Below are positions 1 to 62,738 of a stretch of 62,738 nucleotides of DNA, in pieces. The stretch is from positions 1-62,738 of the forward strand of contig CANDBT010000028.1 in NCBI GenBank assembly GCA_947383005.1, written 5' to 3'. The notes below the pieces were generated by a model. That model was not told the origin of the DNA. It ran no database searches and saw only the letters and a list, made by a program, of their open reading frames with translations. The position numbers and the translations under genes are program-made. Each line of letters opens with the position of its first letter. Within the stretch, counting starts at the first letter, position 1. The DNA is from an uncultured bacterium. GTDB lineage: Bacteria; Bacillota; Clostridia; Lachnospirales; Lachnospiraceae.

Positions 1-54
1 CCAAAGACGCGCCTTTTATCGGAAATTACTTCGCAATTTCCGATAAGTTATATT
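1..54. repeat. Covarying hairpin element copy H1 (truncated by the window edge)
   Basis: A perfect 12-bp stem (16-27 with 35-46) closes a 7-base loop, ACTTCGC. It is preceded by ACGCGCC and followed by GTTATATTA. The same layout with a different stem sequence occurs at 16703-16760. There the GC-rich part before the stem is itself a small GGCGC/GCGCC hairpin, whose left half would lie before base 1 here. It is downstream of the CvpA-like gene on the minus strand and may end that transcript, but no long U-run follows it. Confidence 0.75.
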
Positions 55-131
55 ATTGTTAAATCAAATAAGGTTACCAAGAGCAATAGACTTTTTGCCC
101 CTATGATACACGAGATACAAGAATTGTCACA

Positions 132-851
132 TTAAACCAGACTGCGAAGAATACTTACCACTATTTTATCAATCAAATTATTTTGATAAAGATAAGAAAG
201 CCAAAAACTACTTTGTATCTGCTGAAAAACTGCTGCCGCCCAAGAGGTGCTCGAACAAAGATTTACCAATATGCAGCCACCCCAAAGCCACAAAAGCCCC
301 TGCACACCACCCAATACTGCACCAGCAATATGGTTAAACCCAGATATAAGCGGCAGGCGCGCGATTAAATTCAGCCATCGCACCAACAGCCGAAGCAGCC
401 AATGTATTACCGTAAACAAAATCACCGATGCTACCAGATTCAATACAATACCTGCCAAATAAGTCCCCATATAATCAAAAAACGTATCTACGCCTAAAAG
501 ACGATAAATCTCTGTATTATTATTTTCGAGTAATAGGTCTTTTATCTGGAAAGGTATCTTTAACTGCTCGATCATCATCCTTTGTTGGGCAGGAAGCTGC
601 ACACCTGCCAGTTGTTCTTCCAATCCTATTGTATTCATTATCATTTTTGTCATATTTTGCTGGAGCTCTGTATTTTTCATCAAAAATGATGTCAGATACG
701 GAGTTGCCAAACGAACACAGGCAATATTCACGACTAATGATAACAATGCGACCCCAATTCGAATAAACCCACGGTAATGGCCATACAACATCATTGCCAG
801 CAAAAATATTCCTGCTGCCAATGAAAGCCAATGCTTCATAATTATTTCCAT
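132..851 (-). CDS. CvpA family membrane protein
   Basis: The 239-residue hydrophobic protein opens with a membrane segment, then a short basic stretch with GHYRGFIR and a second membrane segment. That arrangement is typical of the CvpA/colicin V production family. Two further hydrophobic segments lie near residues 115-150 and 165-195. CvpA homologues are inner-membrane proteins linked to envelope stress and bacteriocin export; the exact role in Clostridia is unknown. The start was set at the ATG with AGAGG six bases upstream; a TTG further out lacks a ribosome site. It lies 48 bp after the Cof-type phosphatase gene on the same strand, so it probably belongs to the same transcript. Confidence 0.7.
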   Translation of the reverse strand: MEIIMKHWLSLAAGIFLLAMMLYGHYRGFIRIGVALLSLVVNIACVRLATPYLTSFLMKNTELQQNMTKMIMNTIGLEEQLAGVQLPAQQRMMIEQLKIPFQIKDLLLENNNTEIYRLLGVDTFFDYMGTYLAGIVLNLVASVILFTVIHWLLRLLVRWLNLIARLPLISGFNHIAGAVLGGVQGLLWLWGGCILVNLCSSTSWAAAVFQQIQSSFWLSYLYQNNLIDKIVVSILRSLV

Positions 852-899
852 AAATAGCCTCTGATCATTATGCTCCCGTTCTTTGAACAATTACTTATT

Positions 900-1733
900 T
901 CATACTTCAATCCCCATCAGTTTTTCAATAGCAGCAGCTACCCCGTCTTCGTCATTGGTTCTCGTCACATAATCTGCCTTGATTTTAAGATCCTCTATAG
1001 CATTTCCCATCGCAACACCGATTCCTGCTTTTTGTATCAGAGTAAAATCATTCTCACCATCACCAAATCCCATAGTTTGTTCGTAATCTATGCCTAAAAA
1101 TGATGCCAAACGGCATAAAGCATCACCTTTTGTAGCGCCTGGACCATTAATTTCCAAATTGTCGGGAAAAGATGAACTGACAACTATATCATCTCTGAGC
1201 GCAAGTGCCTCCCTGGCTCTCTGCCGTTCTGATAAATCTTTAAAAAAATAATTTATCTTATCGACCGGCTTTTTTTGCCGTCTCACTTCTTCTTTGACAT
1301 CTGCCACAGCAATCCGGGTATCACGAATCATTTGCTGTAGCTGAGGTGACAAACCATAATCATCCATATGATTCATAAAATAAAACTCACCAATTCCTTG
1401 GCCACCTACATAAGCATCATACATTGTCTGGAAATTCCTGGCTAATTCCAAAATTTCCAACGCATTTTCCCAATGAATTTTCCGTTCATCCAACACCCGA
1501 TGTTTCACGACATCTTCTACTACTGCCCCGTTTACCGTAATCGCATAACGAATTCCAGGGAAAAGCCGGATAAAATTCGGCACACCTTTCCATATCCTGC
1601 CTGTGCAAGGCACCACATATATCCCTCTTTGAATACAAGCCGCCAATGCCTTTCTGTTTCGCTCCGACAAATGTTTTTCACTGTCTAAAAGCGTTCCATC
1701 CAGATCCAGCGCTACTAATCGTATATTCTTCAT
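900..1733 (-). CDS. Cof-type HAD-superfamily phosphatase
   Basis: The 277-residue protein has the HAD motifs in order: DLDGT near residue 10 (nucleophile and acid/base aspartates), a conserved CTGR, a lysine in the middle region, and GDGENDF near residue 224 for magnesium binding. The large cap between motifs and the closing GVAMGNA place it in the Cof/IIB subfamily, which dephosphorylates sugar phosphates and flavin or pyridoxal precursors. The substrate cannot be told from sequence. Its ATG overlaps the stop of the upstream TPR gene by one base (TGATG), which indicates translational coupling. Confidence 0.85.
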   Translation of the reverse strand: MKNIRLVALDLDGTLLDSEKHLSERNRKALAACIQRGIYVVPCTGRIWKGVPNFIRLFPGIRYAITVNGAVVEDVVKHRVLDERKIHWENALEILELARNFQTMYDAYVGGQGIGEFYFMNHMDDYGLSPQLQQMIRDTRIAVADVKEEVRRQKKPVDKINYFFKDLSERQRAREALALRDDIVVSSSFPDNLEINGPGATKGDALCRLASFLGIDYEQTMGFGDGENDFTLIQKAGIGVAMGNAIEDLKIKADYVTRTNDEDGVAAAIEKLMGIEV

Positions 1734-3820
1734 CAGATAAAATGCTCTTCTTTCAATATTAGTAAACCGTCTTTGTTGTATTTCGAAGAAAAAATTCCTT
1801 TAATCGCTTTTCCAAGAGATGGTTTTTCCGCCCGGTCTGCCGCTTCTTCAATCAAAGCTTCTGCATTAGCCCGGGTAAGACGAATTCCGTCTTCTTCCAT
1901 AATTTCAATCCGTTCGTACATAGCCAACATGCTTTTACCAGTAATACTGCAGTCAATGCTGGAAGCGTATTCACAAGCATATTGAGCAAATTCATCAATA
2001 TCCATTTCTTCTTCTGAATCTCCCTCATCCGGCTGCAAATCCAGATACATTCCGTCTCCGTCCGGAGCCCGCATTGCCGTATCCCGGACAGGCACTACAC
2101 GACGTACGGGACGGTCATCGAATTCCTGCTCTTTGCTCCCGGAGTCCTGCGGCCCTTCTCCGGAATCAGACTCTTCGTTGTTTAAATAGGCATTGTTTTG
2201 CGGATATTCGCCATAATCCGTATAACCATTCTCCTCCCCATAAGTCGCACCCGATAAATATGCGCCTATAGTATCTTCCGGATATTCCTCTTCTGTCTGA
2301 TAAGACCTACCAGACTCCGGAGATGCTGCTGATGCCTGGGAAGCTTCATCCTCATCCATATACTCTCTCTCATCAATATAAATAAACCATTCTGACAGAG
2401 ACGGATTCTTTTGCAATAGCATTTCCATCTGTTTAGGATTGTCAATCAATATAATCCGCATTCCCGTCTTATCCTGACTGATAAGCTGTTGCAATTCTTT
2501 AATCGTGACAGAGGTCATATCACCGGCCTCTTCTATCATCAAATCTTTTCCCGCCAATTTTCTTTTATTTGCCTGTATACCCCGTCGGTTCAACTTTGAA
2601 CCGGTAATTTTAGCTACCGGATTCTTTACTCCTGTTTCCTGACGAATACGTTTTAACAACTGAACAGCGACATCCAAACCTTTTTCTGGATTTCTGGCTT
2701 CAATCATCAAATGATATGCGGGTGCCTGAGATTCCGGGGCGTCTTCTTTCTCTGCCATCGGTTTGATTTCTGCAGACGGTTCTGATTTTACCCTCGATTT
2801 TGACATCGGCTCCTTTTCTTCAACCGGCTCAGACTCGGACATTCGCTCTTCAAGACGGCTTTTCTGTGCAGAATCATCTTCCAATGAAGGAGATGCCGAT
2901 TTCATTCCGTAATTCTCTGGATTGACAGGTCTGGATCGACGGATATCGCCCAATATCCGCGTTTTTCCCAATTCATCCTCTTCCCCTACAGGCGGCTCCA
3001 TCTTCATTCGAGACAATTCTTTAGCTAAATGTTCTTCTGTCTCTGCCTGCTTTACCTCAGCTTCCAATATTTCTTCTTCATAAGTCGCCGCCGATTCCTC
3101 TAAAGCTTCCTTTTGAAAATCTGTCGGACTGTCCCCTTCCTGATCTTGGGCATACTCTTCTTCATCCCCTTCATAGGAATGAGCGGAGGCACGCAGATTA
3201 GCTTCATACTTTTCCCGATTTTCTACCAAATCCATCTGATATTTATTCAAAGGTGCGTACTGAACCTTTAAATCCATGGCTTTATCTACATATTTGCCAA
3301 GCCCAAACATCAGCATGAGTTTATCACATGTGCTGATGCAACGATCCATATCACCTGCTTTTTGATACAGCACCGCCAACTCATACATCCATTTTTCGTC
3401 TAATTCATCTGCCAAATAACTTTCCAGAGAATGAATTCTCTGCTCTAAAGGCGCACCCTTCTGCCTCAATACCATATAACGGAGCAAATGCTGGCGCGGA
3501 TCATCTCCTGCCGCCTCACAAAACTCCCGATAATATGCTTCCGCATCTTCTCCATTTCCCTCTTTCAGCGCTAATTCTGTCAATTTATAAAGAAGACGCT
3601 TTCCAATGGGAGCACGCTCAAAAGCCATTAACAATATTTCTTTTGCCGTCCGGTAATCCCTGTTTTTTTCATACACTTGAGAAACCATGGAAAGCAAATT
3701 GGCATTATGCACCCTTTTCCAGTCTATTGCATCTGTAATCTTTTTGGCTGTTTCAAAATCTTCTCGATTTACCAATTTCCGAATCTGTTCAACTTTTATG
3801 TTGAATTCGTATTTATCCAT
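1733..3820 (-). CDS. Large TPR-repeat protein with acidic linker, function unknown
   Basis: This 695-residue protein has helical TPR-like repeats in about residues 1-200, a long acidic and low-complexity linker (about 210-365), a compact alpha/beta region (about 370-485) that resembles part of an AAA-type fold but has no Walker A motif, another acidic linker, and a helical C-terminus. There is no signal peptide or membrane span, so it is probably a cytoplasmic scaffold. The start was set at the ATG with AGGAG nine bases upstream; an in-frame codon further out overlaps recR and lacks a site. It follows recR closely and is coupled to the phosphatase gene. I do not recognise a named family. Confidence 0.6.
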   Translation of the reverse strand: MDKYEFNIKVEQIRKLVNREDFETAKKITDAIDWKRVHNANLLSMVSQVYEKNRDYRTAKEILLMAFERAPIGKRLLYKLTELALKEGNGEDAEAYYREFCEAAGDDPRQHLLRYMVLRQKGAPLEQRIHSLESYLADELDEKWMYELAVLYQKAGDMDRCISTCDKLMLMFGLGKYVDKAMDLKVQYAPLNKYQMDLVENREKYEANLRASAHSYEGDEEEYAQDQEGDSPTDFQKEALEESAATYEEEILEAEVKQAETEEHLAKELSRMKMEPPVGEEDELGKTRILGDIRRSRPVNPENYGMKSASPSLEDDSAQKSRLEERMSESEPVEEKEPMSKSRVKSEPSAEIKPMAEKEDAPESQAPAYHLMIEARNPEKGLDVAVQLLKRIRQETGVKNPVAKITGSKLNRRGIQANKRKLAGKDLMIEEAGDMTSVTIKELQQLISQDKTGMRIILIDNPKQMEMLLQKNPSLSEWFIYIDEREYMDEDEASQASAASPESGRSYQTEEEYPEDTIGAYLSGATYGEENGYTDYGEYPQNNAYLNNEESDSGEGPQDSGSKEQEFDDRPVRRVVPVRDTAMRAPDGDGMYLDLQPDEGDSEEEMDIDEFAQYACEYASSIDCSITGKSMLAMYERIEIMEEDGIRLTRANAEALIEEAADRAEKPSLGKAIKGIFSSKYNKDGLLILKEEHFI

Positions 3821-3854
3821 CCTTACGCGCTCCTTTTGTCTGTCGTAACTCTGC

Positions 3855-4451
3855 TTATAGCTCGACACGCCCTTCCAACGCTCTTAACAAGGTTACTTCA
3901 TCTATATATTCCAGATCGCCGCCCACTGGTACGCCGCTGGCAATCCGGCTGACCCGGATTCCGGTCGGCTTAACCAATTTACTGATATACATGGCTGTTG
4001 TCTCCCCTTCCAAACTGGAATTGGTTGCAATAATTACTTCCTGTATATCTCCCTGCAGGCGCTGCATCAGCTCTTTCAATTTAATATCGGCCGGACCAAT
4101 CCCAAGCATAGGAGAAATTGCCCCATGCAATACATGATAGACCCCTTCATATTTGCCGGTTCTTTCATATGCAGCTAAATCCCTGGTATTTTCCACCACC
4201 ATAATCGTTTTATGATCCCGTTTTTGACTACTGCAAATCGGACACAGTTCCTGATCCGTCAGCGTAAAACATTCTTTACAATAGCGAATTTCTGCCTTGG
4301 CCTGGAGAATCGCTCCTGCCAGGCCTTCCACCTGCTCCTTCGGCATATTAATAATATGGAATGCCAGACGTTGTGCAGACTTACTTCCTACCCCTGGCAA
4401 TCTCGATAATTCCTCAATTAGTTTTGTTATTTGACTGCTATAATAATTCAT
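3855..4451 (-). CDS. recR: Recombination mediator RecR
   Basis: The 198-residue protein matches the usual RecR length. It has an N-terminal helix-hairpin-helix ([14 protein letters not shown]), a four-cysteine zinc site (YCKEC, then CPIC), a Toprim domain beginning MVVENTRDL, and the C-terminal [14 protein letters not shown] signature. RecR works with RecF and RecO to load RecA at gapped DNA. The start was chosen from family length; it lies one base after the ybaB stop, so translation is probably coupled. The order dnaX-ybaB-recR is conserved widely. Confidence 0.95.
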
Positions 4452-4452
4452 T

Positions 4453-4797
4453 TTAGAATGGGAAACCTCCGCCCAAACCACCGGTCAGCTTTGCTATTGC
4501 TGTTGCCGAATCCTCTTCCATAGCCCGCAATGCTTCATTAGTGGCAGCTACAATCAAATCCTGCAACATTTCTATATCGTCCGGATCTACTACTTCTTCT
4601 GACAAATTTACAGAAAGAATCTCTTTCTTTCCGGATACGGTCACTGAGACTGCACCGCCGCCAGCAGAGGCGGTGTATTGCTTTTCTTCCAATTCTTTTG
4701 TTGTCTCTTCCATTTGCCGCTGCATTCTCTGGGCTTGTTTTCTCAAATTGTTCATATTTCCTGGCATTCCGCCAGCAAATCCGCCACGCTTTGCCAT
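4453..4797 (-). CDS. YbaB/EbfC family nucleoid-associated protein
   Basis: The 114-residue protein has a glycine- and methionine-rich N-terminus, a central amphipathic helix ([15 protein letters not shown]), the beta strand region around [10 protein letters not shown] and the acidic helix [15 protein letters not shown]. All are typical of YbaB, a small dimeric DNA-binding protein. It sits between dnaX and recR as in most bacteria, 28 bp after dnaX, with GGAGGACAGG before the ATG. Confidence 0.93.
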
Positions 4798-4825
4798 AAT
4801 CCTGTCCTCCTGTTCACCGGCCGTC

Positions 4826-6430
4826 TCAATCTTCTATGGTAATATCCATATGAATGGCCTTCAATTCTTCATCACTGACATACAAGGTGTTCATCCTCTC
4901 TCCCGAATTCTTTAAGCGGACTTTAAAATAGATTTCTTTTCCGTAATGCTCTTTTACATAAGCATCCAACGCACCCAACACTGTTGCCCTGTTGCCAATG
5001 TCAAAATTGCTTTGGCTGGAAAATACTATACACAAACAGCCATCGCCGCCAGGTTCTAATATCGTCTCCCTAAAAGCCGGGCGAATCGCTTCCCCAAGCT
5101 CTTTGACTATTTTCCCCCAATCCTGGCGAATCAGGTTTAAATCTTCCAATTGAGCTTTAGGAATTGCCACCGTATTAACGGTTTCATCCAAAGGCGCCTG
5201 ATCGATAACGTTTTCTGATTCTTTTGCCTGTATCAAAGCAATCTGCCCCAAGGCAACTGTATCAGGCAGATTTCCCATATTATCCAAACGTTCTTCCAAC
5301 TCCTCCAATCGCTGGATTAAAGAATCCAGGCTGCATTCCATCTGAGGTTTTGTCAACCTGATCAAAGCCACTTCAACCAATACCCGTTTCTGATTCCCGT
5401 ATCGCAAATTACCGGACAAATCAGAAAAAACACGAATAAATCTCATCAGGGTTTCCCCATCAACCAATTTTGTCTCTTCCCGAAGCTGTGACAAATTGTC
5501 TTCCGACATATCCAACATATTCTCCGCGTCATCTGCCGTTTTAAGCAACAGCAGATTTCTCAGATACCAAATGAAATCCGTAACAAACTGACCAAGCTCT
5601 TTGCCCTGGAATATTAATTCTTCCAATTTTCTGATACATTCCGCCGTATTCTTGTTAAGAATGGCACGAAGCATCTCGCTAAATACTGTCAAATCAGCAG
5701 CGCCCAAAATATCTAATACATGCTCATAAGTCAAACAGTCGCCATAATGAAAGGCCACACATTGATCAAGAAGGCTTAAAGCATCCCGCATAGAACCGTC
5801 TGCTGCCCTGGCAATATACGCCAGCGCCTTATCTTCTACAGGAATCTCCTCCGCCTTTGTCAGCTCTTTCAGCCTTCCTACCAGTGTATCCAAAGAAATC
5901 CTTTTGAAATCATATCTCTGACACCTGGATAGCACCGTAACCGGAATTTTGTGTGCCTCTGTAGTCGCCAATATAAAAATCACATAGGAAGGCGGTTCCT
6001 CCAGGGTCTTCAACAATGCATTAAAAGCACCTGTGGAAAGCATATGCGCCTCATCGATTATATACACCCGGTATTTGCCTTCTGTAGGCGGATACTGTAC
6101 CTGATCACGAATTTCCCGGATATTTTCCACGCTATTATTGGAAGCTGCGTCTATTTCCATCACATTCATGGAACTGCCGGAGGCAATCCCTTTGCAAAGT
6201 TCACACTCGTTGCAGGGACTGCCATTTACCGGATGTTCACAATTGACTGCTCTGGCAAATATTTTAGCAATGCTGGTTTTTCCTGTTCCCCTGGTTCCGC
6301 AAAACAGATAAGCATGACCTATACGGCTGGCAGTAATTTGATTCTTTAATGTTTGTACAATGTGATCCTGGCCTCTTACCTGCTGGAATGAAACCGGACG
6401 CCATTTACGATACAATGCGGTATACGACAT
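4826..6430 (-). CDS. dnaX: DNA polymerase III subunit gamma/tau
   Basis: The 534-residue clamp-loader ATPase has the Walker A GTRGTGKTS near residue 45, a zinc-binding cysteine cluster (about residues 63-79), Walker B with IIDEAHML, and sensor 1 region ATTEAHKIP. The C-terminal half is a tau-type extension. No obvious slippery A-run for producing a short gamma form was seen. The start is the ATG of MSYTALYRKWRP with GGAGAG eight bases upstream; a TTG five codons earlier overlaps that site and was rejected. It heads the dnaX-ybaB-recR-TPR-phosphatase run. Confidence 0.96.
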   Translation of the reverse strand: MSYTALYRKWRPVSFQQVRGQDHIVQTLKNQITASRIGHAYLFCGTRGTGKTSIAKIFARAVNCEHPVNGSPCNECELCKGIASGSSMNVMEIDAASNNSVENIREIRDQVQYPPTEGKYRVYIIDEAHMLSTGAFNALLKTLEEPPSYVIFILATTEAHKIPVTVLSRCQRYDFKRISLDTLVGRLKELTKAEEIPVEDKALAYIARAADGSMRDALSLLDQCVAFHYGDCLTYEHVLDILGAADLTVFSEMLRAILNKNTAECIRKLEELIFQGKELGQFVTDFIWYLRNLLLLKTADDAENMLDMSEDNLSQLREETKLVDGETLMRFIRVFSDLSGNLRYGNQKRVLVEVALIRLTKPQMECSLDSLIQRLEELEERLDNMGNLPDTVALGQIALIQAKESENVIDQAPLDETVNTVAIPKAQLEDLNLIRQDWGKIVKELGEAIRPAFRETILEPGGDGCLCIVFSSQSNFDIGNRATVLGALDAYVKEHYGKEIYFKVRLKNSGERMNTLYVSDEELKAIHMDITIED

Positions 6431-6473
6431 ATTCCTGCTCTCCAATCACCGCCACACTGCGAATTCATACCCT

Positions 6474-7550
6474 TTACTCATCCCCAAAGCTAATTCCGAT
6501 CATTTTCGCTTGCCGGATAATCGAACTGTTCGGATCCACCATTTTCAGCTTTCCGGCCACTTCGCGCAGGGGCACTGATGTAATCTCATTATTCTTTACT
6601 GCTACCATATAACCAAACTTTTTCGCTTTAATCAAATTAGCAGCCTCTGCACCCAAACATGTGGAAAGCACCCTGTCATAAGGACATGGTTCGCCGCCCC
6701 GCTGGGTGTGCCCCGGAACAGTAACACGAACTTCCTGTCCGGTTTTCTCGGTAATCATCGCCCCGATCTCATAAGCCACCGAAGGATAAATCATCCCGCT
6801 CTTTTTCTTTTCTTTTAATTCTTTCTTGCTCAATGAAGCATCCTCTTTAGAAATAGCACCTTCCGCCACAGCCAGAATGGAGAAACGGGAACCTCTCTTG
6901 GTTCGTTCTTTTATAGCCTTTACTACAATATCCATATCATATGGTATTTCCGGAAGCAAAATAATATCTGCACCTCCTGCCATTCCTGCATGCAGCGTCA
7001 ACCATCCCACTTTATGCCCCATAACTTCCACAATAAACACACGTCCATGAGAAGCTGCCGTTGTATGAATACAGTCAATCGCATTAGTTGCCACGTTCAC
7101 TGCGCTCTGGAACCCAAAAGTCATATCCGTTCCCCACAAATCATTATCAATAGTCTTCGGCAGCGATACAATATTCAGTCCTTCTTCCTGAAGCAAATTC
7201 GCCGTTTTCTGACTGCCGTTTCCACCAAGAACCACCAGGCAATCCAAACGAAGTTTTCTGTAAGTATGTTTCATTGATTCCACTTTATCCAGACCGTAAT
7301 CATCTGGAACCCGCATCAGTTTAAACGGTTGCCGCGATGTGCCAAGGAGCGTTCCGCCCCTGGTCAAAATACCGGAAAAATCAGAAGATTTCATTACCCG
7401 GTAATCTGCGTAAATCAATCCCCTGTATCCATCTTCAAATCCGATAATCTCCACATCATCAAATAATTTGTAAAGTGATTTTGCCACGCCACGCATGGTT
7501 GCATTTAATGCCTGACAGTCGCCGCCGCTGGTCAGCATTCCTACTCTCAT
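6474..7550 (-). CDS. 6-phosphofructokinase, mixed-type (group III-like)
   Basis: The 358-residue protein has the PFK order: TSGGDCQ at the N-terminus, VLGGNGSQ in the nucleotide/Mg site, PKTIDNDL around the catalytic aspartate, VMGHKVGWL and GHTQRGGEP. It would phosphorylate fructose 6-phosphate in glycolysis. Relative to E. coli PfkA, the residue after the GG(D) is glycine (ATP-type) while PKTIDND carries lysine (PPi-type). That combination is known in ATP-using PFKs of actinomycetes. The Mg-contacting aspartate of GGDGS is asparagine here. The start has AGGAG seven bases before ATG. Its own promoter is at 7608-7636. Confidence 0.9.
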   Translation of the reverse strand: MRVGMLTSGGDCQALNATMRGVAKSLYKLFDDVEIIGFEDGYRGLIYADYRVMKSSDFSGILTRGGTLLGTSRQPFKLMRVPDDYGLDKVESMKHTYRKLRLDCLVVLGGNGSQKTANLLQEEGLNIVSLPKTIDNDLWGTDMTFGFQSAVNVATNAIDCIHTTAASHGRVFIVEVMGHKVGWLTLHAGMAGGADIILLPEIPYDMDIVVKAIKERTKRGSRFSILAVAEGAISKEDASLSKKELKEKKKSGMIYPSVAYEIGAMITEKTGQEVRVTVPGHTQRGGEPCPYDRVLSTCLGAEAANLIKAKKFGYMVAVKNNEITSVPLREVAGKLKMVDPNSSIIRQAKMIGISFGDE

Positions 7551-7607
7551 AACTGGCTCTCCTTTTCCTTTGATAGATTTACGGGCTATAACATCGTCCA
7601 TCTTGTT

Positions 7608-7636
7608 ATTATAATATAAGATGAAAACAGGGGCAA
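7608..7636 (-). promoter_or_regulatory. Promoter of the phosphofructokinase gene
   Basis: Read on the minus strand, TTGCCC (7631-7636) is followed after 17 bases by a perfect TATAAT (7608-7613). The expected start of transcription is about 50 bases before the pfk ATG. Confidence 0.65.
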
Positions 7637-7674
7637 GGGAAATTTGCCATTATTCTGTAGCAGGATTATAAAAG

Positions 7675-7867
7675 ATTACTGTTCACCCCATGGCTAATCA
7701 TTCCGCTGATAAGCCATGGGCAGATATCATTACGGGAGTAAAGCATATGCCCCCGTCTACACTCCGTTCCGGTCGGTTCTAAACAAGCGCCACTGGCGCT
7801 TAGAACCCGAAGGCAATTTAATATGGGCATATGCGGTTACGTTCACAGGGTACCTGTGAACAGTAAC
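7675..7867. mobile_element. MITE-like foldback element R1 with 8-bp target duplication
   Basis: The 193-bp element ends in ATTACTGTTCAC and GTGAACAGTAAC and is flanked on both sides by TATAAAAG (7667-7674 and 7868-7875), a perfect 8-bp direct repeat that reads as a target-site duplication. Inside are a CCCATGGCT/AGCCATGGG hairpin (7687-7720), a 10-bp stem GCATATGCCC/GGGCATATGC enclosing a GGTTCT/AGAACC stem and an AAGCGCC-ACT-GGCGCTT hairpin, and a terminal GTTCACAGG-GTA-CCTGTGAAC hairpin. There is no ORF. It lies between pfk and the SRP RNA gene. The stretch 7876-8092 holds more short hairpins (for example TCCTGC-TTC-GCAGGA near 7950 and a GTATCC/GGATAC stem near 8028-8061) but no gene. Confidence 0.75.
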
Positions 7868-8092
7868 TATAAAAGTATTTCTATTCATGAGCTAATACAG
7901 TTTGTCACATTCACAAGACATTCACAACCATAAGGGGACAAAGAATCCTGCTTCGCAGGACTCTCCGCCGCAGGCATTGGCTCACTTAGCGAATGCAATG
8001 AGCTTAGTGACTATGAAATAAAAAAGTATCCTGATAGGGCATAGCTACGCACTACGGATACTCCTGGTATAAATCTGTATTTTATCTTTATA

Positions 8093-8359
8093 AAAATCCG
8101 TGCATCCCGCTTTGAATATGGCTCACAGGCGTTACCCTGGTGGCTGGCTCAGTCCAGGCTGCCTTGCGGCACCCGGAGTATCTTACTTAGTGCTGCTGCA
8201 TTCCTGCCCTGACACGGTTCATAAGGCTCCGTCGCGCAAGACCCAAACGTCAACGCTACCCGCCAAAGACAGCCCTGCAAGACCACACCCGAGGCGGGAT
8301 ATCACCCCTGCTAGAGCGGATTGCAGGTACAGGACACCGCTATCTTCCCGGCTGCACGG
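8093..8359 (-). ncRNA. ffs: Signal recognition particle RNA, long Firmicute type with Alu domain
   Basis: On the minus strand the 5' region carries the Alu-domain sequence CCGGGAAGATAGCGGTG and CCTGTACCTGCAATCCGC. The S-domain core has GTGTCAGGGCAGGAATGCAG followed by CAGCACTAAG, the helix 8 hairpin with the GGAA-type tetraloop that binds Ffh. The 5' CCGTGCA pairs with TGCACGG at the 3' end, followed by a U-rich tail, giving about 265 nt, the normal length for the long bacterial form. A TTGACA promoter lies upstream and implies a short 5' leader that is trimmed. The position near dnaX and tadA is the usual one in Firmicutes. Confidence 0.95.
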
Positions 8360-8396
8360 AAAATTTTTGACAAATCCTTGCGGAAAATTCGTGATA

Positions 8397-8425
8397 AGTA
8401 TACCCTAATGAAGAAGTTTTGTCAA
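8397..8425 (-). promoter_or_regulatory. Promoter of the SRP RNA gene
   Basis: On the minus strand a perfect TTGACA (8420-8425) is followed after exactly 17 bases by TATACT (8397-8402). Transcription would start about 30 bases before the mature RNA 5' end. Confidence 0.85.
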
Positions 8426-8622
8426 GCTTATGAAAATCTTGAATTATTTTTTTCAATTTAGTTATACTTGATGATATTGAAGTCGAACGGTATTTGGCCC
8501 CCTTGGGAGCATGAATTGCTCCGCGTTTCATTCTTTCGCAATTCTAAGATACCTTGAATCCGCTCATTTTTTTAATCAAAAATGACTGCTTTTTGATTTT
8601 TCTGTTTTTGGGAGGATAGCCT

Positions 8623-9162
8623 ATGTTTCTCTGGTTTATGACCTATATGATTATTCCCGCTTACACTTTTTGGTTCGTACAAGGGAGCAACTGGTTCACC
8701 ACGAATTTTTCCGTTATCGGAAACATCATAGGACGCGAAGAAGAATTTGTTTTATGGGGATTAATTGTCGGTCTTTATTTTTTCTGGTGCTTATGGCAGA
8801 TTATTGCCCGCATGCCTGACCCGCCTGCCGGTACATGGCTGCTTCCTCTGTCTATACTGCTCCTTTCTTGCGCTGTCATCACTCCCTATTTACCAGAACA
8901 ATTTCCTTTGAAATCCTTTCTCCATATTGTTTTCGCTTTTCTGGCGGCCTCCTCCCTGGTAGTGTGTCTGTTTTTAATCATCGGAAAATTATATAAACAC
9001 AATGAAAAAAAATACCGGCCATACCTGATTGGATTAATCGCCATTACCTTGTTTTCTGCCTTTTTGTTATGGACCATAGGCATTATCAGCAGCATACTGG
9101 AAATATTTTTTACCATTGCCTTGGTAATGATTGTCAGGAGGCTGTATCTGGCTGTCCCGTAG
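8623..9162 (+). CDS. Six-span integral membrane protein, DUF998-like
   Basis: The 179-residue protein is almost entirely hydrophobic, with about six membrane segments. The first loop contains a tryptophan-rich stretch (QGSNWFTTNFSVIGN) like that of DUF998 proteins, whose function is unknown. GGGAGG sits eight bases before the ATG. Its 3' end overlaps the 3' end of convergent tadA by 29 bp, with no terminator between them. Confidence 0.55.
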   Translation: MFLWFMTYMIIPAYTFWFVQGSNWFTTNFSVIGNIIGREEEFVLWGLIVGLYFFWCLWQIIARMPDPPAGTWLLPLSILLLSCAVITPYLPEQFPLKSFLHIVFAFLAASSLVVCLFLIIGKLYKHNEKKYRPYLIGLIAITLFSAFLLWTIGIISSILEIFFTIALVMIVRRLYLAVP

Positions 9163-9646
9163 CCAAAACCGAATCCTTTTTCCCTTTTTTTCTGCGTAAT
9201 TCCCGAAAAAATTCCGACAGCATCCGTGAACACTCTTCTTCCAATACGCCTATATGTACTTGGGCCTGATGATTAAAACCATCCTCATTCAATAAATTCA
9301 CTACCGAGCCTGCGCATCCGGCCTTCGGGTTCATGCAGCCGATGACCACTGTAGGGATCCTTGCCTGAACAATGGCCCCGGCACACATCGGACAAGGTTC
9401 CAAAGTTATATACATCGTACACCCTTCCAGTCTCCAATCTCCCATAATTTTGCACGCTTTACGGATAGCAATAATCTCCGCATGAGCCAGTACCGTTTTA
9501 TCTGCCATACGACGATTATAACCACGTCCGATTATCTTTCCCTGATATTCAATCACACACCCAATGGGCACTTCACCTATAGCTTCCGCCTTTTTTGCCT
9601 GTCTGATCGCTTCTTTCATATACTTTTCTTCCGATGTCATTATCAT
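9134..9646 (-). CDS. tadA: tRNA adenosine(34) deaminase TadA
   Basis: The protein carries the zinc deaminase motifs: HAE (the glutamate is the proton shuttle) and PCPMCAGA (two zinc cysteines), with the surrounding VPIGCVI and LEPCPM typical of TadA. It converts A34 to inosine in tRNA-Arg(ACG), so it is essential in most bacteria. Three ATGs lie close together; the one seven bases after AGAGG gives 170 residues. The C-terminal tail (RRKKGKKDSVLATGQPDTAS) is longer than in E. coli TadA and is where the gene overlaps its convergent neighbour. Confidence 0.95.
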   Translation of the reverse strand: MIMTSEEKYMKEAIRQAKKAEAIGEVPIGCVIEYQGKIIGRGYNRRMADKTVLAHAEIIAIRKACKIMGDWRLEGCTMYITLEPCPMCAGAIVQARIPTVVIGCMNPKAGCAGSVVNLLNEDGFNHQAQVHIGVLEEECSRMLSEFFRELRRKKGKKDSVLATGQPDTAS

Positions 9647-9715
9647 TATCATTCCTCTGTTATCTGCCAAATATGCCTAAAATACATTTTTCTAAACAAT
9701 CCCAAAAATTATAAA

Positions 9716-9741
9716 CAAACGGCTGATATGAATGCCGTTTG
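9716..9741 (-). terminator. Terminator-like hairpin after the hexapeptide-repeat gene
   Basis: A perfect 8-bp stem (9716-9723 with 9734-9741). Read on the minus strand it is followed by a T/A-rich stretch ending in TTTTT. It lies after the stop of the minus-strand gene at 9858. Confidence 0.55.
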
Positions 9742-9857
9742 CTATAGTATATCGAATAACAATCAGATTGAAAAGCATAAATTGCAACTGCATATGCCCA
9801 TTTTAAGTTGCCTGCGACGATAGGACATATTCTTTAACATCATAACAGGAATATTTT

Positions 9858-11624
9858 TTATAACTGGATATCCACATACCAATAGCCAAATCGTCCGTCT
9901 TCCTCTGGTTGTTTTTTCGCCAAAACAAAATTGGGAAAACCAAACATGGATGCAAGATTTTTTTCATTACTAAAATAATGTCCAGGTACACCTAACAGGT
10001 AACGCGGTTCACCTTGAGGATTATTCAATTTCGCTAAAATCAAATGGCGGTAATTATAATACCCGTGAAGCAAAAAACTATTATTACCATATACCCAATT
10101 TTCCCGCGGCAAAATACCAATATCCTGAGGCTTAATTGACAAAATCTCACAACCATTACTATAATCAAAGGCTAATACTTTGGGATAACGGCGCTGAAGC
10201 TGGTTCCAAAGACTGCTTTGCAGGTTTTCCATCTGCTCTATTTGCTCCAGCTCTTTAAGCCGCAGGGGGTCTCCCGGCTCAGGCATGGAAGACGGATTTC
10301 CTTTTCCAACAGATAATTTTTCCATCTTCTGATTCACGGAATTTAAATTTTTCCCCTGTCCTATGGCCCTGGCAAACTGCAAAACCTTTTCCTGCATATT
10401 TTGTATATTGCTGTTTGGCCTCCTGTTTTCTTTCGTTTTTGGTTCTTCCCTTATATTCTGTTCCTCCATATCTTTTTTTACTTCTTTCGCAGGAGGCTCT
10501 CCTATTTGCTGCTTTATTTGTTCTTTTTTGCTTGTCTCCGCTTTTTGATTCTGAGATGTTAATTCTTCGGGCACTATTTCTTTTGGCACAATTTCTCTGG
10601 GTTCTCTGGGTATGGTTTCCCCCGGTATTCCCGTTTTTAATATTTCTCCCCTTGTTTCCTGATCCTTGCTTATTTTTTTTTCTTCTCTTTTCCCTTGATT
10701 TTCTTCTAATCCCTGGCTTTTTCCATTTCCCTGATCCTCTTTGTTTTCCAGGTGCTTTTCTATTTCCAAATTTTCTCTTGTTTCCTGATTTTCTCCAATT
10801 TCCTGGTTTTTCCCGATTTCCAGGCTTTCTCCAATTTCCAGATTTTCTCTAATTTCCAGATTTGTTCCGGTTTCCAGATTTTCTCTGATTTCCGGATTTG
10901 CTCTGGTTTCTGGATTTGCTCTGGTTTCTGGATTTGCTCCGGTTTCCGGATATCCTTCTGCTTTCGGGTTCTCTCCGGATTTCAAACTTTCTTTCGTTTC
11001 CTTATTTTCTTCTGCTTCCTGACCTTCCCTTATTATCTGAGTTTTCTCTAATTGCTGGTTCTTTCTTGCAATTTGCCCCTCTTTTCCTGCTTCTTCCCCG
11101 GCTCTTTCTTTTCTCCCCCTGTCTGCTTCTTCTAACCCTGACCTTGTCTTCTCCTGCTGCAGTTCCTGTTCGATTTCTTCTGCTACAGAGATATGGGACT
11201 CCGGCCACTCGGATTGTTTTTTGACCTTATCTGCCGTTACATCTGCCAATTGTATCTCTGCCGCCTGCATTACCGCATCTTCCCAAATTGTAGTATAGCA
11301 ACGCCATTTATTATCTTTTTCATGAATGGATAACCCATAGCATTGCTCCATCGTACATCTACTGTTCTCCACATTTTCCGCATTAACATTTGTGCGAAAT
11401 TCACCAGATCCATTTCGTATAAAAATACGTCCCACATGAATTTCACCTTGGGAAGAAAGCAAATATACACCAATATCGCTCCCTCCCAAAAAAACCTTTT
11501 TCACATTTATATGGATTCTGCACTGTCCGTTTCGAACTTCTATTTTGGCAAATCCAATATTTTTTCCTTTGACTCCTCCCTCATATGCGTAGATATAGGA
11601 AATTAACCTGCGATAATTAGACAT
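9858..11624 (-). CDS. Lachnospiraceae-type protein with central degenerate hexapeptide minisatellite
   Basis: The 588-residue protein has three parts. Residues 1-135 form a beta-rich domain (GKNIGFAKIEVRNG, then GEIHVGRIFIRNG) reminiscent of carbohydrate- or surface-binding sandwiches. Residues 140-440 are very hydrophilic, rich in E, K, N and Q, and include a run of about 15 hexapeptides of the form ENLEIG/ANPETR. Residues 460-588 form a second compact domain ending in a tryptophan- and tyrosine-rich segment. There is no signal peptide or membrane span. AAAGGAG precedes the ATG. It diverges from rsmA across an 18-bp perfect palindrome. The function is unknown. Confidence 0.65.
   Translation of the reverse strand: MSNYRRLISYIYAYEGGVKGKNIGFAKIEVRNGQCRIHINVKKVFLGGSDIGVYLLSSQGEIHVGRIFIRNGSGEFRTNVNAENVENSRCTMEQCYGLSIHEKDNKWRCYTTIWEDAVMQAAEIQLADVTADKVKKQSEWPESHISVAEEIEQELQQEKTRSGLEEADRGRKERAGEEAGKEGQIARKNQQLEKTQIIREGQEAEENKETKESLKSGENPKAEGYPETGANPETRANPETRANPEIRENLETGTNLEIRENLEIGESLEIGKNQEIGENQETRENLEIEKHLENKEDQGNGKSQGLEENQGKREEKKISKDQETRGEILKTGIPGETIPREPREIVPKEIVPEELTSQNQKAETSKKEQIKQQIGEPPAKEVKKDMEEQNIREEPKTKENRRPNSNIQNMQEKVLQFARAIGQGKNLNSVNQKMEKLSVGKGNPSSMPEPGDPLRLKELEQIEQMENLQSSLWNQLQRRYPKVLAFDYSNGCEILSIKPQDIGILPRENWVYGNNSFLLHGYYNYRHLILAKLNNPQGEPRYLLGVPGHYFSNEKNLASMFGFPNFVLAKKQPEEDGRFGYWYVDIQL
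10690..10970. repeat. 18-bp minisatellite inside a coding gene
   Basis: Units of about 18 bp, each close to 'gaaaatctggaaatcgga' on the coding strand, repeat in frame and encode the hexapeptides ENLEIG, ANPETR and similar. The copies nearest 10900-10945 are the most alike (three near-identical ANPETR-type units). Divergence grows toward both ends, as expected for slippage or unequal exchange. Confidence 0.8.
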
Positions 11625-11673
11625 ATTATCACTCCTTTAGTAACTATTCTATGCCTACACCCTCAAAAACTAT

Positions 11674-11691
11674 GACAAAAATATTTTTGTC
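11674..11691. promoter_or_regulatory. 18-bp perfect palindrome between divergent genes
   Basis: GACAAAAATATTTTTGTC is a perfect dyad in the space between the minus-strand repeat-protein gene and rsmA. It lies just upstream of a TATACT box (about 11711-11716) on the plus strand. A dimeric regulator site is the natural reading; no candidate regulator is adjacent. Confidence 0.45.
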
Positions 11692-11740
11692 GCCAAAATA
11701 AAAAACTTATGCTATACTATCGCCGTAAGAATAGTCTTCC

Positions 11741-11850
11741 CGCTGTGATTTGATGCAACCACAGCTATCCTAAAGAAAGGCGCCGCTATACGGATATACC
11801 GACATGTTCACATTTCGTCAGATAACTTTTCCGAAAGTGAAGCACGTCGG
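11741..11850 (+). promoter_or_regulatory. Structured leader of rsmA
   Basis: A GCTGTG/CACAGC hairpin (11741-11764) is followed by a long helix (11799-11850). In the helix, CCGACATG pairs with CACGTCGG (one mismatch) and TTCAC-TTTCG pairs with CGAAAGTGAA with a single bulged A. The helix ends 16 bases before the chosen rsmA ATG, so it would be in the 5' untranslated region. It resembles no riboswitch class I know. Confidence 0.5.
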
Positions 11851-11866
11851 CACTGGCGGATTACCC

Positions 11867-12748
11867 ATGGATGATAAACTGAGCAATCCTAAAACAACTA
11901 TCGAAATCATCAAAAAGCATAAATTTATTTTTCAAAAAAAATTCGGTCAAAACTTTTTGATTGACACTCATGTATTGGACAAAATTATAAACGCCGCTCA
12001 AATTACTCCTGACGATATGGTTTTGGAAATTGGTCCCGGTATCGGTAGTATGACTCAATATCTGGCTGAAACTGCCAGGCAAGTTGCCGCTGTGGAAATC
12101 GATGAAAACCTGATTCCTATTTTAAAAGAAACATTGAACAATTACAAAAACGTACAAATTATTCATGAGGATATCCTTAAAATTAACCTCGAACAATTTG
12201 TCCGGCAAAACAACGGCGGGCGTCCAGTTAAAGTAGTGGCAAATCTGCCTTACTACATTACCACTCCTATTATTATGCGGCTGCTGGAAGAGGATATTCC
12301 CATCGACAATATCACTGTAATGATCCAAAAAGAAGTCGCCAGCCGTATGCAGGCAAAAGCAGGCTCCAAAGATTATGGCGCCTTATCCCTGGCAGTACAG
12401 TATTATGCCGAACCCTATTTGGTTGCCAACGTTCCTCCCAATTGTTTTATTCCCCGGCCAAAGGTGGGATCAGCGGTCATCCGTCTGACCCGTTACTCCA
12501 GTCCCCCGGTAAAAGTTCAAAACACCAAACTAATGTTCTCCCTTATCCGCGCATCATTCAATCAGCGCAGAAAAACCTTGCAAAACGGACTTTATAATTC
12601 TCCTGATCTTTCTTTCTCAAAAGAGCAAATCGCAAAAGCTATAGAAATTTTAGGTCTGCCAGCCACAGTACGAGGAGAAACCTTAACTTTGGAACAGTTT
12701 GCAAAACTGGCCGATATTTTTTCCTTACCAAACGGAAATCCATTTTGA
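11867..12748 (+). CDS. rsmA: 16S rRNA (adenine1518/1519-N6)-dimethyltransferase
   Basis: The 293-residue protein has FGQNFLID, the SAM loop LEIGPGIGSMT, the acidic strand VEIDENL, EDIL, and the catalytic NLPYYITTPI. These are the KsgA/RsmA signatures for dimethylating the two adenines near the 3' end of 16S rRNA. The start at MDDKLSNP was chosen from family length. It lacks a strong ribosome site (GGCGGA only), and a longer frame opens 63 bp upstream but would run through the leader helix. tatD follows after 15 bp. Confidence 0.95.
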   Translation: MDDKLSNPKTTIEIIKKHKFIFQKKFGQNFLIDTHVLDKIINAAQITPDDMVLEIGPGIGSMTQYLAETARQVAAVEIDENLIPILKETLNNYKNVQIIHEDILKINLEQFVRQNNGGRPVKVVANLPYYITTPIIMRLLEEDIPIDNITVMIQKEVASRMQAKAGSKDYGALSLAVQYYAEPYLVANVPPNCFIPRPKVGSAVIRLTRYSSPPVKVQNTKLMFSLIRASFNQRRKTLQNGLYNSPDLSFSKEQIAKAIEILGLPATVRGETLTLEQFAKLADIFSLPNGNPF

Positions 12749-12763
12749 CAGAAAGGCATTTTT

Positions 12764-13528
12764 ATGATATTTGACACCCATACCCATTACGATAATCCGC
12801 AATTTGACGAAGACCGGCGCCAGCTCCTGAACAGTCTGCAACAAAATAATATTGAGGCTATTGTCAATATCGGAGCCAGTATCGAAAGCTGCAAAAATAC
12901 ACTCCATTTAACCGCTCACTATCCTTTTATCTACGGCTCCATCGGAATTCATCCCAGCAATACCGCTGAATTAACCGATGAATCTTTCCTGTGGCTTTCT
13001 TCCGCCGCCAAAGAAAATAAAATTGTAGCCATAGGGGAAATCGGACTGGATTATCACCGGAATGAACCAGAACCAGAACTGCAAAAATACTGGTTTATCC
13101 GCCAGTTAAATCTGGCTCGGGAAAGCAATCTTCCCATCGTTATCCATAGCCGTGATGCGGCAAAAGATACTCTTGATATTATGAAAACAGAAGAAGCCCA
13201 TGAAATGGGAGGCATTATTCATTGCTTTTCTTATGGACCTGAACTAGCTAAGGAATATCTTAAAATGGGATTTTATTTAGGCATTGGCGGTGTTTTAACT
13301 TTCAATAACGGAAAAAAGCTCAAAGAAGTGGTTAAAAACACTCCTATTGAGCGTATTGTTTTAGAAACTGACTGCCCTTATCTGGCGCCGGAGCCACACC
13401 GGGGCAAACGAAATACCTCTTTAAATCTACCCTATGTGATAAATGCCATTAGTCAAATAAAAGGCCTTCCTCAAAAAGAAGTTATCGCCATTACTACTCA
13501 AAATGCAAAAAAAATATACCGGCTGTAA
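12764..13528 (+). CDS. tatD: TatD family metal-dependent DNase
   Basis: The 254-residue TIM-barrel hydrolase starts FDTHTHYDNPQF (metal histidines), then GEIGLDYHR (metal glutamate), VIHSRDA, IHCFSYGP and the closing ETDCPYLAPEPHRGKRN. The length is normal. It lies in an operon with rsmA, a common pairing in Firmicutes. Confidence 0.94.
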   Translation: MIFDTHTHYDNPQFDEDRRQLLNSLQQNNIEAIVNIGASIESCKNTLHLTAHYPFIYGSIGIHPSNTAELTDESFLWLSSAAKENKIVAIGEIGLDYHRNEPEPELQKYWFIRQLNLARESNLPIVIHSRDAAKDTLDIMKTEEAHEMGGIIHCFSYGPELAKEYLKMGFYLGIGGVLTFNNGKKLKEVVKNTPIERIVLETDCPYLAPEPHRGKRNTSLNLPYVINAISQIKGLPQKEVIAITTQNAKKIYRL

Positions 13529-13572
13529 CAATATCCGGCCTGCAAATAATCTCAAACTGCAGGCCGGATATT
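13528..13572. terminator. Bidirectional terminator between tatD and traX-like gene
   Basis: A perfect 16-bp stem (13528-13543 with 13557-13572) around a 13-base loop lies between the two convergent genes and overlaps the last base after the tatD stop. It is long and GC-rich at the top of the stem. Confidence 0.8.
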
Positions 13573-13573
13573 G

Positions 13574-14350
13574 TTAAAACAACCAGCAAAATATTCCATA
13601 CAAAATTAAAATATGTGCAGGGTAAATGAAATAAAACATGTACTTTCTTCCCGTTTTCTTTCCCCGTCCTCCATTATAAACATAAATGATCAGAAAAGCT
13701 GCCGCTAAACCAAAACCATTTATCCATCTCACGTTGTTCATCAACATCCATATAAATCCTACGATACATTGATAATTCCTTTTTTTATGGAACAGATACA
13801 ATAAAATAAGCAAAATAATCCCCGTACAATCATAATCCGTTTTCAATAGACTGGCCAAAACACAGCCTATTCCTCCTGTAACTAAAAACGGCCAAAAGCT
13901 GCTGCCTCCCTGCCTCAGTGCTGTAAATCTTAAGGCTTCCAGCGTCAAAATCCCAATCAATAAAGTAAACAATACATTCTGTTTCGTCCAAAATTCCATC
14001 CAGTTTATTGTTTGTCCGGGACGGGGAGCAAAAGCCATCAAATCAAAAGGAATTTCCGAAATAATGGCAAAAACTGCTATGCGAAAAGCATATATGCGCC
14101 AATTTTTCGTATGATAGATTCCTTCTACCAATAAAAAAGCATATAGGGGAAAAGCTATTCGCCCTATACAGCGCATTATCAGATAAATCTGACGCCAGGT
14201 CTGATATTGACTTAAATCAGCACTTAAATTTGGCAGTAAACCATAACCTAATAGCAAATAGGCAATATGATCAATAATCATAGTAACAACGGCAATCAAT
14301 TTCAATTGATTGCCGTTCAATCCCCGTAATACAAGTTCTTTTTCCACCAT
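13574..14350 (-). CDS. TraX family membrane protein
   Basis: The 258-residue protein has about eight membrane spans. The family signatures LKLIAVVTMIIDHIAYLL at the N-terminus and IGRIAFPLYAFLLVEG near residue 65 are clear. TraX acetylates F-pilin in plasmids, but chromosomal homologues in Firmicutes have no proven role; acyl transfer to an envelope component is the likely theme. Its ATG overlaps the metG stop by one base, so the two are co-translated. Confidence 0.85.
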   Translation of the reverse strand: MVEKELVLRGLNGNQLKLIAVVTMIIDHIAYLLLGYGLLPNLSADLSQYQTWRQIYLIMRCIGRIAFPLYAFLLVEGIYHTKNWRIYAFRIAVFAIISEIPFDLMAFAPRPGQTINWMEFWTKQNVLFTLLIGILTLEALRFTALRQGGSSFWPFLVTGGIGCVLASLLKTDYDCTGIILLILLYLFHKKRNYQCIVGFIWMLMNNVRWINGFGLAAAFLIIYVYNGGRGKKTGRKYMFYFIYPAHILILYGIFCWLF

Positions 14351-16338
14351 CAACTAATTTCCGATCCTGCCGGCATATCTTTCTCCGGAGCCATCATGCA
14401 CAGATTTCCCTCAGAATCCTCCGCACATAAAAGCATTCCTTCTGACATCACCCCAGCTAATTTGGCAGGTTTTAAATTTATCAATACCATGACTTTTTTA
14501 CCAACCATCTCTTCCGGAGTGTAATAAGCTTTAATCCCACTCACAATTTGTCTTACCTGATTGCCGATCTTTACTTGAGAACATAGAAGTTTCCGCGATT
14601 TGGGAACTGCTTCACAAGCAATGATCTCACCCACCTTAAATTGAAGTTTGGCAAAGTCATCATAAGTAATCTCTGGTTTTATTTCCTCTTTATTCGGTTC
14701 TTTCTTATTGCCGGATTCTTTTGTTTTCTCTCCCTTCTTGGCATCCACCTCCATTGCTTCCACCTTTTCCAGCACTTTTTTCATATCCATACGGGCAAAC
14801 AAAATTTCTGGTACGTCTGTCACCTTATTCCCTGACGGATATTTTCCGAATATTTTCATTTCATCTAAAGAGCGCTTTTTTGTATTAAGCTGGGCTAAAA
14901 TTTTCTGCGACGTCTCCGGCATAAAAGAAGCAAGCAAAGACGCGCCGATAGTCACGGATTCTACCAGATGATAAAGCACTGTTGCCAGACGTTCCTTCTT
15001 CTGCTCGTCCTTAGCCAAAATCCATGGCATAGTTTCGTCAATATATTTATTGCAACGGCGGAAAATATTAAATATTTCACCAATTGCATCCGCTACCCGA
15101 AGCTCATCCATCCTAGCTTCTGTTTTTTTCACCGAATCCAGCACCACGGATTTCAAATCTTCATCCACTTGTTCTCTCACACCGCCATCACGCACTAAAC
15201 CGCCAAAATACTGATTCACCATGGAAACCGTACGCTTTACCAAATTGCCAAGAATGTTAGCCAAATCGGAATTTACCCGCTCAGTCATCAATTCCCAGGA
15301 AATTACGCCATCATTATCAAACGGCATTTCATGCAATACAAAATACCGTACCGCATCCACACCAAAAAAATCCACCAAGGTATCTGCATACAATACGTTT
15401 CCTCTGGATTTGCTCATCTTGCCTTCCCCCTGCAGAAGCCATGGGTGCCCAAACACTTGTTTGGGTAGCGGTAAATCTAATGCCATCAAAAAAATCGGCC
15501 AATATATTGTATGAAAACGGATAATATCTTTACCTATCAAATGCAAATCTGCCGGCCAGTACTGCTGAAATAACTGGCCATGTCCGCCATCGCAGTCATA
15601 GCCTAATCCGGTAATATAATTAGTCAGGGCATCCAGCCACACATAAGTCACATGCCTGGGATCAAAACTTACCGGAATACTCCAGGTAAAGGAAGTCCGG
15701 GAAACACATAAATCCTGAAGGCCCGGGAGCAGAAAATTGTTCATCATTTCATTTTTCCGGGAAACCGGCTGAATAAATTCCGGATGAGTATTGATATGCT
15801 CAATCAAGCGATCAGCATATTTGCTCATTTTAAAGAAATAAGCTTCTTCCTTAGCTGGCTGTACTTCTCTTCCGCAATCTGGGCACTTGCCGTCTATTAG
15901 CTGAGAAGGAGTCCAAAAAGACTCACAAGGGGTACAGTAAAGCCCTTCATAATACCCTTTATATATATCCCCTTTGTCATACAATTTCTTAAATATCTTC
16001 TGCACTTGAATCTCATGATCTTTGTCTGTGGTACGGATGAATTTGTCATAAGATGTGTTCATCAAATCCCAAATTCCCTTAATCTGGGCAGCTACCTTAT
16101 CTACAAATTCCTGAGGTGCTATCCCTGCCTCTTTTGCTTTCTGTTCGATTTTCTGACCATGTTCATCGGTTCCCGTCTGAAACCTTACATCATAGCCCTG
16201 CTCACGCTTAAATCGGGCAATACTGTCAGCCAGCACAATTTCATAAGTATTTCCGATATGTGGCTTTCCGGATGTATAAGCGATCGCAGTTGTAATATAG
16301 TATGGCTTTTTGCCACTACAGATTTTTTCTTGGCACAT
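14350..16338 (-). CDS. metG: Methionyl-tRNA synthetase
   Basis: The 662-residue class I synthetase has the HIGN nucleotide motif (KPHIGNTYE, about residue 25), a single zinc knuckle (CTPC then CPDC), the KMSKS loop (GEGKMSKSRGN, about residue 300) and a C-terminal tRNA-binding OB-fold domain (from about residue 558, FKVGEI to the end). AGGAGG precedes the ATG. Promoter elements are at 16431-16459. Confidence 0.97.
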   Translation of the reverse strand: MCQEKICSGKKPYYITTAIAYTSGKPHIGNTYEIVLADSIARFKREQGYDVRFQTGTDEHGQKIEQKAKEAGIAPQEFVDKVAAQIKGIWDLMNTSYDKFIRTTDKDHEIQVQKIFKKLYDKGDIYKGYYEGLYCTPCESFWTPSQLIDGKCPDCGREVQPAKEEAYFFKMSKYADRLIEHINTHPEFIQPVSRKNEMMNNFLLPGLQDLCVSRTSFTWSIPVSFDPRHVTYVWLDALTNYITGLGYDCDGGHGQLFQQYWPADLHLIGKDIIRFHTIYWPIFLMALDLPLPKQVFGHPWLLQGEGKMSKSRGNVLYADTLVDFFGVDAVRYFVLHEMPFDNDGVISWELMTERVNSDLANILGNLVKRTVSMVNQYFGGLVRDGGVREQVDEDLKSVVLDSVKKTEARMDELRVADAIGEIFNIFRRCNKYIDETMPWILAKDEQKKERLATVLYHLVESVTIGASLLASFMPETSQKILAQLNTKKRSLDEMKIFGKYPSGNKVTDVPEILFARMDMKKVLEKVEAMEVDAKKGEKTKESGNKKEPNKEEIKPEITYDDFAKLQFKVGEIIACEAVPKSRKLLCSQVKIGNQVRQIVSGIKAYYTPEEMVGKKVMVLINLKPAKLAGVMSEGMLLCAEDSEGNLCMMAPEKDMPAGSEIS

Positions 16339-16430
16339 AAGTAATCCCTCCTGGATCCGATATGATACAATAGCATACCGGTAGTAATTGATAACCTAAC
16401 TGCCATAATATTCAACAGTTATGTAACCAA

Positions 16431-16459
16431 AATATATCATATTCCAGAAAAAAACACAA
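16431..16459 (-). promoter_or_regulatory. Candidate promoter of metG
   Basis: On the minus strand TTGTGT (16454-16459) precedes TATATT (16431-16436) by 17 bases, giving a leader of about 85 bases. I saw no T-box sequence in it. The rest of the 460-bp gap to the DUF885 gene holds hairpin element H2 and nothing else recognised. Confidence 0.5.
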
Positions 16460-16702
16460 GGACTCAAGCCATCCTCTTCCTGAAATTATCACCATAGCTT
16501 TCAGCCATTCACCCTCTTGCTTTCAAAATTCATGAAAACAAGAAGCTTTGCTTGTCAACTATATGTCAATTTATGCAGAATTGTGTTTATACAAGCCGAC
16601 TTACAACACATATCTCCATACAAATTGCATCATGGATGAATAATTGCAAATTATAACTGCTTCTTTTCATAAGTTGTTTTTTTTAAGAATATAGTATATT
16701 GC

Positions 16703-16760
16703 GGCGCAAAAAACGCGCCTTTTATCAAAATTTACTTTGCAAATTTTGATAAGTTATATT
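16703..16760. repeat. Covarying hairpin element copy H2
   Basis: A small GGCGC/GCGCC hairpin (16703-16719) is followed by a perfect 12-bp stem (16722-16733 with 16741-16752) around ACTTTGC, then GTTATATTA. Compared with copy H1 at the window start, three stem positions differ and each is matched by a compensating change in the other arm. It lies 42 bp upstream of the DUF885 lipoprotein ATG and so may be in that gene's leader. Confidence 0.8.
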
Positions 16761-16801
16761 ATAGTTTTAGGGAATAGATGAATATTTTAGGAGGAATCTC
16801 T

Positions 16802-18661
16802 ATGTATGAAATGATAAAACCACAAGAGAACAAACGAAAACAACGGCTTCTTCACCTTGCTTTATCGATGCTGCTTCTTGTTTTATTTTCATTAAATGGC
16901 TGCTCTCCAAAGTCCAAACCGCTTTCTCCGACTACGGCTGCTCCCTATCAGGAAGAAAATACGGATAATTATGAACAATTTGCCGAAAACCAATTAGAAA
17001 CGCAAAAAGAATTTGACCGGCAAATGGAAGAACTTTTTAGGGATGAAATCAGTAATGATCAGATTAATATGCACTTTATGCTGAAGGACCCATCCGTTTT
17101 TGGCATCACCAAAGCCAAAAATCTTTATAGCCCTGTCACTCTGGAGGCTCTACAGGATTCCCAAAAACAGCGGCAGGAACTGAAAGAACTTTTGGATTCC
17201 TTTGATCCTGCCTTACTTACGGAAGATCAAAAATTGACCCAAAGAATTCTTTACAGTTTTCTGCGTATTGAAGAAATGGGCGACGGTAAGGAATTATATA
17301 CACAGCCGCTTGCCGTCACCATCGGTATTCAGGCTCAACTCCCTATCCTTCTTTCCGAATATGTCTTTTATCAAAAAAAGGATATTGAAGATTATTTTGA
17401 TTTGCTGGCTGGTATTGATGAGTATTACAGTCAGATTATGGATTTTCAAAGACAAAAAGCAGAAGCTGGGCTGATGATGAGTGATTCGGTTCTTGATCAG
17501 GTAATTGAATCTTGCGAGGGCTATCTTCTGACTCCTGGCGACAATTTTATGATTGACACATTTAACAGCCGTTTGGACACTGTGGATGGACTTACAGAAG
17601 AAGAAAAGATATCTTACCGTCAAAGAAATGAAGAACTGCTGGCCAGTGATTTTGTCCCGGCTTATCAATTGCTAATTGATGGTCTTAATGAATTACGTGG
17701 TACAGGAACCAATGAAAAAGGGCTTTGTGAATATCCTGACGGCCAGGAATACTATCAGTATCTGGTCTATGCCGCTACAGGCACTTCCTATTCTTCTGTG
17801 GAAGATATGCTTAAAGATATGGAACAGACTATGATTAATCAGCTTCTTGAAACTTCAAATCTGCTTCGTACAAACCCGGAATTGATTAATCAATTGGATT
17901 CCTATAACTACCGCCAAACCGAACCCGAAGCTATTATGGAAGAGCTGAAAATATTAAGTCTGGACGAGTTTCCTGCTCTTGCTGAGTGCAATTATACCAT
18001 TAAGTCCGTGCCTAAATCTTTAGAACTCTCCCTAAGCCCGGCTTTTTATCTGGTGTCACCTATGGACGATTATCAGGACAACGTGATTTTCATTAATGAA
18101 AATCCCCGCTTTTCCTCTGATAAGCTATACAATACCATAGCTCATGAAGGTTATCCAGGACACCTTTATCAAAATGTATACATTCACACCCACTGTGATT
18201 CCAATATCCGCAAATTATTGTCTTTTAGAGGATACAGTGAAGGCTGGGCCTCTTATGTTGAACATTTGTCCTATACTTTTGATAACGGATTAAGCCCTGA
18301 GATGGGCCAACTGCTGGCAGCCAATTCCATGGCCACCTTAGGCATTCATGCTTGTCTTGATGTATACATCAACTATATGGGGTGGGACAGGGAACAGGTA
18401 AAAACTTACCTTAAATATTATTATGAACAACCTGACGAAGTAGTGGATGCGCTCTATGCTGCCATGATTGAAAACCCGGCCAATTACCTATCCTATTATG
18501 TAGGTTGTATGGAATTTATGAATATGCGGGAAACGGCAAAGAAAGAGTTAGGAGAACGTTTTGACCCTGTAGCTTTTCATGCTTTTTTACTGGATTTCGG
18601 AGATGCTCCTTTTGATGTGATTCAAGCATATTTTACTACCTGGCTGTCTGAACAAAAATAA
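16802..18661 (+). CDS. DUF885 family lipoprotein, putative metallopeptidase
   Basis: The 619-residue protein begins with a basic region, a hydrophobic segment and a lipobox (SLNGC), so it is probably a membrane-anchored lipoprotein. The C-terminal half carries HEGYPGHLYQ and, later, EGWASYVEHL. This is the HExxxH-plus-glutamate arrangement of the DUF885 family, which is related to M32-like carboxypeptidases. Start: TAGGAGG seven bases before this ATG; an earlier in-frame ATG overlaps that site. Two terminator hairpins follow. Confidence 0.85.
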   Translation: MYEMIKPQENKRKQRLLHLALSMLLLVLFSLNGCSPKSKPLSPTTAAPYQEENTDNYEQFAENQLETQKEFDRQMEELFRDEISNDQINMHFMLKDPSVFGITKAKNLYSPVTLEALQDSQKQRQELKELLDSFDPALLTEDQKLTQRILYSFLRIEEMGDGKELYTQPLAVTIGIQAQLPILLSEYVFYQKKDIEDYFDLLAGIDEYYSQIMDFQRQKAEAGLMMSDSVLDQVIESCEGYLLTPGDNFMIDTFNSRLDTVDGLTEEEKISYRQRNEELLASDFVPAYQLLIDGLNELRGTGTNEKGLCEYPDGQEYYQYLVYAATGTSYSSVEDMLKDMEQTMINQLLETSNLLRTNPELINQLDSYNYRQTEPEAIMEELKILSLDEFPALAECNYTIKSVPKSLELSLSPAFYLVSPMDDYQDNVIFINENPRFSSDKLYNTIAHEGYPGHLYQNVYIHTHCDSNIRKLLSFRGYSEGWASYVEHLSYTFDNGLSPEMGQLLAANSMATLGIHACLDVYINYMGWDREQVKTYLKYYYEQPDEVVDALYAAMIENPANYLSYYVGCMEFMNMRETAKKELGERFDPVAFHAFLLDFGDAPFDVIQAYFTTWLSEQK

Positions 18662-18664
18662 ATA

Positions 18665-18708
18665 GCAACAGTTCAGACGGGCAAAAAGATACCTGTCTGA
18701 ACTGCTAC
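18665..18708. repeat. Minimal MITE-like copy R5, acting as a terminator hairpin
   Basis: The 44-bp sequence consists almost only of the two ends of the GTAAC-family element: GTTCAGACGGG pairs with CCTGTCTGAAC around a loop containing AAAAAGATA. That loop sequence is also next to the right end of copy R2 (43337-43493). It starts four bases after the stop of the DUF885 gene. Confidence 0.65.
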
Positions 18709-18712
18709 CATG

Positions 18713-18758
18713 AAAAAAGAATCGGACAGGGAAAATTTTCCCTATTCGATTCTTTTTT
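18713..18758. terminator. Bidirectional terminator
   Basis: AAAAAAGAATCG pairs with CGATTCTTTTTT, with an inner AGGG/CCCT stem. An A-run on one side and a T-run on the other let it serve the convergent lipoprotein genes on both sides. Confidence 0.85.
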
Positions 18759-18788
18759 CCTAACCGTCCAGATGACGGAGGTTATTAC

Positions 18789-19331
18789 TTATTTTCCGGC
18801 ATCTACCATAGACATATTCTCTGCTACTGTCTCACCATTCACCTGAATGGTCAAGTATGATACTTTCATATTCTCCAAATATGTGTTGGCCACAGCTTGC
18901 AGCAGTAAAGTATTAGCAGTATCCGGAAATTTGCTTAAATTCAATATGCCATTTTCGCTCATCTCCATGTCTGCCCCATTTGCTACTCCCGGACCCACTT
19001 CCTGGCTGGTTGACGTTCCCTTTGCTTCATAGCTGACAACTTCTGTTCCTTCTTCCAACACACCGTATTGAATCAATAGATTTGCCAACGCCTGAGGAGT
19101 CAGCTCCTCAACTGCATCCATAGTCCCTTCCAGCATTGAACCATCTTCGCTGACACTGTAAATAGAAACCACATCCAGAACTGGTGCATTGGGATCTGGA
19201 TTTTTGTTGTTGTCTATCCCGCTGTCTGATTCCAACACCTGGCCAGTTTTCCTCTTTTCTGACGTCGGTGTACACGCCACTAGGGATAGTAATAAAATAG
19301 CCCCAATCATGCACATGATTTTTCTTTTCAT
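18789..19331 (-). CDS. GerMN-like lipoprotein
   Basis: The 180-residue protein has a short basic N-terminus, a hydrophobic segment and lipobox LVAC, so it is probably a lipoprotein. The region from about residue 70 (LTPQALANLLIQYGVLEEG, then LNLSKF, then a closing beta strand with VNGETVAE) resembles the GerMN domain found in spore-germination protein GerM and in LpqB-type lipoproteins. It is 18 bp after the FabT-like gene on the same strand. The assignment is by pattern only. Confidence 0.55.
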   Translation of the reverse strand: MKRKIMCMIGAILLLSLVACTPTSEKRKTGQVLESDSGIDNNKNPDPNAPVLDVVSIYSVSEDGSMLEGTMDAVEELTPQALANLLIQYGVLEEGTEVVSYEAKGTSTSQEVGPGVANGADMEMSENGILNLSKFPDTANTLLLQAVANTYLENMKVSYLTIQVNGETVAENMSMVDAGK

Positions 19332-19348
19332 AATGAAAAATTCCTCCT

Positions 19349-19792
19349 TTAATTCTCCTGAAATCCGCGAAACCACCGGTCCAGCTTCGCCAGTGATTTC
19401 ACCAGCGCTTCTGTCTCTTCTTTCGTCAAGTCTTTCAAGATCTCATCAATCATATGACGATGGAATTCCTCATGGTGACGATATGCACGCTTTCCTTTTT
19501 CAGAAAGAGAAATATAGACCACTCGCCGATCTTCCTTCCCTCTTTCCCGGTTTACATACCCTTTTTTCACAAGATTGTTCATGGCAATAGTCAATGTCCC
19601 TACAGTCACGGAAAGCATTTTCGCAATGGTGGACATATTTTTAGGCTCCTGAAGCCCGACTGCCTCAATCACGTGCATGTCATTATTGGTAATGTCCTGG
19701 TATTCTGAATTAATGATCGCCTGTTCTTCCAGGTTCATTACATCCCGGAACAGATTGACCAATACACTGTTCAGCGTCTCATAAGTATCCAC
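19349..19792 (-). CDS. fabT: MarR-family regulator, FabT-like repressor of fatty-acid synthesis
   Basis: The 147-residue winged-helix protein has the MarR order: an N-terminal dimer helix, a recognition helix (TVGTLTIAMNNLVKKGY) and a wing with EDRRVVYISLSEKG. It closely resembles streptococcal FabT as I remember it, in NDMHVIEAVG (FabT: EMHTIDVIG), VTVGTLTIAMNNL (VTLGTVTTSLNNL) and DRRVV. FabT with acyl-ACP represses fab genes at a TTTGA-TCAAA palindrome; such a site is at the fabH promoter (31913-31925). Start is GTG with GGGAG upstream. Unusually, it is about 12 kb from fabH rather than next to it. Confidence 0.75.
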   Translation of the reverse strand: MDTYETLNSVLVNLFRDVMNLEEQAIINSEYQDITNNDMHVIEAVGLQEPKNMSTIAKMLSVTVGTLTIAMNNLVKKGYVNRERGKEDRRVVYISLSEKGKRAYRHHEEFHRHMIDEILKDLTKEETEALVKSLAKLDRWFRGFQEN

Positions 19793-19833
19793 GGATCTCC
19801 CTCACTTTTCAGGAAGACAAAAGCTTCCCACTG

Positions 19834-19862
19834 ATTATACATGATTTTTTCCGCCCAAGCAA
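19834..19862 (-). promoter_or_regulatory. Promoter of the FabT-like gene
   Basis: On the minus strand TTGCTT (19857-19862), 17 bases, then a perfect TATAAT (19834-19839). No FabT-type palindrome was seen overlapping it. Confidence 0.65.
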
Positions 19863-19972
19863 CCTTCTATTCCTTAGAAAATTCTTACAAGGTTGTGTTT
19901 ATTCTGTGAAATTATTAAATTTTAGTAACTATACAGCCATAGCCCTTTGCTTTTATACTATTTTCGCATTTT

Positions 19973-20485
19973 CTATCCGGCTAATAAAATACTGGCTCCT
20001 ATTCCTACAGCTGTAGCCAGCAATGCACCCGGTAATACATAGCGGGTCTTCGTTATATGAATTGATCCGAAATAAATACTGATACAATAAAATACGGTTT
20101 CCGTAGAACTCATAATCACAGAAGCTGCTATTCCTAAAAATGAATCCGGGCCATAACGGCCAAATATATCAAGCGCTAATCCGGTAGCTGCAGAATTAGA
20201 GACCAGCCGCACCAGTACTAATGGAATTAAAGGAGAAGGAAGATGAATCCAGGAAGCAGGCGTTTCCAGCCAAATGCTTAAAGTATCTAAAAAACCGGAA
20301 GCCCTCAATGTGCCTACTGCTGCCAGCAAACCAATTAATGTTGGCAAAATTCCCGCTACAGTCTTCATTCCCTCCCTCGCACCCGCCAGAAAATCATCAA
20401 ATACCGGACGATCCGACAGAATACCAAAACCTACAATATAACTGATAATAAACGGTGTCAGCATACGGGATATCCATTCCATCAT
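19973..20485 (-). CDS. spmB: Spore maturation protein B
   Basis: The 170-residue, multi-span membrane protein has the Gate domain pattern (GAREGMKTVAGILPTLIGLLA, here given by parts: GAREGMKTV and ILPTLIGLLAAVG) and SSTETVFYCISIYFGS typical of SpmB. With SpmA it is needed for spore-core dehydration in Bacillus and Clostridium. Its ATG overlaps the spmA stop (ATGA), so the pair is translationally coupled. Confidence 0.92.
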   Translation of the reverse strand: MMEWISRMLTPFIISYIVGFGILSDRPVFDDFLAGAREGMKTVAGILPTLIGLLAAVGTLRASGFLDTLSIWLETPASWIHLPSPLIPLVLVRLVSNSAATGLALDIFGRYGPDSFLGIAASVIMSSTETVFYCISIYFGSIHITKTRYVLPGALLATAVGIGASILLAG

Positions 20486-21093
20486 TTTTTCGGCACCGCC
20501 TTTCCTCTCCTGCTTTTCATATCCATTATTTTGCAGAATATTACTGCTGCCAATGTTGAACAGAAAGTGGCAATCAATGCCGGTCCGACTATTGCCATAG
20601 GATTGGAGGAACCAAATTGACTGCGATAAGCAATCATATTAATGGGAACCAATTGCAGAGAAGATATATTTATAATCAGAAACGTACACATTGTGTTCGT
20701 GGCCGTTTGGCGATCCTTTTCCTCATCCCTGTTTTGCTGAAGTGCTTTCAGGGCTGCCAAGCCAGCCGGTGTAGCTGCCATGCCCAGTCCTAATATATTA
20801 GCAATCATATTTACTGCCATAGGCTGTCGTGCCGGATGGTCCTTTGGCAGTCCCGGGTAAAGAAAATCCATCATCGGCCCCGCTTTTTTCGTCAGCCAGT
20901 CCACGAGGCCGGCTCTGTTTCCCACTTCCAGAATACCACACCAAAAGGACATGATTCCCAACATCACCAATCCCAGCTCCACCGATTCCTTAGAAGAATC
21001 AATCAGTCCTTTTGTTACTGCATCGAGATTGCCATTAGCAGCACCCCAGAATATTCCCGTCAAAATCATCAATCCCCATAGATAATTCAGCAT
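20482..21093 (-). CDS. spmA: Spore maturation protein A
   Basis: The 203-residue membrane protein has the SpmA signatures WGAANGNLDAVTKGLIDSS, LGIMSFWCGILEV and NMIANILGLGMAATPAG. It is the partner of SpmB. It starts only 62 bp after the last gene of the fatty-acid operon with no clear terminator between, so read-through from that operon is possible. Confidence 0.93.
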   Translation of the reverse strand: MLNYLWGLMILTGIFWGAANGNLDAVTKGLIDSSKESVELGLVMLGIMSFWCGILEVGNRAGLVDWLTKKAGPMMDFLYPGLPKDHPARQPMAVNMIANILGLGMAATPAGLAALKALQQNRDEEKDRQTATNTMCTFLIINISSLQLVPINMIAYRSQFGSSNPMAIVGPALIATFCSTLAAVIFCKIMDMKSRRGKAVPKK

Positions 21094-21154
21094 TTTCCTG
21101 CTCTTTTCATTCTTTTCTTTAATCTATGGACATGACAACCCGATTATGAATATT

Positions 21155-22282
21155 TTATTTTTGCCCATAAAACAAATCATCAATTACCTGATTTACGGTT
21201 TCTATTTTACAGGCACGATAAGCGTTACTCCCACAAAACAACAATGCATTTTCCAAATCTCCTTCTGCCGCATTTGATAATGCTTTTGTAATACAGTAAG
21301 GAATATTTTTGGGATCACAATGCTCCAAACACTGATAGCAATGCTCTATTTTTGCTTTTTTCAACTCTTTGTTTTCTAAAAAAGAATTAAAAATAGCCCG
21401 GCCCGGCATGCCCACAGGGCTGTCGGTAATTACAATATTCTCTTTTTTGGCATCGATATAAGCTTGTTTATAGCACATCGGCGCATCACATTCTTCCGTC
21501 GTCACAAAACGGGTAGCTACCTGAACTCCGTCGGCTCCCAAATCTTCCATGGCATGTTTTACATCCTGATGGGTATATATACCTCCCGCAATAACAACCG
21601 GTATATGCCGGCCATATTTTTCTTCATACTGTTTTACCACTTTAATAATGCCACGAATTTCCTCATCATAAGATTCCTGGTCGTAGGCATCAAAAGTATC
21701 TGCCCCATACCGGCTTAACTGTTCCCTGGAAAACCCGAGATGTCCGCCGGCCAGTGGTCCTTCAATTACCACTAAATCAGGAATTTGCTTATATTTCCTA
21801 TCCCACAATTTACAGATAACCATAGCTGATTTTGCTGTTGAAACAATAGGCGCAATTTTTGTACTTACGGCTTTTCCCGCCTCTGTTGCTATCTGTTTCG
21901 CCTCTGCCAGATACTCGGGAAGATCAACGGGAAGTCCTGCTCCGGAAATGATAATATCCGCTCCAGCTTTAATTGCTTCCTTTACATATTGGGCGTAATT
22001 TCTGGTTGCTACCATAATATTAAATCCTATAATTCCTTTTGGCGCAATGGCTCTGGCTTTACTTAATTCCGTCCTGATTGCACGCATATTAGCTTCCATA
22101 GGATTTTTCAAAAAATCCGGATCTCTGAATCCAATTTGTGCCGTGGATATAATACCGATTCCACCAGCCTTTGCCACAGCCCCGGCCAATGAAGAGAGGC
22201 TTATTCCCACACCCATGCCCCCCTGAATAATCGGATATTTTGCCACCAGATTCCCGATTGCCAGCGGTTTGATATTTGCCAT
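21155..22282 (-). CDS. Nitronate monooxygenase / FabK-like FMN flavoprotein
   Basis: The 375-residue TIM-barrel flavoprotein has PIIQGGMGVGIS at the N-terminus, GFNIMVA, the glycine-rich EGPLAGGHLGF (FMN phosphate region) and VIAGGIY-GADGVQVATRF. It belongs to the 2-nitropropane dioxygenase/FabK superfamily but has a C-terminal extension with several cysteines (HCYQCLEHCDP, then YC and FCGS) not present in the FabK of this operon. It may be a nitronate monooxygenase or a second enoyl reductase. GGGAG precedes the chosen ATG; the upstream frame lacks a site. It ends the fab operon. Confidence 0.75.
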   Translation of the reverse strand: MANIKPLAIGNLVAKYPIIQGGMGVGISLSSLAGAVAKAGGIGIISTAQIGFRDPDFLKNPMEANMRAIRTELSKARAIAPKGIIGFNIMVATRNYAQYVKEAIKAGADIIISGAGLPVDLPEYLAEAKQIATEAGKAVSTKIAPIVSTAKSAMVICKLWDRKYKQIPDLVVIEGPLAGGHLGFSREQLSRYGADTFDAYDQESYDEEIRGIIKVVKQYEEKYGRHIPVVIAGGIYTHQDVKHAMEDLGADGVQVATRFVTTEECDAPMCYKQAYIDAKKENIVITDSPVGMPGRAIFNSFLENKELKKAKIEHCYQCLEHCDPKNIPYCITKALSNAAEGDLENALLFCGSNAYRACKIETVNQVIDDLFYGQK

Positions 22283-22347
22283 TTTTGTTTTCTCCCGCTC
22301 CGTCAAAGATTTCCTAATCATCTACATTTTGAATGATTATCCTGTCA

Positions 22348-24069
22348 CTACATATTCCTAAAACGCATATACCGCTGATTTCTAATCTCTTCTCCGTCCA
22401 TCTTTCCAAACCGGGCCAAAAAACCGCTAATCTGCCATTTAAGCTGCTTTGCCAGCATGGGCAATGTTTTTTCGGAGGCCGGTTCTTTCTCACAAATAAT
22501 CTGTTCAATTAAACCTCGCTCATAAAGATCTGCCGCGGTAATCCTCATCACTCGGGCAGCATCCGGTGCTTTTTTGCTGTCTTTCCACAAAATTGATGCA
22601 AAACCTTCTGGAGAAAGAATGGAATAAATAGAATTTTCCAGCATCCATACTTCATTAGCCACAGCCATAGCCAATGCGCCGCCGCTTTCTCCTTCTCCAA
22701 TAACAATAGAAAGCACAGGTACAGTTAAAGAAGCCATTTCAAACAAGTTTCTGGCAATTGCCTCCCCTTGTCCTCTTTCTTCAGCTTCCAATCCACAAAA
22801 AGCGCCAGGAGTATCCACAAAACAGATAATCGGACGGCCAAAAGTTTCTGCCTGCTTCATCAAACGCAAAGCTTTACGATAACCGTCAGGAGAAGGCATA
22901 CCAAAATTGCACCGAATATTATCTTTGGTATTCTTGCCCCTTTCTTGCCCGATTACCGTAACCGGAATACCGCAAAAAGTAGCAATGCCACCGACAATGG
23001 CATGATCATCACCAAAACATCTGTCTCCATGAAATTCCATAAAATCATCAAAAATAGCATGAATATAGTCCATTGACACCGGACGCCCGGCAGCACGGGA
23101 AAGCTGTACCGTATCCCAAGCTGTTTTGCTTTCCATTTTTTTAAATTTCCGGGAATAATTCACAGTCTTCCGTGAATTATCTGCAGCTTCACGTAATTTT
23201 CTCCATTCTTCCTTTTTCCGGTGCATTTTCAAAATCTGGGATAAAACTTCCTTTTGTTCGCTGCGTTTGACTATTTTATCCACAAACCCATGATCCAACA
23301 AAAATTCTGCTCGTTGAAAACCTTCCGGCAATTTCTGTCTGATTGTCTGTTCGATAACTCTTGGACCGGCAAAACCGATCAATGCGTTAGGTTCCGCCAA
23401 AATAATATCTCCCAGCATAGCGAAACTGGCTGTTACCCCTCCGGTAGTCGGATCAGTCAAAACGCTGATAAACAATTGCCCTGCCTCATGATGTTTTTTT
23501 AAAGCAGCGGAAGTTTTTGCCATCTGCATCAAGGATACAATGCCTTCCTGCATTCTGGCGCCGCCGGAACAGGCAAATATAATTACAGGAAGTTCTTCTT
23601 TCGTTGCCCGTTCTACCATTCTGGCGATCTTTTCTCCTACATTATAGCCCATGCTGCTCATCAGAAAACGGGCGTCGCAAACCCCCAATGCCGCTTCCTG
23701 ACCGCCGATTTTTCCTTTTCCGGTAACAATCGCCTCATTAAGTCTGGTCTTGTCCTTGGCTGCCTGTACCTTTTTTTCATATCCAGGGAAATTAAGAGGA
23801 TTAGAAAATTCCATCTCCTGATTCCATTCGACAAAAGTACCTTCATCAACCAACATCTCAATCCGGCGGTAAGCATGAACACGAAAATATCCTCCGCACT
23901 TAGGACATACATAAAAATTATTATTTACATCCTCTACATATATCGGCTGACCGCATTTATTACACTTACGCCAAAGACCTTGGGGAATATTTGGCTCTTC
24001 TCCTTTTTTGGGAGACTTATACTTAGTATCGATAATCGTGTAAGTCTTTTTAAACATATTTTTCAGCAT
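22348..24069 (-). CDS. accDA: Fused acetyl-CoA carboxylase carboxyltransferase, beta and alpha subunits
   Basis: One 573-residue chain joins AccD and AccA. Residues 1-280 carry the AccD zinc ribbon (CNKCG then CPKCG) and crotonase-fold motifs (GGARMQEG, LIGFAGPRV). From about residue 300 the AccA half begins (TAWDTVQLSR, AAGRPVSMDYI, FVDTPGAFCG, IGEGESGGALA). It transfers the carboxyl from biotin-AccB to acetyl-CoA. Such fusions are known in some Clostridia. The start is uncertain by three codons; the ATG nine bases after AGAAGG was used. It is 18 bp after accC. Confidence 0.93.
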   Translation of the reverse strand: MLKNMFKKTYTIIDTKYKSPKKGEEPNIPQGLWRKCNKCGQPIYVEDVNNNFYVCPKCGGYFRVHAYRRIEMLVDEGTFVEWNQEMEFSNPLNFPGYEKKVQAAKDKTRLNEAIVTGKGKIGGQEAALGVCDARFLMSSMGYNVGEKIARMVERATKEELPVIIFACSGGARMQEGIVSLMQMAKTSAALKKHHEAGQLFISVLTDPTTGGVTASFAMLGDIILAEPNALIGFAGPRVIEQTIRQKLPEGFQRAEFLLDHGFVDKIVKRSEQKEVLSQILKMHRKKEEWRKLREAADNSRKTVNYSRKFKKMESKTAWDTVQLSRAAGRPVSMDYIHAIFDDFMEFHGDRCFGDDHAIVGGIATFCGIPVTVIGQERGKNTKDNIRCNFGMPSPDGYRKALRLMKQAETFGRPIICFVDTPGAFCGLEAEERGQGEAIARNLFEMASLTVPVLSIVIGEGESGGALAMAVANEVWMLENSIYSILSPEGFASILWKDSKKAPDAARVMRITAADLYERGLIEQIICEKEPASEKTLPMLAKQLKWQISGFLARFGKMDGEEIRNQRYMRFRNM

Positions 24070-24086
24070 AATAAACAAACATCCTT

Positions 24087-25439
24087 CTATTTACAATATT
24101 TAGGAAAATAAGTCTGAATAAAATGTGTGTCTGTATCGCCAGCCTCATATGCCGGATGGCAAAGAATTTCAAACTGGAAATCTAAATTCGTTTCGATTCC
24201 CTCGATAATTAATTCTCCCAAAGCGCTGCGCATTTTGGCAATGGCTTCTTCCCGGTCTTTTCCATGGACAATCAGTTTCATCAGCATGGAATCGTAATTG
24301 GCAGGAATACGATAATCATTATAAATATGAGTATCTACCCGTACGCCATTCCCTCCCGGTGTATGAACATTGGTGATAACGCCAGGACAAGGCATAAAAT
24401 TTTTTGCTGGATTTTCTGCATTTATCCGGCATTCTATGGCATGCCCCTGCAAATGGATATCCTCTTGCGATAAACCCAAAGATTCCCCGGCAGCTATACA
24501 AATCTGCATTTTAATTAAATCCAGGCCGCTGACCATCTCCGTTACCGGATGTTCCACCTGTATCCGGGTATTCATCTCCATAAAATAAAAATTTTTATCT
24601 TTATCTAGTAAAAATTCAATCGTTCCCGCATTTTCATATCCTACAGCCTTAGCGGCGCGGATAGCTGTTTCCCCCATCTTCTTTCTCAGCTCTTCGGAAA
24701 TTGCTATCGAAGGGGATTCTTCCACCACTTTTTGATGACGCCGCTGAATAGAACAATCACGCTCACCTAAATGTATAACGTTTCCGTGTTTATCTGCCAT
24801 AATCTGAAATTCAATGTGACGGGGTTTTTCAATATAACGTTCAAGATACATCGTATCATCGGAAAAACCTTTAACCGACTCCATTTGCGCATCCCGGAAA
24901 TTCATCTCAAAATCTTCCGCTCCCCAGGAAATTCTCATTCCTTTTCCACCGCCGCCGGAGGAAGCTTTAATCATTACCGGAAAACCAATTGATTTGGCTA
25001 AATCCAAAGCTTCTTCAACCGTATGAACCGACTCTTTCCCTCCTGGTACCACCGGAACGTTCGCCTCAATCATTGTTTTACGGGCTTCTGATTTATTCCC
25101 CATACGACTGATTAAAGAAGAAGAAGGACCAATAAAAGCAATATTGCATTTTTCACACAATTCTGCAAATCTGGCATTTTCTGAAAGAAAACCAAATCCT
25201 GGATGAATAGCTTCCGCTTTCATCGCTACCGTAGCCGACAAAATTTGTTCCATATTCAAATAACTTTTTCCTGACGGCGCAGGACCAATACAGATCGCCT
25301 CATCCGCCAGTAATGTATGCAGGCTGTCCTTATCTGCTTCCGAATAGACAGCTACTGTTTTTATCCCCATTTCCCTGCACGCACGAATAATCCTTACTGC
25401 AATTTCGCCGCGATTGGCGATAAGTATTTTGTCAAACAT
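24087..25439 (-). CDS. accC: Acetyl-CoA carboxylase biotin carboxylase subunit
   Basis: The 450-residue protein has IANRGEIAVRIIRACRE, the ATP-grasp glycine loop ASSGGGGKGMRI, RDCSIQRRHQKVVEE and EMNTRIQVEHPVTE. These are the full biotin carboxylase motifs. It carboxylates biotin on AccB with ATP and bicarbonate. The length is normal for AccC. Confidence 0.97.
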   Translation of the reverse strand: MFDKILIANRGEIAVRIIRACREMGIKTVAVYSEADKDSLHTLLADEAICIGPAPSGKSYLNMEQILSATVAMKAEAIHPGFGFLSENARFAELCEKCNIAFIGPSSSLISRMGNKSEARKTMIEANVPVVPGGKESVHTVEEALDLAKSIGFPVMIKASSGGGGKGMRISWGAEDFEMNFRDAQMESVKGFSDDTMYLERYIEKPRHIEFQIMADKHGNVIHLGERDCSIQRRHQKVVEESPSIAISEELRKKMGETAIRAAKAVGYENAGTIEFLLDKDKNFYFMEMNTRIQVEHPVTEMVSGLDLIKMQICIAAGESLGLSQEDIHLQGHAIECRINAENPAKNFMPCPGVITNVHTPGGNGVRVDTHIYNDYRIPANYDSMLMKLIVHGKDREEAIAKMRSALGELIIEGIETNLDFQFEILCHPAYEAGDTDTHFIQTYFPKYCK

Positions 25440-25472
25440 AGATGCACCCCTTGCCCGAAGGCATTTTCTTTT

Positions 25473-25901
25473 TTAACCAATCATAAATGTTAATTCTGCA
25501 GATACTACTATCTTACCATCCTCATTAGTCGCTACAGCTTTGCCCACTCCCATAGGGCCTTTCTGCCGGATAATCTCACATTCCAGTTTCAAACGATTTC
25601 CGGGAACAGCCTTCTGTTTAAATTTCGCATTATTAATAGCAGCAAAATATGCTGTTTTTCCTCTGTTTTCTTCGACACTTAATATCGCCACAGCACCTAC
25701 CTGAGCTAATGCTTCCACCATCAATACACCGGGCATTACCGGCTCCTGGGGAAAATGGCCCGCAAACTGAGGTTCGTTATAAGTAAGAGCTTTATATCCT
25801 ACAGCACGTACCCCTGGCTCCAGTTCTTCAATACAGTCAATCAGCAAAAATGGATGCCTATGAGGGATAATTTCCTGAATTTCCTTAATTCCTAATTTCA
25901 T
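25473..25901 (-). CDS. fabZ: 3-hydroxyacyl-[acyl-carrier-protein] dehydratase
   Basis: The 142-residue hot-dog fold protein has IPHRHPFLLID, the catalytic GHFPQEPVMPGVLMVEAL (histidine and glutamate) and FAAINNAKFKQ. It dehydrates 3-hydroxyacyl-ACP. The start is the second of two close ATGs, with GGAGAG seven bases before it; the open frame extends further up but overlaps accB. No FabA-type isomerase is present in the operon. Confidence 0.95.
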   Translation of the reverse strand: MKLGIKEIQEIIPHRHPFLLIDCIEELEPGVRAVGYKALTYNEPQFAGHFPQEPVMPGVLMVEALAQVGAVAILSVEENRGKTAYFAAINNAKFKQKAVPGNRLKLECEIIRQKGPMGVGKAVATNEDGKIVVSAELTFMIG

Positions 25902-25953
25902 TTTACTCTCCATTCTTTCATCAATAGCACATAGACTCAGAGCTGCATTAAAA

Positions 25954-26454
25954 CTATCGGATACGGAACAAAGGCTGTCCAAACTCTACTACTTCCTCAT
26001 TTCCTACAAGCACGGCTTCTATTACGCCATCAAATTCACTTTCTATCTCATTCATCAGCTTCATGGCTTCGATAATTCCTAAAACCTGTCCTTTTTTCAC
26101 ACTATCCCCTACATGGACAAACGGCTCTGCATCAGGAGATGAAGCACAATAAAAAGTTCCCACCAAAGGAGATACCACAACCTTATCAGCGCCAATATCT
26201 ATTTTGGCGGGTTCCTCTTTTTTCTCCGGTGAAATTTCATCTTCATCAACGATAGCCGCTCCGGCCAAACTCGCTGAACCGACATCAATACCACTAAGAG
26301 CATTGGTCCCGTTTCCTGCAATACCGGAAATCACCACATTTTTTTTCTTTTTCTTTTCCAGCACCAATCTCTGGCCATTTTCCTCATATTCAAAACTGGT
26401 TAATCCGTTTTCTGAAACTGTCTGTATCAACTTTACAATATCATCTATTGTCAT
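25954..26454 (-). CDS. accB: Biotin carboxyl carrier protein
   Basis: The 166-residue protein has an N-terminal helical segment, an acidic and alanine/glycine-rich linker (about 60-90) and a C-terminal biotinyl domain. The target lysine lies in EAMKLMNE, preceded by PLVGTFYCASSPDAEPFV. AGGAGG lies eight bases before the ATG. It carries biotin between AccC and AccDA. Confidence 0.95.
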   Translation of the reverse strand: MTIDDIVKLIQTVSENGLTSFEYEENGQRLVLEKKKKKNVVISGIAGNGTNALSGIDVGSASLAGAAIVDEDEISPEKKEEPAKIDIGADKVVVSPLVGTFYCASSPDAEPFVHVGDSVKKGQVLGIIEAMKLMNEIESEFDGVIEAVLVGNEEVVEFGQPLFRIR

Positions 26455-26483
26455 TCCTGTTCCCTCCTTAAACTTTAAACCAG

Positions 26484-27716
26484 TTAAAACCGACGTACCA
26501 GCAAAGTAGCATTATGACCACCAAATCCCAATGAATTGCTGATTGCACAATTTACTTCCATAGTTACGCCCTTTCCCTTTGTATAATCCAAATCACACTC
26601 CGGATCGTCAATAGCAAGTCCTGCTGTCCCATGAACAAACCCTTCCTGAATTGATTTCACGCAGGCAATAAACTCCACCCCTCCTGCAGCTCCCAATAAA
26701 TGGCCAATCATAGATTTTGTTGAATTAATCTTCACTTTTCTGGCATGATCGCCGAAAGCCAATTTAATTGCTTTCGTTTCAAACAAGTCGTTATGATGAG
26801 TACTTGTCCCATGGGCATTAATATAATCCACATCTTCCGGCTTCATACCTGCATCTGCAATAGCCAATTCCATAGCTTTAGCCGCGCCTGCTCCATCCTC
26901 TGCCGGAGAAGTAATATGATATGCGTCACTGGTAGCTCCATAGCCTGCAAGCTCTGCGTAAATCTTTGCCCCTCTTGCCTGAGCATGCTCTAAAGACTCC
27001 AAAATGACAATCCCCGCACCTTCTCCCATAATAAAACCATTTCTTTCTTTGTCAAAAGGAATAGAAGCCCTTAAAGGGTCGTCCGTTGTATTTAAGGCTG
27101 TCAAAGCCGTAAAACCAGCTACGCCAATGGGCGTGATGCTGGCTTCCGCACCTCCGGCCACCATCACATCTGCCTCTCCATACTGAATAGCACGAAAAGC
27201 CTCCCCAATACTTTGCGTTCCTGTAGCACAGGCGGTAACCACATTAATGCTTTTTCCCTTAAGGCCAAACTGAATTGATACATTTCCTGCCGCCATATTA
27301 CTGATCATCAGCGGCACCAGCAAGGGATTTACCCGGCCCGGCCCTTTTTCCAGAAGTTTTTTATATTCACGTTCAACGGACTGAAGACTGCCAATACCTG
27401 AGCCTACGCTTACTCCTATCCGGTAAGGATCTTCCTTTTCCATATCAATACCTGCATCATTCATTGCTTCCTTTGTAGCTACAACAGCAAACTGGCAAAA
27501 CTGCTCCATCCTTTTTGCTGTCTTTACATCCATATAATCTTTAGCATTAAAATCCTTAACCTGGGCCGCCAATTTAGCTTTATAGTCAGTAGTATCAAAA
27601 TAGGTAATCGGCCCAATACCTACCTTCATGCTTTTCAGTCCGTTCCAAAACTCCTCCACACTGTTGCCTATGGGGGTAATCGCTCCCAGACCCGTTACAA
27701 CCACTCTCTTACTCAT
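26484..27716 (-). CDS. fabF: 3-oxoacyl-[acyl-carrier-protein] synthase II
   Basis: The 410-residue condensing enzyme has the Cys-His-His triad: CATGTQSIG, NAHGTSTHHND and SMIGHLLGAAGG. The length and the closing NSLGFGGHNATL fit FabF. It elongates acyl-ACP with malonyl-ACP. Confidence 0.96.
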   Translation of the reverse strand: MSKRVVVTGLGAITPIGNSVEEFWNGLKSMKVGIGPITYFDTTDYKAKLAAQVKDFNAKDYMDVKTAKRMEQFCQFAVVATKEAMNDAGIDMEKEDPYRIGVSVGSGIGSLQSVEREYKKLLEKGPGRVNPLLVPLMISNMAAGNVSIQFGLKGKSINVVTACATGTQSIGEAFRAIQYGEADVMVAGGAEASITPIGVAGFTALTALNTTDDPLRASIPFDKERNGFIMGEGAGIVILESLEHAQARGAKIYAELAGYGATSDAYHITSPAEDGAGAAKAMELAIADAGMKPEDVDYINAHGTSTHHNDLFETKAIKLAFGDHARKVKINSTKSMIGHLLGAAGGVEFIACVKSIQEGFVHGTAGLAIDDPECDLDYTKGKGVTMEVNCAISNSLGFGGHNATLLVRRF

Positions 27717-27774
27717 ATTCTGTTCTCCTTACCTAAATCACGTAACCATTCATTCCATGATTCGTTGCTATATT

Positions 27775-28515
27775 TTACATTGCCATGCCGCCATCAATAC
27801 AAATTACCTGGCCGGTAATATATCCCGCTTCATCAGATGCCAAAAAAGCTACTGTGTTGGCAATATCTTTTGTCGAACCAAAATGTTTCATGGGTATCTG
27901 TTCTGTCGCGGCGGCTTTAACGGCTTCCGGCAAAACCTGTGTCATTTCCGTATCAATAAAACCTGGAGCAACTGCGTTAGATGTAATTCCACGGCTTGCC
28001 AATTCCCTGGCCACTGATTTAGTAAGACCGATAAGCCCTGCTTTAGATGCACAATAATTGGCCTGTCCTGCGTTTCCCATCACGCCGGAAACAGAAGATA
28101 CATTGATAATCCTTCCTGATTTTTGTTTTAACATCTGACGGGAAATATGCTTAATACAATTAAATGCCCCTTTTAAATTGGTATTCAATACTGCATCAAA
28201 ATCTTCCTCACTCATTTTCATCAAAAGATTATCCCGGGTAATTCCTGCATTGTTCACTAAAATATCAACCCGTCCGTACTGTTTTATCACATAAGCCATA
28301 AACTCAGCCGATTTATCAAAGTCAGAAACATTGCATTGTACTGCTTCTCCCTTACCGCCGGCTTCCTTGATTTGTTCCACTGTTTCTTCTGCTTTAGTCG
28401 CTGAACCGTTATAATTGACAATAACAGTCGCTCCTTTTTGAGCCAGAGTCAGAGCAATCTCTTTGCCAATCCCACGGCTGGCTCCAGTCACTACCGCGAT
28501 TTTGCCTGTCAACAT
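27775..28515 (-). CDS. fabG: 3-oxoacyl-[acyl-carrier-protein] reductase
   Basis: The 246-residue short-chain dehydrogenase has [13 protein letters not shown] (NADPH loop), NNAGIT, the catalytic serine in [10 protein letters not shown] and YCASK. IDGGMAM closes it. Its ATG overlaps the fabD stop by seven bases, so the two are coupled. Confidence 0.96.
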
Positions 28516-29441
28516 GCTTCTCCCTCCAATGCCTTAATTACTTTATCTACATCTTCCAATTTTTCTATATTTAAGACTTTGACCGTCTTGTTTATCTTCT
28601 TTATAAATCCAGCCAGAGTTTTGCCCGGCCCGATTTCAATAAATTTATCCACTCCCTGAGCAATCATGGTTTCCACACTTTGCTGCCAGCGAACAGATGA
28701 AAATACCTGTTTTGTCAGCAACGGCTTTACCTGCTCTTTATCAGTCACATATTCCGCTGTTACATTAGCCACATAAGGTATTACGGGAATATGTACCTCC
28801 ACATTTTCCAAAACCTTACTCAACTTTTCCCCTGCTCCCGTTAGCATCCGAGAATGGAAGGGGCCACTCACATTCAAAAGTATTGTCCTTTTTGCTCCAG
28901 CCTCTTTCAGCTTTTCACAAGCCTCTTTTACCGCCTCTGTTTTTCCGGAAATCACAATCTGCCCCGGACAATTGTAATTAGCAATCTGTACACCTTCCAT
29001 ATCTGCAATTACCGCTTCTATAGCGGCTGCATCCATAGCCAGAACTGCCGCCATGGCTCCCTGCCCTACAGGAACCTCCTCCTGCATAAGGATACCTCTT
29101 TGGCGCACGGTGAAAATGGCATCTGCTTCACTGATGACTCCGGCCGCATATAAAGCACAATATTCTCCCAGGCTCAATCCTGCCGTCACATCTGGCTTAA
29201 TTCCTTTTTCCTCAAGCACTTTAGTCATAGCTATGCTTGTAGTTACCATAGCAGCCTGAGTATACTCCGTAATATCCAGACGATCATTTTTCTCAAAACA
29301 TAATTCCGGGACAGAAAAACCCAACAGTTTGCTGGCTAAATCAAATACTTGTTTTCCTGATTCTGTTTGTTCATAAAAATCCTGGCCCATACCGCAGACC
29401 TGCGCTCCCTGCCCCGGATAAATAAATGCAATTTTGCTCAT
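28509..29441 (-). CDS. fabD: Malonyl-CoA:ACP transacylase
   Basis: The 310-residue protein has YPGQGAQ, the nucleophile in [18 protein letters not shown] and the later catalytic histidine in VSGPFHSRM. These define FabD. AAAGGAG precedes the ATG. Confidence 0.96.
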
Positions 29442-29467
29442 TTAACATACTCCTTTTTGGATAATTG

Positions 29468-30394
29468 TTAATTTCTTCCCAGCAGCTTTTCTGCCTGTGC
29501 CATCATTTCTTCTATCATTTCCTGACAAGTCTGTTCCTTGTTTACCATACCTGCAATCTGCCCTGCCATCACCGTACCCATAGTCACATCTCCGTCTTGT
29601 ACCGCTTTTCGCAAGGCGCCTAATGTTAAATATTCTAATTCTTCAAAACTCTTTCCTTCGTTTTCCAACTTGACATATTCTCTTGTCATTTGATTTCTCA
29701 GACACCGTACCGGATGACCATGGCTTCTTCCTGTTACTGTCGAATCAATATCCTTTGCCTTAAGAACTCTGTCTTTGTAATTTTGATGAATCACACATTC
29801 TTTTGCTACCAAAAAACGAGTTCCCATCTGCACAGCCTCAGCACCTAACATAAAAGCCGCAGCGATTCCTCTGCCGTCACCAATTCCTCCGGCAGCAATT
29901 ACAGGAATTGATAAGGCATCCGCCACCTGAGGCACCAAAGTCATAGTTGTAGCCTCACCGATATGGCCGCCGGATTCTGTCCCTTCTGCTACCACCGCGT
30001 CTGCGCCGTACTTTTCCATGCGTTTGGCCAATGCAACAGAAGCCACCACGGGAATTACCCGAATACCGGCACTTTTCCACAAATCCATGTATTTTTCCGG
30101 ATTTCCGGCTCCGGTAGTCACCACCTTAACGCCTTCCTCCACAACCACTTTCGCCACATCATCCGCATATGGACTCATCAACATGACATTAACACCAAAA
30201 GGCTTGTTCGTCACTTCTTTTACTTTATGGATATAATCGCGAACTACTTCTCCTGGTGCGTTGGCGCCGCCGATTAATCCCAGACCACCGGCTTCGGAAA
30301 CAGCCGCTGCCAGATGATTTTCCGCCACCCAAGCCATGCCACCTTGGACAATCGGGTATTTAATCCCTAATAATTCTGTAATTCTTGTCTTCAT
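29468..30394 (-). CDS. fabK: Enoyl-[acyl-carrier-protein] reductase II (FMN)
   Basis: The 308-residue TIM-barrel flavoprotein has PIVQGGMAWVAEN, GVNVMLMSP, AEGTESGGHIGE and PVIAAGGIGDGRG. It lacks the cysteine-rich tail of the NMO-like paralogue at the end of the operon. It performs the last step of each elongation cycle in place of FabI, as in streptococci and many Clostridia, and so would be insensitive to triclosan. Start: GGAGG five bases before ATG; the TTG four codons earlier overlaps that site. Confidence 0.93.
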   Translation of the reverse strand: MKTRITELLGIKYPIVQGGMAWVAENHLAAAVSEAGGLGLIGGANAPGEVVRDYIHKVKEVTNKPFGVNVMLMSPYADDVAKVVVEEGVKVVTTGAGNPEKYMDLWKSAGIRVIPVVASVALAKRMEKYGADAVVAEGTESGGHIGEATTMTLVPQVADALSIPVIAAGGIGDGRGIAAAFMLGAEAVQMGTRFLVAKECVIHQNYKDRVLKAKDIDSTVTGRSHGHPVRCLRNQMTREYVKLENEGKSFEELEYLTLGALRKAVQDGDVTMGTVMAGQIAGMVNKEQTCQEMIEEMMAQAEKLLGRN

Positions 30395-30455
30395 TCTTTC
30401 CTCCAACTGCGCATTTAAACGAGTTTATTTTTATAAAGTTGCTTTTGGCAGGCGT

Positions 30456-30489
30456 AAAAGGTGCAGGGCCTTAGGCCTCTACACCTTTT
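30456..30489 (-). terminator. Hairpin spanning the acpP stop codon
   Basis: AAAAGGTG (30456-30463) pairs with CACCTTTT (30482-30489), with an inner GGCC/GGCC-type pairing. On the minus strand the helix begins in the last codons of acpP and is followed by a short TTTT run. It could act as a partial terminator that makes more acpP than fabK transcript, or protect the acpP 3' end. Confidence 0.55.
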
Positions 30490-30704
30490 TCCTTCAGGTA
30501 ATTCATCACATCGCCGACAGTCAACAGATTTTGTAAATCCTCTGAAGGAATATCGATGGAATATTCGTCTTCCAAAGCCATTACCAGTTCAAACAAGTCC
30601 AAAGAATCGGCGCCTAAATCTTCCTTGAAAGAAGAAGACTCTGTAATGGTATCCGCATCCACACTCAATTGCTCCGCAATGATTTCTGTAATTTTTTCCA
30701 ACAT
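30471..30704 (-). CDS. acpP: Acyl carrier protein
   Basis: The 77-residue acidic protein has the phosphopantetheine serine in GADSLDLFELVM near residue 36. AAAGGAG precedes the ATG. It is the second gene of the operon, after fabH. A hairpin overlaps its stop codon. Confidence 0.96.
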   Translation of the reverse strand: MLEKITEIIAEQLSVDADTITESSSFKEDLGADSLDLFELVMALEDEYSIDIPSEDLQNLLTVGDVMNYLKEKGVEA

Positions 30705-30812
30705 GATTTTTTCTCCTTTTTTTAATAATTTTATATTTGGAGGATGGCCGCAAAAACAGCCATCCTAAACCACCTTAAACCATTTTGTCCTTCTTGAACT
30801 AATACGATTTTA

Positions 30813-31775
30813 TTACCATTCCATCAACGCCGCGCCCCAAGTCATCCCTGCGCCAAAACCGGCCAAAACCAACTTATCTCCTCGTTTAAGTTTTCCTTCT
30901 TGGTTTAATTCATCTAAAAGAATCGGGACAGACGCTGCCGAAGTATTGCCATACTTATCCATATTCATGGGAAATTTATCGATAGGCTGATGTAACCTTT
31001 TTGCTGCTGCTTCCACAATACGAAAATTCGCCTGATGTAAAATAAAATATTTTATTTCCTCAATATTGATACCGCTTTCATCAAGTATCTGCGTAACACA
31101 TTCCGGAACTTTTTTAACCGCAAATTTAAAAACTTCCTGTCCGTTCATCTGCAAATACCCCAACTCCGGCGTCTTCCCATTAAGAAAATTCCCTCCTGTC
31201 CTGGCTACACAAGACAATATTGAACCTTTCATCCCATCAGACCCCATAACCATATGCTTTATTCCTGTTTCAGACGCCTGAATAACCGCAGCGCCGGCTC
31301 CATCGCCAAACAGAACGCATGTTCCCCTGTCGCTCCAATCCACAATTTTGCTGAGGTGGTCTGATCCAATAACCAGAGCTGTCCGGTAAACTCCGGTTTG
31401 AATAAAAGCATTCACCACATTAAGACCAAATAAAAATCCTGAACAGGCAGCAACAAGATCAAATGCTACTGCTTTATCTGCTCCCAATTCTGCCTGTACC
31501 TGACAAGCTCCTGCCGGGCAACAGTTATCTGCCGTAGTCGTAGCCAATACAATCACATCAATCTCTGATACTTCCACTCCGGCATTATCAATTGCCCGCC
31601 GGGCAGCCTTCACAGCCATATCCGTAGTCCCCTCATCCACGGCAATCCGTCGCTCGCGTATGCCGGTCCGACTGGCTATCCATTCATCACTTGTATCTAC
31701 AATTTTTGCCAAATCGTCGTTTGTTACCACCTGTGCCGGTGCATAAGAACCGGTTCCTATGATTTTACTCGTCAT
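30813..31775 (-). CDS. fabH: 3-oxoacyl-[acyl-carrier-protein] synthase III
   Basis: The 320-residue initiating condensing enzyme has the triad cysteine in VAACSGFLFG, histidine in LHQANFRI and asparagine in YGNTSAASVP. It begins MTSKIIGTGSY with GGAAG seven bases upstream. An open frame extends 21 codons further but contains no ribosome site. It is the first gene of the fatty-acid operon and lies behind the promoter and FabT-type site at 31913-31967. Confidence 0.95.
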   Translation of the reverse strand: MTSKIIGTGSYAPAQVVTNDDLAKIVDTSDEWIASRTGIRERRIAVDEGTTDMAVKAARRAIDNAGVEVSEIDVIVLATTTADNCCPAGACQVQAELGADKAVAFDLVAACSGFLFGLNVVNAFIQTGVYRTALVIGSDHLSKIVDWSDRGTCVLFGDGAGAAVIQASETGIKHMVMGSDGMKGSILSCVARTGGNFLNGKTPELGYLQMNGQEVFKFAVKKVPECVTQILDESGINIEEIKYFILHQANFRIVEAAAKRLHQPIDKFPMNMDKYGNTSAASVPILLDELNQEGKLKRGDKLVLAGFGAGMTWGAALMEW

Positions 31776-31912
31776 AATTTGCTTCCTGTCCCGTTTATTT
31801 CTGAAGATTTTTAATCCCTGAATTCTTTTTCTTATCAAAGCCTTCGCAGATTTCTTCAGATGATTATGCCTGTTTGATTATTATTTGCTGTTTTAGTTTT
31901 ATTTTCAAATGT

Positions 31913-31925
31913 TTTGAATTTCAAA
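31913..31925. promoter_or_regulatory. Candidate FabT operator
   Basis: TTTGAATTTCAAA is a perfect 6+1+6 palindrome. On the minus strand it reads AGTTTGAAATTCAAAAC, close to the FabT consensus known from streptococci and lactococci. It lies 13 bases downstream of the -10 box of the fabH promoter, where a bound repressor would block transcription. A looser TTTGATTATTATTT half-site lies at 31873-31886. Confidence 0.7.
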
Positions 31926-31938
31926 CTATTTTACCAGT

Positions 31939-31967
31939 ATTTTATATAAGAAACGAATATTTGTCAA
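31939..31967 (-). promoter_or_regulatory. Promoter of the fab operon
   Basis: On the minus strand a perfect TTGACA (31962-31967), 17 bases, then TAAAAT (31939-31944). The rest of the 346-bp gap up to the ROK gene is AT-rich; I saw no further gene in it. Confidence 0.8.
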
Positions 31968-32121
31968 TAACTATTTTCCATAAAAATAATTCATGGTATA
32001 CTGTATGATAAAAGGCACAGCTTTTCGTGCCATAAATCGATTATAGGAAGCTGATTTTGTTTCCTATAATATAAATAGCCCGATAAAGAAAAAATTTTTT
32101 AAAAGGAAGGGGTAATCTTTT

Positions 32122-33045
32122 ATGAAATACATGGTTTTTGATGTTGGCGGAACAGATATTAAATATTCAGTCATGGATGAATCTCTTTATCGCTATAAAG
32201 AAAATACGATTCCTACTCCGCAAACCAATTTTAAGGATTTTTTAACTACTCTGAATAATATCTATATTCCGTACAAAAACGAAGTTGCCGGAATTGCTAT
32301 AAGCCTTCCCGGGTTTATTGACAGCGAAAAAGGCAGATGTAATGGAGGAGGAGCTTTACTTTATAATCAACGGCAGGATATCGGACCACAATTAGAATCC
32401 CTATGTGGCTGTCCCGTCCATTTGGAAAACGATGGTAAAAGCGCTGCTATGGCTGAATTGTGGAAAGGGTCTTTAAAAGACTGCCAGAACGCTTGTGTAT
32501 TTTTAATGGGAACCGGCGTAGGCGGAGGATTAATTATTGACGGAAAAATGGTTAAAGGTCCTCATTTTACCGCAGGAGAATTCAGTTTTTTGTTTACGGA
32601 ATCCTCCCAATGGGAAGATATGGAATTTACTATGGCCAGGCAATGCAGTACCACCGCTTTACTATCTTTTTATAAAAAATACAAAGAACTTCCCGAAAAA
32701 ACAGAAATCAACGGAAAACAGTTTTTTGAAGCTTTTTATTCTGGAGATGAAGCAGCAAAACAGGCACTGTCTGTTTTTTGTCAAAAAGTCGCTATTCAAA
32801 TATATAATCTTACGGCTCTTTTAGATTTGGAAAAAATCGCTATCGGAGGCGGTATCAGCCGTCAGCCGATATTAATTGAAATGATTGATCATGCTGTGGA
32901 AGAAATATACGAAAAATCACCCACCCGTGCATTTGGGGTCAGTTTATCCCGACCAAAAATTGTTCCCTGTTATTTCAGCAGCGAAGCCAACCAAGTAGGC
33001 GCCTTATACAGCTATATGCAGGCAAAATCTTTATTAAAAGATTAA
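32122..33045 (+). CDS. ROK family protein, putative sugar kinase without zinc motif
   Basis: The 307-residue protein has the ROK ATP-phosphate loop FDVGGTDIKYS, the sugar-site ENDGKSAAMAELW with its catalytic aspartate, GTGVGGGLIIDG, and GEFSF where family members have GEIGH. The usual zinc motif (CxCGxxGCxE) is absent; that stretch is short and has no cysteine pair. It could still be a glucokinase or ManNAc kinase. It has AAGGAAGGGG upstream and stands alone between two long gaps. Confidence 0.8.
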   Translation: MKYMVFDVGGTDIKYSVMDESLYRYKENTIPTPQTNFKDFLTTLNNIYIPYKNEVAGIAISLPGFIDSEKGRCNGGGALLYNQRQDIGPQLESLCGCPVHLENDGKSAAMAELWKGSLKDCQNACVFLMGTGVGGGLIIDGKMVKGPHFTAGEFSFLFTESSQWEDMEFTMARQCSTTALLSFYKKYKELPEKTEINGKQFFEAFYSGDEAAKQALSVFCQKVAIQIYNLTALLDLEKIAIGGGISRQPILIEMIDHAVEEIYEKSPTRAFGVSLSRPKIVPCYFSSEANQVGALYSYMQAKSLLKD

Positions 33046-33073
33046 TTGATCACCATTATTTCCACACAAAAAA

Positions 33074-33137
33074 TTCCCTGGTATATGGATAAAAACTTCT
33101 TTTTACAGAAAAGAAGATATCAAAATATACCAGGGAA
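33074..33137. terminator. Bidirectional terminator between the ROK gene and gdhA
   Basis: A perfect 13-bp outer stem (33074-33086 with 33125-33137) encloses a second CTTCTTTT/AAAAGAAG hairpin. It lies between the convergent genes. Confidence 0.75.
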
Positions 33138-33143
33138 ACTTAT

Positions 33144-34517
<1,374 letters not shown>

Positions 34518-34589
34518 TCAAATATATCTTAACGATTATAACAATTTAACAAGTTAAAGTCAAGAAGTATAAAATTTTCACTAAAAAAA

Positions 34590-36227
34590 TCAATTATCTT
34601 CTGCTTGTTTCTCAGATACGGAAAATACAAATCTCTTTCTTGCCATCTCATCGTTTGCCAAATATTCATCATAAGTTGTAATTTTATCAATCAATTGCCC
34701 ATTGACAATTTCCATAATCCGATTAGCAGTAGTCTGAACAATCTGATGATCACGAGATGAAAAAATCAATACTCCGGGAAATTTTACTAAACCGGTATTT
34801 AGAGCTGTAATTGCCTCCATATCCAGATGATCGGTAGGTTCATCCAACATCAGCACATTAGCGCCGGAAATCATCAATTTAGAAAGCATGCAGCGAACTT
34901 TCTCTCCACCAGAAAGCACTTTAACCTTTTTTACTCCGTCTTCTCCGGCAAATAACATTCTGCCCAGAAATCCACGTACATACGTCACATCTTTTTCTAT
35001 GGAATATTGAGTCAGCCATTCTACAATTGTATCATCGTTATCAAATTCTCCGCTATTATCCTTGGGAAAATAAGATTGAGTGGTGGTCAGCCCCCATTTA
35101 TAGGTTCCTTCGTCCGGTTCCATTTCACCAGCAAGGATTTTAAAGAGAATTGTTTTTGCCTGTTCATTAGGACCTACCAAAGCCACTTTATCTTCCCGCC
35201 CTAAAGTAAAAGTCAGATTATCAAGAATTTTTACTCCGTCAATCGTTTTGGATAAATTCTGTACGGATAATACTTCATTGCCAATTTCCCGGAATGGACG
35301 AAAATCGATATATGGATATTTTCTGCTGGAAGGCTTAATATCATCCAACTCAATCTTTTCCAATGCTCTTTTTCTTGAAGTAGCTTGTTTTGACTTGGAA
35401 GCATTGGCAGAGAAACGCTGAATAAATTCCTGCAGCTCTTTAATTTTTTCTTCTTTTTTCCGGTTAGCTTCTTTCATCTGCTTAATCATCAATTGGCTGG
35501 ACTCATACCAAAAGTCATAATTCCCCGCATATAGCTGGATTTTCCCATAATCAATATCAGCAATATTTGTACAAACTTTATTGAGAAAATAACGGTCATG
35601 AGACACCACGATTACCGTATTCTGAAAATTAATCAAAAATTCCTCCAGCCATGCGATAGCGTCCAAATCCAAATGGTTAGTAGGTTCATCTAAAAGCAAT
35701 ATATCCGGATTTCCAAACAAAGCCTGAGCTAACAAAACTTTGACTTTTAGCGCGCCGGTTAAATCTTTCATTAAGGTATAATGATATTCCGTATCTACAC
35801 CTAAACCATTCAGCAAATTGGCAGCATCTGATTCAGATTCCCATCCATTCATTTCGGCAAATTCGGCTTCTAATTCTGCAGCCTTAATTCCATCTTCATC
35901 AGAAAAATCTTCTTTCATATAAATAGCATCTTTTTCCTTCATTACCTGATAAAGACGCGGATTTCCCATAATTACCGTATCCAATACCTGATACTCATCA
36001 TATTTATAATGGTCTTGCTGTAAAAAAGATAAACGTTGCCCGGGGCTAATCACTACATCTCCATTAGTAGGTTCTAATTGTCCGGATAAAATACGTAAAA
36101 AAGTAGATTTTCCAGCGCCGTTGGCGCCTATTAAACCATAACAATTTCCTTCGGTAAATTTGATATTGACATCTTCAAATAAGGCCTTTTTGCCCACTCT
36201 TAATGTAACATTATTTGCACTAATCAT
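34590..36227 (-). CDS. ABC-F family ATPase, YbiT/YkpA-like
   Basis: The 545-residue protein has two ATP-binding cassettes and no membrane part, as in ABC-F ribosome-associated factors. Cassette 1: GANGAGKS Walker A, LLDEPTNHLD. Cassette 2: the Walker A is degenerate (GPNEQAKT; alanine replaces the glycine before lysine), while LSGGEKVR and LDEPTDHLD are intact. The linker helix region (about residues 235-290) is rich in K and E. FPKDNSGEF and the C-terminus resemble YkpA/YbiT types. Its substrate step on the ribosome is unknown. Promoter at 36292-36319. Confidence 0.85.
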   Translation of the reverse strand: MISANNVTLRVGKKALFEDVNIKFTEGNCYGLIGANGAGKSTFLRILSGQLEPTNGDVVISPGQRLSFLQQDHYKYDEYQVLDTVIMGNPRLYQVMKEKDAIYMKEDFSDEDGIKAAELEAEFAEMNGWESESDAANLLNGLGVDTEYHYTLMKDLTGALKVKVLLAQALFGNPDILLLDEPTNHLDLDAIAWLEEFLINFQNTVIVVSHDRYFLNKVCTNIADIDYGKIQLYAGNYDFWYESSQLMIKQMKEANRKKEEKIKELQEFIQRFSANASKSKQATSRKRALEKIELDDIKPSSRKYPYIDFRPFREIGNEVLSVQNLSKTIDGVKILDNLTFTLGREDKVALVGPNEQAKTILFKILAGEMEPDEGTYKWGLTTTQSYFPKDNSGEFDNDDTIVEWLTQYSIEKDVTYVRGFLGRMLFAGEDGVKKVKVLSGGEKVRCMLSKLMISGANVLMLDEPTDHLDMEAITALNTGLVKFPGVLIFSSRDHQIVQTTANRIMEIVNGQLIDKITTYDEYLANDEMARKRFVFSVSEKQAEDN

Positions 36228-36291
36228 GTTTGACCCCTTAATCTTTTATTTTCTAAATTCAAATACCTACATTAGTGTACCGACATGTTCT

Positions 36292-36319
36292 ATTATACAT
36301 AAAACCCTCAATTTTTCAA
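36292..36319 (-). promoter_or_regulatory. Promoter of the ABC-F gene
   Basis: On the minus strand TTGAAA (36314-36319), 16 bases, then a perfect TATAAT (36292-36297), about 60 bases before the ATG. Confidence 0.7.
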
Positions 36320-36378
36320 GAGAAATCAATAGACTCTTCGGCTTGACCAGAGTCCGTAGTAACATTTTCCAACTTTGT

Positions 36379-36455
36379 CCATATAATACATTATATGGGA
36401 AACTCATAAAGACAAAAGCAATTCATAAAATTTTATCTATTGCTCTTCCCATATA
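36379..36455. repeat. Nested foldback with three mutually exclusive pairing arms
   Basis: TATATGGGAA (36392-36401) pairs with TTCCCATATA (36446-36455). Inside, AGCAAT/ATTGCT flank a 12-bp palindrome ATAAAATTTTAT (36425-36436). CCATATAA (36379-36386) can also pair with TTATATGG (36391-36398), so the middle arm has two competing partners. It lies between the XRE terminator and the ABC-F promoter. No riboswitch class was recognised. Confidence 0.6.
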
Positions 36456-36535
36456 GGGTATCGTTTCCATAAAAATAACTGAATACAATATTGCTTGTGT
36501 TCCTCCAAAATATGAGCGTGAAAACAACAAGAAAA

Positions 36536-36567
36536 AACGCCAAACTGTACTCCCTCAGTCTGGCGTT
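36536..36567 (-). terminator. Terminator of the XRE gene
   Basis: An 11-bp stem (36536-36546 with 36557-36567, one wobble or mismatch), followed on the minus strand by TTTTTT. Confidence 0.8.
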
Positions 36568-36588
36568 TAGATACCATCGATTTACTGT

Positions 36589-36828
36589 TTATTCATCCGG
36601 ATCTAATTCATCAAATAATTCCGAATCATAGAATTCTCGAATTGTCACACCTAATCCGTCTGCAATCTTATTAATATTAACGATACCTGGATTTTTGCTT
36701 TTACCACTTAGTATACTTTTATATGTTGATGATGGCATACCCGCTCTATAGCTTACAGAATATCCGCTTAAATTCTTCTTTTGACACAACTCAGTAATCC
36801 GAAAACTGGTTGCCTCACGTATGGTCAT
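36589..36828 (-). CDS. XRE-family transcriptional regulator, small
   Basis: The 79-residue protein is a single helix-turn-helix domain: TELCQKKNLSGYSVSYRAGMP then STYKSILSGKSKNPG, followed by the typical closing helix NINKIADGLGVTIREFYD. An acidic tail follows. AGGAGAGG lies before the ATG. A perfect 15-bp inverted repeat brackets its upstream region, which suggests self-regulation. It is next to two foldback elements but no toxin-like partner is visible. Confidence 0.85.
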   Translation of the reverse strand: MTIREATSFRITELCQKKNLSGYSVSYRAGMPSSTYKSILSGKSKNPGIVNINKIADGLGVTIREFYDSELFDELDPDE

Positions 36829-36844
36829 AATTATCCTCTCCTTT

Positions 36845-36969
36845 TATATAAGTTTAGTCGAATTTTTGCACATAATAGGACGATAAAATGTACTATATTA
36901 ATAACATTACCAAAATTCTCCAGTTTTTAATAAATCATATAACTGGGATATACAGACTAAACTTATATA
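36845..36969. promoter_or_regulatory. Perfect 15-bp inverted repeat upstream of the XRE gene
   Basis: TATATAAGTTTAGTC (36845-36859) and its exact reverse complement GACTAAACTTATATA (36955-36969) are 95 bases apart. One copy lies just before the ribosome site of the XRE gene and the other about 130 bases upstream of the start. They are candidate operators for looping self-repression, or the ends of a small insertion. Confidence 0.6.
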
Positions 36970-37030
36970 ATCAGGCAGCGGATCCGTCTCATTAGTTTTT
37001 TCATCTTCACAAAAATACTCAATTATTTAG

Positions 37031-37248
37031 CTAGTACTGCATTGCAGAAATAATAGTGAATACAGTGCTTGATATTTTCGTCATCTGTGCGTCTGCAAAG
37101 CGACGTTCTACACTCCGTTCCGGTCCTTGCTGGACAAGCGCCACTGGCGCTTAGCAACGTAGCGGTGCCTACGTCTAGCTTTGCAGGCGTGCAGAGGGCG
37201 GAAATAGCGAGTGCCGAATCCACTGAAATTTCCGCAAGGTAGTACTAG
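37031..37248. mobile_element. 218-bp foldback element R6
   Basis: The ends are CTAGTACT and AGTACTAG. About 70 bases at each end pair with each other (with scattered mismatches), including CTGCAAAGC/GCTTTGCAG at the inner end. At the apex is the block TACACTCCGTTCCGGT (37109-37124), then ACAAGCGCCACTGGCGCTT flanked by TTGCT/AGCAA. The apex block is shared with MITE R1 at 7758-7804. No coding capacity. It accounts, with the next element, for most of the 667-bp gap before the GNAT gene. Confidence 0.75.
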
Positions 37249-37249
37249 A

Positions 37250-37405
37250 ATGACCCAACTTAAATACCTTGCTGTTTCGCTGAGGATGCTTTTTCGAGAG
37301 TGCACAGGAAAAAGCGGAGGCGTAGTGGTGCTACACTGAGCATTTTTTCTGTGTGCTATCGGAAAAGCAGACCAGCGAAACGTAAGGTTATTTAAATCGG
37401 GTCAT
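37250..37405. mobile_element. 156-bp foldback element directly after R6
   Basis: The ends are ATGACCC and GGGTCAT. The arms pair for about 65 bases with few interruptions (GTTTCGCTG with CAGCGAAAC, TGCTTTT with AAAAGCA, GGAAAAA with TTTTTTC). The apex hairpin is near GTAGTGGTGCTAC. It begins two bases after R6, so the two may be one composite insertion or one inserted at the edge of the other. 37406-37495 holds nothing further recognised. Confidence 0.7.
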
Positions 37406-37495
37406 ACTTGTAAGTATGTTTGTGAATACATATACATAAGAGCACCGGCTGGCTCACCCATAAACGGGTCGATATACTCTACAAACGGCATCTGA

Positions 37496-37981
37496 TCATA
37501 TTCCATATTCCTCCTGAGCGCAATAGTTGCAAGAACCATGCGAAAAATCCTGATCAAATGATTTTTCCCAAATCATAATGTATTCAGTTTCCTGTGTTTG
37601 CAAATCCGTATTTTCTTTATCAATTTTAAAGCCTCGGCTCAAATAAAAGTTTACCGCCATTGTATTCTTTCTATAGACAGCCAAAATTAGTTTTTCTTTG
37701 TTCTTTTTTGCGATACTGAGCAGACCACTTCCTATTCCTTTCATCCTTGCTGATTTTTCCACGAATATTCCTGCGATGTAATTTCCCTCCAATCCAATAA
37801 ATCCATCTATCTTCTGATTATTTTCTGACACATAAATCTCCGCCTGAGGAATCATCACTTTCACTACGTCATAATTATTTATCCAAAACTCAGGTTTGAT
37901 AAAAGCATGAGCTTCTATGTTCGCACTAAGCCAGATAGACATAACAGTATCTATATCTGCATCTTTAAAATCCCTAGTCAT
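37496..37981 (-). CDS. GNAT family N-acetyltransferase
   Basis: The 161-residue protein has the GNAT order: an N-terminal strand and helix (DFKDADIDTVMSIWL), GFIGLEGNYIAGIFV, the acetyl-CoA loop SARMKGIGSGLL and NFYLSRGFK. The last 20 residues (from about 142) form an extra tail with two cysteines. The substrate is unknown. It resembles the YjaB/YiaC group in layout. Confidence 0.8.
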   Translation of the reverse strand: MTRDFKDADIDTVMSIWLSANIEAHAFIKPEFWINNYDVVKVMIPQAEIYVSENNQKIDGFIGLEGNYIAGIFVEKSARMKGIGSGLLSIAKKNKEKLILAVYRKNTMAVNFYLSRGFKIDKENTDLQTQETEYIMIWEKSFDQDFSHGSCNYCAQEEYGI

Positions 37982-38049
37982 TATTCCCCACCTTAGCTTT
38001 TTAACCCTGATATCCTATACAAAATCGAAGTCATAACTATAATATAATG

Positions 38050-38547
38050 CTATACTTCAATATAATATGGGCAGATATCCTCATACTCTCCATTTTTTAA
38101 CCGAAATCCACCCGGTATCACACCGAGTTGTTTAAAACCAATCCTCTCATACAAATGGCGGGCATGAATATTTGTCGCCACCACTGCATTAAATTGCAGC
38201 ACCTTAAACCCAACCTCATGCGCCTGTCTCATACAGTCCAATACCAGTTTTTCGCCAATATGAAGGCCGCGGCTTTTTGACGCAATAGCATAACTGGCGT
38301 TAGCGATGTGCCCGCATCTGCCAATATTATTAGGATGCAGAATATATACTCCCAAAATTTCTCCATCCGCTTCGTTGAATGCAACACCACAATAGCTTTG
38401 ACCGGCAAAAAAAGCCTCGCCTGTTGTGGTTGTCAAGCATTCTTCCTGTGGAAAAGCTATTCCTTCCTCCACAACTTCATTCCATATTTTTATCATCGAA
38501 CGTACATCATCTTGAACATATTTTCTTATAGAAATACCATTATCCAT
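38050..38547 (-). CDS. GNAT family N-acetyltransferase
   Basis: The 165-residue protein starts ISIRKYVQDDVRSMIKIWNEVV and has VYILHPNNIGRCGHIANASYAI, the acetyl-CoA loop KSRGLHIGEKL and HLYERIGFKQLGVIPGGFR. The layout matches phosphinothricin-type or general L-amino-acid acetyltransferases. GGGAG precedes the ATG. It is 73 bp after the alpha-galactosidase reading frame's stop on the same strand side and 68 bp before the other GNAT; the two GNATs are not close paralogues. Confidence 0.82.
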   Translation of the reverse strand: MDNGISIRKYVQDDVRSMIKIWNEVVEEGIAFPQEECLTTTTGEAFFAGQSYCGVAFNEADGEILGVYILHPNNIGRCGHIANASYAIASKSRGLHIGEKLVLDCMRQAHEVGFKVLQFNAVVATNIHARHLYERIGFKQLGVIPGGFRLKNGEYEDICPYYIEV

Positions 38548-38619
38548 TTTATCTTTCTCCCTGATTTGTATAATACTCTATGGATAAAAGAGGTTTGCAA
38601 ACATGCCTTATTTCAACTG

Positions 38620-40812
38620 CTACCTTTTCTGTCTGGCAAGATAGAACTGAAATGAAGTATACTCCGATATCTCCCGATTAATAGGAAGTCCGGCATTCAT
38701 TAAAGCTGCCCCGGAATATACGGCTTCCCCATCATTGATCCTATACATTGCTTCCGGTTCCAATCCCTTAACCCGGATATACTCTTGCGGTCCGTTACAT
38801 GTCAAATTTGTTACGACAACACTCAAGAGTGATTCGCTTTTATCCTTTGTCACATGCTGCCAGGCCGTCATATTGCCTGATTCAAAAGGATTTGTCAACC
38901 GATAATAATCACCGGTAAACAAAATGTGATAATACTTGCGGAATCGATCACTTTGCTCTTTACATATAGCCCGTTCTTCATCGGTAAGATGTGTGGCATC
39001 CAATTCATAGCCAAACGTGCCGCACATCGCCACTACCGCTTTCGTTTCTAATGGTATATATTTGCCGTTATCCGAAATATGCGCACCCATGGTACATGTC
39101 GGATATACAAAAGAAGTACCATAATGAAGTTTCAGACGGTCAATCGGATTAGTATTATCACTTACCCAATACTGGGGATAATAATGCAGCATAGCTGGAT
39201 CATAACGTCCGCCACCACCGCTGCATCCCTCAAACAAAATATCCGGATGAGTCAAAATAATCGCATCCATTACCCGATATAAACCTAATATATAGCGATG
39301 GTACACCTCTCCCTGCTTTGTTTCCGGCAGCTTATTAGACCAAATATCTGAAAGAGAACGGTTAATATCCCATTTCACATAATAAATATTCGCTTCATCC
39401 AAAATATCATTAATTTGCTTTATCAGATAATCTTGTACGTCTTTACGGCTCATATCCAAAGCCATTTGATTTCGGCTGCGCACACCCCGCCGTCCGGGAA
39501 TTTCCATAGCCCAATCCGGATGGGCGCGGTACAAATCACTGTCTTCAGAAACCATCTCCGGCTCAAACCAGATACCAAATTTCATTCCCAAATCATTAAT
39601 CTGTTCCACCAATTTACGAAGCCCGCAGCGAATTTTTTCTTCATTAACAAACCAATCCCCCAATCCACTGTTATCGTCATCCCGTTTGCCGAACCATCCG
39701 TCATCCATTACCAGCAAATCCACACCCATATCTTTAGCTGCTCTGGCAATTTTTATCAGCTTCACATCGTCAAAATCCATAAAAGCTGCTTCCCAGCTAT
39801 TAATCAACACCGGCCGCATAACATCGCTGACGAACTTACTCTTGCAAAGATTGGTACGGTAAAAATCATGATATAAATGACTTAAACCGGTAAAACCATG
39901 CTCACTAAAGGCCATAACTACTTCCGGCCCTTCAAAGGTTTCCCCTGGTTTCAGTTCATACACAAACTGTTTGGGATTAATTCCCATGACCAATCGAAGC
40001 TGATCATATTGGTCCAGTTCAACCTCCGCCAAAAAATTCCCACTGTACATCAATGAAAAACCGTAGCATTTCCCGTAATCTTCCGTAGTCTCCCGATCAC
40101 AGAGAACAACAAACGGATTTTGCTGATGACTGGAAGATCCCCGAACGCTTCCAATTGTATGGATGTGATGAGTCATATGCTGGCGTTCTACCTGACGCTC
40201 CTGCCCATAACGGCCAGGCAGACTGACTAAATCAAAATTAGCGCCATTTAGAAAATCCAGACATGTAGACATGATCTTCTTTAAATGAATAGGCTTGTCT
40301 CCCTTATTGACTACTTTTACCGCACGGGTAATCACATCTGCCTCTTCAAATACACCATATAAAAGCTCTACCTGTACATTGCTGACAACATCGCTCAAGG
40401 TCACAATCAATGTATCTGCCGTATCTTGCTTATTGGCAAATACACAGGGCAGCGTCTCTAACTGATATTTCCCTTTACTTATCTTATAACCGGCAGTCTT
40501 CCCGTTATAAGAATAGCTGCCATCCCCATTCACAATTTCAATGCTGGTAGTACGGAAATCTCCTTGCTGCTGAGTAGAAAATTCCTGTGGCTGAGCATCC
40601 AGGGAGAAAGTCCTCACATCCCGGGATTCATAAGGATTTCCAGAAAATCCCCGGTCATACTGCATAATCTGATAACTCATATCTGTATCGCAAATGCTCG
40701 GGCCATAATAAAGATGCAGCAGATAATCCAAGTTGCCAATCTTCATTTGATAAGAAGAGTGCTTTGTATGAAGAGTGAGAGTTTTACTCTTTTTGTTTTC
40801 AATGATTCCCAT
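38620..40812 (-). CDS. GH36 alpha-galactosidase
   Basis: The 730-residue enzyme has an N-terminal beta-sandwich domain (1-300), a TIM barrel with the nucleophile in YVKWDINRSLSD and the acid/base in SDNTNPIDR, and a C-terminal beta domain. The CSGGGGRYDP motif near residue 530 is typical of GH36 group I enzymes such as AgaA/AgaB. It has no signal peptide, so it works inside the cell on imported raffinose-type sugars. AAAGGAGG precedes the ATG. No transporter or regulator is adjacent. Confidence 0.95.
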   Translation of the reverse strand: MGIIENKKSKTLTLHTKHSSYQMKIGNLDYLLHLYYGPSICDTDMSYQIMQYDRGFSGNPYESRDVRTFSLDAQPQEFSTQQQGDFRTTSIEIVNGDGSYSYNGKTAGYKISKGKYQLETLPCVFANKQDTADTLIVTLSDVVSNVQVELLYGVFEEADVITRAVKVVNKGDKPIHLKKIMSTCLDFLNGANFDLVSLPGRYGQERQVERQHMTHHIHTIGSVRGSSSHQQNPFVVLCDRETTEDYGKCYGFSLMYSGNFLAEVELDQYDQLRLVMGINPKQFVYELKPGETFEGPEVVMAFSEHGFTGLSHLYHDFYRTNLCKSKFVSDVMRPVLINSWEAAFMDFDDVKLIKIARAAKDMGVDLLVMDDGWFGKRDDDNSGLGDWFVNEEKIRCGLRKLVEQINDLGMKFGIWFEPEMVSEDSDLYRAHPDWAMEIPGRRGVRSRNQMALDMSRKDVQDYLIKQINDILDEANIYYVKWDINRSLSDIWSNKLPETKQGEVYHRYILGLYRVMDAIILTHPDILFEGCSGGGGRYDPAMLHYYPQYWVSDNTNPIDRLKLHYGTSFVYPTCTMGAHISDNGKYIPLETKAVVAMCGTFGYELDATHLTDEERAICKEQSDRFRKYYHILFTGDYYRLTNPFESGNMTAWQHVTKDKSESLLSVVVTNLTCNGPQEYIRVKGLEPEAMYRINDGEAVYSGAALMNAGLPINREISEYTSFQFYLARQKR

Positions 40813-40959
40813 AAAACGCCTCCTTTGGCTTTACTTTTTCCCTTTATTTCCATAATGCAGAAGCATGTATGATTTATGTGTATTCTATCATATCCTTCCC
40901 CAAATATTATAGGCTTAATGAAATAAAAAACAGGAAAAATGTAAAGCAAAGCAACAGTC

Positions 40960-41272
40960 CAAACAGATTTGTGCGTTTGCCGCTCTGACCATGCGATATC
41001 ACGTTCTTTGGGTAAAATGTTATGGCAACAGGCATCCGGCTTGTCGAACTTTTGCGCCAGATCGCGGCTGCAACAGCAGCCATTTTCCTTATGCACACAG
41101 TGCGCATCCACCTGGAGGGTTTTGTTTCATAGGGTGCGGCCCGCACGCCGCTTTAGCAGCATATTCCTCTGTGCGAGCCTGTGCAATCAAGTAGGGAAGA
41201 GCCATCTTTCCCTACCCGTCGCGCGGCCCGCGTGCTGCATCAGCAGCAAACTTCCATACGCGGGCCTGTGCA
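40960..41272. repeat. GC-rich structured intergenic repeats
   Basis: Two copies of a unit of about 57 bp (41139-41195 and 41221-41277) share GGCCCGC, AGCAGCA and GCCTGTGCA. In the second unit GCCCGCGT pairs perfectly with ACGCGGGC; in the first, GCCCGCAC pairs with GTGCGAGC with one mismatch. A more degenerate copy lies near 41063-41110. Between the units is a GTAGGGAA/TTCCCTAC hairpin. The gap is 512 bp; apart from this and the leuA terminator I see no gene. Open frames across it are composition artefacts. Confidence 0.65.
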
Positions 41273-41273
41273 T

Positions 41274-41302
41274 AAAAAAAGACTGCCACAAAATTGTGAC
41301 AG
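41274..41302 (-). terminator. Terminator of leuA
   Basis: CTGTCACAA pairs with TTGTGGCAG (plus-strand positions 41283-41302). On the minus strand it is followed by seven Ts. Confidence 0.9.
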
Positions 41303-41324
41303 CCTCGTAAATTAAAGAATAAAA

Positions 41325-42998
41325 TTAAGAATAGAATAATCTGTTGATGGCGCTGAATATACCACGAATCGAAGCTCTGGTGATATTGGCACTGATTCCG
41401 ACACCATACGTCACTCGTCCGCTTTCCTGATCCATCAAATGAATATAAGAAGCCGCCTGAGCATTTGAACCCATCTGAAGTGCATGTTCACTATAATCCA
41501 TTACCTTAATCTGAATACCCAGTTCTTTTTCCAACCCTCGTTGTACGGCATCAATAGGACCGTTGCCAATACCTTCAAAAACCTTCTCTATACCATTGTT
41601 TGTATAAGTTACCCTGGCCAAAGTCGCATACACATCCGGCTCGACCTCCGTATCGGTAATCTGGCACTTACGGAAATGCATCGGCTCCTTTTTATTTAAA
41701 TAGCAGGCACGAAATTCATCCATAATCTGCTCTGGCGCCACCTCTCCCTGTTTTTCAGAAATCTTCTGAATCACATCGGCAAATTCTTTGTGCATACCTT
41801 TTGGCAGCTTAAAACCATAGAAAGTATCCATGACAAAAGCCACACCGCCTTTGCCGGATTGGCTGTTGATTCGAACAATCGGCTCATATTCTCTCCCGAT
41901 ATCCGACGGATCGATAGGAAGATATGGAACCTCCCAAAATTCTCCGCCGCGTTCTTTGAGAGCCTGCATTCCTTTATTAATCGCATCCTGATGAGAACCT
42001 GAAAAAGCAGTAAAAACCAACTTTCCGGCATAAGGATGCCGAGGATCAATCTGCATTTTTGTGCAGCGCTCATATACTTCGCTGATAGACCGTATATTCT
42101 CAATAGCCAGCTTCGGATCAATACCTTGAGAAAACATATTGTAAGCCAAGGTTAAAATATCTACATTTCCCGTACGTTCACCATTGCCAAACAAAGTTCC
42201 CTCTACACGGTCTGCGCCTGCCTGTAAAGCCAACTCCGTAGCCGCCACGCCGGTTCCCCGGTCATTATGAGGATGAACGCTTAAAATAATGCTGTCTCTG
42301 TCTTTAAAGTGTTTGTTCATCCACTCAATTTGATCAGCATATACATTAGGAGTAGTCATTTCCACAGTAGACGGAAGATTAAAAATAATCGGTTTCTCTG
42401 GCGTTGCCTGTCCCCAGGTATCCTGTACCGCCGTACAAATCTCCAAAGCATAATCCAATTCAGTACCGGTAAAACTCTCAGGAGAATACTCTAACAGTAA
42501 ATCACCATCATAACTCAACGCATATTTCTTGACCAACTCGGTACCATCAATTGCAATCTGCTTGATCTCTTCTTTATTCTTATGAAATACTACATCACGC
42601 TGCAACGTAGATGTAGAATTGTATATATGGACAATCACTTTCTTTGTCCCTTGAATTGCCTCAAATGTCCTTTTGATTAAATGCTCCCTGCACTGAACCA
42701 GCACCTGCACCCTCACATCATCAGGAATCAGATGCCGTTCTACTAATTGACGTAAAAAATCGAATTCAATCTGCGACGCTGCCGGAAACCCAACCTCAAT
42801 TTCCTTAAACCCCAGCTTCACCAACATGTTGAAGAACTCAATTTTTTCTTCTACAACCATAGGTTCAATCAATGCCTGATTGCCATCCCGCAAATCTACG
42901 CTGCACCATACAGGCGCGCTTTCTATTTGCTTATTCGGCCATTCCCTCTCAGGATAATTTATAGCAGGAACTCTTTTATATCTCTTAACATTCAACAT
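41325..42998 (-). CDS. leuA: 2-isopropylmalate synthase, type 2 (long form)
   Basis: The 557-residue protein has the metal motif CSVDLRDGNQAL, a TIM barrel with HPHNDRGTGVA and GTLFGNGERTGN, and a C-terminal LeuA dimer domain (from about residue 425) for leucine feedback. The layout matches the actinobacterial/yeast-like long form. It condenses acetyl-CoA with 2-oxoisovalerate. leuBCD are not in the window. AGGAGG precedes the ATG, and a long leader lies upstream. Confidence 0.94.
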   Translation of the reverse strand: MLNVKRYKRVPAINYPEREWPNKQIESAPVWCSVDLRDGNQALIEPMVVEEKIEFFNMLVKLGFKEIEVGFPAASQIEFDFLRQLVERHLIPDDVRVQVLVQCREHLIKRTFEAIQGTKKVIVHIYNSTSTLQRDVVFHKNKEEIKQIAIDGTELVKKYALSYDGDLLLEYSPESFTGTELDYALEICTAVQDTWGQATPEKPIIFNLPSTVEMTTPNVYADQIEWMNKHFKDRDSIILSVHPHNDRGTGVAATELALQAGADRVEGTLFGNGERTGNVDILTLAYNMFSQGIDPKLAIENIRSISEVYERCTKMQIDPRHPYAGKLVFTAFSGSHQDAINKGMQALKERGGEFWEVPYLPIDPSDIGREYEPIVRINSQSGKGGVAFVMDTFYGFKLPKGMHKEFADVIQKISEKQGEVAPEQIMDEFRACYLNKKEPMHFRKCQITDTEVEPDVYATLARVTYTNNGIEKVFEGIGNGPIDAVQRGLEKELGIQIKVMDYSEHALQMGSNAQAASYIHLMDQESGRVTYGVGISANITRASIRGIFSAINRLFYS

Positions 42999-43008
42999 GA
43001 TTTTCCTC

Positions 43009-43258
43009 CTTGTATTTATAGTCTGATAACTGATCTGTCAAATCCAGTTACACAATCTTTTTCACTTAGCTGTCATATGTAATCCTGCATTAACTCCTGG
43101 AATACACCAATCATCCACAGCTTCACAGTCGGTAAATCACGCCATAATTTTCGACAATAAAAATTGTCACGCTTTTGAGCCTAACCCCATCTTCATCATT
43201 CCTTTACTTAATGGATTTTCAGCACTGGCAGCTATTCATCACTTTTACCGTTGCCAGC
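43009..43258 (-). promoter_or_regulatory. Long structured leader of leuA, class not recognised
   Basis: From the promoter at 43267-43295 to the ATG there are about 260 bases. Near the 5' end CTGGCA/TGCCAG (43225-43257) form a stem; then GACAAT/ATTGTC (43153-43168) form a short hairpin. A repeated GCGTGA appears twice about 30 bases apart. The T-box core (GGGTGGNACCGCG-like) was looked for and not seen. A short frame (ATGATGAAGATGGGG...) has one leucine codon only. Regulation by leucine is an inference from the gene. Confidence 0.5.
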
Positions 43259-43266
43259 GTTTTTTC

Positions 43267-43295
43267 ATTTTATCACAATTTCAAATGACATGCAA
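43267..43295 (-). promoter_or_regulatory. Promoter of leuA
   Basis: On the minus strand TTGCAT (43290-43295), 17 bases, then TAAAAT (43267-43272). Confidence 0.6.
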
Positions 43296-43336
43296 GCAGT
43301 TTTCCTCTATGCAGCTTTCTATAACTTACTATTTTT

Positions 43337-43493
43337 GTAACAGTTCAGATGGATATCTTCTTGTTTATACATACGGGGCGCCCAAAGGAAGATGTCAGCC
43401 AAAGCTGACGGGTGCCCGGTACGGCAAGTAGAGGAAGTATCCTCCTCTCGATTTGACAGAGCAGACAAAAAGATACCCCCTGTGAACAGTCAC
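43337..43493. mobile_element. MITE-like element R2
   Basis: The ends are GTAACAGTTCAGATGG and CCTGTGAACAGTCAC, and the imperfect terminal pairing continues for about 30 bases (ATATCTTCTTGT against ACAAAAAGATA). Inside are GTCAGC-CAAA-GCTGAC within a GGGCGCCC/GGGTGCCC stem, and GAGGA/TCCTC. No clear target duplication is seen. It sits 4 bp from the glmM stop and just upstream of the leuA promoter region, filling the rest of this 499-bp gap. Confidence 0.65.
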
Positions 43494-43497
43494 AAAA

Positions 43498-44868
43498 TCA
43501 AAGTACATGTCCTTGTTCTTCCATAACTTGTATTACCTGATCCACATACTTTTCGCACAATTCCTGACTGGATGCCTCTACCATAACCCGCACAAGAGGC
43601 TCAGTACCAGACTGCCGCAGCAAAATACGTCCGTCATTGCCGAGGCTTTCCGCAACTTTTTCCACTTGCGCCTGTACCTTTGGATCATCTTGCGCCAACT
43701 GCTTATCTTTCACCCGAACATTTTTTAATACCTGCGGAAATATCTCTATTTCTCCAGCTAATTTACTCAACGGTTCTTTTTTCTCAAGCATAACTTCCAT
43801 TACTTTTAAAGACGTAAGAATTCCGTCACCGGTAGTGGCATGTTTACTGAAAATAATATGGCCTGACTGCTCGCCGCCCAGGCAGTTACCATTAACTGCC
43901 ATATTTTCATAAACATATTTATCGCCTACCGCTGTTTTCTCGTAAGAAATACCTTCCCGATCAAAAGCTTTGTACAAGCCAAAATTGGACATAACTGTTG
44001 TTACTACCGTATTGTTTACCAGAGAACCACACTCTTTCATGTATTTTCCACAGATATACATAATTTTATCTCCGTCAACAACTTTTCCGTTTTCATCTAC
44101 GGCAATGCATCGGTCCGCATCACCATCGTAGGCAAAACCGAGATCACAGTTATTATCCTTTACAACCTTTTGCAACACATGAATATGAGTAGAGCCGCAA
44201 TCCGTATTGATATTCAAACCATTGGGATTGTTATTAATCACATGGGTTTCCGCCCCCAAAGCATCAAATACATTTTTTGCAATTGCTGAGGCGCTGCCGT
44301 TGGCACAATCTAAAGCCACCTTTTTATTTTTGAAAGAACGAGTTGCGATGGAAATCAGATAACCGATATACCGGTTTCTCCCTGCTGCAAAATCAATGGT
44401 ACGTCCGATCTGATCCTTTTGCGCAAAAGGAATCTCTCCAATTTCTCCATCCAGATAGCGCTCGATTTCCGCAATAACATTTTCCTCTAATTTTTCTCCC
44501 ATACCATTGATAACCTTTATTCCGTTATCATAATATGGATTATGGCTGGCAGAAATCATGATTCCACAGTCAAACCCTTCTGTACGAACTACATAGGATA
44601 CACTGGGAGTAGTTGTTACATGAAGCAAATAAACATCTGTCCCGGATGCGGTCAACCCAGCTACCAAAGAATACTCAAACATATAACTGCTTCTCCTCGT
44701 ATCCTTGCCGATGACCACACGACACCGCCCTTCCGGATTCTGAGGAGTAATCTGGCTTTTCTTTCCATAATACCAGCCTAAGAAACGTCCCACCTGATAA
44801 GCATGTTCCACAGTCAAATTCACATTGGCTTCTCCGCGAAAACCATCAGTGCCAAAATATTTTCCCAT
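43498..44868 (-). CDS. glmM: Phosphoglucosamine mutase
   Basis: The 456-residue protein begins GKYFGTDGFRGEAN, and has the phosphoserine loop MISASHNPYYDNG (about residue 104), metal loop DGDADRC, sugar loop GEQSGH and phosphate loop RQSGTEPLVRVM. It makes glucosamine 1-phosphate for UDP-GlcNAc. GGGGAG precedes the ATG. It is flanked on both sides by MITE-like elements R2 and R3. Confidence 0.95.
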   Translation of the reverse strand: MGKYFGTDGFRGEANVNLTVEHAYQVGRFLGWYYGKKSQITPQNPEGRCRVVIGKDTRRSSYMFEYSLVAGLTASGTDVYLLHVTTTPSVSYVVRTEGFDCGIMISASHNPYYDNGIKVINGMGEKLEENVIAEIERYLDGEIGEIPFAQKDQIGRTIDFAAGRNRYIGYLISIATRSFKNKKVALDCANGSASAIAKNVFDALGAETHVINNNPNGLNINTDCGSTHIHVLQKVVKDNNCDLGFAYDGDADRCIAVDENGKVVDGDKIMYICGKYMKECGSLVNNTVVTTVMSNFGLYKAFDREGISYEKTAVGDKYVYENMAVNGNCLGGEQSGHIIFSKHATTGDGILTSLKVMEVMLEKKEPLSKLAGEIEIFPQVLKNVRVKDKQLAQDDPKVQAQVEKVAESLGNDGRILLRQSGTEPLVRVMVEASSQELCEKYVDQVIQVMEEQGHVL

Positions 44869-44895
44869 AATTAATCTCCCCTCTATATTTTAATT

Positions 44896-45046
44896 GTAAC
44901 AGTTCATACGGGCATCTTCTTGCCCGTCTACGCCGGACAAGAAGCATCGAATGTCCATCCAATGTGGAATTTAACATGGATTTTGGCTTACAAGCAAGCT
45001 TGACACCCAAAATTCATGTTAAATTCTCCACCGTCTGAACTGTTAC
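44896..45046. mobile_element. MITE-like element R3
   Basis: The 151-bp element ends in GTAACAGTTCATACGG and CCGTCTGAACTGTTAC and is flanked by TTTTAATT and CTTTAATT (7 of 8 match). Inside, GAATTTAACATG pairs with CATGTTAAATTC across CAAGCAAGCTTG. It is about 80% identical, by eye, to R4 at 60588-60736, which is in the opposite orientation. It lies between rfbD and glmM. Confidence 0.75.
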
Positions 45047-45079
45047 CTTTAATTAGCATATTCTCAATATATTCTAATT

Positions 45080-45943
45080 CTATACCTGCTGATTATTTAT
45101 AGCTATAAGGAATCGTGCCAGAGCATCCTGCCAAGGCGGAAGAAGTGCAAAACCATTAGCTATCAACTTTTCTTTGCTCATTCGGCTATTTTCCGGTCTT
45201 TTCGCTTTTGCCGCAAATTCCAAACTGCTGACGGGCGTTACCTTTACTTCATCCATTCCTGCCTGACGAAAAATCTCCTTAGCAAATTCATACCAACTGC
45301 ACAGCCCCTCATTAGTGGCATGATAACAACCAAATTTATCTGTCTGCACCATATCAACCAGAAGCCTGGCCAAATCATACGTGTAAGTAGGAGAACCCAC
45401 TTGATCGTCTACTACGGAAACCGCTCCTCTTTCTTTTCCCAACCTCAGCATAGTCTTAATAAAATTATTTCCGGCCACACCAAATACCCAGGCGATTCGG
45501 ACAATAAAATAATCATCCAGCAATTCCTCTATGGCCAGCTCTCCTTCATATTTTGTCAGTCCATAGACATTCAAAGGCGCTCTCTCATCATCTGGTTCCC
45601 ACGGCCGGGTACCTTGACCATCAAATACATAATCCGTGCTGATATACATTAACTTTATTCCGGCCTCACGGCAAGCCAAAGCAACATTGCGGGTTCCGTC
45701 GCTATTGATTTTCCGGCACAATTCCACATGGTCTTCGGCAGCATCTACTGCAGTATATGCAGCACAATGGATAACCGCGTCTGCATTTGCCTGGGAAATT
45801 ACCCGACGGCAAGCCTGAGCATCGGTAATATCCATTTCCTCCACATCGACACCAATGCCTGTAAGCCCTTGTTTTTTCAATTCATTCATTAAATCTGTAC
45901 CTAACTGCCCTTTGGCGCCAGTTACCATAATTCTCATAGCCAT
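45080..45943 (-). CDS. rfbD: dTDP-4-dehydrorhamnose reductase
   Basis: The 287-residue short-chain dehydrogenase has MVTGAKGQLGTDL, YISTDYVFDG, the catalytic YGLTKYEGE and RIAWVFG. It makes dTDP-L-rhamnose from the 4-keto sugar. Start: GGAGG nine bases before the ATG at MAMRIMV; seven codons of upstream frame overlap that site. It follows rfbB by 21 bp. Confidence 0.93.
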   Translation of the reverse strand: MAMRIMVTGAKGQLGTDLMNELKKQGLTGIGVDVEEMDITDAQACRRVISQANADAVIHCAAYTAVDAAEDHVELCRKINSDGTRNVALACREAGIKLMYISTDYVFDGQGTRPWEPDDERAPLNVYGLTKYEGELAIEELLDDYFIVRIAWVFGVAGNNFIKTMLRLGKERGAVSVVDDQVGSPTYTYDLARLLVDMVQTDKFGCYHATNEGLCSWYEFAKEIFRQAGMDEVKVTPVSSLEFAAKAKRPENSRMSKEKLIANGFALLPPWQDALARFLIAINNQQV

Positions 45944-45964
45944 TTTCAAAATCCTCCATCCCAA

Positions 45965-46999
45965 TCAGCCGGATATCTGCAGCCGATCCCCATACATTTT
46001 TTCAAAATAACTGCTATACTCGCCACTGATGATATGTTCCCACCACTCTTTATTTTCCAAATACCATCGTATCGTCTGCTGCATACCTGTTTCAAAATTA
46101 TATACCGGCTCCCATCCCAATTCCTTTTCCAGCTTTTGAGGATCAATAGCATAACGCATATCATGTCCCGGACGATCTTTTACATATTTTATCAGACTTT
46201 CCGATTTCCCTAATGCATTAAGAATAGTCTTTACCACCTGCAGATTCGTGCGTTCATTATGGCCTCCAATATTGTAAACACAACCGTCAGCTCCCTTACG
46301 AATAATCAAATCGATTGCCTGACAATGATCATATACGTGAAGCCAGTCTCTGACATTCGCGCCATTTCCGTATACAGGAAGCTCTTCATCAGCCAACGCC
46401 CTGCTAATCATCAAAGGTATCAATTTTTCCGGAAATTGATATGGGCCATAATTATTGGAACAGCGGGAAATCGATACCGGAATCTTAAATGTACGATGAT
46501 AAGCCATCACAAACAAATCTGCACTGGCTTTGGAAGAAGAATACGGGCTGGAAGTATGCAGCGGCGTATCCTCCGTAAAAAACAAATCCGGACGATCCAA
46601 CGGCAAATCTCCATATACTTCATCTGTAGATACCTGATGATACCTTTTTATCCCAAACTCTTTGCAGGCATCCAATAACGTAGTCGTGCCAATCACGTTA
46701 GTCCTCACAAAAAGCTCCGGATCGCTGATAGAACGGTCCACATGGCTCTCAGCCGCAAAATTTACGACTACATCTGGTTTTTCTTTTTCGAATAACTGAA
46801 AAATGAATTCCCGATCCGTAATATCACCTTTAACAAATTGATAATTCGGCTTATCCTCTATCGGTTTTAACGTTTCCAAATTTCCAGCATAAGTCAACGC
46901 ATCCAGATTAATAATCTTATCTTCCGGATATTTTTCCACCATATAATGAACAAAATTTCCTCCGATAAATCCCGCTCCGCCTGTCACAATAAATTTCAT
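45965..46999 (-). CDS. rfbB: dTDP-glucose 4,6-dehydratase
   Basis: The 344-residue protein has VTGGAGFIGGNFV, the catalytic STDEVYGDL and YSSSKASADL. It is the second step in dTDP-rhamnose synthesis. AAAGGA lies before the ATG at MKFIVTGG; the longer open frame overlaps rfbA and was rejected. Confidence 0.95.
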   Translation of the reverse strand: MKFIVTGGAGFIGGNFVHYMVEKYPEDKIINLDALTYAGNLETLKPIEDKPNYQFVKGDITDREFIFQLFEKEKPDVVVNFAAESHVDRSISDPELFVRTNVIGTTTLLDACKEFGIKRYHQVSTDEVYGDLPLDRPDLFFTEDTPLHTSSPYSSSKASADLFVMAYHRTFKIPVSISRCSNNYGPYQFPEKLIPLMISRALADEELPVYGNGANVRDWLHVYDHCQAIDLIIRKGADGCVYNIGGHNERTNLQVVKTILNALGKSESLIKYVKDRPGHDMRYAIDPQKLEKELGWEPVYNFETGMQQTIRWYLENKEWWEHIISGEYSSYFEKMYGDRLQISG

Positions 47000-47045
47000 T
47001 GATTTTTTCCTTTCTTTTAATATTTCACTTTGATACCCTGGTATT

Positions 47046-47939
47046 TTACAAATTATGCAATCTATCAATATATTTGCCATCCAAAACATCCTTCAAATAT
47101 TGGCCATATTGATTTTTCTTTAACAATTCATATGTTTCCATAACCTGCTCCCGATCAATCCAGCCATTAAGCCAAGCGATTTCTTCTAGACAGGCAATTT
47201 TTCTGTGCTGATGAGTTTCAATCGTTTTTACAAAATTTGTGGCCTCTACCAATGATTCATGTGTTCCGGTATCCAGCCAGGTAAAACCCTGTCCAAGCAA
47301 GGTAACATCTAAATCACCATTTTCCAGATAAATCCTGTTTAAATCGGTAATCTCCAGCTCACCACGAGCGGAAGGTTTTAAATTCTTTGCATATTTTACC
47401 ACTCGATTATCATAAAAATATAATCCTGTCACACAGTAGTTTGATTTCGGCTTCTTTGGCTTTTCCTCGATAGAAACAGCTTTTCCGTTTTCGTCAAATT
47501 CCACAATGCCAAACCGTTCCGGATCATCGACATAATATCCGAATACCGTAGCCCCCGTTGTCTTGGAGGCGGCGGCCCGAAGACGTTTTTTCAATCCTTG
47601 TCCGTGGAAAATATTATCTCCTAACACCATAGCTACAGAATCATTGCCAATAAAATCTTCCCCGATAATAAAAGCCTGAGCCAATCCGTCAGGACTTGGT
47701 TGCACAGCATAATGCAAATGAACGCCAAAAGGATGTCCGTCTCCTAAAAGTGCTTCAAATCTAGGTGTATCTTCCGGTGTGGAAATGATCAGAATATCCC
47801 GAATACCAGCATTCATCAATACGGATAACGGATAATAAATCATTGGTTTGTCATATATTGGCAATAATTGTTTTGAAGTAACTTTTGTCAACGGATAAAG
47901 CCTTGTACCAGAACCGCCGGCAAGAATAATTCCTTTCAT
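47046..47939 (-). CDS. rfbA: Glucose-1-phosphate thymidylyltransferase
   Basis: The 297-residue nucleotidyltransferase has [16 protein letters not shown], the thymidine site region around [15 protein letters not shown] and VLGDNIFHG. It makes dTDP-glucose. It is the first gene of rfbA-rfbB-rfbD. The 3,5-epimerase gene rfbC, usually in such clusters, is absent here. Confidence 0.96.
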
Positions 47940-48078
47940 TTTCTTTCCCCCTTAAATTTCATTTTCAGCATTTTCCATTGCTGTAAAACACTAATTGTAA
48001 AAGAAGAGCCTTTGGGCTTAATACAAAGAAAAAAGCCCCGACCCCACGGTTCGCAGCCCGCAAAATCAGAACTTTACC

Positions 48079-48151
48079 TGCGCCCTCAGGGACTCGAACC
48101 CTGGACAAATAGATTAAGAGTCTACTGCTCTACCAACTGAGCTAAGGGCGC
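48079..48151 (-). tRNA. tRNA-Lys (anticodon CTT)
   Basis: The 73-base cloverleaf has acceptor stem GCGCCCT/AGGGCGC, D arm GCTCAGTTGGTAGAGC, anticodon loop CTCTTAA, and T arm CAGGG-TTCGAGT-CCCTG. CTT decodes AAG lysine codons. The CCA is not encoded. Confidence 0.97.
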
Positions 48152-48275
48152 TCATATATCTAAAAAATATAACCTTTCTGGAACACGAACATTATTTTAA
48201 CGCAACAAGAATAAATTGTCAACCCTAATTTTACAAAATATTGCAAATTTTTTAACCATCTGTTGCCATCCACAG

Positions 48276-48382
48276 GCGCTATGCAGACAAACCGGCAGAA
48301 CGCATCCGTAGCGCGCTTTGCCGGATACTCTAAAGTATACGCATATGCCCACTTCTCGATATACCACACAATGGGCATATGC
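48276..48382. repeat. Pseudoknot-like structured element and GCATATGCCCA hairpin
   Basis: GCGCTA (48276-48281) pairs with TAGCGC (48309-48314), and CCGGCA (48292-48297) pairs with TGCCGG (48319-48324). The two helices interleave as in an H-type pseudoknot. An ATACT/AGTAT hairpin follows, then an 11-bp stem GCATATGCCCA/TGGGCATATGC (48341-48382). The latter repeats the 10-bp arm seen in MITE R1. No gene lies between the tRNA and trxA. Confidence 0.55.
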
Positions 48383-48424
48383 TCTTTTCACGATGTAGAA
48401 AATTTGGCATGACCTGGTACACTT

Positions 48425-48733
48425 TTACTGAAGAAGTCCTTCCAGCACATCACGAGACTGAACCCCCACCAAACGATGTACCGCATTGCCATTTTTAAAT
48501 AAAATCAATGTGGGAATATTCATCACTTGATACTTCATCGCAATCTCTTCATGATCATCTACATTAAGCTTACCGATAACAGCCGTATCCGAAAATTCCT
48601 CTGCCAGCTTTTCAATAAGCGGAGCCATCATCTTGCATGGGCCGCACCAATCTGCATAGAAATCTACCAAAACCGGCTTCTCTGATTTTAATACCTCCGC
48701 TTCGAAATTTTCCGTAGTAAATATTCTTTCCAT
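48425..48733 (-). CDS. trxA: Thioredoxin
   Basis: The 102-residue protein has the redox site DFYADWCGPCKMM near residue 30, and the cis-proline strand NIPTLILFKNG. The length is normal. AAAGGAG precedes the ATG. Confidence 0.96.
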   Translation of the reverse strand: MERIFTTENFEAEVLKSEKPVLVDFYADWCGPCKMMAPLIEKLAEEFSDTAVIGKLNVDDHEEIAMKYQVMNIPTLILFKNGNAVHRLVGVQSRDVLEGLLQ

Positions 48734-48781
48734 TTTGATTATTCTCCTTTCTGTTTAAAAATATACGCTTTTCGTTATATT

Positions 48782-48919
48782 TTATTTTTTTCTTCCTTTG
48801 TTCAAAATTTTTTCTACTTCTTTAAAGCATTTATGCCATTTTAATATCTGGCGATTCAGTGCTTCTTTATCGCTAGTGGAGCTACGCAAGTTTTTCGTAA
48901 TCTTATCCTTTAAACCCAT
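48782..48919 (-). CDS. Small basic protein, 45 codons
   Basis: An ATG-to-TAA frame of 45 residues lies between trmB and trxA on the same strand, with GGGAAG five bases before the ATG. It starts MGLKDKITKNLRSSTSDK and ends KKVEKILNKGRKK-like (actual last residues: ILNKGRKK). It has 12 lysines and would form a charged helix. It fills the gap tightly (40 bp to the trmB stop-side neighbour, 48 bp to trxA). I cannot name a family. Confidence 0.5.
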   Translation of the reverse strand: MGLKDKITKNLRSSTSDKEALNRQILKWHKCFKEVEKILNKGRKK

Positions 48920-48959
48920 GTCATCTTCCCAAATAGCCTTTATCTTTAGTATATGCAGA

Positions 48960-49595
48960 TTAACGGCTGGCTATTAGTTTACAGATAGGATTTCCCAAAG
49001 CAGAAAATTTTATCTCATATTCCGTCATCACATTATCTGCTGCCATATCACTATGATGCAAGTCTTTTGTAAAAGCATCAATTTTCCATCCGGCTTGAGG
49101 AATAGAATTCAATGAATAATCAAATAGCTCCCTGTTATCTGTCTTAAATTCAATAACACCGTCTTTTTTCAAAATCCAATCATAAACTTTTATAAAATCC
49201 GGAGAAGTAAGACGACGTTTTGCATGGCGGTCTTTTGGCCAGGGATCCGAAAAATTCAAATAAATCTTTGCGATTTCTTCCGGAGCAAATATATCAGCCA
49301 GTTTTTTGGCATCAAGGCAAAGGAAAAAAAGGTTGGGCAATTCCTTCTGTTCCCTCTTTCTTATGGCATAAAGCAAAACACTGGGATAACGTTCAGCGCC
49401 AATAAAATTAATTTCCGGATATTTTTCGGCCATTTGCGTCACAAACTTTCCCTTGCCCATACCAATTTCGATTTCAATAGGATTATCATTGCCAAATATA
49501 TTTTTAAATTGCCCCCTGAACCGCTGAGGTTCTTTAATCACATAAGGACTCTCAGCAACCGCTTCCTCTGCTCCTGGTATATGACGTAAACGCAT
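48960..49595 (-). CDS. trmB: tRNA (guanine46-N7)-methyltransferase
   Basis: The 211-residue protein has the SAM loop IEIGMGKGKFV, the acidic IGAERYPSVLLYA, and the diagnostic NFSDPWPKDRHAKRRL and FKTDNRELFDYS. GGGAGG precedes the ATG. Confidence 0.96.
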   Translation of the reverse strand: MRLRHIPGAEEAVAESPYVIKEPQRFRGQFKNIFGNDNPIEIEIGMGKGKFVTQMAEKYPEINFIGAERYPSVLLYAIRKREQKELPNLFFLCLDAKKLADIFAPEEIAKIYLNFSDPWPKDRHAKRRLTSPDFIKVYDWILKKDGVIEFKTDNRELFDYSLNSIPQAGWKIDAFTKDLHHSDMAADNVMTEYEIKFSALGNPICKLIASR

Positions 49596-49840
49596 ATTTT
49601 TCCTCCCACCTCAATCAACATGCAGCATCTGATTGTTTCTTATTGTATCAAAAGTATAATTATTTTGCAATATTTACACATATAGTATTTTCTCCGTGCA
49701 GAATCTTTCAATATGTAGTATAATAATAGTGATGTCCGGGGCAAAAGGTATTTTGACCCCAATGATAACAAAGTCAAAAAATCATATGAGTGGATTTGAG
49801 GTGTATTAGAATTTATATATAATCACAAAGGAGGTGTGCT

Positions 49841-50725
49841 ATGGCAAATGGTGAAGAAAGCAACCGTTGGAGGCGCATACAGGTCGGAGTTAAAGATACC
49901 GAGAGATTAATTCAGGAAAAAGATTATAATTCTGCGATGATTAAATCACGGCAAACATTGGAATTTATGGTAAAGCTGTTGGCAGAACGGGACAACCTTT
50001 CCAGCAGCAGCGATTTAAAAACCATGATTGATAATTTGTATCAAAATCGAAGAATCAGCCGCAGCACTTGCGAACATTACCACAAAATTCGTATGATCGG
50101 CAATAAAGCAGCACATGAAGGCAGCAAATCCTCCCACAGTGCGAATCAGGCTTATCGCCTTCTTTCCCAGGAAATGTATAATTTTACTGATGTGTACCAA
50201 TCTAATCGCAGAGGTGTCCGTCAACCCCCTTCCCGACCTTCTGCACAAAAACGAAATTATCAGCGCAGACGTCCAGGAAAGAAAAAAAGACGTGCTGTCA
50301 CGTCTTTTGATTTGCTTAAAGTTTTCGTCCCTATCCTATGTATTGTCGTATTGTTTTTTGCCATCAAACTCATAAAACCTTCTTCTAAAGATGGAACTCC
50401 TTCCAGCCAGGATATTTCTTCTTTGGCAGACGCAACATTTTCCGATCATTCCGTTGCTCCTCCTTCCGGCCAGGAACCATCCGACCAGGAAAATAATAGC
50501 AGTAATGAAACCACACCATCGACAAGCGAGACATCTGCCGTTGTTTATAAAGCAGCCACAGAATTGAATGTGCGGCCCCGGCCCAGTACTGCCAACGAGC
50601 GTCTTGGGCTCTTGCTGGAAGGAACAACTGTCGAGTATGTGCGGGAATATGACAGCCAATGGACAGTAATTATGTATAAGGGTCAAGAAGCCTATGTCGC
50701 CAGTGAATTTTTAACGAAAGAATAA
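49841..50725 (+). CDS. DUF4145-like protein with membrane span and SH3 domain
   Basis: The 294-residue protein has three parts. Residues 1-115 are helical (KDTERLIQEKDYNSAMIKSRQTLEF-type, here read as a DUF4145-like fold with HKIRMIGNKAAHEGS). Residues 125-155 are very basic, followed by a single membrane span (about 160-180). A serine/threonine-rich linker leads to a C-terminal bacterial SH3 domain (TELNVRPRPSTANERLG to the end). The topology puts the DUF4145 part inside the cell and SH3 outside, which would link cytoplasm to wall. AAAGGAGG precedes the ATG. A terminator follows. Confidence 0.65.
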   Translation: MANGEESNRWRRIQVGVKDTERLIQEKDYNSAMIKSRQTLEFMVKLLAERDNLSSSSDLKTMIDNLYQNRRISRSTCEHYHKIRMIGNKAAHEGSKSSHSANQAYRLLSQEMYNFTDVYQSNRRGVRQPPSRPSAQKRNYQRRRPGKKKRRAVTSFDLLKVFVPILCIVVLFFAIKLIKPSSKDGTPSSQDISSLADATFSDHSVAPPSGQEPSDQENNSSNETTPSTSETSAVVYKAATELNVRPRPSTANERLGLLLEGTTVEYVREYDSQWTVIMYKGQEAYVASEFLTKE

Positions 50726-50777
50726 AAAACAGGTATACGAACAGATAAAAGCCATTCGTCCAATACAGAAACAAAAG

Positions 50778-50812
50778 AGAACAGGCATCAATCACAACTG
50801 TCTGTTCTTTTT
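50778..50812. terminator. Terminator between the SH3 gene and PAP2 gene
   Basis: AGAACAG (50778-50784) pairs with CTGTTCT (50802-50808), flanked by AAAAG and TTTTTT. It serves the plus-strand gene and possibly the convergent PAP2 gene. Confidence 0.75.
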
Positions 50813-51345
50813 TGCTTTTGTATAAAAAATAATAAAACTATTTTCTGTGAAAGCCAACCAGCAAATACGCCAACGGCTATGCCTGCAGCCACATCGCTGG
50901 GATAATGCACACCCAAATAAAGACGTGAAAAACTCACTAATCCAGCCAAAGCCAACATAGCTATCCCATATTTTTTCGGCAGCCCTTCCCAGCAAGCCGT
51001 TGCAGCAGCAAAAGCAGCGCAGGAATGACCAGACGGAAAAGAAAAATCCATCGGAGGATTAATCAATGGTATCAATCCTTCGATCACCTCATAAGGACGT
51101 ATTCGGGCTACTGCCGGCTTCACACAAACATTGGTTATCAGGGCGCCTATGATCAAAGCAAACAAGACAGTCCCACCCACTTTTCTTGTTTGACTGAATA
51201 AAAGAAAAAACACAGATAAAAAAATCCAAAACCATCCGCCATTCCCCAGAAATGTTATAGCTTTCCACAACGGAGTAAGCCATTCCAAACGAATGGATTG
51301 TATCCACAATAAAATTTCCTGTTCTAACTGAAATATAATATTCAT
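50788..51345 (-). CDS. PAP2 family membrane phosphatase
   Basis: The 185-residue membrane protein has the three PAP2 motifs: KPAVARIRP, PSGHS, and SRLYLGVHYPSDVAAG. About six membrane segments are visible. It may dephosphorylate undecaprenyl pyrophosphate or phosphatidylglycerol phosphate. AGAGG precedes the ATG. Confidence 0.9.
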   Translation of the reverse strand: MNIIFQLEQEILLWIQSIRLEWLTPLWKAITFLGNGGWFWIFLSVFFLLFSQTRKVGGTVLFALIIGALITNVCVKPAVARIRPYEVIEGLIPLINPPMDFSFPSGHSCAAFAAATACWEGLPKKYGIAMLALAGLVSFSRLYLGVHYPSDVAAGIAVGVFAGWLSQKIVLLFFIQKQKRTDSCD

Positions 51346-51556
51346 AATGATTTTCCTCTTCTCTTACATCGCCCGGTTTTGCCTCTTCAATATTTGCTTA
51401 AGTATAATCAGTTTTCTGCTTTTTGTCAAATTCCGGTTAATTCGCTACTCGCTATTTTCTCCCTCCGCATGCCTACAAACAGTAACTCATATTGAAATAC
51501 TATAGACATTTTATCAGAGAAGGGATAAAATAAGAAAAAAATAGTGAGGTTATTCT

Positions 51557-52252
51557 ATGAAGGTTTTTGCTAATTGTTTAGGAATTCTATTTGCTTTTAC
51601 ATTAATGATTACTTTACTGATTACTTCCGTAGAAGCAGTTACTTATTGGACACCGGGTTACTTTGAAAAAGAATACCAAAAATATGATGTACTGAGTGAC
51701 GTCCACATGGAAATGGACGACCTGCTGAACGTCACAGATGAAATGATGGCTTATTTACGGGGATGGCGTGAAGACTTGCATATTCCTACCATCGTGGATG
51801 GGCAGCCAAGAGAATTTTTTAATGACAGAGAAATCGCCCATATGGAAGATGTCCGCGGGTTGTTTTTAGCTGCATTAAAAATTCGCCAGGGATGTCTGCT
51901 TTTAGCCGCTTCCATCATACTCCTGCTTCTTCTTCTAAAGGTTAAAATAGGACAAGTCCTGCCCCGAATGCTATGTATAGGTACAGGATTGTTTTTCCTG
52001 TTATTGGCGGCTTTGGCCTTTATTATATCCACAAATTTTTCTAAATATTTTATTGTTTTCCACAAAATATTTTTTAATAATGATTTATGGATTCTGGATC
52101 CCCGTACAGATTTGCTTATTAACATTGTTCCCGAACCGTTTTTTATGGATACCGCGGCAAGAATTGCCATAACTTATGGAATCAGTGTTATTTTCGTATT
52201 TACCGTCAGTCTGTTATTGATTTGGAGATTACATGATGAATGCAATAGATAA
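51557..52252 (+). CDS. DUF1461/TIGR01906 membrane protein, Lit-like
   Basis: The 231-residue protein has one N-terminal span, an exposed loop (about 30-100) with YWTPGYFEKEYQKYDV, then three or four spans. The FHKIFFNNDLWILDPRTDLLI stretch (given in parts: FHKIFFNND, WILDP) is the family signature. Members include Lit, the lipoprotein intramolecular acyltransferase of enterococci, so a similar role on lipoproteins is possible but not shown. It overlaps the next gene by 20 bp. Confidence 0.75.
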   Translation: MKVFANCLGILFAFTLMITLLITSVEAVTYWTPGYFEKEYQKYDVLSDVHMEMDDLLNVTDEMMAYLRGWREDLHIPTIVDGQPREFFNDREIAHMEDVRGLFLAALKIRQGCLLLAASIILLLLLLKVKIGQVLPRMLCIGTGLFFLLLAALAFIISTNFSKYFIVFHKIFFNNDLWILDPRTDLLINIVPEPFFMDTAARIAITYGISVIFVFTVSLLLIWRLHDECNR

Positions 52253-53267
52253 AAAAACAACAAAAAAGGGAATCTTTCACATAGTACTATTTCTTCTTGT
52301 TATGTTTTTGACTTTTTTTGCCGTCTTTCATGGGCAGGATTTTCATCAAATTATTAACGCGATAAAACAGATTTCTCTGCCCTGCTTTCTTCTGGCAATT
52401 TTAACCGCTCTGTTTTTTTCTTGCGTGGAAGGCGGGCTGATTTGGTATCTTTTAGTTTCCATGGGAAACTGTAAAAGCAGTTTTCTCCGATGTATTTCCT
52501 ATTCATTTACTGGTTTTTTTTATTCCAGCATTACCCCCTCAGCCACTGGCGGACAGCCCATGCAGCTTTATTATATGAAAAAAGATGGTAATTCTCTGTC
52601 CGAAAGTTCTGTAGCTTTGATGACAGTTGCCCTGCTTTATAAATTAGTACTGGTAATTATCGGTTGTGCAATGATTATTTTCTGGTACGCTCCCTTAAAA
52701 ACCTACCTGCAAAAGTATTTTAGTCTGTATATCCTTGGGCTGGCTCTGAATTCCGGCCTGGTTATGCTTCTTCTTGCTGTAATGCTTATGCCAAATCAGA
52801 TGAAAAAAATACTAGAAACAAGCGACGCCTTCTTAATAAAATTAGGGATTTTTAAACATTCGGATCAACGAAAAGAAAAAATTTATCTTTTTATTAACGG
52901 CTACCGAAATGCAGAACGTTTTTTGATATTACATAAAGGAAGATTATGCTTAATGGCCGCTCTCACATTAATTCAGCGATTCAGCGTATTTTTTCTGACT
53001 GTTCTCATTTATTATGGTTTTTCCCTGCAAGGAACTTGTTTTATAGATATTCTTTTTTTGCAGGCTTCCGTCTATATCGCCGTGGATATGCTGCCGCTTC
53101 CCGGAGCGCAGGGAATCACAGAACTAATGTACTGCCATGTTTTTAAAAGAGTATTTACTAGCGGATACCTTATGCCATCATTATATATAACCCGGGGAAT
53201 TAATTTTTATTTTTTATTATTTCTCAGTTTATGTGTAGAAATTATTAATCAAATTCATAGAAAATGA
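52233..53267 (+). CDS. Lysylphosphatidylglycerol synthase transmembrane-like protein (UPF0104)
   Basis: The 344-residue, eight-span protein has the UPF0104 signatures SFTGFFYSSITPSATGGQPMQ (in parts: FTGFFYSSITPSA, TGGQP) and LPLPGAQGITE. The family includes the flippase half of MprF and glycosyltransferase partners; no synthase domain is present here. Two adjacent ATGs follow GGAG. It is translationally coupled to the DUF1461 gene. Confidence 0.82.
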   Translation: MMNAIDKKTTKKGIFHIVLFLLVMFLTFFAVFHGQDFHQIINAIKQISLPCFLLAILTALFFSCVEGGLIWYLLVSMGNCKSSFLRCISYSFTGFFYSSITPSATGGQPMQLYYMKKDGNSLSESSVALMTVALLYKLVLVIIGCAMIIFWYAPLKTYLQKYFSLYILGLALNSGLVMLLLAVMLMPNQMKKILETSDAFLIKLGIFKHSDQRKEKIYLFINGYRNAERFLILHKGRLCLMAALTLIQRFSVFFLTVLIYYGFSLQGTCFIDILFLQASVYIAVDMLPLPGAQGITELMYCHVFKRVFTSGYLMPSLYITRGINFYFLLFLSLCVEIINQIHRK

Positions 53268-53384
53268 ATAGGTTATTAAAATATGTAACAAACCTGTAAT
53301 ATTTTTTCTTTACTTATGCCGCCTTTTCTTTTATACTATAACAATAGTCAACACACTTTTTTCAAAATTAGCTGGAGAATAATG

Positions 53385-54881
53385 ATGAAATTATTGGTTA
53401 AGAAACCATTGTTGGTACTTATCTTATGCTTTTCCCTGTTTACCCATATGCTTGTTTTCCCGGCATACGCCACTCCAGTGGCCTGGCCGGAATGCATCGG
53501 CATAACAGCAGAAGGTGGTATTTTAATCGATGCCAATTCAGGCGCCGTGTTATATGGCAAAAATATTCATGAAACATACTATCCCGCCAGCATCACTAAG
53601 ATTCTGACAGCATTAATCGTGCTTGAAAATTGTGATTTAGATGATATAGTAACTTTTTCCCACGGTGCAGTTTATGATGTGGAAGAAGGAAGCAGCAATG
53701 CCAATATGGAAGAGGGCGACAGAATGACCGTCAGGGATTGCCTTTATGCAATGATGCTTAAATCTGCCAATGAAGTAGCCAACGCCTTAGCTGAACACAC
53801 AGCCTCCTCCATTCCTGCTTTCTCTGCAATGATGAACGCCAAGGCAATTTCTCTCGGCTGCACGGATTCTCATTTTAATAATCCCAGCGGTTTGAATGAC
53901 CCGGATCATTATACTTCAGCTTATGATATGGCTTTAATTGCCCAAGCTGCATTTCAAAACGAAACTTTTGCCCGAATTGCGTCCACCCTGTATTACGATC
54001 TTCCTCCTACGAAAAGAAATCCTGAAGGTTTGCGGATTTATCCGGGACATCAAATGCTGAAAAAAAATTCTTCCAACTTTTATCCTGGTGTTACCGGCGG
54101 CAAGACAGGTTATACAACCTTAGCCGGCAATACTTTGGTTACTTGCGCCCAACGCGGCAACCTTCAGCTAATTACCGTTATTTTAAACGGACATCAAACA
54201 CACTATTCCGACACACGGACTTTGCTGAATTTTGGCTTTCGCAATTTCCGCTCTCTGGATATTTCAGATTTTGACACAACCTATACATCTGTTGAAAATG
54301 ACATGACTATTGCCGGCCTTCCTACTACAGATTTATCCGTACTGTACATACAGGAAGGACGTCAGCTTACTTTACCTGTCAATGGGGAATTTGCTGATGT
54401 CACTTCTACAATTTCTTATGATATACCCCCGGAAGCCCCCAGCTATGCTATCGCCCAAATTACGTATGAATATAATGGCAGGCCTGTAGGATCTACCTAT
54501 TTGATTGTAAATCAACACAAAGAAACTTTTACGGAAACCCTCGCGGAGGTTCCTGTTGCAGAAACTACAATAGAAGAAACCGACTCTTTGTCATCTGCCC
54601 AATCCGATATTACAGAATCGGCAGAAGTTTCCGGTTGGCAAAAAATAAGTTTTTCTCTGGTTATTCCTTCTTCCCTATGGATCATATCGGCTGTTCTTGC
54701 TTCTATAGCAATATTAACCGGAGGATTCTATTTTCTAAAAAAACTTATAAAAAACAGAAGAACCGAGCGGAAAATCCGCTACCGCCGCCGCCAGCAGCGC
54801 CTTCGGGATATTGGTGTATCCCGCAATGAATTCGAACGGCTGCTTAAGCAAAAGCGTTCAAAAAAGAGGCGAAGAAGATAA
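53385..54881 (+). CDS. D-alanyl-D-alanine carboxypeptidase, DacF-type
   Basis: The 498-residue penicillin-binding protein has a signal peptide (hydrophobic 9-25, then AYA), the catalytic SITK tetrad (PASITKIL), SAN and KTG (GGKTGYT), then a beta-rich domain (about 260-385), a membrane span near residue 430-455 and a basic C-terminal tail (RRRQQRLR, KKRRRR). It trims pentapeptides in the wall; the DacF/DacB group also acts in spore cortex. Start: GGAGA six bases before the second of two ATGs; the longer open frame was rejected. Confidence 0.9.
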   Translation: MKLLVKKPLLVLILCFSLFTHMLVFPAYATPVAWPECIGITAEGGILIDANSGAVLYGKNIHETYYPASITKILTALIVLENCDLDDIVTFSHGAVYDVEEGSSNANMEEGDRMTVRDCLYAMMLKSANEVANALAEHTASSIPAFSAMMNAKAISLGCTDSHFNNPSGLNDPDHYTSAYDMALIAQAAFQNETFARIASTLYYDLPPTKRNPEGLRIYPGHQMLKKNSSNFYPGVTGGKTGYTTLAGNTLVTCAQRGNLQLITVILNGHQTHYSDTRTLLNFGFRNFRSLDISDFDTTYTSVENDMTIAGLPTTDLSVLYIQEGRQLTLPVNGEFADVTSTISYDIPPEAPSYAIAQITYEYNGRPVGSTYLIVNQHKETFTETLAEVPVAETTIEETDSLSSAQSDITESAEVSGWQKISFSLVIPSSLWIISAVLASIAILTGGFYFLKKLIKNRRTERKIRYRRRQQRLRDIGVSRNEFERLLKQKRSKKRRRR

Positions 54882-55001
54882 AAAATATTTTCTAAAAATA
54901 TTTTACTAAGTTTTTTTACAAATAAGGATAAAAACTCTTGTCAAATCAGTCCGATTATATTAAAATGTCCCTACAGAGATGATTTAAATATTAAAAAGGA
55001 G

Positions 55002-56411
55002 GTGGACATATTTAAGGACACCCTGTTATTTGGAAAATATCAACTCTGCAGGACATTAGGACATGGACAGAGCGGAACGGTATACTTAGCAAAGCATCTC
55101 AGTCTTGAAGAATACCGGGCAATTAAACAAATTCCCAAGACCAATACCGAATACAAACGTTTTCGCAGAGAAGCATTGATATTAAAATCTATACGCCATC
55201 CGGGAATACCTATCGTTTATGACCTGGAAGAGGATGAGCATTTTTGTTATATAATTGAAGAATTTTTAGAAGGAGATTCCCTATACGCCCTTGTTTCTCG
55301 CATGGGGCATTTTTCAAAGACAATGACGATCCAATATGGGATTCAGATTTGTCATCTGGTAAATACTTTGCATTCAGCAAGGCCCAATCCCATTTTATAT
55401 TTAGATTTACAACCTGAAAATCTGTTAATCTGTCATGATAGCGTAAAATTGGTGGATTTTGATCATGCAATCCATTTAAATGAGGCAGATCGTCTGACTA
55501 AGCGTTATGGAACCATCGGCTGTGCTGCTCCAGAACAATATACCGACGCTGTTCTTGATGAACGCACAGACATTTATGCCATCGGCGCCATTCTATACTA
55601 TATGTTGACCGGATATTTCCCGGAAAGTATGCCTTCCTATCCCAGAGAACAAATAGACCAATCTATGGCTTCGGTTATCCATCGTTGTCTGAAAAAAGAT
55701 ACCTGCCAACGTTATCAATCCGTGACCCAGTTATGTAAAAAATTGGAAAAACTACAAAAACAAATGAAAGCCAAAACACAGGATGTTCTGCAAAAAGATA
55801 TACCATCATCTCTGACTATCGCTGTTGCAGGATCCGCTTCCGGAACAGGGGCTACCCATATAGCAATAGGTTTGGCAGTCCGGTTAAGGGAGCATGGATT
55901 ATCCGTATTATATGAAGAAAAAAATAAATCCTGCACTGTAGGGCAAATGGCCAGCTATATGAATGCTTCTATGGATCGATATGGCATTTATCATATTTAT
56001 GGATTGCCCATGCTCCCTCAATATGGAAAAAGCATAAAGCTGGAATCCCATTCCTACCCTATAATTATCCAAGATTACGGCGCTTCTTATGAATTACTAT
56101 CTCACACTGAGGCTGATTACTATTTACTTGTCTGCGGAAGCAAGCCTTGGCAATGGGAAAGCGCCAAAAAAGCTGTTCAATTCCTGAAAAATCTTCCAGG
56201 AACAGCAATAATCTACAATCAGTTCTGCAGACAGTTTTCCTTTAAACTGCCTGTCCAGGCAAAAGATGCCGATGTTTTTTTAATGCCGAATTATTCCCAT
56301 CCATTTTATTATGGTAAATGTATAAAACAAGTTTATGAAGAAATATTTTTATCCTTAACCAGCAGAAGAACAGGAGGGATATTACAGAAATTTTTTGCCA
56401 AAAAGCAATAA
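55002..56411 (+). CDS. Ser/Thr protein kinase fused to degenerate MinD-like P-loop domain
   Basis: The 469-residue protein has a kinase domain (about 1-265): GHGQSG loop, AIK lysine at 42, the catalytic loop reads YLDLQPEN (HRD to YLD; the usual lysine is Q), DFG reads DFD, and APE is intact. It may be divergent in activity. From about 270 a MinD/CpaE-like domain follows with GSASGTGATH, a P-loop lacking the lysine. It has no membrane span. AGGAGG overlaps the nominal GTG; an ATA in frame six bases later is better spaced. It lies amid wall genes. Confidence 0.75.
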   Translation: MDIFKDTLLFGKYQLCRTLGHGQSGTVYLAKHLSLEEYRAIKQIPKTNTEYKRFRREALILKSIRHPGIPIVYDLEEDEHFCYIIEEFLEGDSLYALVSRMGHFSKTMTIQYGIQICHLVNTLHSARPNPILYLDLQPENLLICHDSVKLVDFDHAIHLNEADRLTKRYGTIGCAAPEQYTDAVLDERTDIYAIGAILYYMLTGYFPESMPSYPREQIDQSMASVIHRCLKKDTCQRYQSVTQLCKKLEKLQKQMKAKTQDVLQKDIPSSLTIAVAGSASGTGATHIAIGLAVRLREHGLSVLYEEKNKSCTVGQMASYMNASMDRYGIYHIYGLPMLPQYGKSIKLESHSYPIIIQDYGASYELLSHTEADYYLLVCGSKPWQWESAKKAVQFLKNLPGTAIIYNQFCRQFSFKLPVQAKDADVFLMPNYSHPFYYGKCIKQVYEEIFLSLTSRRTGGILQKFFAKKQ

Positions 56412-57001
56412 ATAGCAATTATGATAATTTTGGCAGAATCCGGACCGTAGGAATCATCGGTGCAGGCCGTCATACAGGCGTAACTCATTTGACCATTTGG
56501 CTGGCGAATTATCTTGCCGGTGTCTGCCAAAAAAAGACAGTTATTCTGGAGATGAATAACCATGGGGATTTTCAACGAATAGGAAGATTCTGCGGTGGTC
56601 TGACTTCCAAAAAAAACTTTTATCAAATTTTAGATGTGGATTACTATTCTCAGGCAAATGCAAAAAATTTTGCTGAATGCCTAAATGGGGATTATCACCA
56701 CATTCTTGTGGATTATGGGGAAATTACTGAACAAAATCTCTATGATTGCACACGCTGTAACAGAAAAATTATTGTTGGGTCATTAAGCGAATGGCAGGCA
56801 GAAGCATTTCTGGAATTCGCCGCATCAGAAAAGAAACGGGATACAAGCTGGAATTATGCTGCTGCTTTTGGCAGCGAGCAAACCAGAAAACAAATAGAAA
56901 AGTGTTTCCATATCCGTATATGGCGAATTCCCGGTTCCGTAGATGCTTTTACCATCAATCGCAATGACATAAACTTTTTTTCTGAATTTTTTCGTAATTA
57001 A
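56381..57001 (+). CDS. Second degenerate MinD-like P-loop protein; start codon missing
   Basis: The frame is open from 56339 to 57001 and is in the -1 frame relative to the kinase. Residues following the start zone read VGIIGAGRHTGVTHLTIWLA, a degenerate MinD/CpaE-type P-loop without lysine, then HILVDYGEI and KIIVGSLSEWQAE, which parallel the kinase's C-terminal domain. No ATG, GTG or TTG occurs before the P-loop. An ATT at 56381 lies three bases after AGGAGG and is used here as a placeholder. A -1 ribosomal frameshift from the kinase is the alternative. A TTG at 56489 would cut the P-loop off. Confidence 0.6.
   Translation: MTEIFCQKAINSNYDNFGRIRTVGIIGAGRHTGVTHLTIWLANYLAGVCQKKTVILEMNNHGDFQRIGRFCGGLTSKKNFYQILDVDYYSQANAKNFAECLNGDYHHILVDYGEITEQNLYDCTRCNRKIIVGSLSEWQAEAFLEFAASEKKRDTSWNYAAAFGSEQTRKQIEKCFHIRIWRIPGSVDAFTINRNDINFFSEFFRN
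56397..56434 (+). other. Stem-loop at the kinase stop codon, possible frameshift stimulator
   Basis: GCCAAAA (56397-56403) pairs with TTTTGGC (56428-56434) and encloses the kinase TAA at 56409. Directly upstream is TTTTTT (56391-56396) and, 13 bases before that, AGGAGG (56372-56377). This is the same set of parts as the dnaX -1 frameshift cassette (Shine-Dalgarno, slippery run, stem), although the run is A TTT TTT, not A AAA AAG. Confidence 0.4.
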
Positions 57002-57105
57002 CAGGCAACAGTACGGAGCAGGCAGGGTTCAAGCTTGAAAAGGAATATGTGTCACAGCTTAATCTTTTAGCATTTTCCCGCCTAAATTGGAAATTGGAGG
57101 GTTAC

Positions 57106-57438
57106 ATGAATAAAAAATACCGGCTTTCCGGAAAAAACAAAAAAGTTTTTCTTGATGGCCTGATGCAATACCACAGCAAAGGAATTGTCATTCTTATTGA
57201 CGGAGAAGAAACTGAACCTTCACAATGGGAAAAGATTCTGGAAATTTATGCGGATGGAAGTTTTTATATGGGAGATTATATTTTTCAAGATGAAATTTCT
57301 CCTCAAAACGAAAACAATTTACAAAATCAAACTCTTTTCGACAAGGTTTGTGAAAAACAAGAAGAATACCAGACAGAAAAGAGCAAATCACAGAAAAAAC
57401 TGGTAGAGATACGTTTTGACCGCGTTTACCACTATTAA
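57106..57438 (+). CDS. Hypothetical cytoplasmic protein, 110 aa
   Basis: The protein starts MNKKYRLSGKNKKVFLDGL with GGAGG six bases before the ATG; an open frame extends 19 codons up but lacks a site. The first half is a compact alpha/beta segment (GIVILIDGEETEPSQW, YADGSFYMGDYI) and the second half is charged and helical. No family was recognised. It follows the P-loop ORF by 105 bp. Confidence 0.55.
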   Translation: MNKKYRLSGKNKKVFLDGLMQYHSKGIVILIDGEETEPSQWEKILEIYADGSFYMGDYIFQDEISPQNENNLQNQTLFDKVCEKQEEYQTEKSKSQKKLVEIRFDRVYHY

Positions 57439-57443
57439 TTGAT

Positions 57444-57580
57444 GATACCTGTCTTAATTGTTACAATAAAGTAGCCAAAAAATCCAGTGAACGCCAAAAT
57501 TTGGCGAAGAACAGCGTATTTTCAGGAGAGTATCCCAATTCAGCCTAGGCTTGAAATACGCCGGTGAAAAAACAAATTGC
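57444..57580. repeat. Short structured intergenic repeats
   Basis: CGCCAAA-A-TTTGGCG (57492-57506) is a perfect dyad. GCGTATTT (57514-57521) pairs with AAATACGC (57554-57561) around a TAGG centre. The 57446-57464 stretch, TACCTGTC-TTAATTGTTAC, resembles a worn right end of the GTAAC-family MITEs. No terminator with a clear T-run follows. Confidence 0.45.
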
Positions 57581-57716
57581 AAGGAAAACTTAAGATAAAG
57601 AATAGAATATCTATGATATAATTTATAATAAAAATTTTAATTGGCAGTCAGGAGACGGAAATCTTTGCAAAAACCGCCTCCTGGCTGGGAAATAAAACAA
57701 ACCGGAGGGCAAAAAA

Positions 57717-59378
57717 GTGAAAAGATTTTTTATGTCGCTGATAACATTGATCCTGATGATAGCGTTTCTCGCCGCTACCGCAATAGGATTTTTCTTATAT
57801 GAAAAATATAAGCCCTCCTCAGAACTGGCGGACCAAAATGAATGGTTTGGCGTTATTGGTGACAGAATTGCCATCATCCTGGACAATCAGCTTATTGATG
57901 ATGTAAAAGGACGATATATCGACAATGAAATCTATTTGCCCCTTCAATGGGTCAATGAAACATTAAACGAACGCTTTTATTGGGATAAAAGTGAAAAATT
58001 ACTGATTTACACCTTGCCTGAAGAAATCGTTTACGCTGACAGCTCTACCACAGGAAATAACGGAAAACCTCTTTTAATTGAACAAGAAGGCCAGGTATGG
58101 CTAATGGCAGGGTTGATTCTTAATTATACCAATATACGAATGGAAAAATTCGCCGATACGGAAATCAAAAGAATCTATATTGATACCAAATGGGAATCTG
58201 TCCCCATGGCTTGTGCTAAAAAAGAAGGAAAGTTACGGATAAAAGGTGGGATTAAAAGTTCCATATTGACCGAAATTGCACCAGGAGAGCCTTTGGAAAT
58301 CCTGGACATGATGGATAAATGGACTAAAGTACGAACACAAACCGGATATATAGGCTATATTCAAAATAAACTGCTTCAGGAAACAGAACCCCATTCCTTT
58401 ATCAGTACTTTTCAGCCCCCCATCTATACGAATCTTTCCCTTGGAGAACCTGTTTGCCTGGTATGGCACCAGGTATTTTCCCAACAGGCCAATGAAGCGA
58501 TGGCACAGCTCATGGCCAATACTAAAGGAGTCAATGTTATTGCACCTACTTGGTTTATGCTCACCGATAACCAAGGCAATTATGACTCTTTGGCAGATCG
58601 CAGCTATGTCGAAAAAGCTCATCAGATGGGTCTGCAGGTCTGGGCAACATTAGATAATTTTAATAAAGGAGACAATGTACAGTCGGAAATATTATTCGCT
58701 AACACTTCTGTACGAAAAAAACTAATCAATACCTTGCTGACCGACATAAAAACATATGGAATAGATGGGATTAACCTGGACATTGAAGGTATAAAAAAAG
58801 AAGCCGGTTCTCACTATGTACAATTTATCCGTGAACTTTCTGTCCTCTGTCGGAAGGAAGGAATTATTTTATCTGTGGATAATACTGTCCCTGCGGCACA
58901 TTCCTCCTTTTATAACCGCTCTGAACAGGGACAGGTTGTCGATTATGTGATCATTATGGCTTATGACGAACATCATGTCGGCGGTGATGCAGGAAGTGTT
59001 TCTTCTTTAGGTTATGTAAAAAAAGGCATTGAAGATACTTTGACTATGGTTCCTAAAGAAAAGTTGGTAATTGCTGTTCCATTTTATACCCGTCTGTGGG
59101 AACTGGAAGGAGGAGAAACCAAAGCTACGTCTATGGGAATACCTTCAGCAAAAAACTGGATTCAACAAAACAATATAAAATTAGACTGGCAAGAAGATTT
59201 AGGACAATATTATGGTCAGCTTCAAGACGGAAGCAAAACTTATCAGCTCTGGATGGAAGAAGAAACTTCCCTCAGCGCAAAAATGGATTTAATCTGGGAA
59301 AATGATTTGGCTGGTGTGGCCTGCTGGAAATTGGGTTTTGATACTCCGGAACTTTGGGGTATAGTTTCTCCAAAATAA
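57717..59378 (+). CDS. GH18 glycosyl hydrolase with SH3 and stalk domains, YaaH/YdhD-like
   Basis: The 553-residue protein has an N-terminal membrane anchor (about 5-27), a copper-amine-oxidase-N-like stalk domain (about 45-155), an SH3-type domain (KLRIKGGIKSSI to LLQETEP, about 170-225) and a GH18 barrel with DGINLDIEG (catalytic glutamate) and YVIIMAYDEHH. The layout fits spore-cortex or cell-wall glucosaminidases of the YaaH group. Start is GTG with GGAGG eight bases upstream. A terminator follows. Confidence 0.88.
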   Translation: MKRFFMSLITLILMIAFLAATAIGFFLYEKYKPSSELADQNEWFGVIGDRIAIILDNQLIDDVKGRYIDNEIYLPLQWVNETLNERFYWDKSEKLLIYTLPEEIVYADSSTTGNNGKPLLIEQEGQVWLMAGLILNYTNIRMEKFADTEIKRIYIDTKWESVPMACAKKEGKLRIKGGIKSSILTEIAPGEPLEILDMMDKWTKVRTQTGYIGYIQNKLLQETEPHSFISTFQPPIYTNLSLGEPVCLVWHQVFSQQANEAMAQLMANTKGVNVIAPTWFMLTDNQGNYDSLADRSYVEKAHQMGLQVWATLDNFNKGDNVQSEILFANTSVRKKLINTLLTDIKTYGIDGINLDIEGIKKEAGSHYVQFIRELSVLCRKEGIILSVDNTVPAAHSSFYNRSEQGQVVDYVIIMAYDEHHVGGDAGSVSSLGYVKKGIEDTLTMVPKEKLVIAVPFYTRLWELEGGETKATSMGIPSAKNWIQQNNIKLDWQEDLGQYYGQLQDGSKTYQLWMEEETSLSAKMDLIWENDLAGVACWKLGFDTPELWGIVSPK

Positions 59379-59387
59379 CTTTGACTT

Positions 59388-59428
59388 AAGAACCCGTATT
59401 TTACCTTAGTAATCCGGGTTCTTTTTTT
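59388..59428 (+). terminator. Terminator of the GH18 gene
   Basis: AAGAACCCG (59388-59396) pairs with CGGGTTCTT (59415-59423), followed by a T-run. Confidence 0.9.
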
Positions 59429-59479
59429 CTCCTTCCGCCGATATATTGGAATATAATTGGATTAACGGATGGATCAAAA

Positions 59480-60196
59480 ATGAGAGATCAAAAACCAGAA
59501 ATATTAATGGGAGCGTTATTCTTGGTATTCGTGTTTTTAATTTCCCGTCATGCAGGAATAATGGTATCCGGACAAAAGGCTATTGCCGAAAAAGCAAAAC
59601 CTGTGATAGTTATTGATAGTGGACATGGCGGCAATGATCCGGGCAAAGTTGGTATAGATGGGAGTCTGGAAAAAGACATTAATCTGCAAATTGCCCAAAA
59701 ACTAAGAACTTATCTGGAAGCCTCTGATGTAAATGTAGTTATGACACGGGAAAAAGATCAGGGGCTCTACGAGGAGAGCGACAATCACAAAAAAATGGCA
59801 GATATGAAAAATCGCTGCTTATTAATCGAAAAATCAAAACCGGAATTGGTTATTAGCATCCATCAAAATAGTTATCATGAAGAAAACGTTGCCGGAGGCC
59901 AGGTATTTTATTATAAAAATTCTATAAAAGGTAAATTATTGGCAGAAATTATACAAAAACGTTTTGATTATGTTTTAGGAAAAGATAACCGGCGTTTAGC
60001 AAAACCTAACGGAAGTTATTACCTACTTCTGCATGTGAAAGAACCAATAGTAATCGTTGAATGCGGTTTTTTATCCAATGCTAAAGAAGCCAAAGCATTA
60101 AACGACGAATCATATCAGGATAAAATTGCCTGGACAATCCATATGGGAGTAATGGAATACTTAAACAGCAAATCATCTCAAAACGGTAATTATTAA
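59480..60196 (+). CDS. cwlD: N-acetylmuramoyl-L-alanine amidase, CwlD-like
   Basis: The 238-residue protein has an N-terminal membrane segment (about 10-28) and an Amidase_3 domain with the zinc histidine and glutamate motifs: VIDSGHGGNDPGKVG, SIHQNSYH and IVECGFLSN. Its length matches CwlD, which removes stem peptides to make muramic-delta-lactam in the spore cortex. It lies beside the GH18 enzyme, which fits cortex work. Confidence 0.88.
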   Translation: MRDQKPEILMGALFLVFVFLISRHAGIMVSGQKAIAEKAKPVIVIDSGHGGNDPGKVGIDGSLEKDINLQIAQKLRTYLEASDVNVVMTREKDQGLYEESDNHKKMADMKNRCLLIEKSKPELVISIHQNSYHEENVAGGQVFYYKNSIKGKLLAEIIQKRFDYVLGKDNRRLAKPNGSYYLLLHVKEPIVIVECGFLSNAKEAKALNDESYQDKIAWTIHMGVMEYLNSKSSQNGNY

Positions 60197-60263
60197 AAAT
60201 AAAAAAATTTATTGTATATTTCCCCTATGTTGATGTATAATGATAAATATTTCCTTACAAATA

Positions 60264-60289
60264 CTGCGGCAGAAAAGTATCTGCCGCAG
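60264..60289. other. Perfect 10-bp hairpin without T-run
   Basis: CTGCGGCAGA (60264-60273) pairs with TCTGCCGCAG (60280-60289) between convergent cwlD and the TSCPD gene. It could stop transcription in either direction but no long T-run follows on either strand. Confidence 0.5.
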
Positions 60290-60300
60290 AAAAAGGATGA

Positions 60301-60552
60301 TCATAAATTTTGTCCTGTTTTATACGCCTTTAATGCCTTGGCAAGCTGATCCGGACAAGATGTAGGACGAACTCCGCAACGAATACCGTCCAGACGGGAA
60401 ATTGCCTCATCAATTTCCATTCCTTCCACCAGTCGGGCAACCCCTTGGGTATTACCCGAACAGCCGCCATCAAAACGGACATTTGTAAGTTTATTGTCCT
60501 CTACTTCAAAATGAATTTGCCTTGAACATACATTATGTGTTTTATAATCCAT
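60301..60552 (-). CDS. TSCPD domain protein (TIGR03905-like)
   Basis: The 83-residue protein carries the TSCPD motif (RPTSCPDQLAKAL) and three further cysteines (CSRQI, GGCSGN, RCGVR). This small family resembles the C-terminal part of vitamin B12-dependent ribonucleotide reductase and is of unproven function. GGAGG precedes the ATG. Confidence 0.8.
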   Translation of the reverse strand: MDYKTHNVCSRQIHFEVEDNKLTNVRFDGGCSGNTQGVARLVEGMEIDEAISRLDGIRCGVRPTSCPDQLAKALKAYKTGQNL

Positions 60553-60587
60553 ATGATTTATCCTCCGTTTTATATTTTAAATTTATT

Positions 60588-60736
60588 GTAACAGTTCAGA
60601 CGGCGGGGAATTTAACATAAATTTGGGGCGTCAAGCTTGCTTGTAAGCCAAAATTTATGTTAAATTCCACATTGGATAGACATCCCAGCTTTTGTCCGAC
60701 ATAGACGGACAAGAAGGTATCCGTCTAAACAGTTAC
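60588..60736. mobile_element. MITE-like element R4 with perfect 8-bp target duplication
   Basis: The 149-bp element has GTAACAGTTCAGACGG at the left and GGTATCCGTCTAAACAGTTAC at the right (in parts: CCGTCTAAACAGTTAC), and is flanked by AATTTATT at 60580-60587 and 60737-60744. Inside, GAATTTAACATAAATTT pairs perfectly with AAATTTATGTTAAATTC. It is the same family as R3 in the opposite orientation. The open frame that reads into mtnN from here is not its start. Confidence 0.85.
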
Positions 60737-60817
60737 AATTTATTTAATGGTTTTATTATATCCACTAACGAAAAAAAATGTCAATACCATATAAAAGAAA
60801 AAGAAGAGGTGGTTTCT

Positions 60818-61531
60818 ATGTTAGGAATTATTGGTGCAATGGCAGAGGAAGTAGAACAATTAAAAAGAGAAATGCGGCATTCTACCGTCACTTCTATAGC
60901 CGGAATGGATTTTTATCAGGGAAAAATTCTGGATCGCGAAACTGTGGTAGTTCAATCCGGAATTGGCAAGGTCAATGCGGCAATATGCGTACAAATTTTA
61001 GCCGACCACTTTCATGTAAATGGAATTATCAATACGGGTATTGCTGGTTCACTTAAAGCGGAAATTAATATCGGTGATTTAGTTCTGGCTACTGATGCTA
61101 TCCAGCATGATATGGATGCCACAGGATTCGGTTATTCTTTAGGACAAATTCCACAGATGGATGTGTCGATTTTTAAAGCCGATGAAAAACTTCGCAAAAT
61201 TGCTGTTGAATGCTGCCATCAGGTAAATCCTGATGTCACTGTCCATGAAGGACGGATACTTACGGGAGATCAATTCATATCTTCCAAAGAAAAAAAACAT
61301 TGGCTCATAGAAAATTTTCATGGTTTTTGCACAGAAATGGAAGGAGCTGCCATTGCACAGGCCGCATATCTGAATCAAATCCCTTTCTTAATCATAAGGG
61401 CTATTTCCGACAAAGCTGATGACAGTGCCCAAATGGATTATGGAGAGTTTGAACGGCTTGCTATTATTCACAGTGTAAATTTGACCAGAGCTTTAATCGC
61501 ATCCTGCGACAGCAAAAATATTGGAGGATAA
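60818..61531 (+). CDS. mtnN: 5'-methylthioadenosine/S-adenosylhomocysteine nucleosidase
   Basis: The 237-residue protein has LGIIGAMAEEVEQL, the SGIGKVNAA purine-site region, NTGIAGSL, and TEMEGAAIAQAA with the catalytic glutamate; RAISDKAD near the end holds the catalytic aspartate. The start is the ATG seven bases after AGAGGTGG; the longer frame runs into R4. It recycles SAH and MTA and feeds methionine salvage. Confidence 0.94.
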   Translation: MLGIIGAMAEEVEQLKREMRHSTVTSIAGMDFYQGKILDRETVVVQSGIGKVNAAICVQILADHFHVNGIINTGIAGSLKAEINIGDLVLATDAIQHDMDATGFGYSLGQIPQMDVSIFKADEKLRKIAVECCHQVNPDVTVHEGRILTGDQFISSKEKKHWLIENFHGFCTEMEGAAIAQAAYLNQIPFLIIRAISDKADDSAQMDYGEFERLAIIHSVNLTRALIASCDSKNIGG

Positions 61532-61547
61532 TTTGGAGGAAAAATCA

Positions 61548-61814
61548 ATGTTTCGTATGTGGGGGAAACTTTGGATTAATAACCGTATGATTCAAGATAC
61601 TACCATTGAGATTGACAATTACCACCTATCCCGTACTTCCATGGTTTTTCAAGCTTTAGATGAAATATGTTATCAATTTGATTTAAGTAAACCCATTTGG
61701 TTGGATTCTAATATTGCAGAATTTCAGCGCGTTTCCAAAACTCGTTTTACTCAGGATAATTTTATTGAACAAATTTCCTTTGATTCATTAGAAATTCAGA
61801 TTATAGAAGAATAA
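61548..61814 (+). CDS. Hypothetical protein, 88 aa
   Basis: The protein begins MFRMWGKLWINNRMIQDTT with GGAGG eight bases before the ATG. It reads as a small alpha/beta protein (NYHLSRTSMVFQALDEICYQFD, then PIWLDSNIAEFQ). It is 16 bp after mtnN, so co-transcribed. I do not recognise a family; no membrane span or motif is visible. Confidence 0.6.
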   Translation: MFRMWGKLWINNRMIQDTTIEIDNYHLSRTSMVFQALDEICYQFDLSKPIWLDSNIAEFQRVSKTRFTQDNFIEQISFDSLEIQIIEE

Positions 61815-61818
61815 GACA

Positions 61819-61871
61819 ATCCGGCCCGTGCAAAAAGCTGTACACTATCCTTTACGCACAGGCTGGATTTA
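61819..61871. terminator. Terminator-like hairpin between convergent genes
   Basis: AATCCGGCCCGTGC and GCACAGGCTGGATT pair with two weak positions and are followed by TAATTTTT. It separates the 88-residue ORF from the minus-strand membrane gene. Confidence 0.6.
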
Positions 61872-61890
61872 ATTTTTCCCTCTGCAATAA

Positions 61891-62706
61891 TTATGCTAAA
61901 TATTCTTTCAATATATCTCCGATAAGCTGCACCTCTTCCGGTTCTAAATTATTAAGCCAATTTTCATCGTCTTTGCGTCCTTTCTCCCTGCTGGCAGCAA
62001 TTTGTTCCAAACTTCTTTTTAAATAATCAATGTCTTTCCTCTCGCCGTTTACCCCATTTGACTCGGAAGATATTTCCCGCCGGCAATTCCGATTTGCTTT
62101 CTTTCCAGAATTGCCGGCAGACCTGCCTCCGGTTCGTTCTCCTAATCCTGTACGTTCCGTTGCATTCACCGAGACATCCTGACGTTCCTGTAAACCTCCC
62201 CTCTCTGTAATTGTTCCTCTATCTGATTGTCCGCCCCGTTCTGCCAAACGACTTAATGTCCGCACTTTTGCCCGGGATTGCTCTATATTATCGCCTCGTC
62301 CGTAATCTTCCGGCAGGTTACGAGACAGACGGGGACATAATACATTTTCCAGATAATCTTGCAAGACAGCCATTAGTTGTTCCCTTTTCCCGCTGGCTGT
62401 TCCGCTGTCAAACAGCATAGTTGCCATAGCCATCAATACGGCTCCTCCGCCATACATGACAATATAAAAAGTATCCAGTTGATACCAATAAGAAAGAAAT
62501 GCTCCTATTCCTCCTAAAAGAAGACAAAGCCAGGTCAATTGTACAGCCAGATTCCCCCATCCGATCAGAGTTACCCCTTTAAAACGAAGCTCATATAACT
62601 GATGTTCCAGCCAAATACTGCTGTCACGTATCCCCTGATTTGTCCGGTATGTATTTTCAGCTCTCTGTTTAAGCTCTTTCAACCCTTTGTTTTTCGCTGT
62701 AGCCAT
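61891..62706 (-). CDS. Membrane protein with long charged cytoplasmic tail
   Basis: The 271-residue protein has two membrane spans (about residues 48-70 and 78-98) after an N-terminal helical part (KELKQRAENTYRTNQGIRD). From residue about 130 it has a polar, arginine- and glycine-rich tail with repeated ERTGLGERTGG-type segments. The last 50 residues are charged and helical. No family was recognised. Its start is near the window edge; upstream genes of the same unit may lie outside. Confidence 0.55.
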   Translation of the reverse strand: MATAKNKGLKELKQRAENTYRTNQGIRDSSIWLEHQLYELRFKGVTLIGWGNLAVQLTWLCLLLGGIGAFLSYWYQLDTFYIVMYGGGAVLMAMATMLFDSGTASGKREQLMAVLQDYLENVLCPRLSRNLPEDYGRGDNIEQSRAKVRTLSRLAERGGQSDRGTITERGGLQERQDVSVNATERTGLGERTGGRSAGNSGKKANRNCRREISSESNGVNGERKDIDYLKRSLEQIAASREKGRKDDENWLNNLEPEEVQLIGDILKEYLA

Positions 62707-62738
62707 ATTGGCCGTTTCTTTTATTAATCTTTTGTATA

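Follow-up and report, generated by a model that had tools for sequence, protein, structure and literature searches.

A gene without a normal start codon downstream of a Lachnospiraceae Ser/Thr kinase: comparative evidence for non-canonical initiation behind a strong Shine-Dalgarno sequence

In a stretch of 62,738 nucleotides from an uncultured bacterium of the Lachnospiraceae (assembly GCA_947383005.1, contig CANDBT010000028.1, positions 1 to 62,738; hereafter the window), a Ser/Thr kinase gene with a C-terminal degenerate MinD-like domain (55002-56411, forward strand; Pkinase 7.7e-40; true start uncertain) is followed by a second open frame, orf2, which lies in the -1 frame relative to the kinase and is opened by the TGA at 56336-56338. 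A preliminary description of this DNA held that no ATG, GTG or TTG occurs between this stop and the P-loop-like motif, and the sequence agrees, the first canonical codon of the frame in the window being the TTG at 56489, in the helix past the motif. The locus thus raises the question of how orf2 is translated. Probably orf2 is a separate protein made from a non-canonical start at a fixed distance from a strong Shine-Dalgarno sequence, the genus-conserved AGGAGG located within the kinase gene (56372-56377, forward strand). When counted from the ACA that occupies the conserved start position (56384-56386, forward strand), 6 nt past AGGAGG, orf2 spans 56384-57001 of the forward strand. This reading is built on the sequence, its conservation, the reading frame, the exchange of ACG and ATG at one position and purifying selection.

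The orf2 product is a degenerate protein of the MinD/ParA fold and a paralogue of the C-terminal domain of the kinase. The coding nature of the frame, which had been claimed earlier, is borne out by dN/dS values of 0.12-0.34 in nine pairs, dS being near saturation in some of them; both genes are under purifying selection, with dN/dS of 0.08-0.34 for the two. Genus copies of orf2 share 44-60% identity. The parallel drawn previously between orf2 and the kinase C-terminal domain is recovered by BLASTP (E 2e-4) and by profile-profile comparison (probability 98.7, E 3e-16). Its designation as a P-loop ORF holds for the presence of a motif, of the GAGRxxGVTH type, and fails for the Walker lysine, which is absent in 19/19 aligned members. 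The protein has the SIMIBI fold (MinD/ParA/TadZ) and lacks the deviant Walker A motif with catalytic lysine of active MinD/ParA proteins. The locus differs from MinD/ParA/TadZ ATPases both in this replaced lysine and in carrying a second copy of the domain fused to the adjoining Ser/Thr kinase. The orf2 profile matched no solved structure in a sequence-based search, Pfam gave stray matches in only one or two of the 19 members and NCBIfam gave none for the window orf2. The adjacency of the genes and the homology of the two domains suggest a kinase-orf2 partnership, and it would be natural to suppose that the two MinD-like domains pair.

The genus sample comprised 24 genomes, 19 of which, window included, carry orf2. 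All but one of these 19 loci (18/19) retain the -1 frame, the exception being L066 (the same locus as L019). The preliminary description had asked that an indel be excluded, and this shared offset excludes it: since the -1 frame recurs in 18/19 loci, an indel is not the cause of the frame in the window. The window does come from a single assembly, which would leave room for an indel or assembly error; against this, the same frame and the same missing start recur in many assemblies, including those of strains D16-56 and 1XD21-29, and the dN/dS of 0.08-0.34 opposes a dying gene, so that artefact or decay is a scarcely credible explanation. By this comparison of sequences, the missing normal start of orf2 in the window is genuine and no artefact.

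The conserved element of the genus is a strong Shine-Dalgarno sequence at a proper distance from one codon position. The codon 6 nt past the Shine-Dalgarno is ACG in 13/19 loci, ATG in L062, GCA in L059 (where an ATG lies two codons further), GCG in L087 and ACA in the window, while L065 and L066 have an ATG 12 nt past it. The ACG is preceded by AGGAGG in 11 loci, by GGGAGG in L064 and by GGGGGG in L060, with duplex energies of -11.5 to -16.4 kcal/mol across the 13. The start codon of orf2 in the genus therefore appears not to be fixed, as the ACA, GCA and GCG loci indicate. A single scan across named genomes yielded 37 loci, and in the window and 7/37 relatives orf2 has no ATG, GTG or TTG before the P-loop. 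The same bases also encode a kinase peptide, mostly GG(I/V)LR. In the kinase frame, the first base of the start position serves as a wobble base, and in 15/17 loci it is A, a figure drawn from related loci that yields no clean probability; for comparison, A-ending codons make up 124/885 Leu and 90/485 Ile codons across 19 kinases, and the same degree of conservation is seen in 7/36 wobble columns further upstream in the kinase. L051 (strain D16-56) has an in-frame TAA immediately past AGGAGG, two codons ahead of the ACG, so orf2 translation in this strain begins at AAT, ACG or later.

The preliminary description placed a possible AUU start at the ATT 56381-56383 (forward strand), which is indeed found there, as are AGGAGG and TTTTTT at the positions it gave. 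Its proposal of a non-AUG start is supported, whereas the codon it chose differs from the conserved codon position. In favour of ATT, the window has no ACG, the same codon occurs at this position in L052, L056, L057, L059 and L061, and AUU is a known weak start (cvfC1, PMC13009471; also pcnB and E. coli infC). Against it, ATT lies merely 3 nt from AGGAGG, and TTT, GTT, ACT, CAT, TCT or AAT takes its place in other relatives. The start in the window is probably the ACA at 56384 or the adjacent ATT at 56381, and the latter, a variant of the non-canonical start rather than a competitor to it, may be regarded as a tentative choice, somewhat on the doubtful side.

A start at the downstream TTG 56489, with a non-coding frame upstream of it, is the choice of the ORF list and of the 99% identical public protein P0058, which by its sequence begins at the equivalent codon. 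With such a start the protein would lack its first strand and also the P-loop-like motif, which 19/19 members conserve, and in relatives gene callers choose other places with no common site, making this reading highly unlikely. Gene finders usually accept ATG, GTG and TTG alone, and the odd internal starts of public models follow from this. In an automated start comparison of seven public models, in which P0055 and P0058 were unmatched, the motif is lost in three (P0058, P0082 and P0077); P0082 (L053) starts 28 codons and P0077 (L064) 14 codons past the beginning of the motif, and P0007, P0011 and P0038 begin before it.

A programmed -1 frameshift, the other mechanism raised in the preliminary description, would yield a kinase-orf2 fusion alongside the short kinase. 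The retained -1 frame agrees with it, and so do the AGGAGG 13 nt ahead of the T6 run (56391-56396, forward strand) with a stem behind it, and kinase-frame heptamers near the junction in single relatives such as L055 and L056. The window overlap, in contrast, holds no kinase-frame heptamer of the X XXY YYZ type; the T6 run lies outside any canonical slippery heptamer, and the only one present, at about 56276, precedes the TGA at 56336. Heptamers near the junction of L052, L053, L055, L056, L060, L063, L014, L066 and L087 occur at differing places, with none common to the 19 loci. The GCCAAAA/TTTTGGC stem around the kinase stop had been correctly noticed and forms a hairpin (56393-56438, forward strand; -10.9 kcal/mol) with a z of -2.1 by dinucleotide shuffles, 9/200 of which fold as well. 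By simple shuffles in the 17 genus loci folded, the z of the junction hairpin is -3.25 in the window, -2.1 in L014 and -1.6 in L054; in the remaining 14 it does not stand out, and most of the 17 are without the hairpin. T-runs elsewhere in the genus reach 7 in L051 and 6 in L061. Stem and T-run are thus real in the window and no general feature of the 17 genus loci, just as the proposed check of relatives found the shared frame in 18/19 loci and no shared slippery run. A search for known RNA families at the junction gave one sub-threshold snoRNA-like match only. In addition, L066, L067, L068, L071 and L073 show a different frame relation, the genes are parted by stops in L067, L068 and L071, and the TAA of L051 directly follows AGGAGG. 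The dnaX gene is the comparison system for programmed -1 frameshifting; the locus resembles it in the -1 overlap and upstream Shine-Dalgarno-like sequence and departs from it in the missing heptamer, the unconserved stem and the stop-separated relatives. Taken together, the comparative evidence strongly favours non-canonical initiation, and frameshifting appears very unlikely.

Clades in which the genes do not overlap provide stronger evidence for the non-canonical start than the genus overlap. In L067, L068 and L071 the distance from the kinase end to an ACG codon is 24, 55 and 24 nt, with an in-frame stop 18, 18 and 24 nt upstream of the ACG, respectively. These loci read ACG A(A/G)A TTT (G/T)C(A/G); the corresponding codons of their sister L073 are ATG AGA TTT GCA. 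A later ATG, still ahead of the P-loop, lies 5 codons past the ACG in L068 and 12 codons past it in L071, leaving L067 alone in this clade without a canonical choice; the Shine-Dalgarno of the three is weaker (-11.1 to -12.6 kcal/mol) and is not AGGAGG. Similarly, a third clade pairs L077 (on one contig with L121), which has ACG and no canonical start, with its sister L084, which has ATG. An even sample of 397 family genomes contained orf2 at E 1e-20 in 60, and 58 of these loci were fetched (all except G000 and G009), three being contigs already in the set and counted once. Under the thresholds applied, the combined 94 loci divide into 55 canonical, 21 ACG (L079, at least, is wrongly placed in this class), 15 other and 3 single-ORF loci, and at least 11 changes of the ACG state are needed on the tree of this set. 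Further ACG codons lie at or near the best Shine-Dalgarno position in L120 and L140, and the sequences suggest other codons elsewhere: CTG in L159 and L163, ATA in L160, GCG in L131 and L132. Several loci of the 'other' class may be ordinary, with an ATG behind a weak Shine-Dalgarno. The 'fused' loci L150, L155 and L175 were left out as fusion evidence, since each may be no more than a kinase that carries its own C-terminal domain.

The recurrence of ACG and its exchange with ATG would also suit special decoding, in which the codon becomes a start through an initiator tRNA that reads ACG or through C-to-U editing of the transcript. This is extremely unlikely: no CGT-type initiator arm was found in a tRNA among 24 genus genomes, and such decoding would not explain the CTG, ATA or GCG suggested at other loci. 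The search used an exact initiator-type arm pattern that would miss a divergent tRNA and matched the normal CAT arm in only 15/24 genomes. The sole CGT-arm match, in G003, is not a tRNA, and in the window's own genome the CAT arm sits at the end of a contig, in which ARAGORN, applied to nine fetched stretches only, called no Met tRNA there. This genome contains 114 AGGAGG-N5-8-ACG sites versus 341 for a reversed-pattern control, and among 30 of the 114 inspected for ORF length and nearby starts no clear case of another ACG start was met.

The kinase gene shows a similar arrangement. Ahead of it stand a promoter-like stretch and AAGGAGGTGG, and its strong Shine-Dalgarno there, AAGGAGGT (54996-55003, forward strand), is overlapped by GTG 55002-55004, the only canonical candidate; this GTG is in frame with the kinase in 12/37 loci, and many relatives have it in another frame. 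In the interval from the preceding in-frame stop to the kinase domain, 12/36 relatives have no ATG, GTG or TTG, 15/36 have a canonical start with a weak Shine-Dalgarno only and 9/36 have a good site. Of the 58 family loci, 26 allowed the kinase start to be anchored: 5 of them are without a canonical start, 11 have one with a weak site and 10 one with a good site. The small downstream gene, with a normal ATG (57106-57438, forward strand), served as a control together with GH18 and amidase genes: no canonical start was lacking in any of them (0/35, 0/27 and 0/9), and a weak-site start only was found in 4/35, 0/27 and 5/9, respectively. By the same count orf2 has no canonical start ahead of its aligned part in 8/35 loci, one of the eight, L054, having a GTG 11 codons before the P-loop. 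Codons 5-7 nt past the kinase AGGAGG are often ATC, ATA or ATT, also GTC, TTC and others; the window has ATA at 55008-55010 (forward strand), 5 nt past AGGAGG, as an uncertain candidate. At 4-5 nt the codon is ATG in L063 and L068 and TTG in L084, and a TGA lies within a few bases behind the Shine-Dalgarno in L056, L067, L070, L079, L082 and L086. The codons in this column encode I, V or F, some of them differing from AUG at two bases, and because the candidates vary among relatives no single kinase start is named. An ATG or GTG further upstream, near the promoter, was judged by eye as a kinase start and rejected, its frame differing among relatives and being closed by stops in several loci, window included.

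Two further observations concern the region upstream of the kinase. In L056 an extra base relative to relatives shifts the frame and places a TGA directly behind the Shine-Dalgarno, which may reflect an error in the sequence or a start that really differs. The motif GAG(A/G)TG(A/G)T precedes the kinase Shine-Dalgarno in 29/37 loci (window 54976-54983), close behind a promoter-like TTG...TATATTARAAT, and in relatives its distance to the kinase domain is about 43-51 nt; it resembles the start of a tiny upstream ORF or a second 16S-complementary site. Downstream, TGTCAC occurs between orf2 and the next gene in 33/39 loci (in the window at 57050-57055, within 57002-57105), frequently in the form TGTGTCACGGC with CCTCC or CCTT after it, and in many loci within a long predicted hairpin. 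Rfam gave no match for this region in five loci and RNAalifold no pairs on 22 short cores; a new regulatory RNA or an operator is possible. Relatives of the small unassigned protein occur in 37/37 named loci and of the GH18/SH3 gene (57717-59378) in 35/37, which suggests an envelope-related gene group.

Under the proposed mechanism, the AGGAGG inside the kinase gene would set the orf2 start at a fixed distance, the usual start in the genus being ACG, 6 nt past it, and the kinase would likewise combine a near-perfect Shine-Dalgarno with no good ATG, GTG or TTG. The strong Shine-Dalgarno would recruit ribosomes and the poor codon would limit initiation, and selection for inefficient initiation would keep both proteins scarce. 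Poor initiation, more than any particular codon, seems to be the conserved trait; initiation at these codons, a low output and a purpose behind it are inferences. Protein amounts might then depend on how strictly ribosomes check the start codon. An operon acting as a start-codon stringency switch, with kinase and orf2 both read from near-cognate codons behind maximal Shine-Dalgarno sites and their levels following IF3 activity or another state of the initiation apparatus, is a bolder and rather unlikely extension; if true, the kinase pathway would respond to that state, and bacteria would have in ACG a genuine start codon that evolution maintains. Recurrent ACG and near-cognate codons beside a kinase of like habit would make it testable whether bacteria keep bad starts on purpose, and whether such genes sense initiation fidelity. 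The infC gene of the window genome (L118, G000:C44) reads ATT AGC GAT TTA ATG after GGAGG, with the ATG four codons on, and its ATT fits the AUU-type start known for infC, as in E. coli.

ACG starts occur in chloroplast genes, and organelle ACG starts are edited to AUG. Non-AUG starts of chloroplast genes are described as evolutionarily kept (PMC9845219). Chloroplast genes and orf2 have kept non-AUG starts in common and differ in that chloroplasts are organelles. Closer are bacterial cases reported in PMC13009471, where S. aureus infC (AUA), ccpN (AUA) and cvfC1 (AUU) combine a strong or extended Shine-Dalgarno, a conserved non-canonical start and low output. In poor medium the codons of cvfC1, ccpN and citZ reached about 10% of the AUG level, and that of ccpN up to 30% in rich medium. 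An AUU start is also known for E. coli pcnB. The literature searched contained no precedent for two adjacent genes so affected, nor for recurring ACG. The locus resembles S. aureus infC, ccpN and cvfC1 and E. coli pcnB and infC in joining a strong Shine-Dalgarno to a conserved non-canonical codon. Unlike them, it concerns two adjacent genes, the orf2 ACG appears in several clades and the codon differs among lineages.
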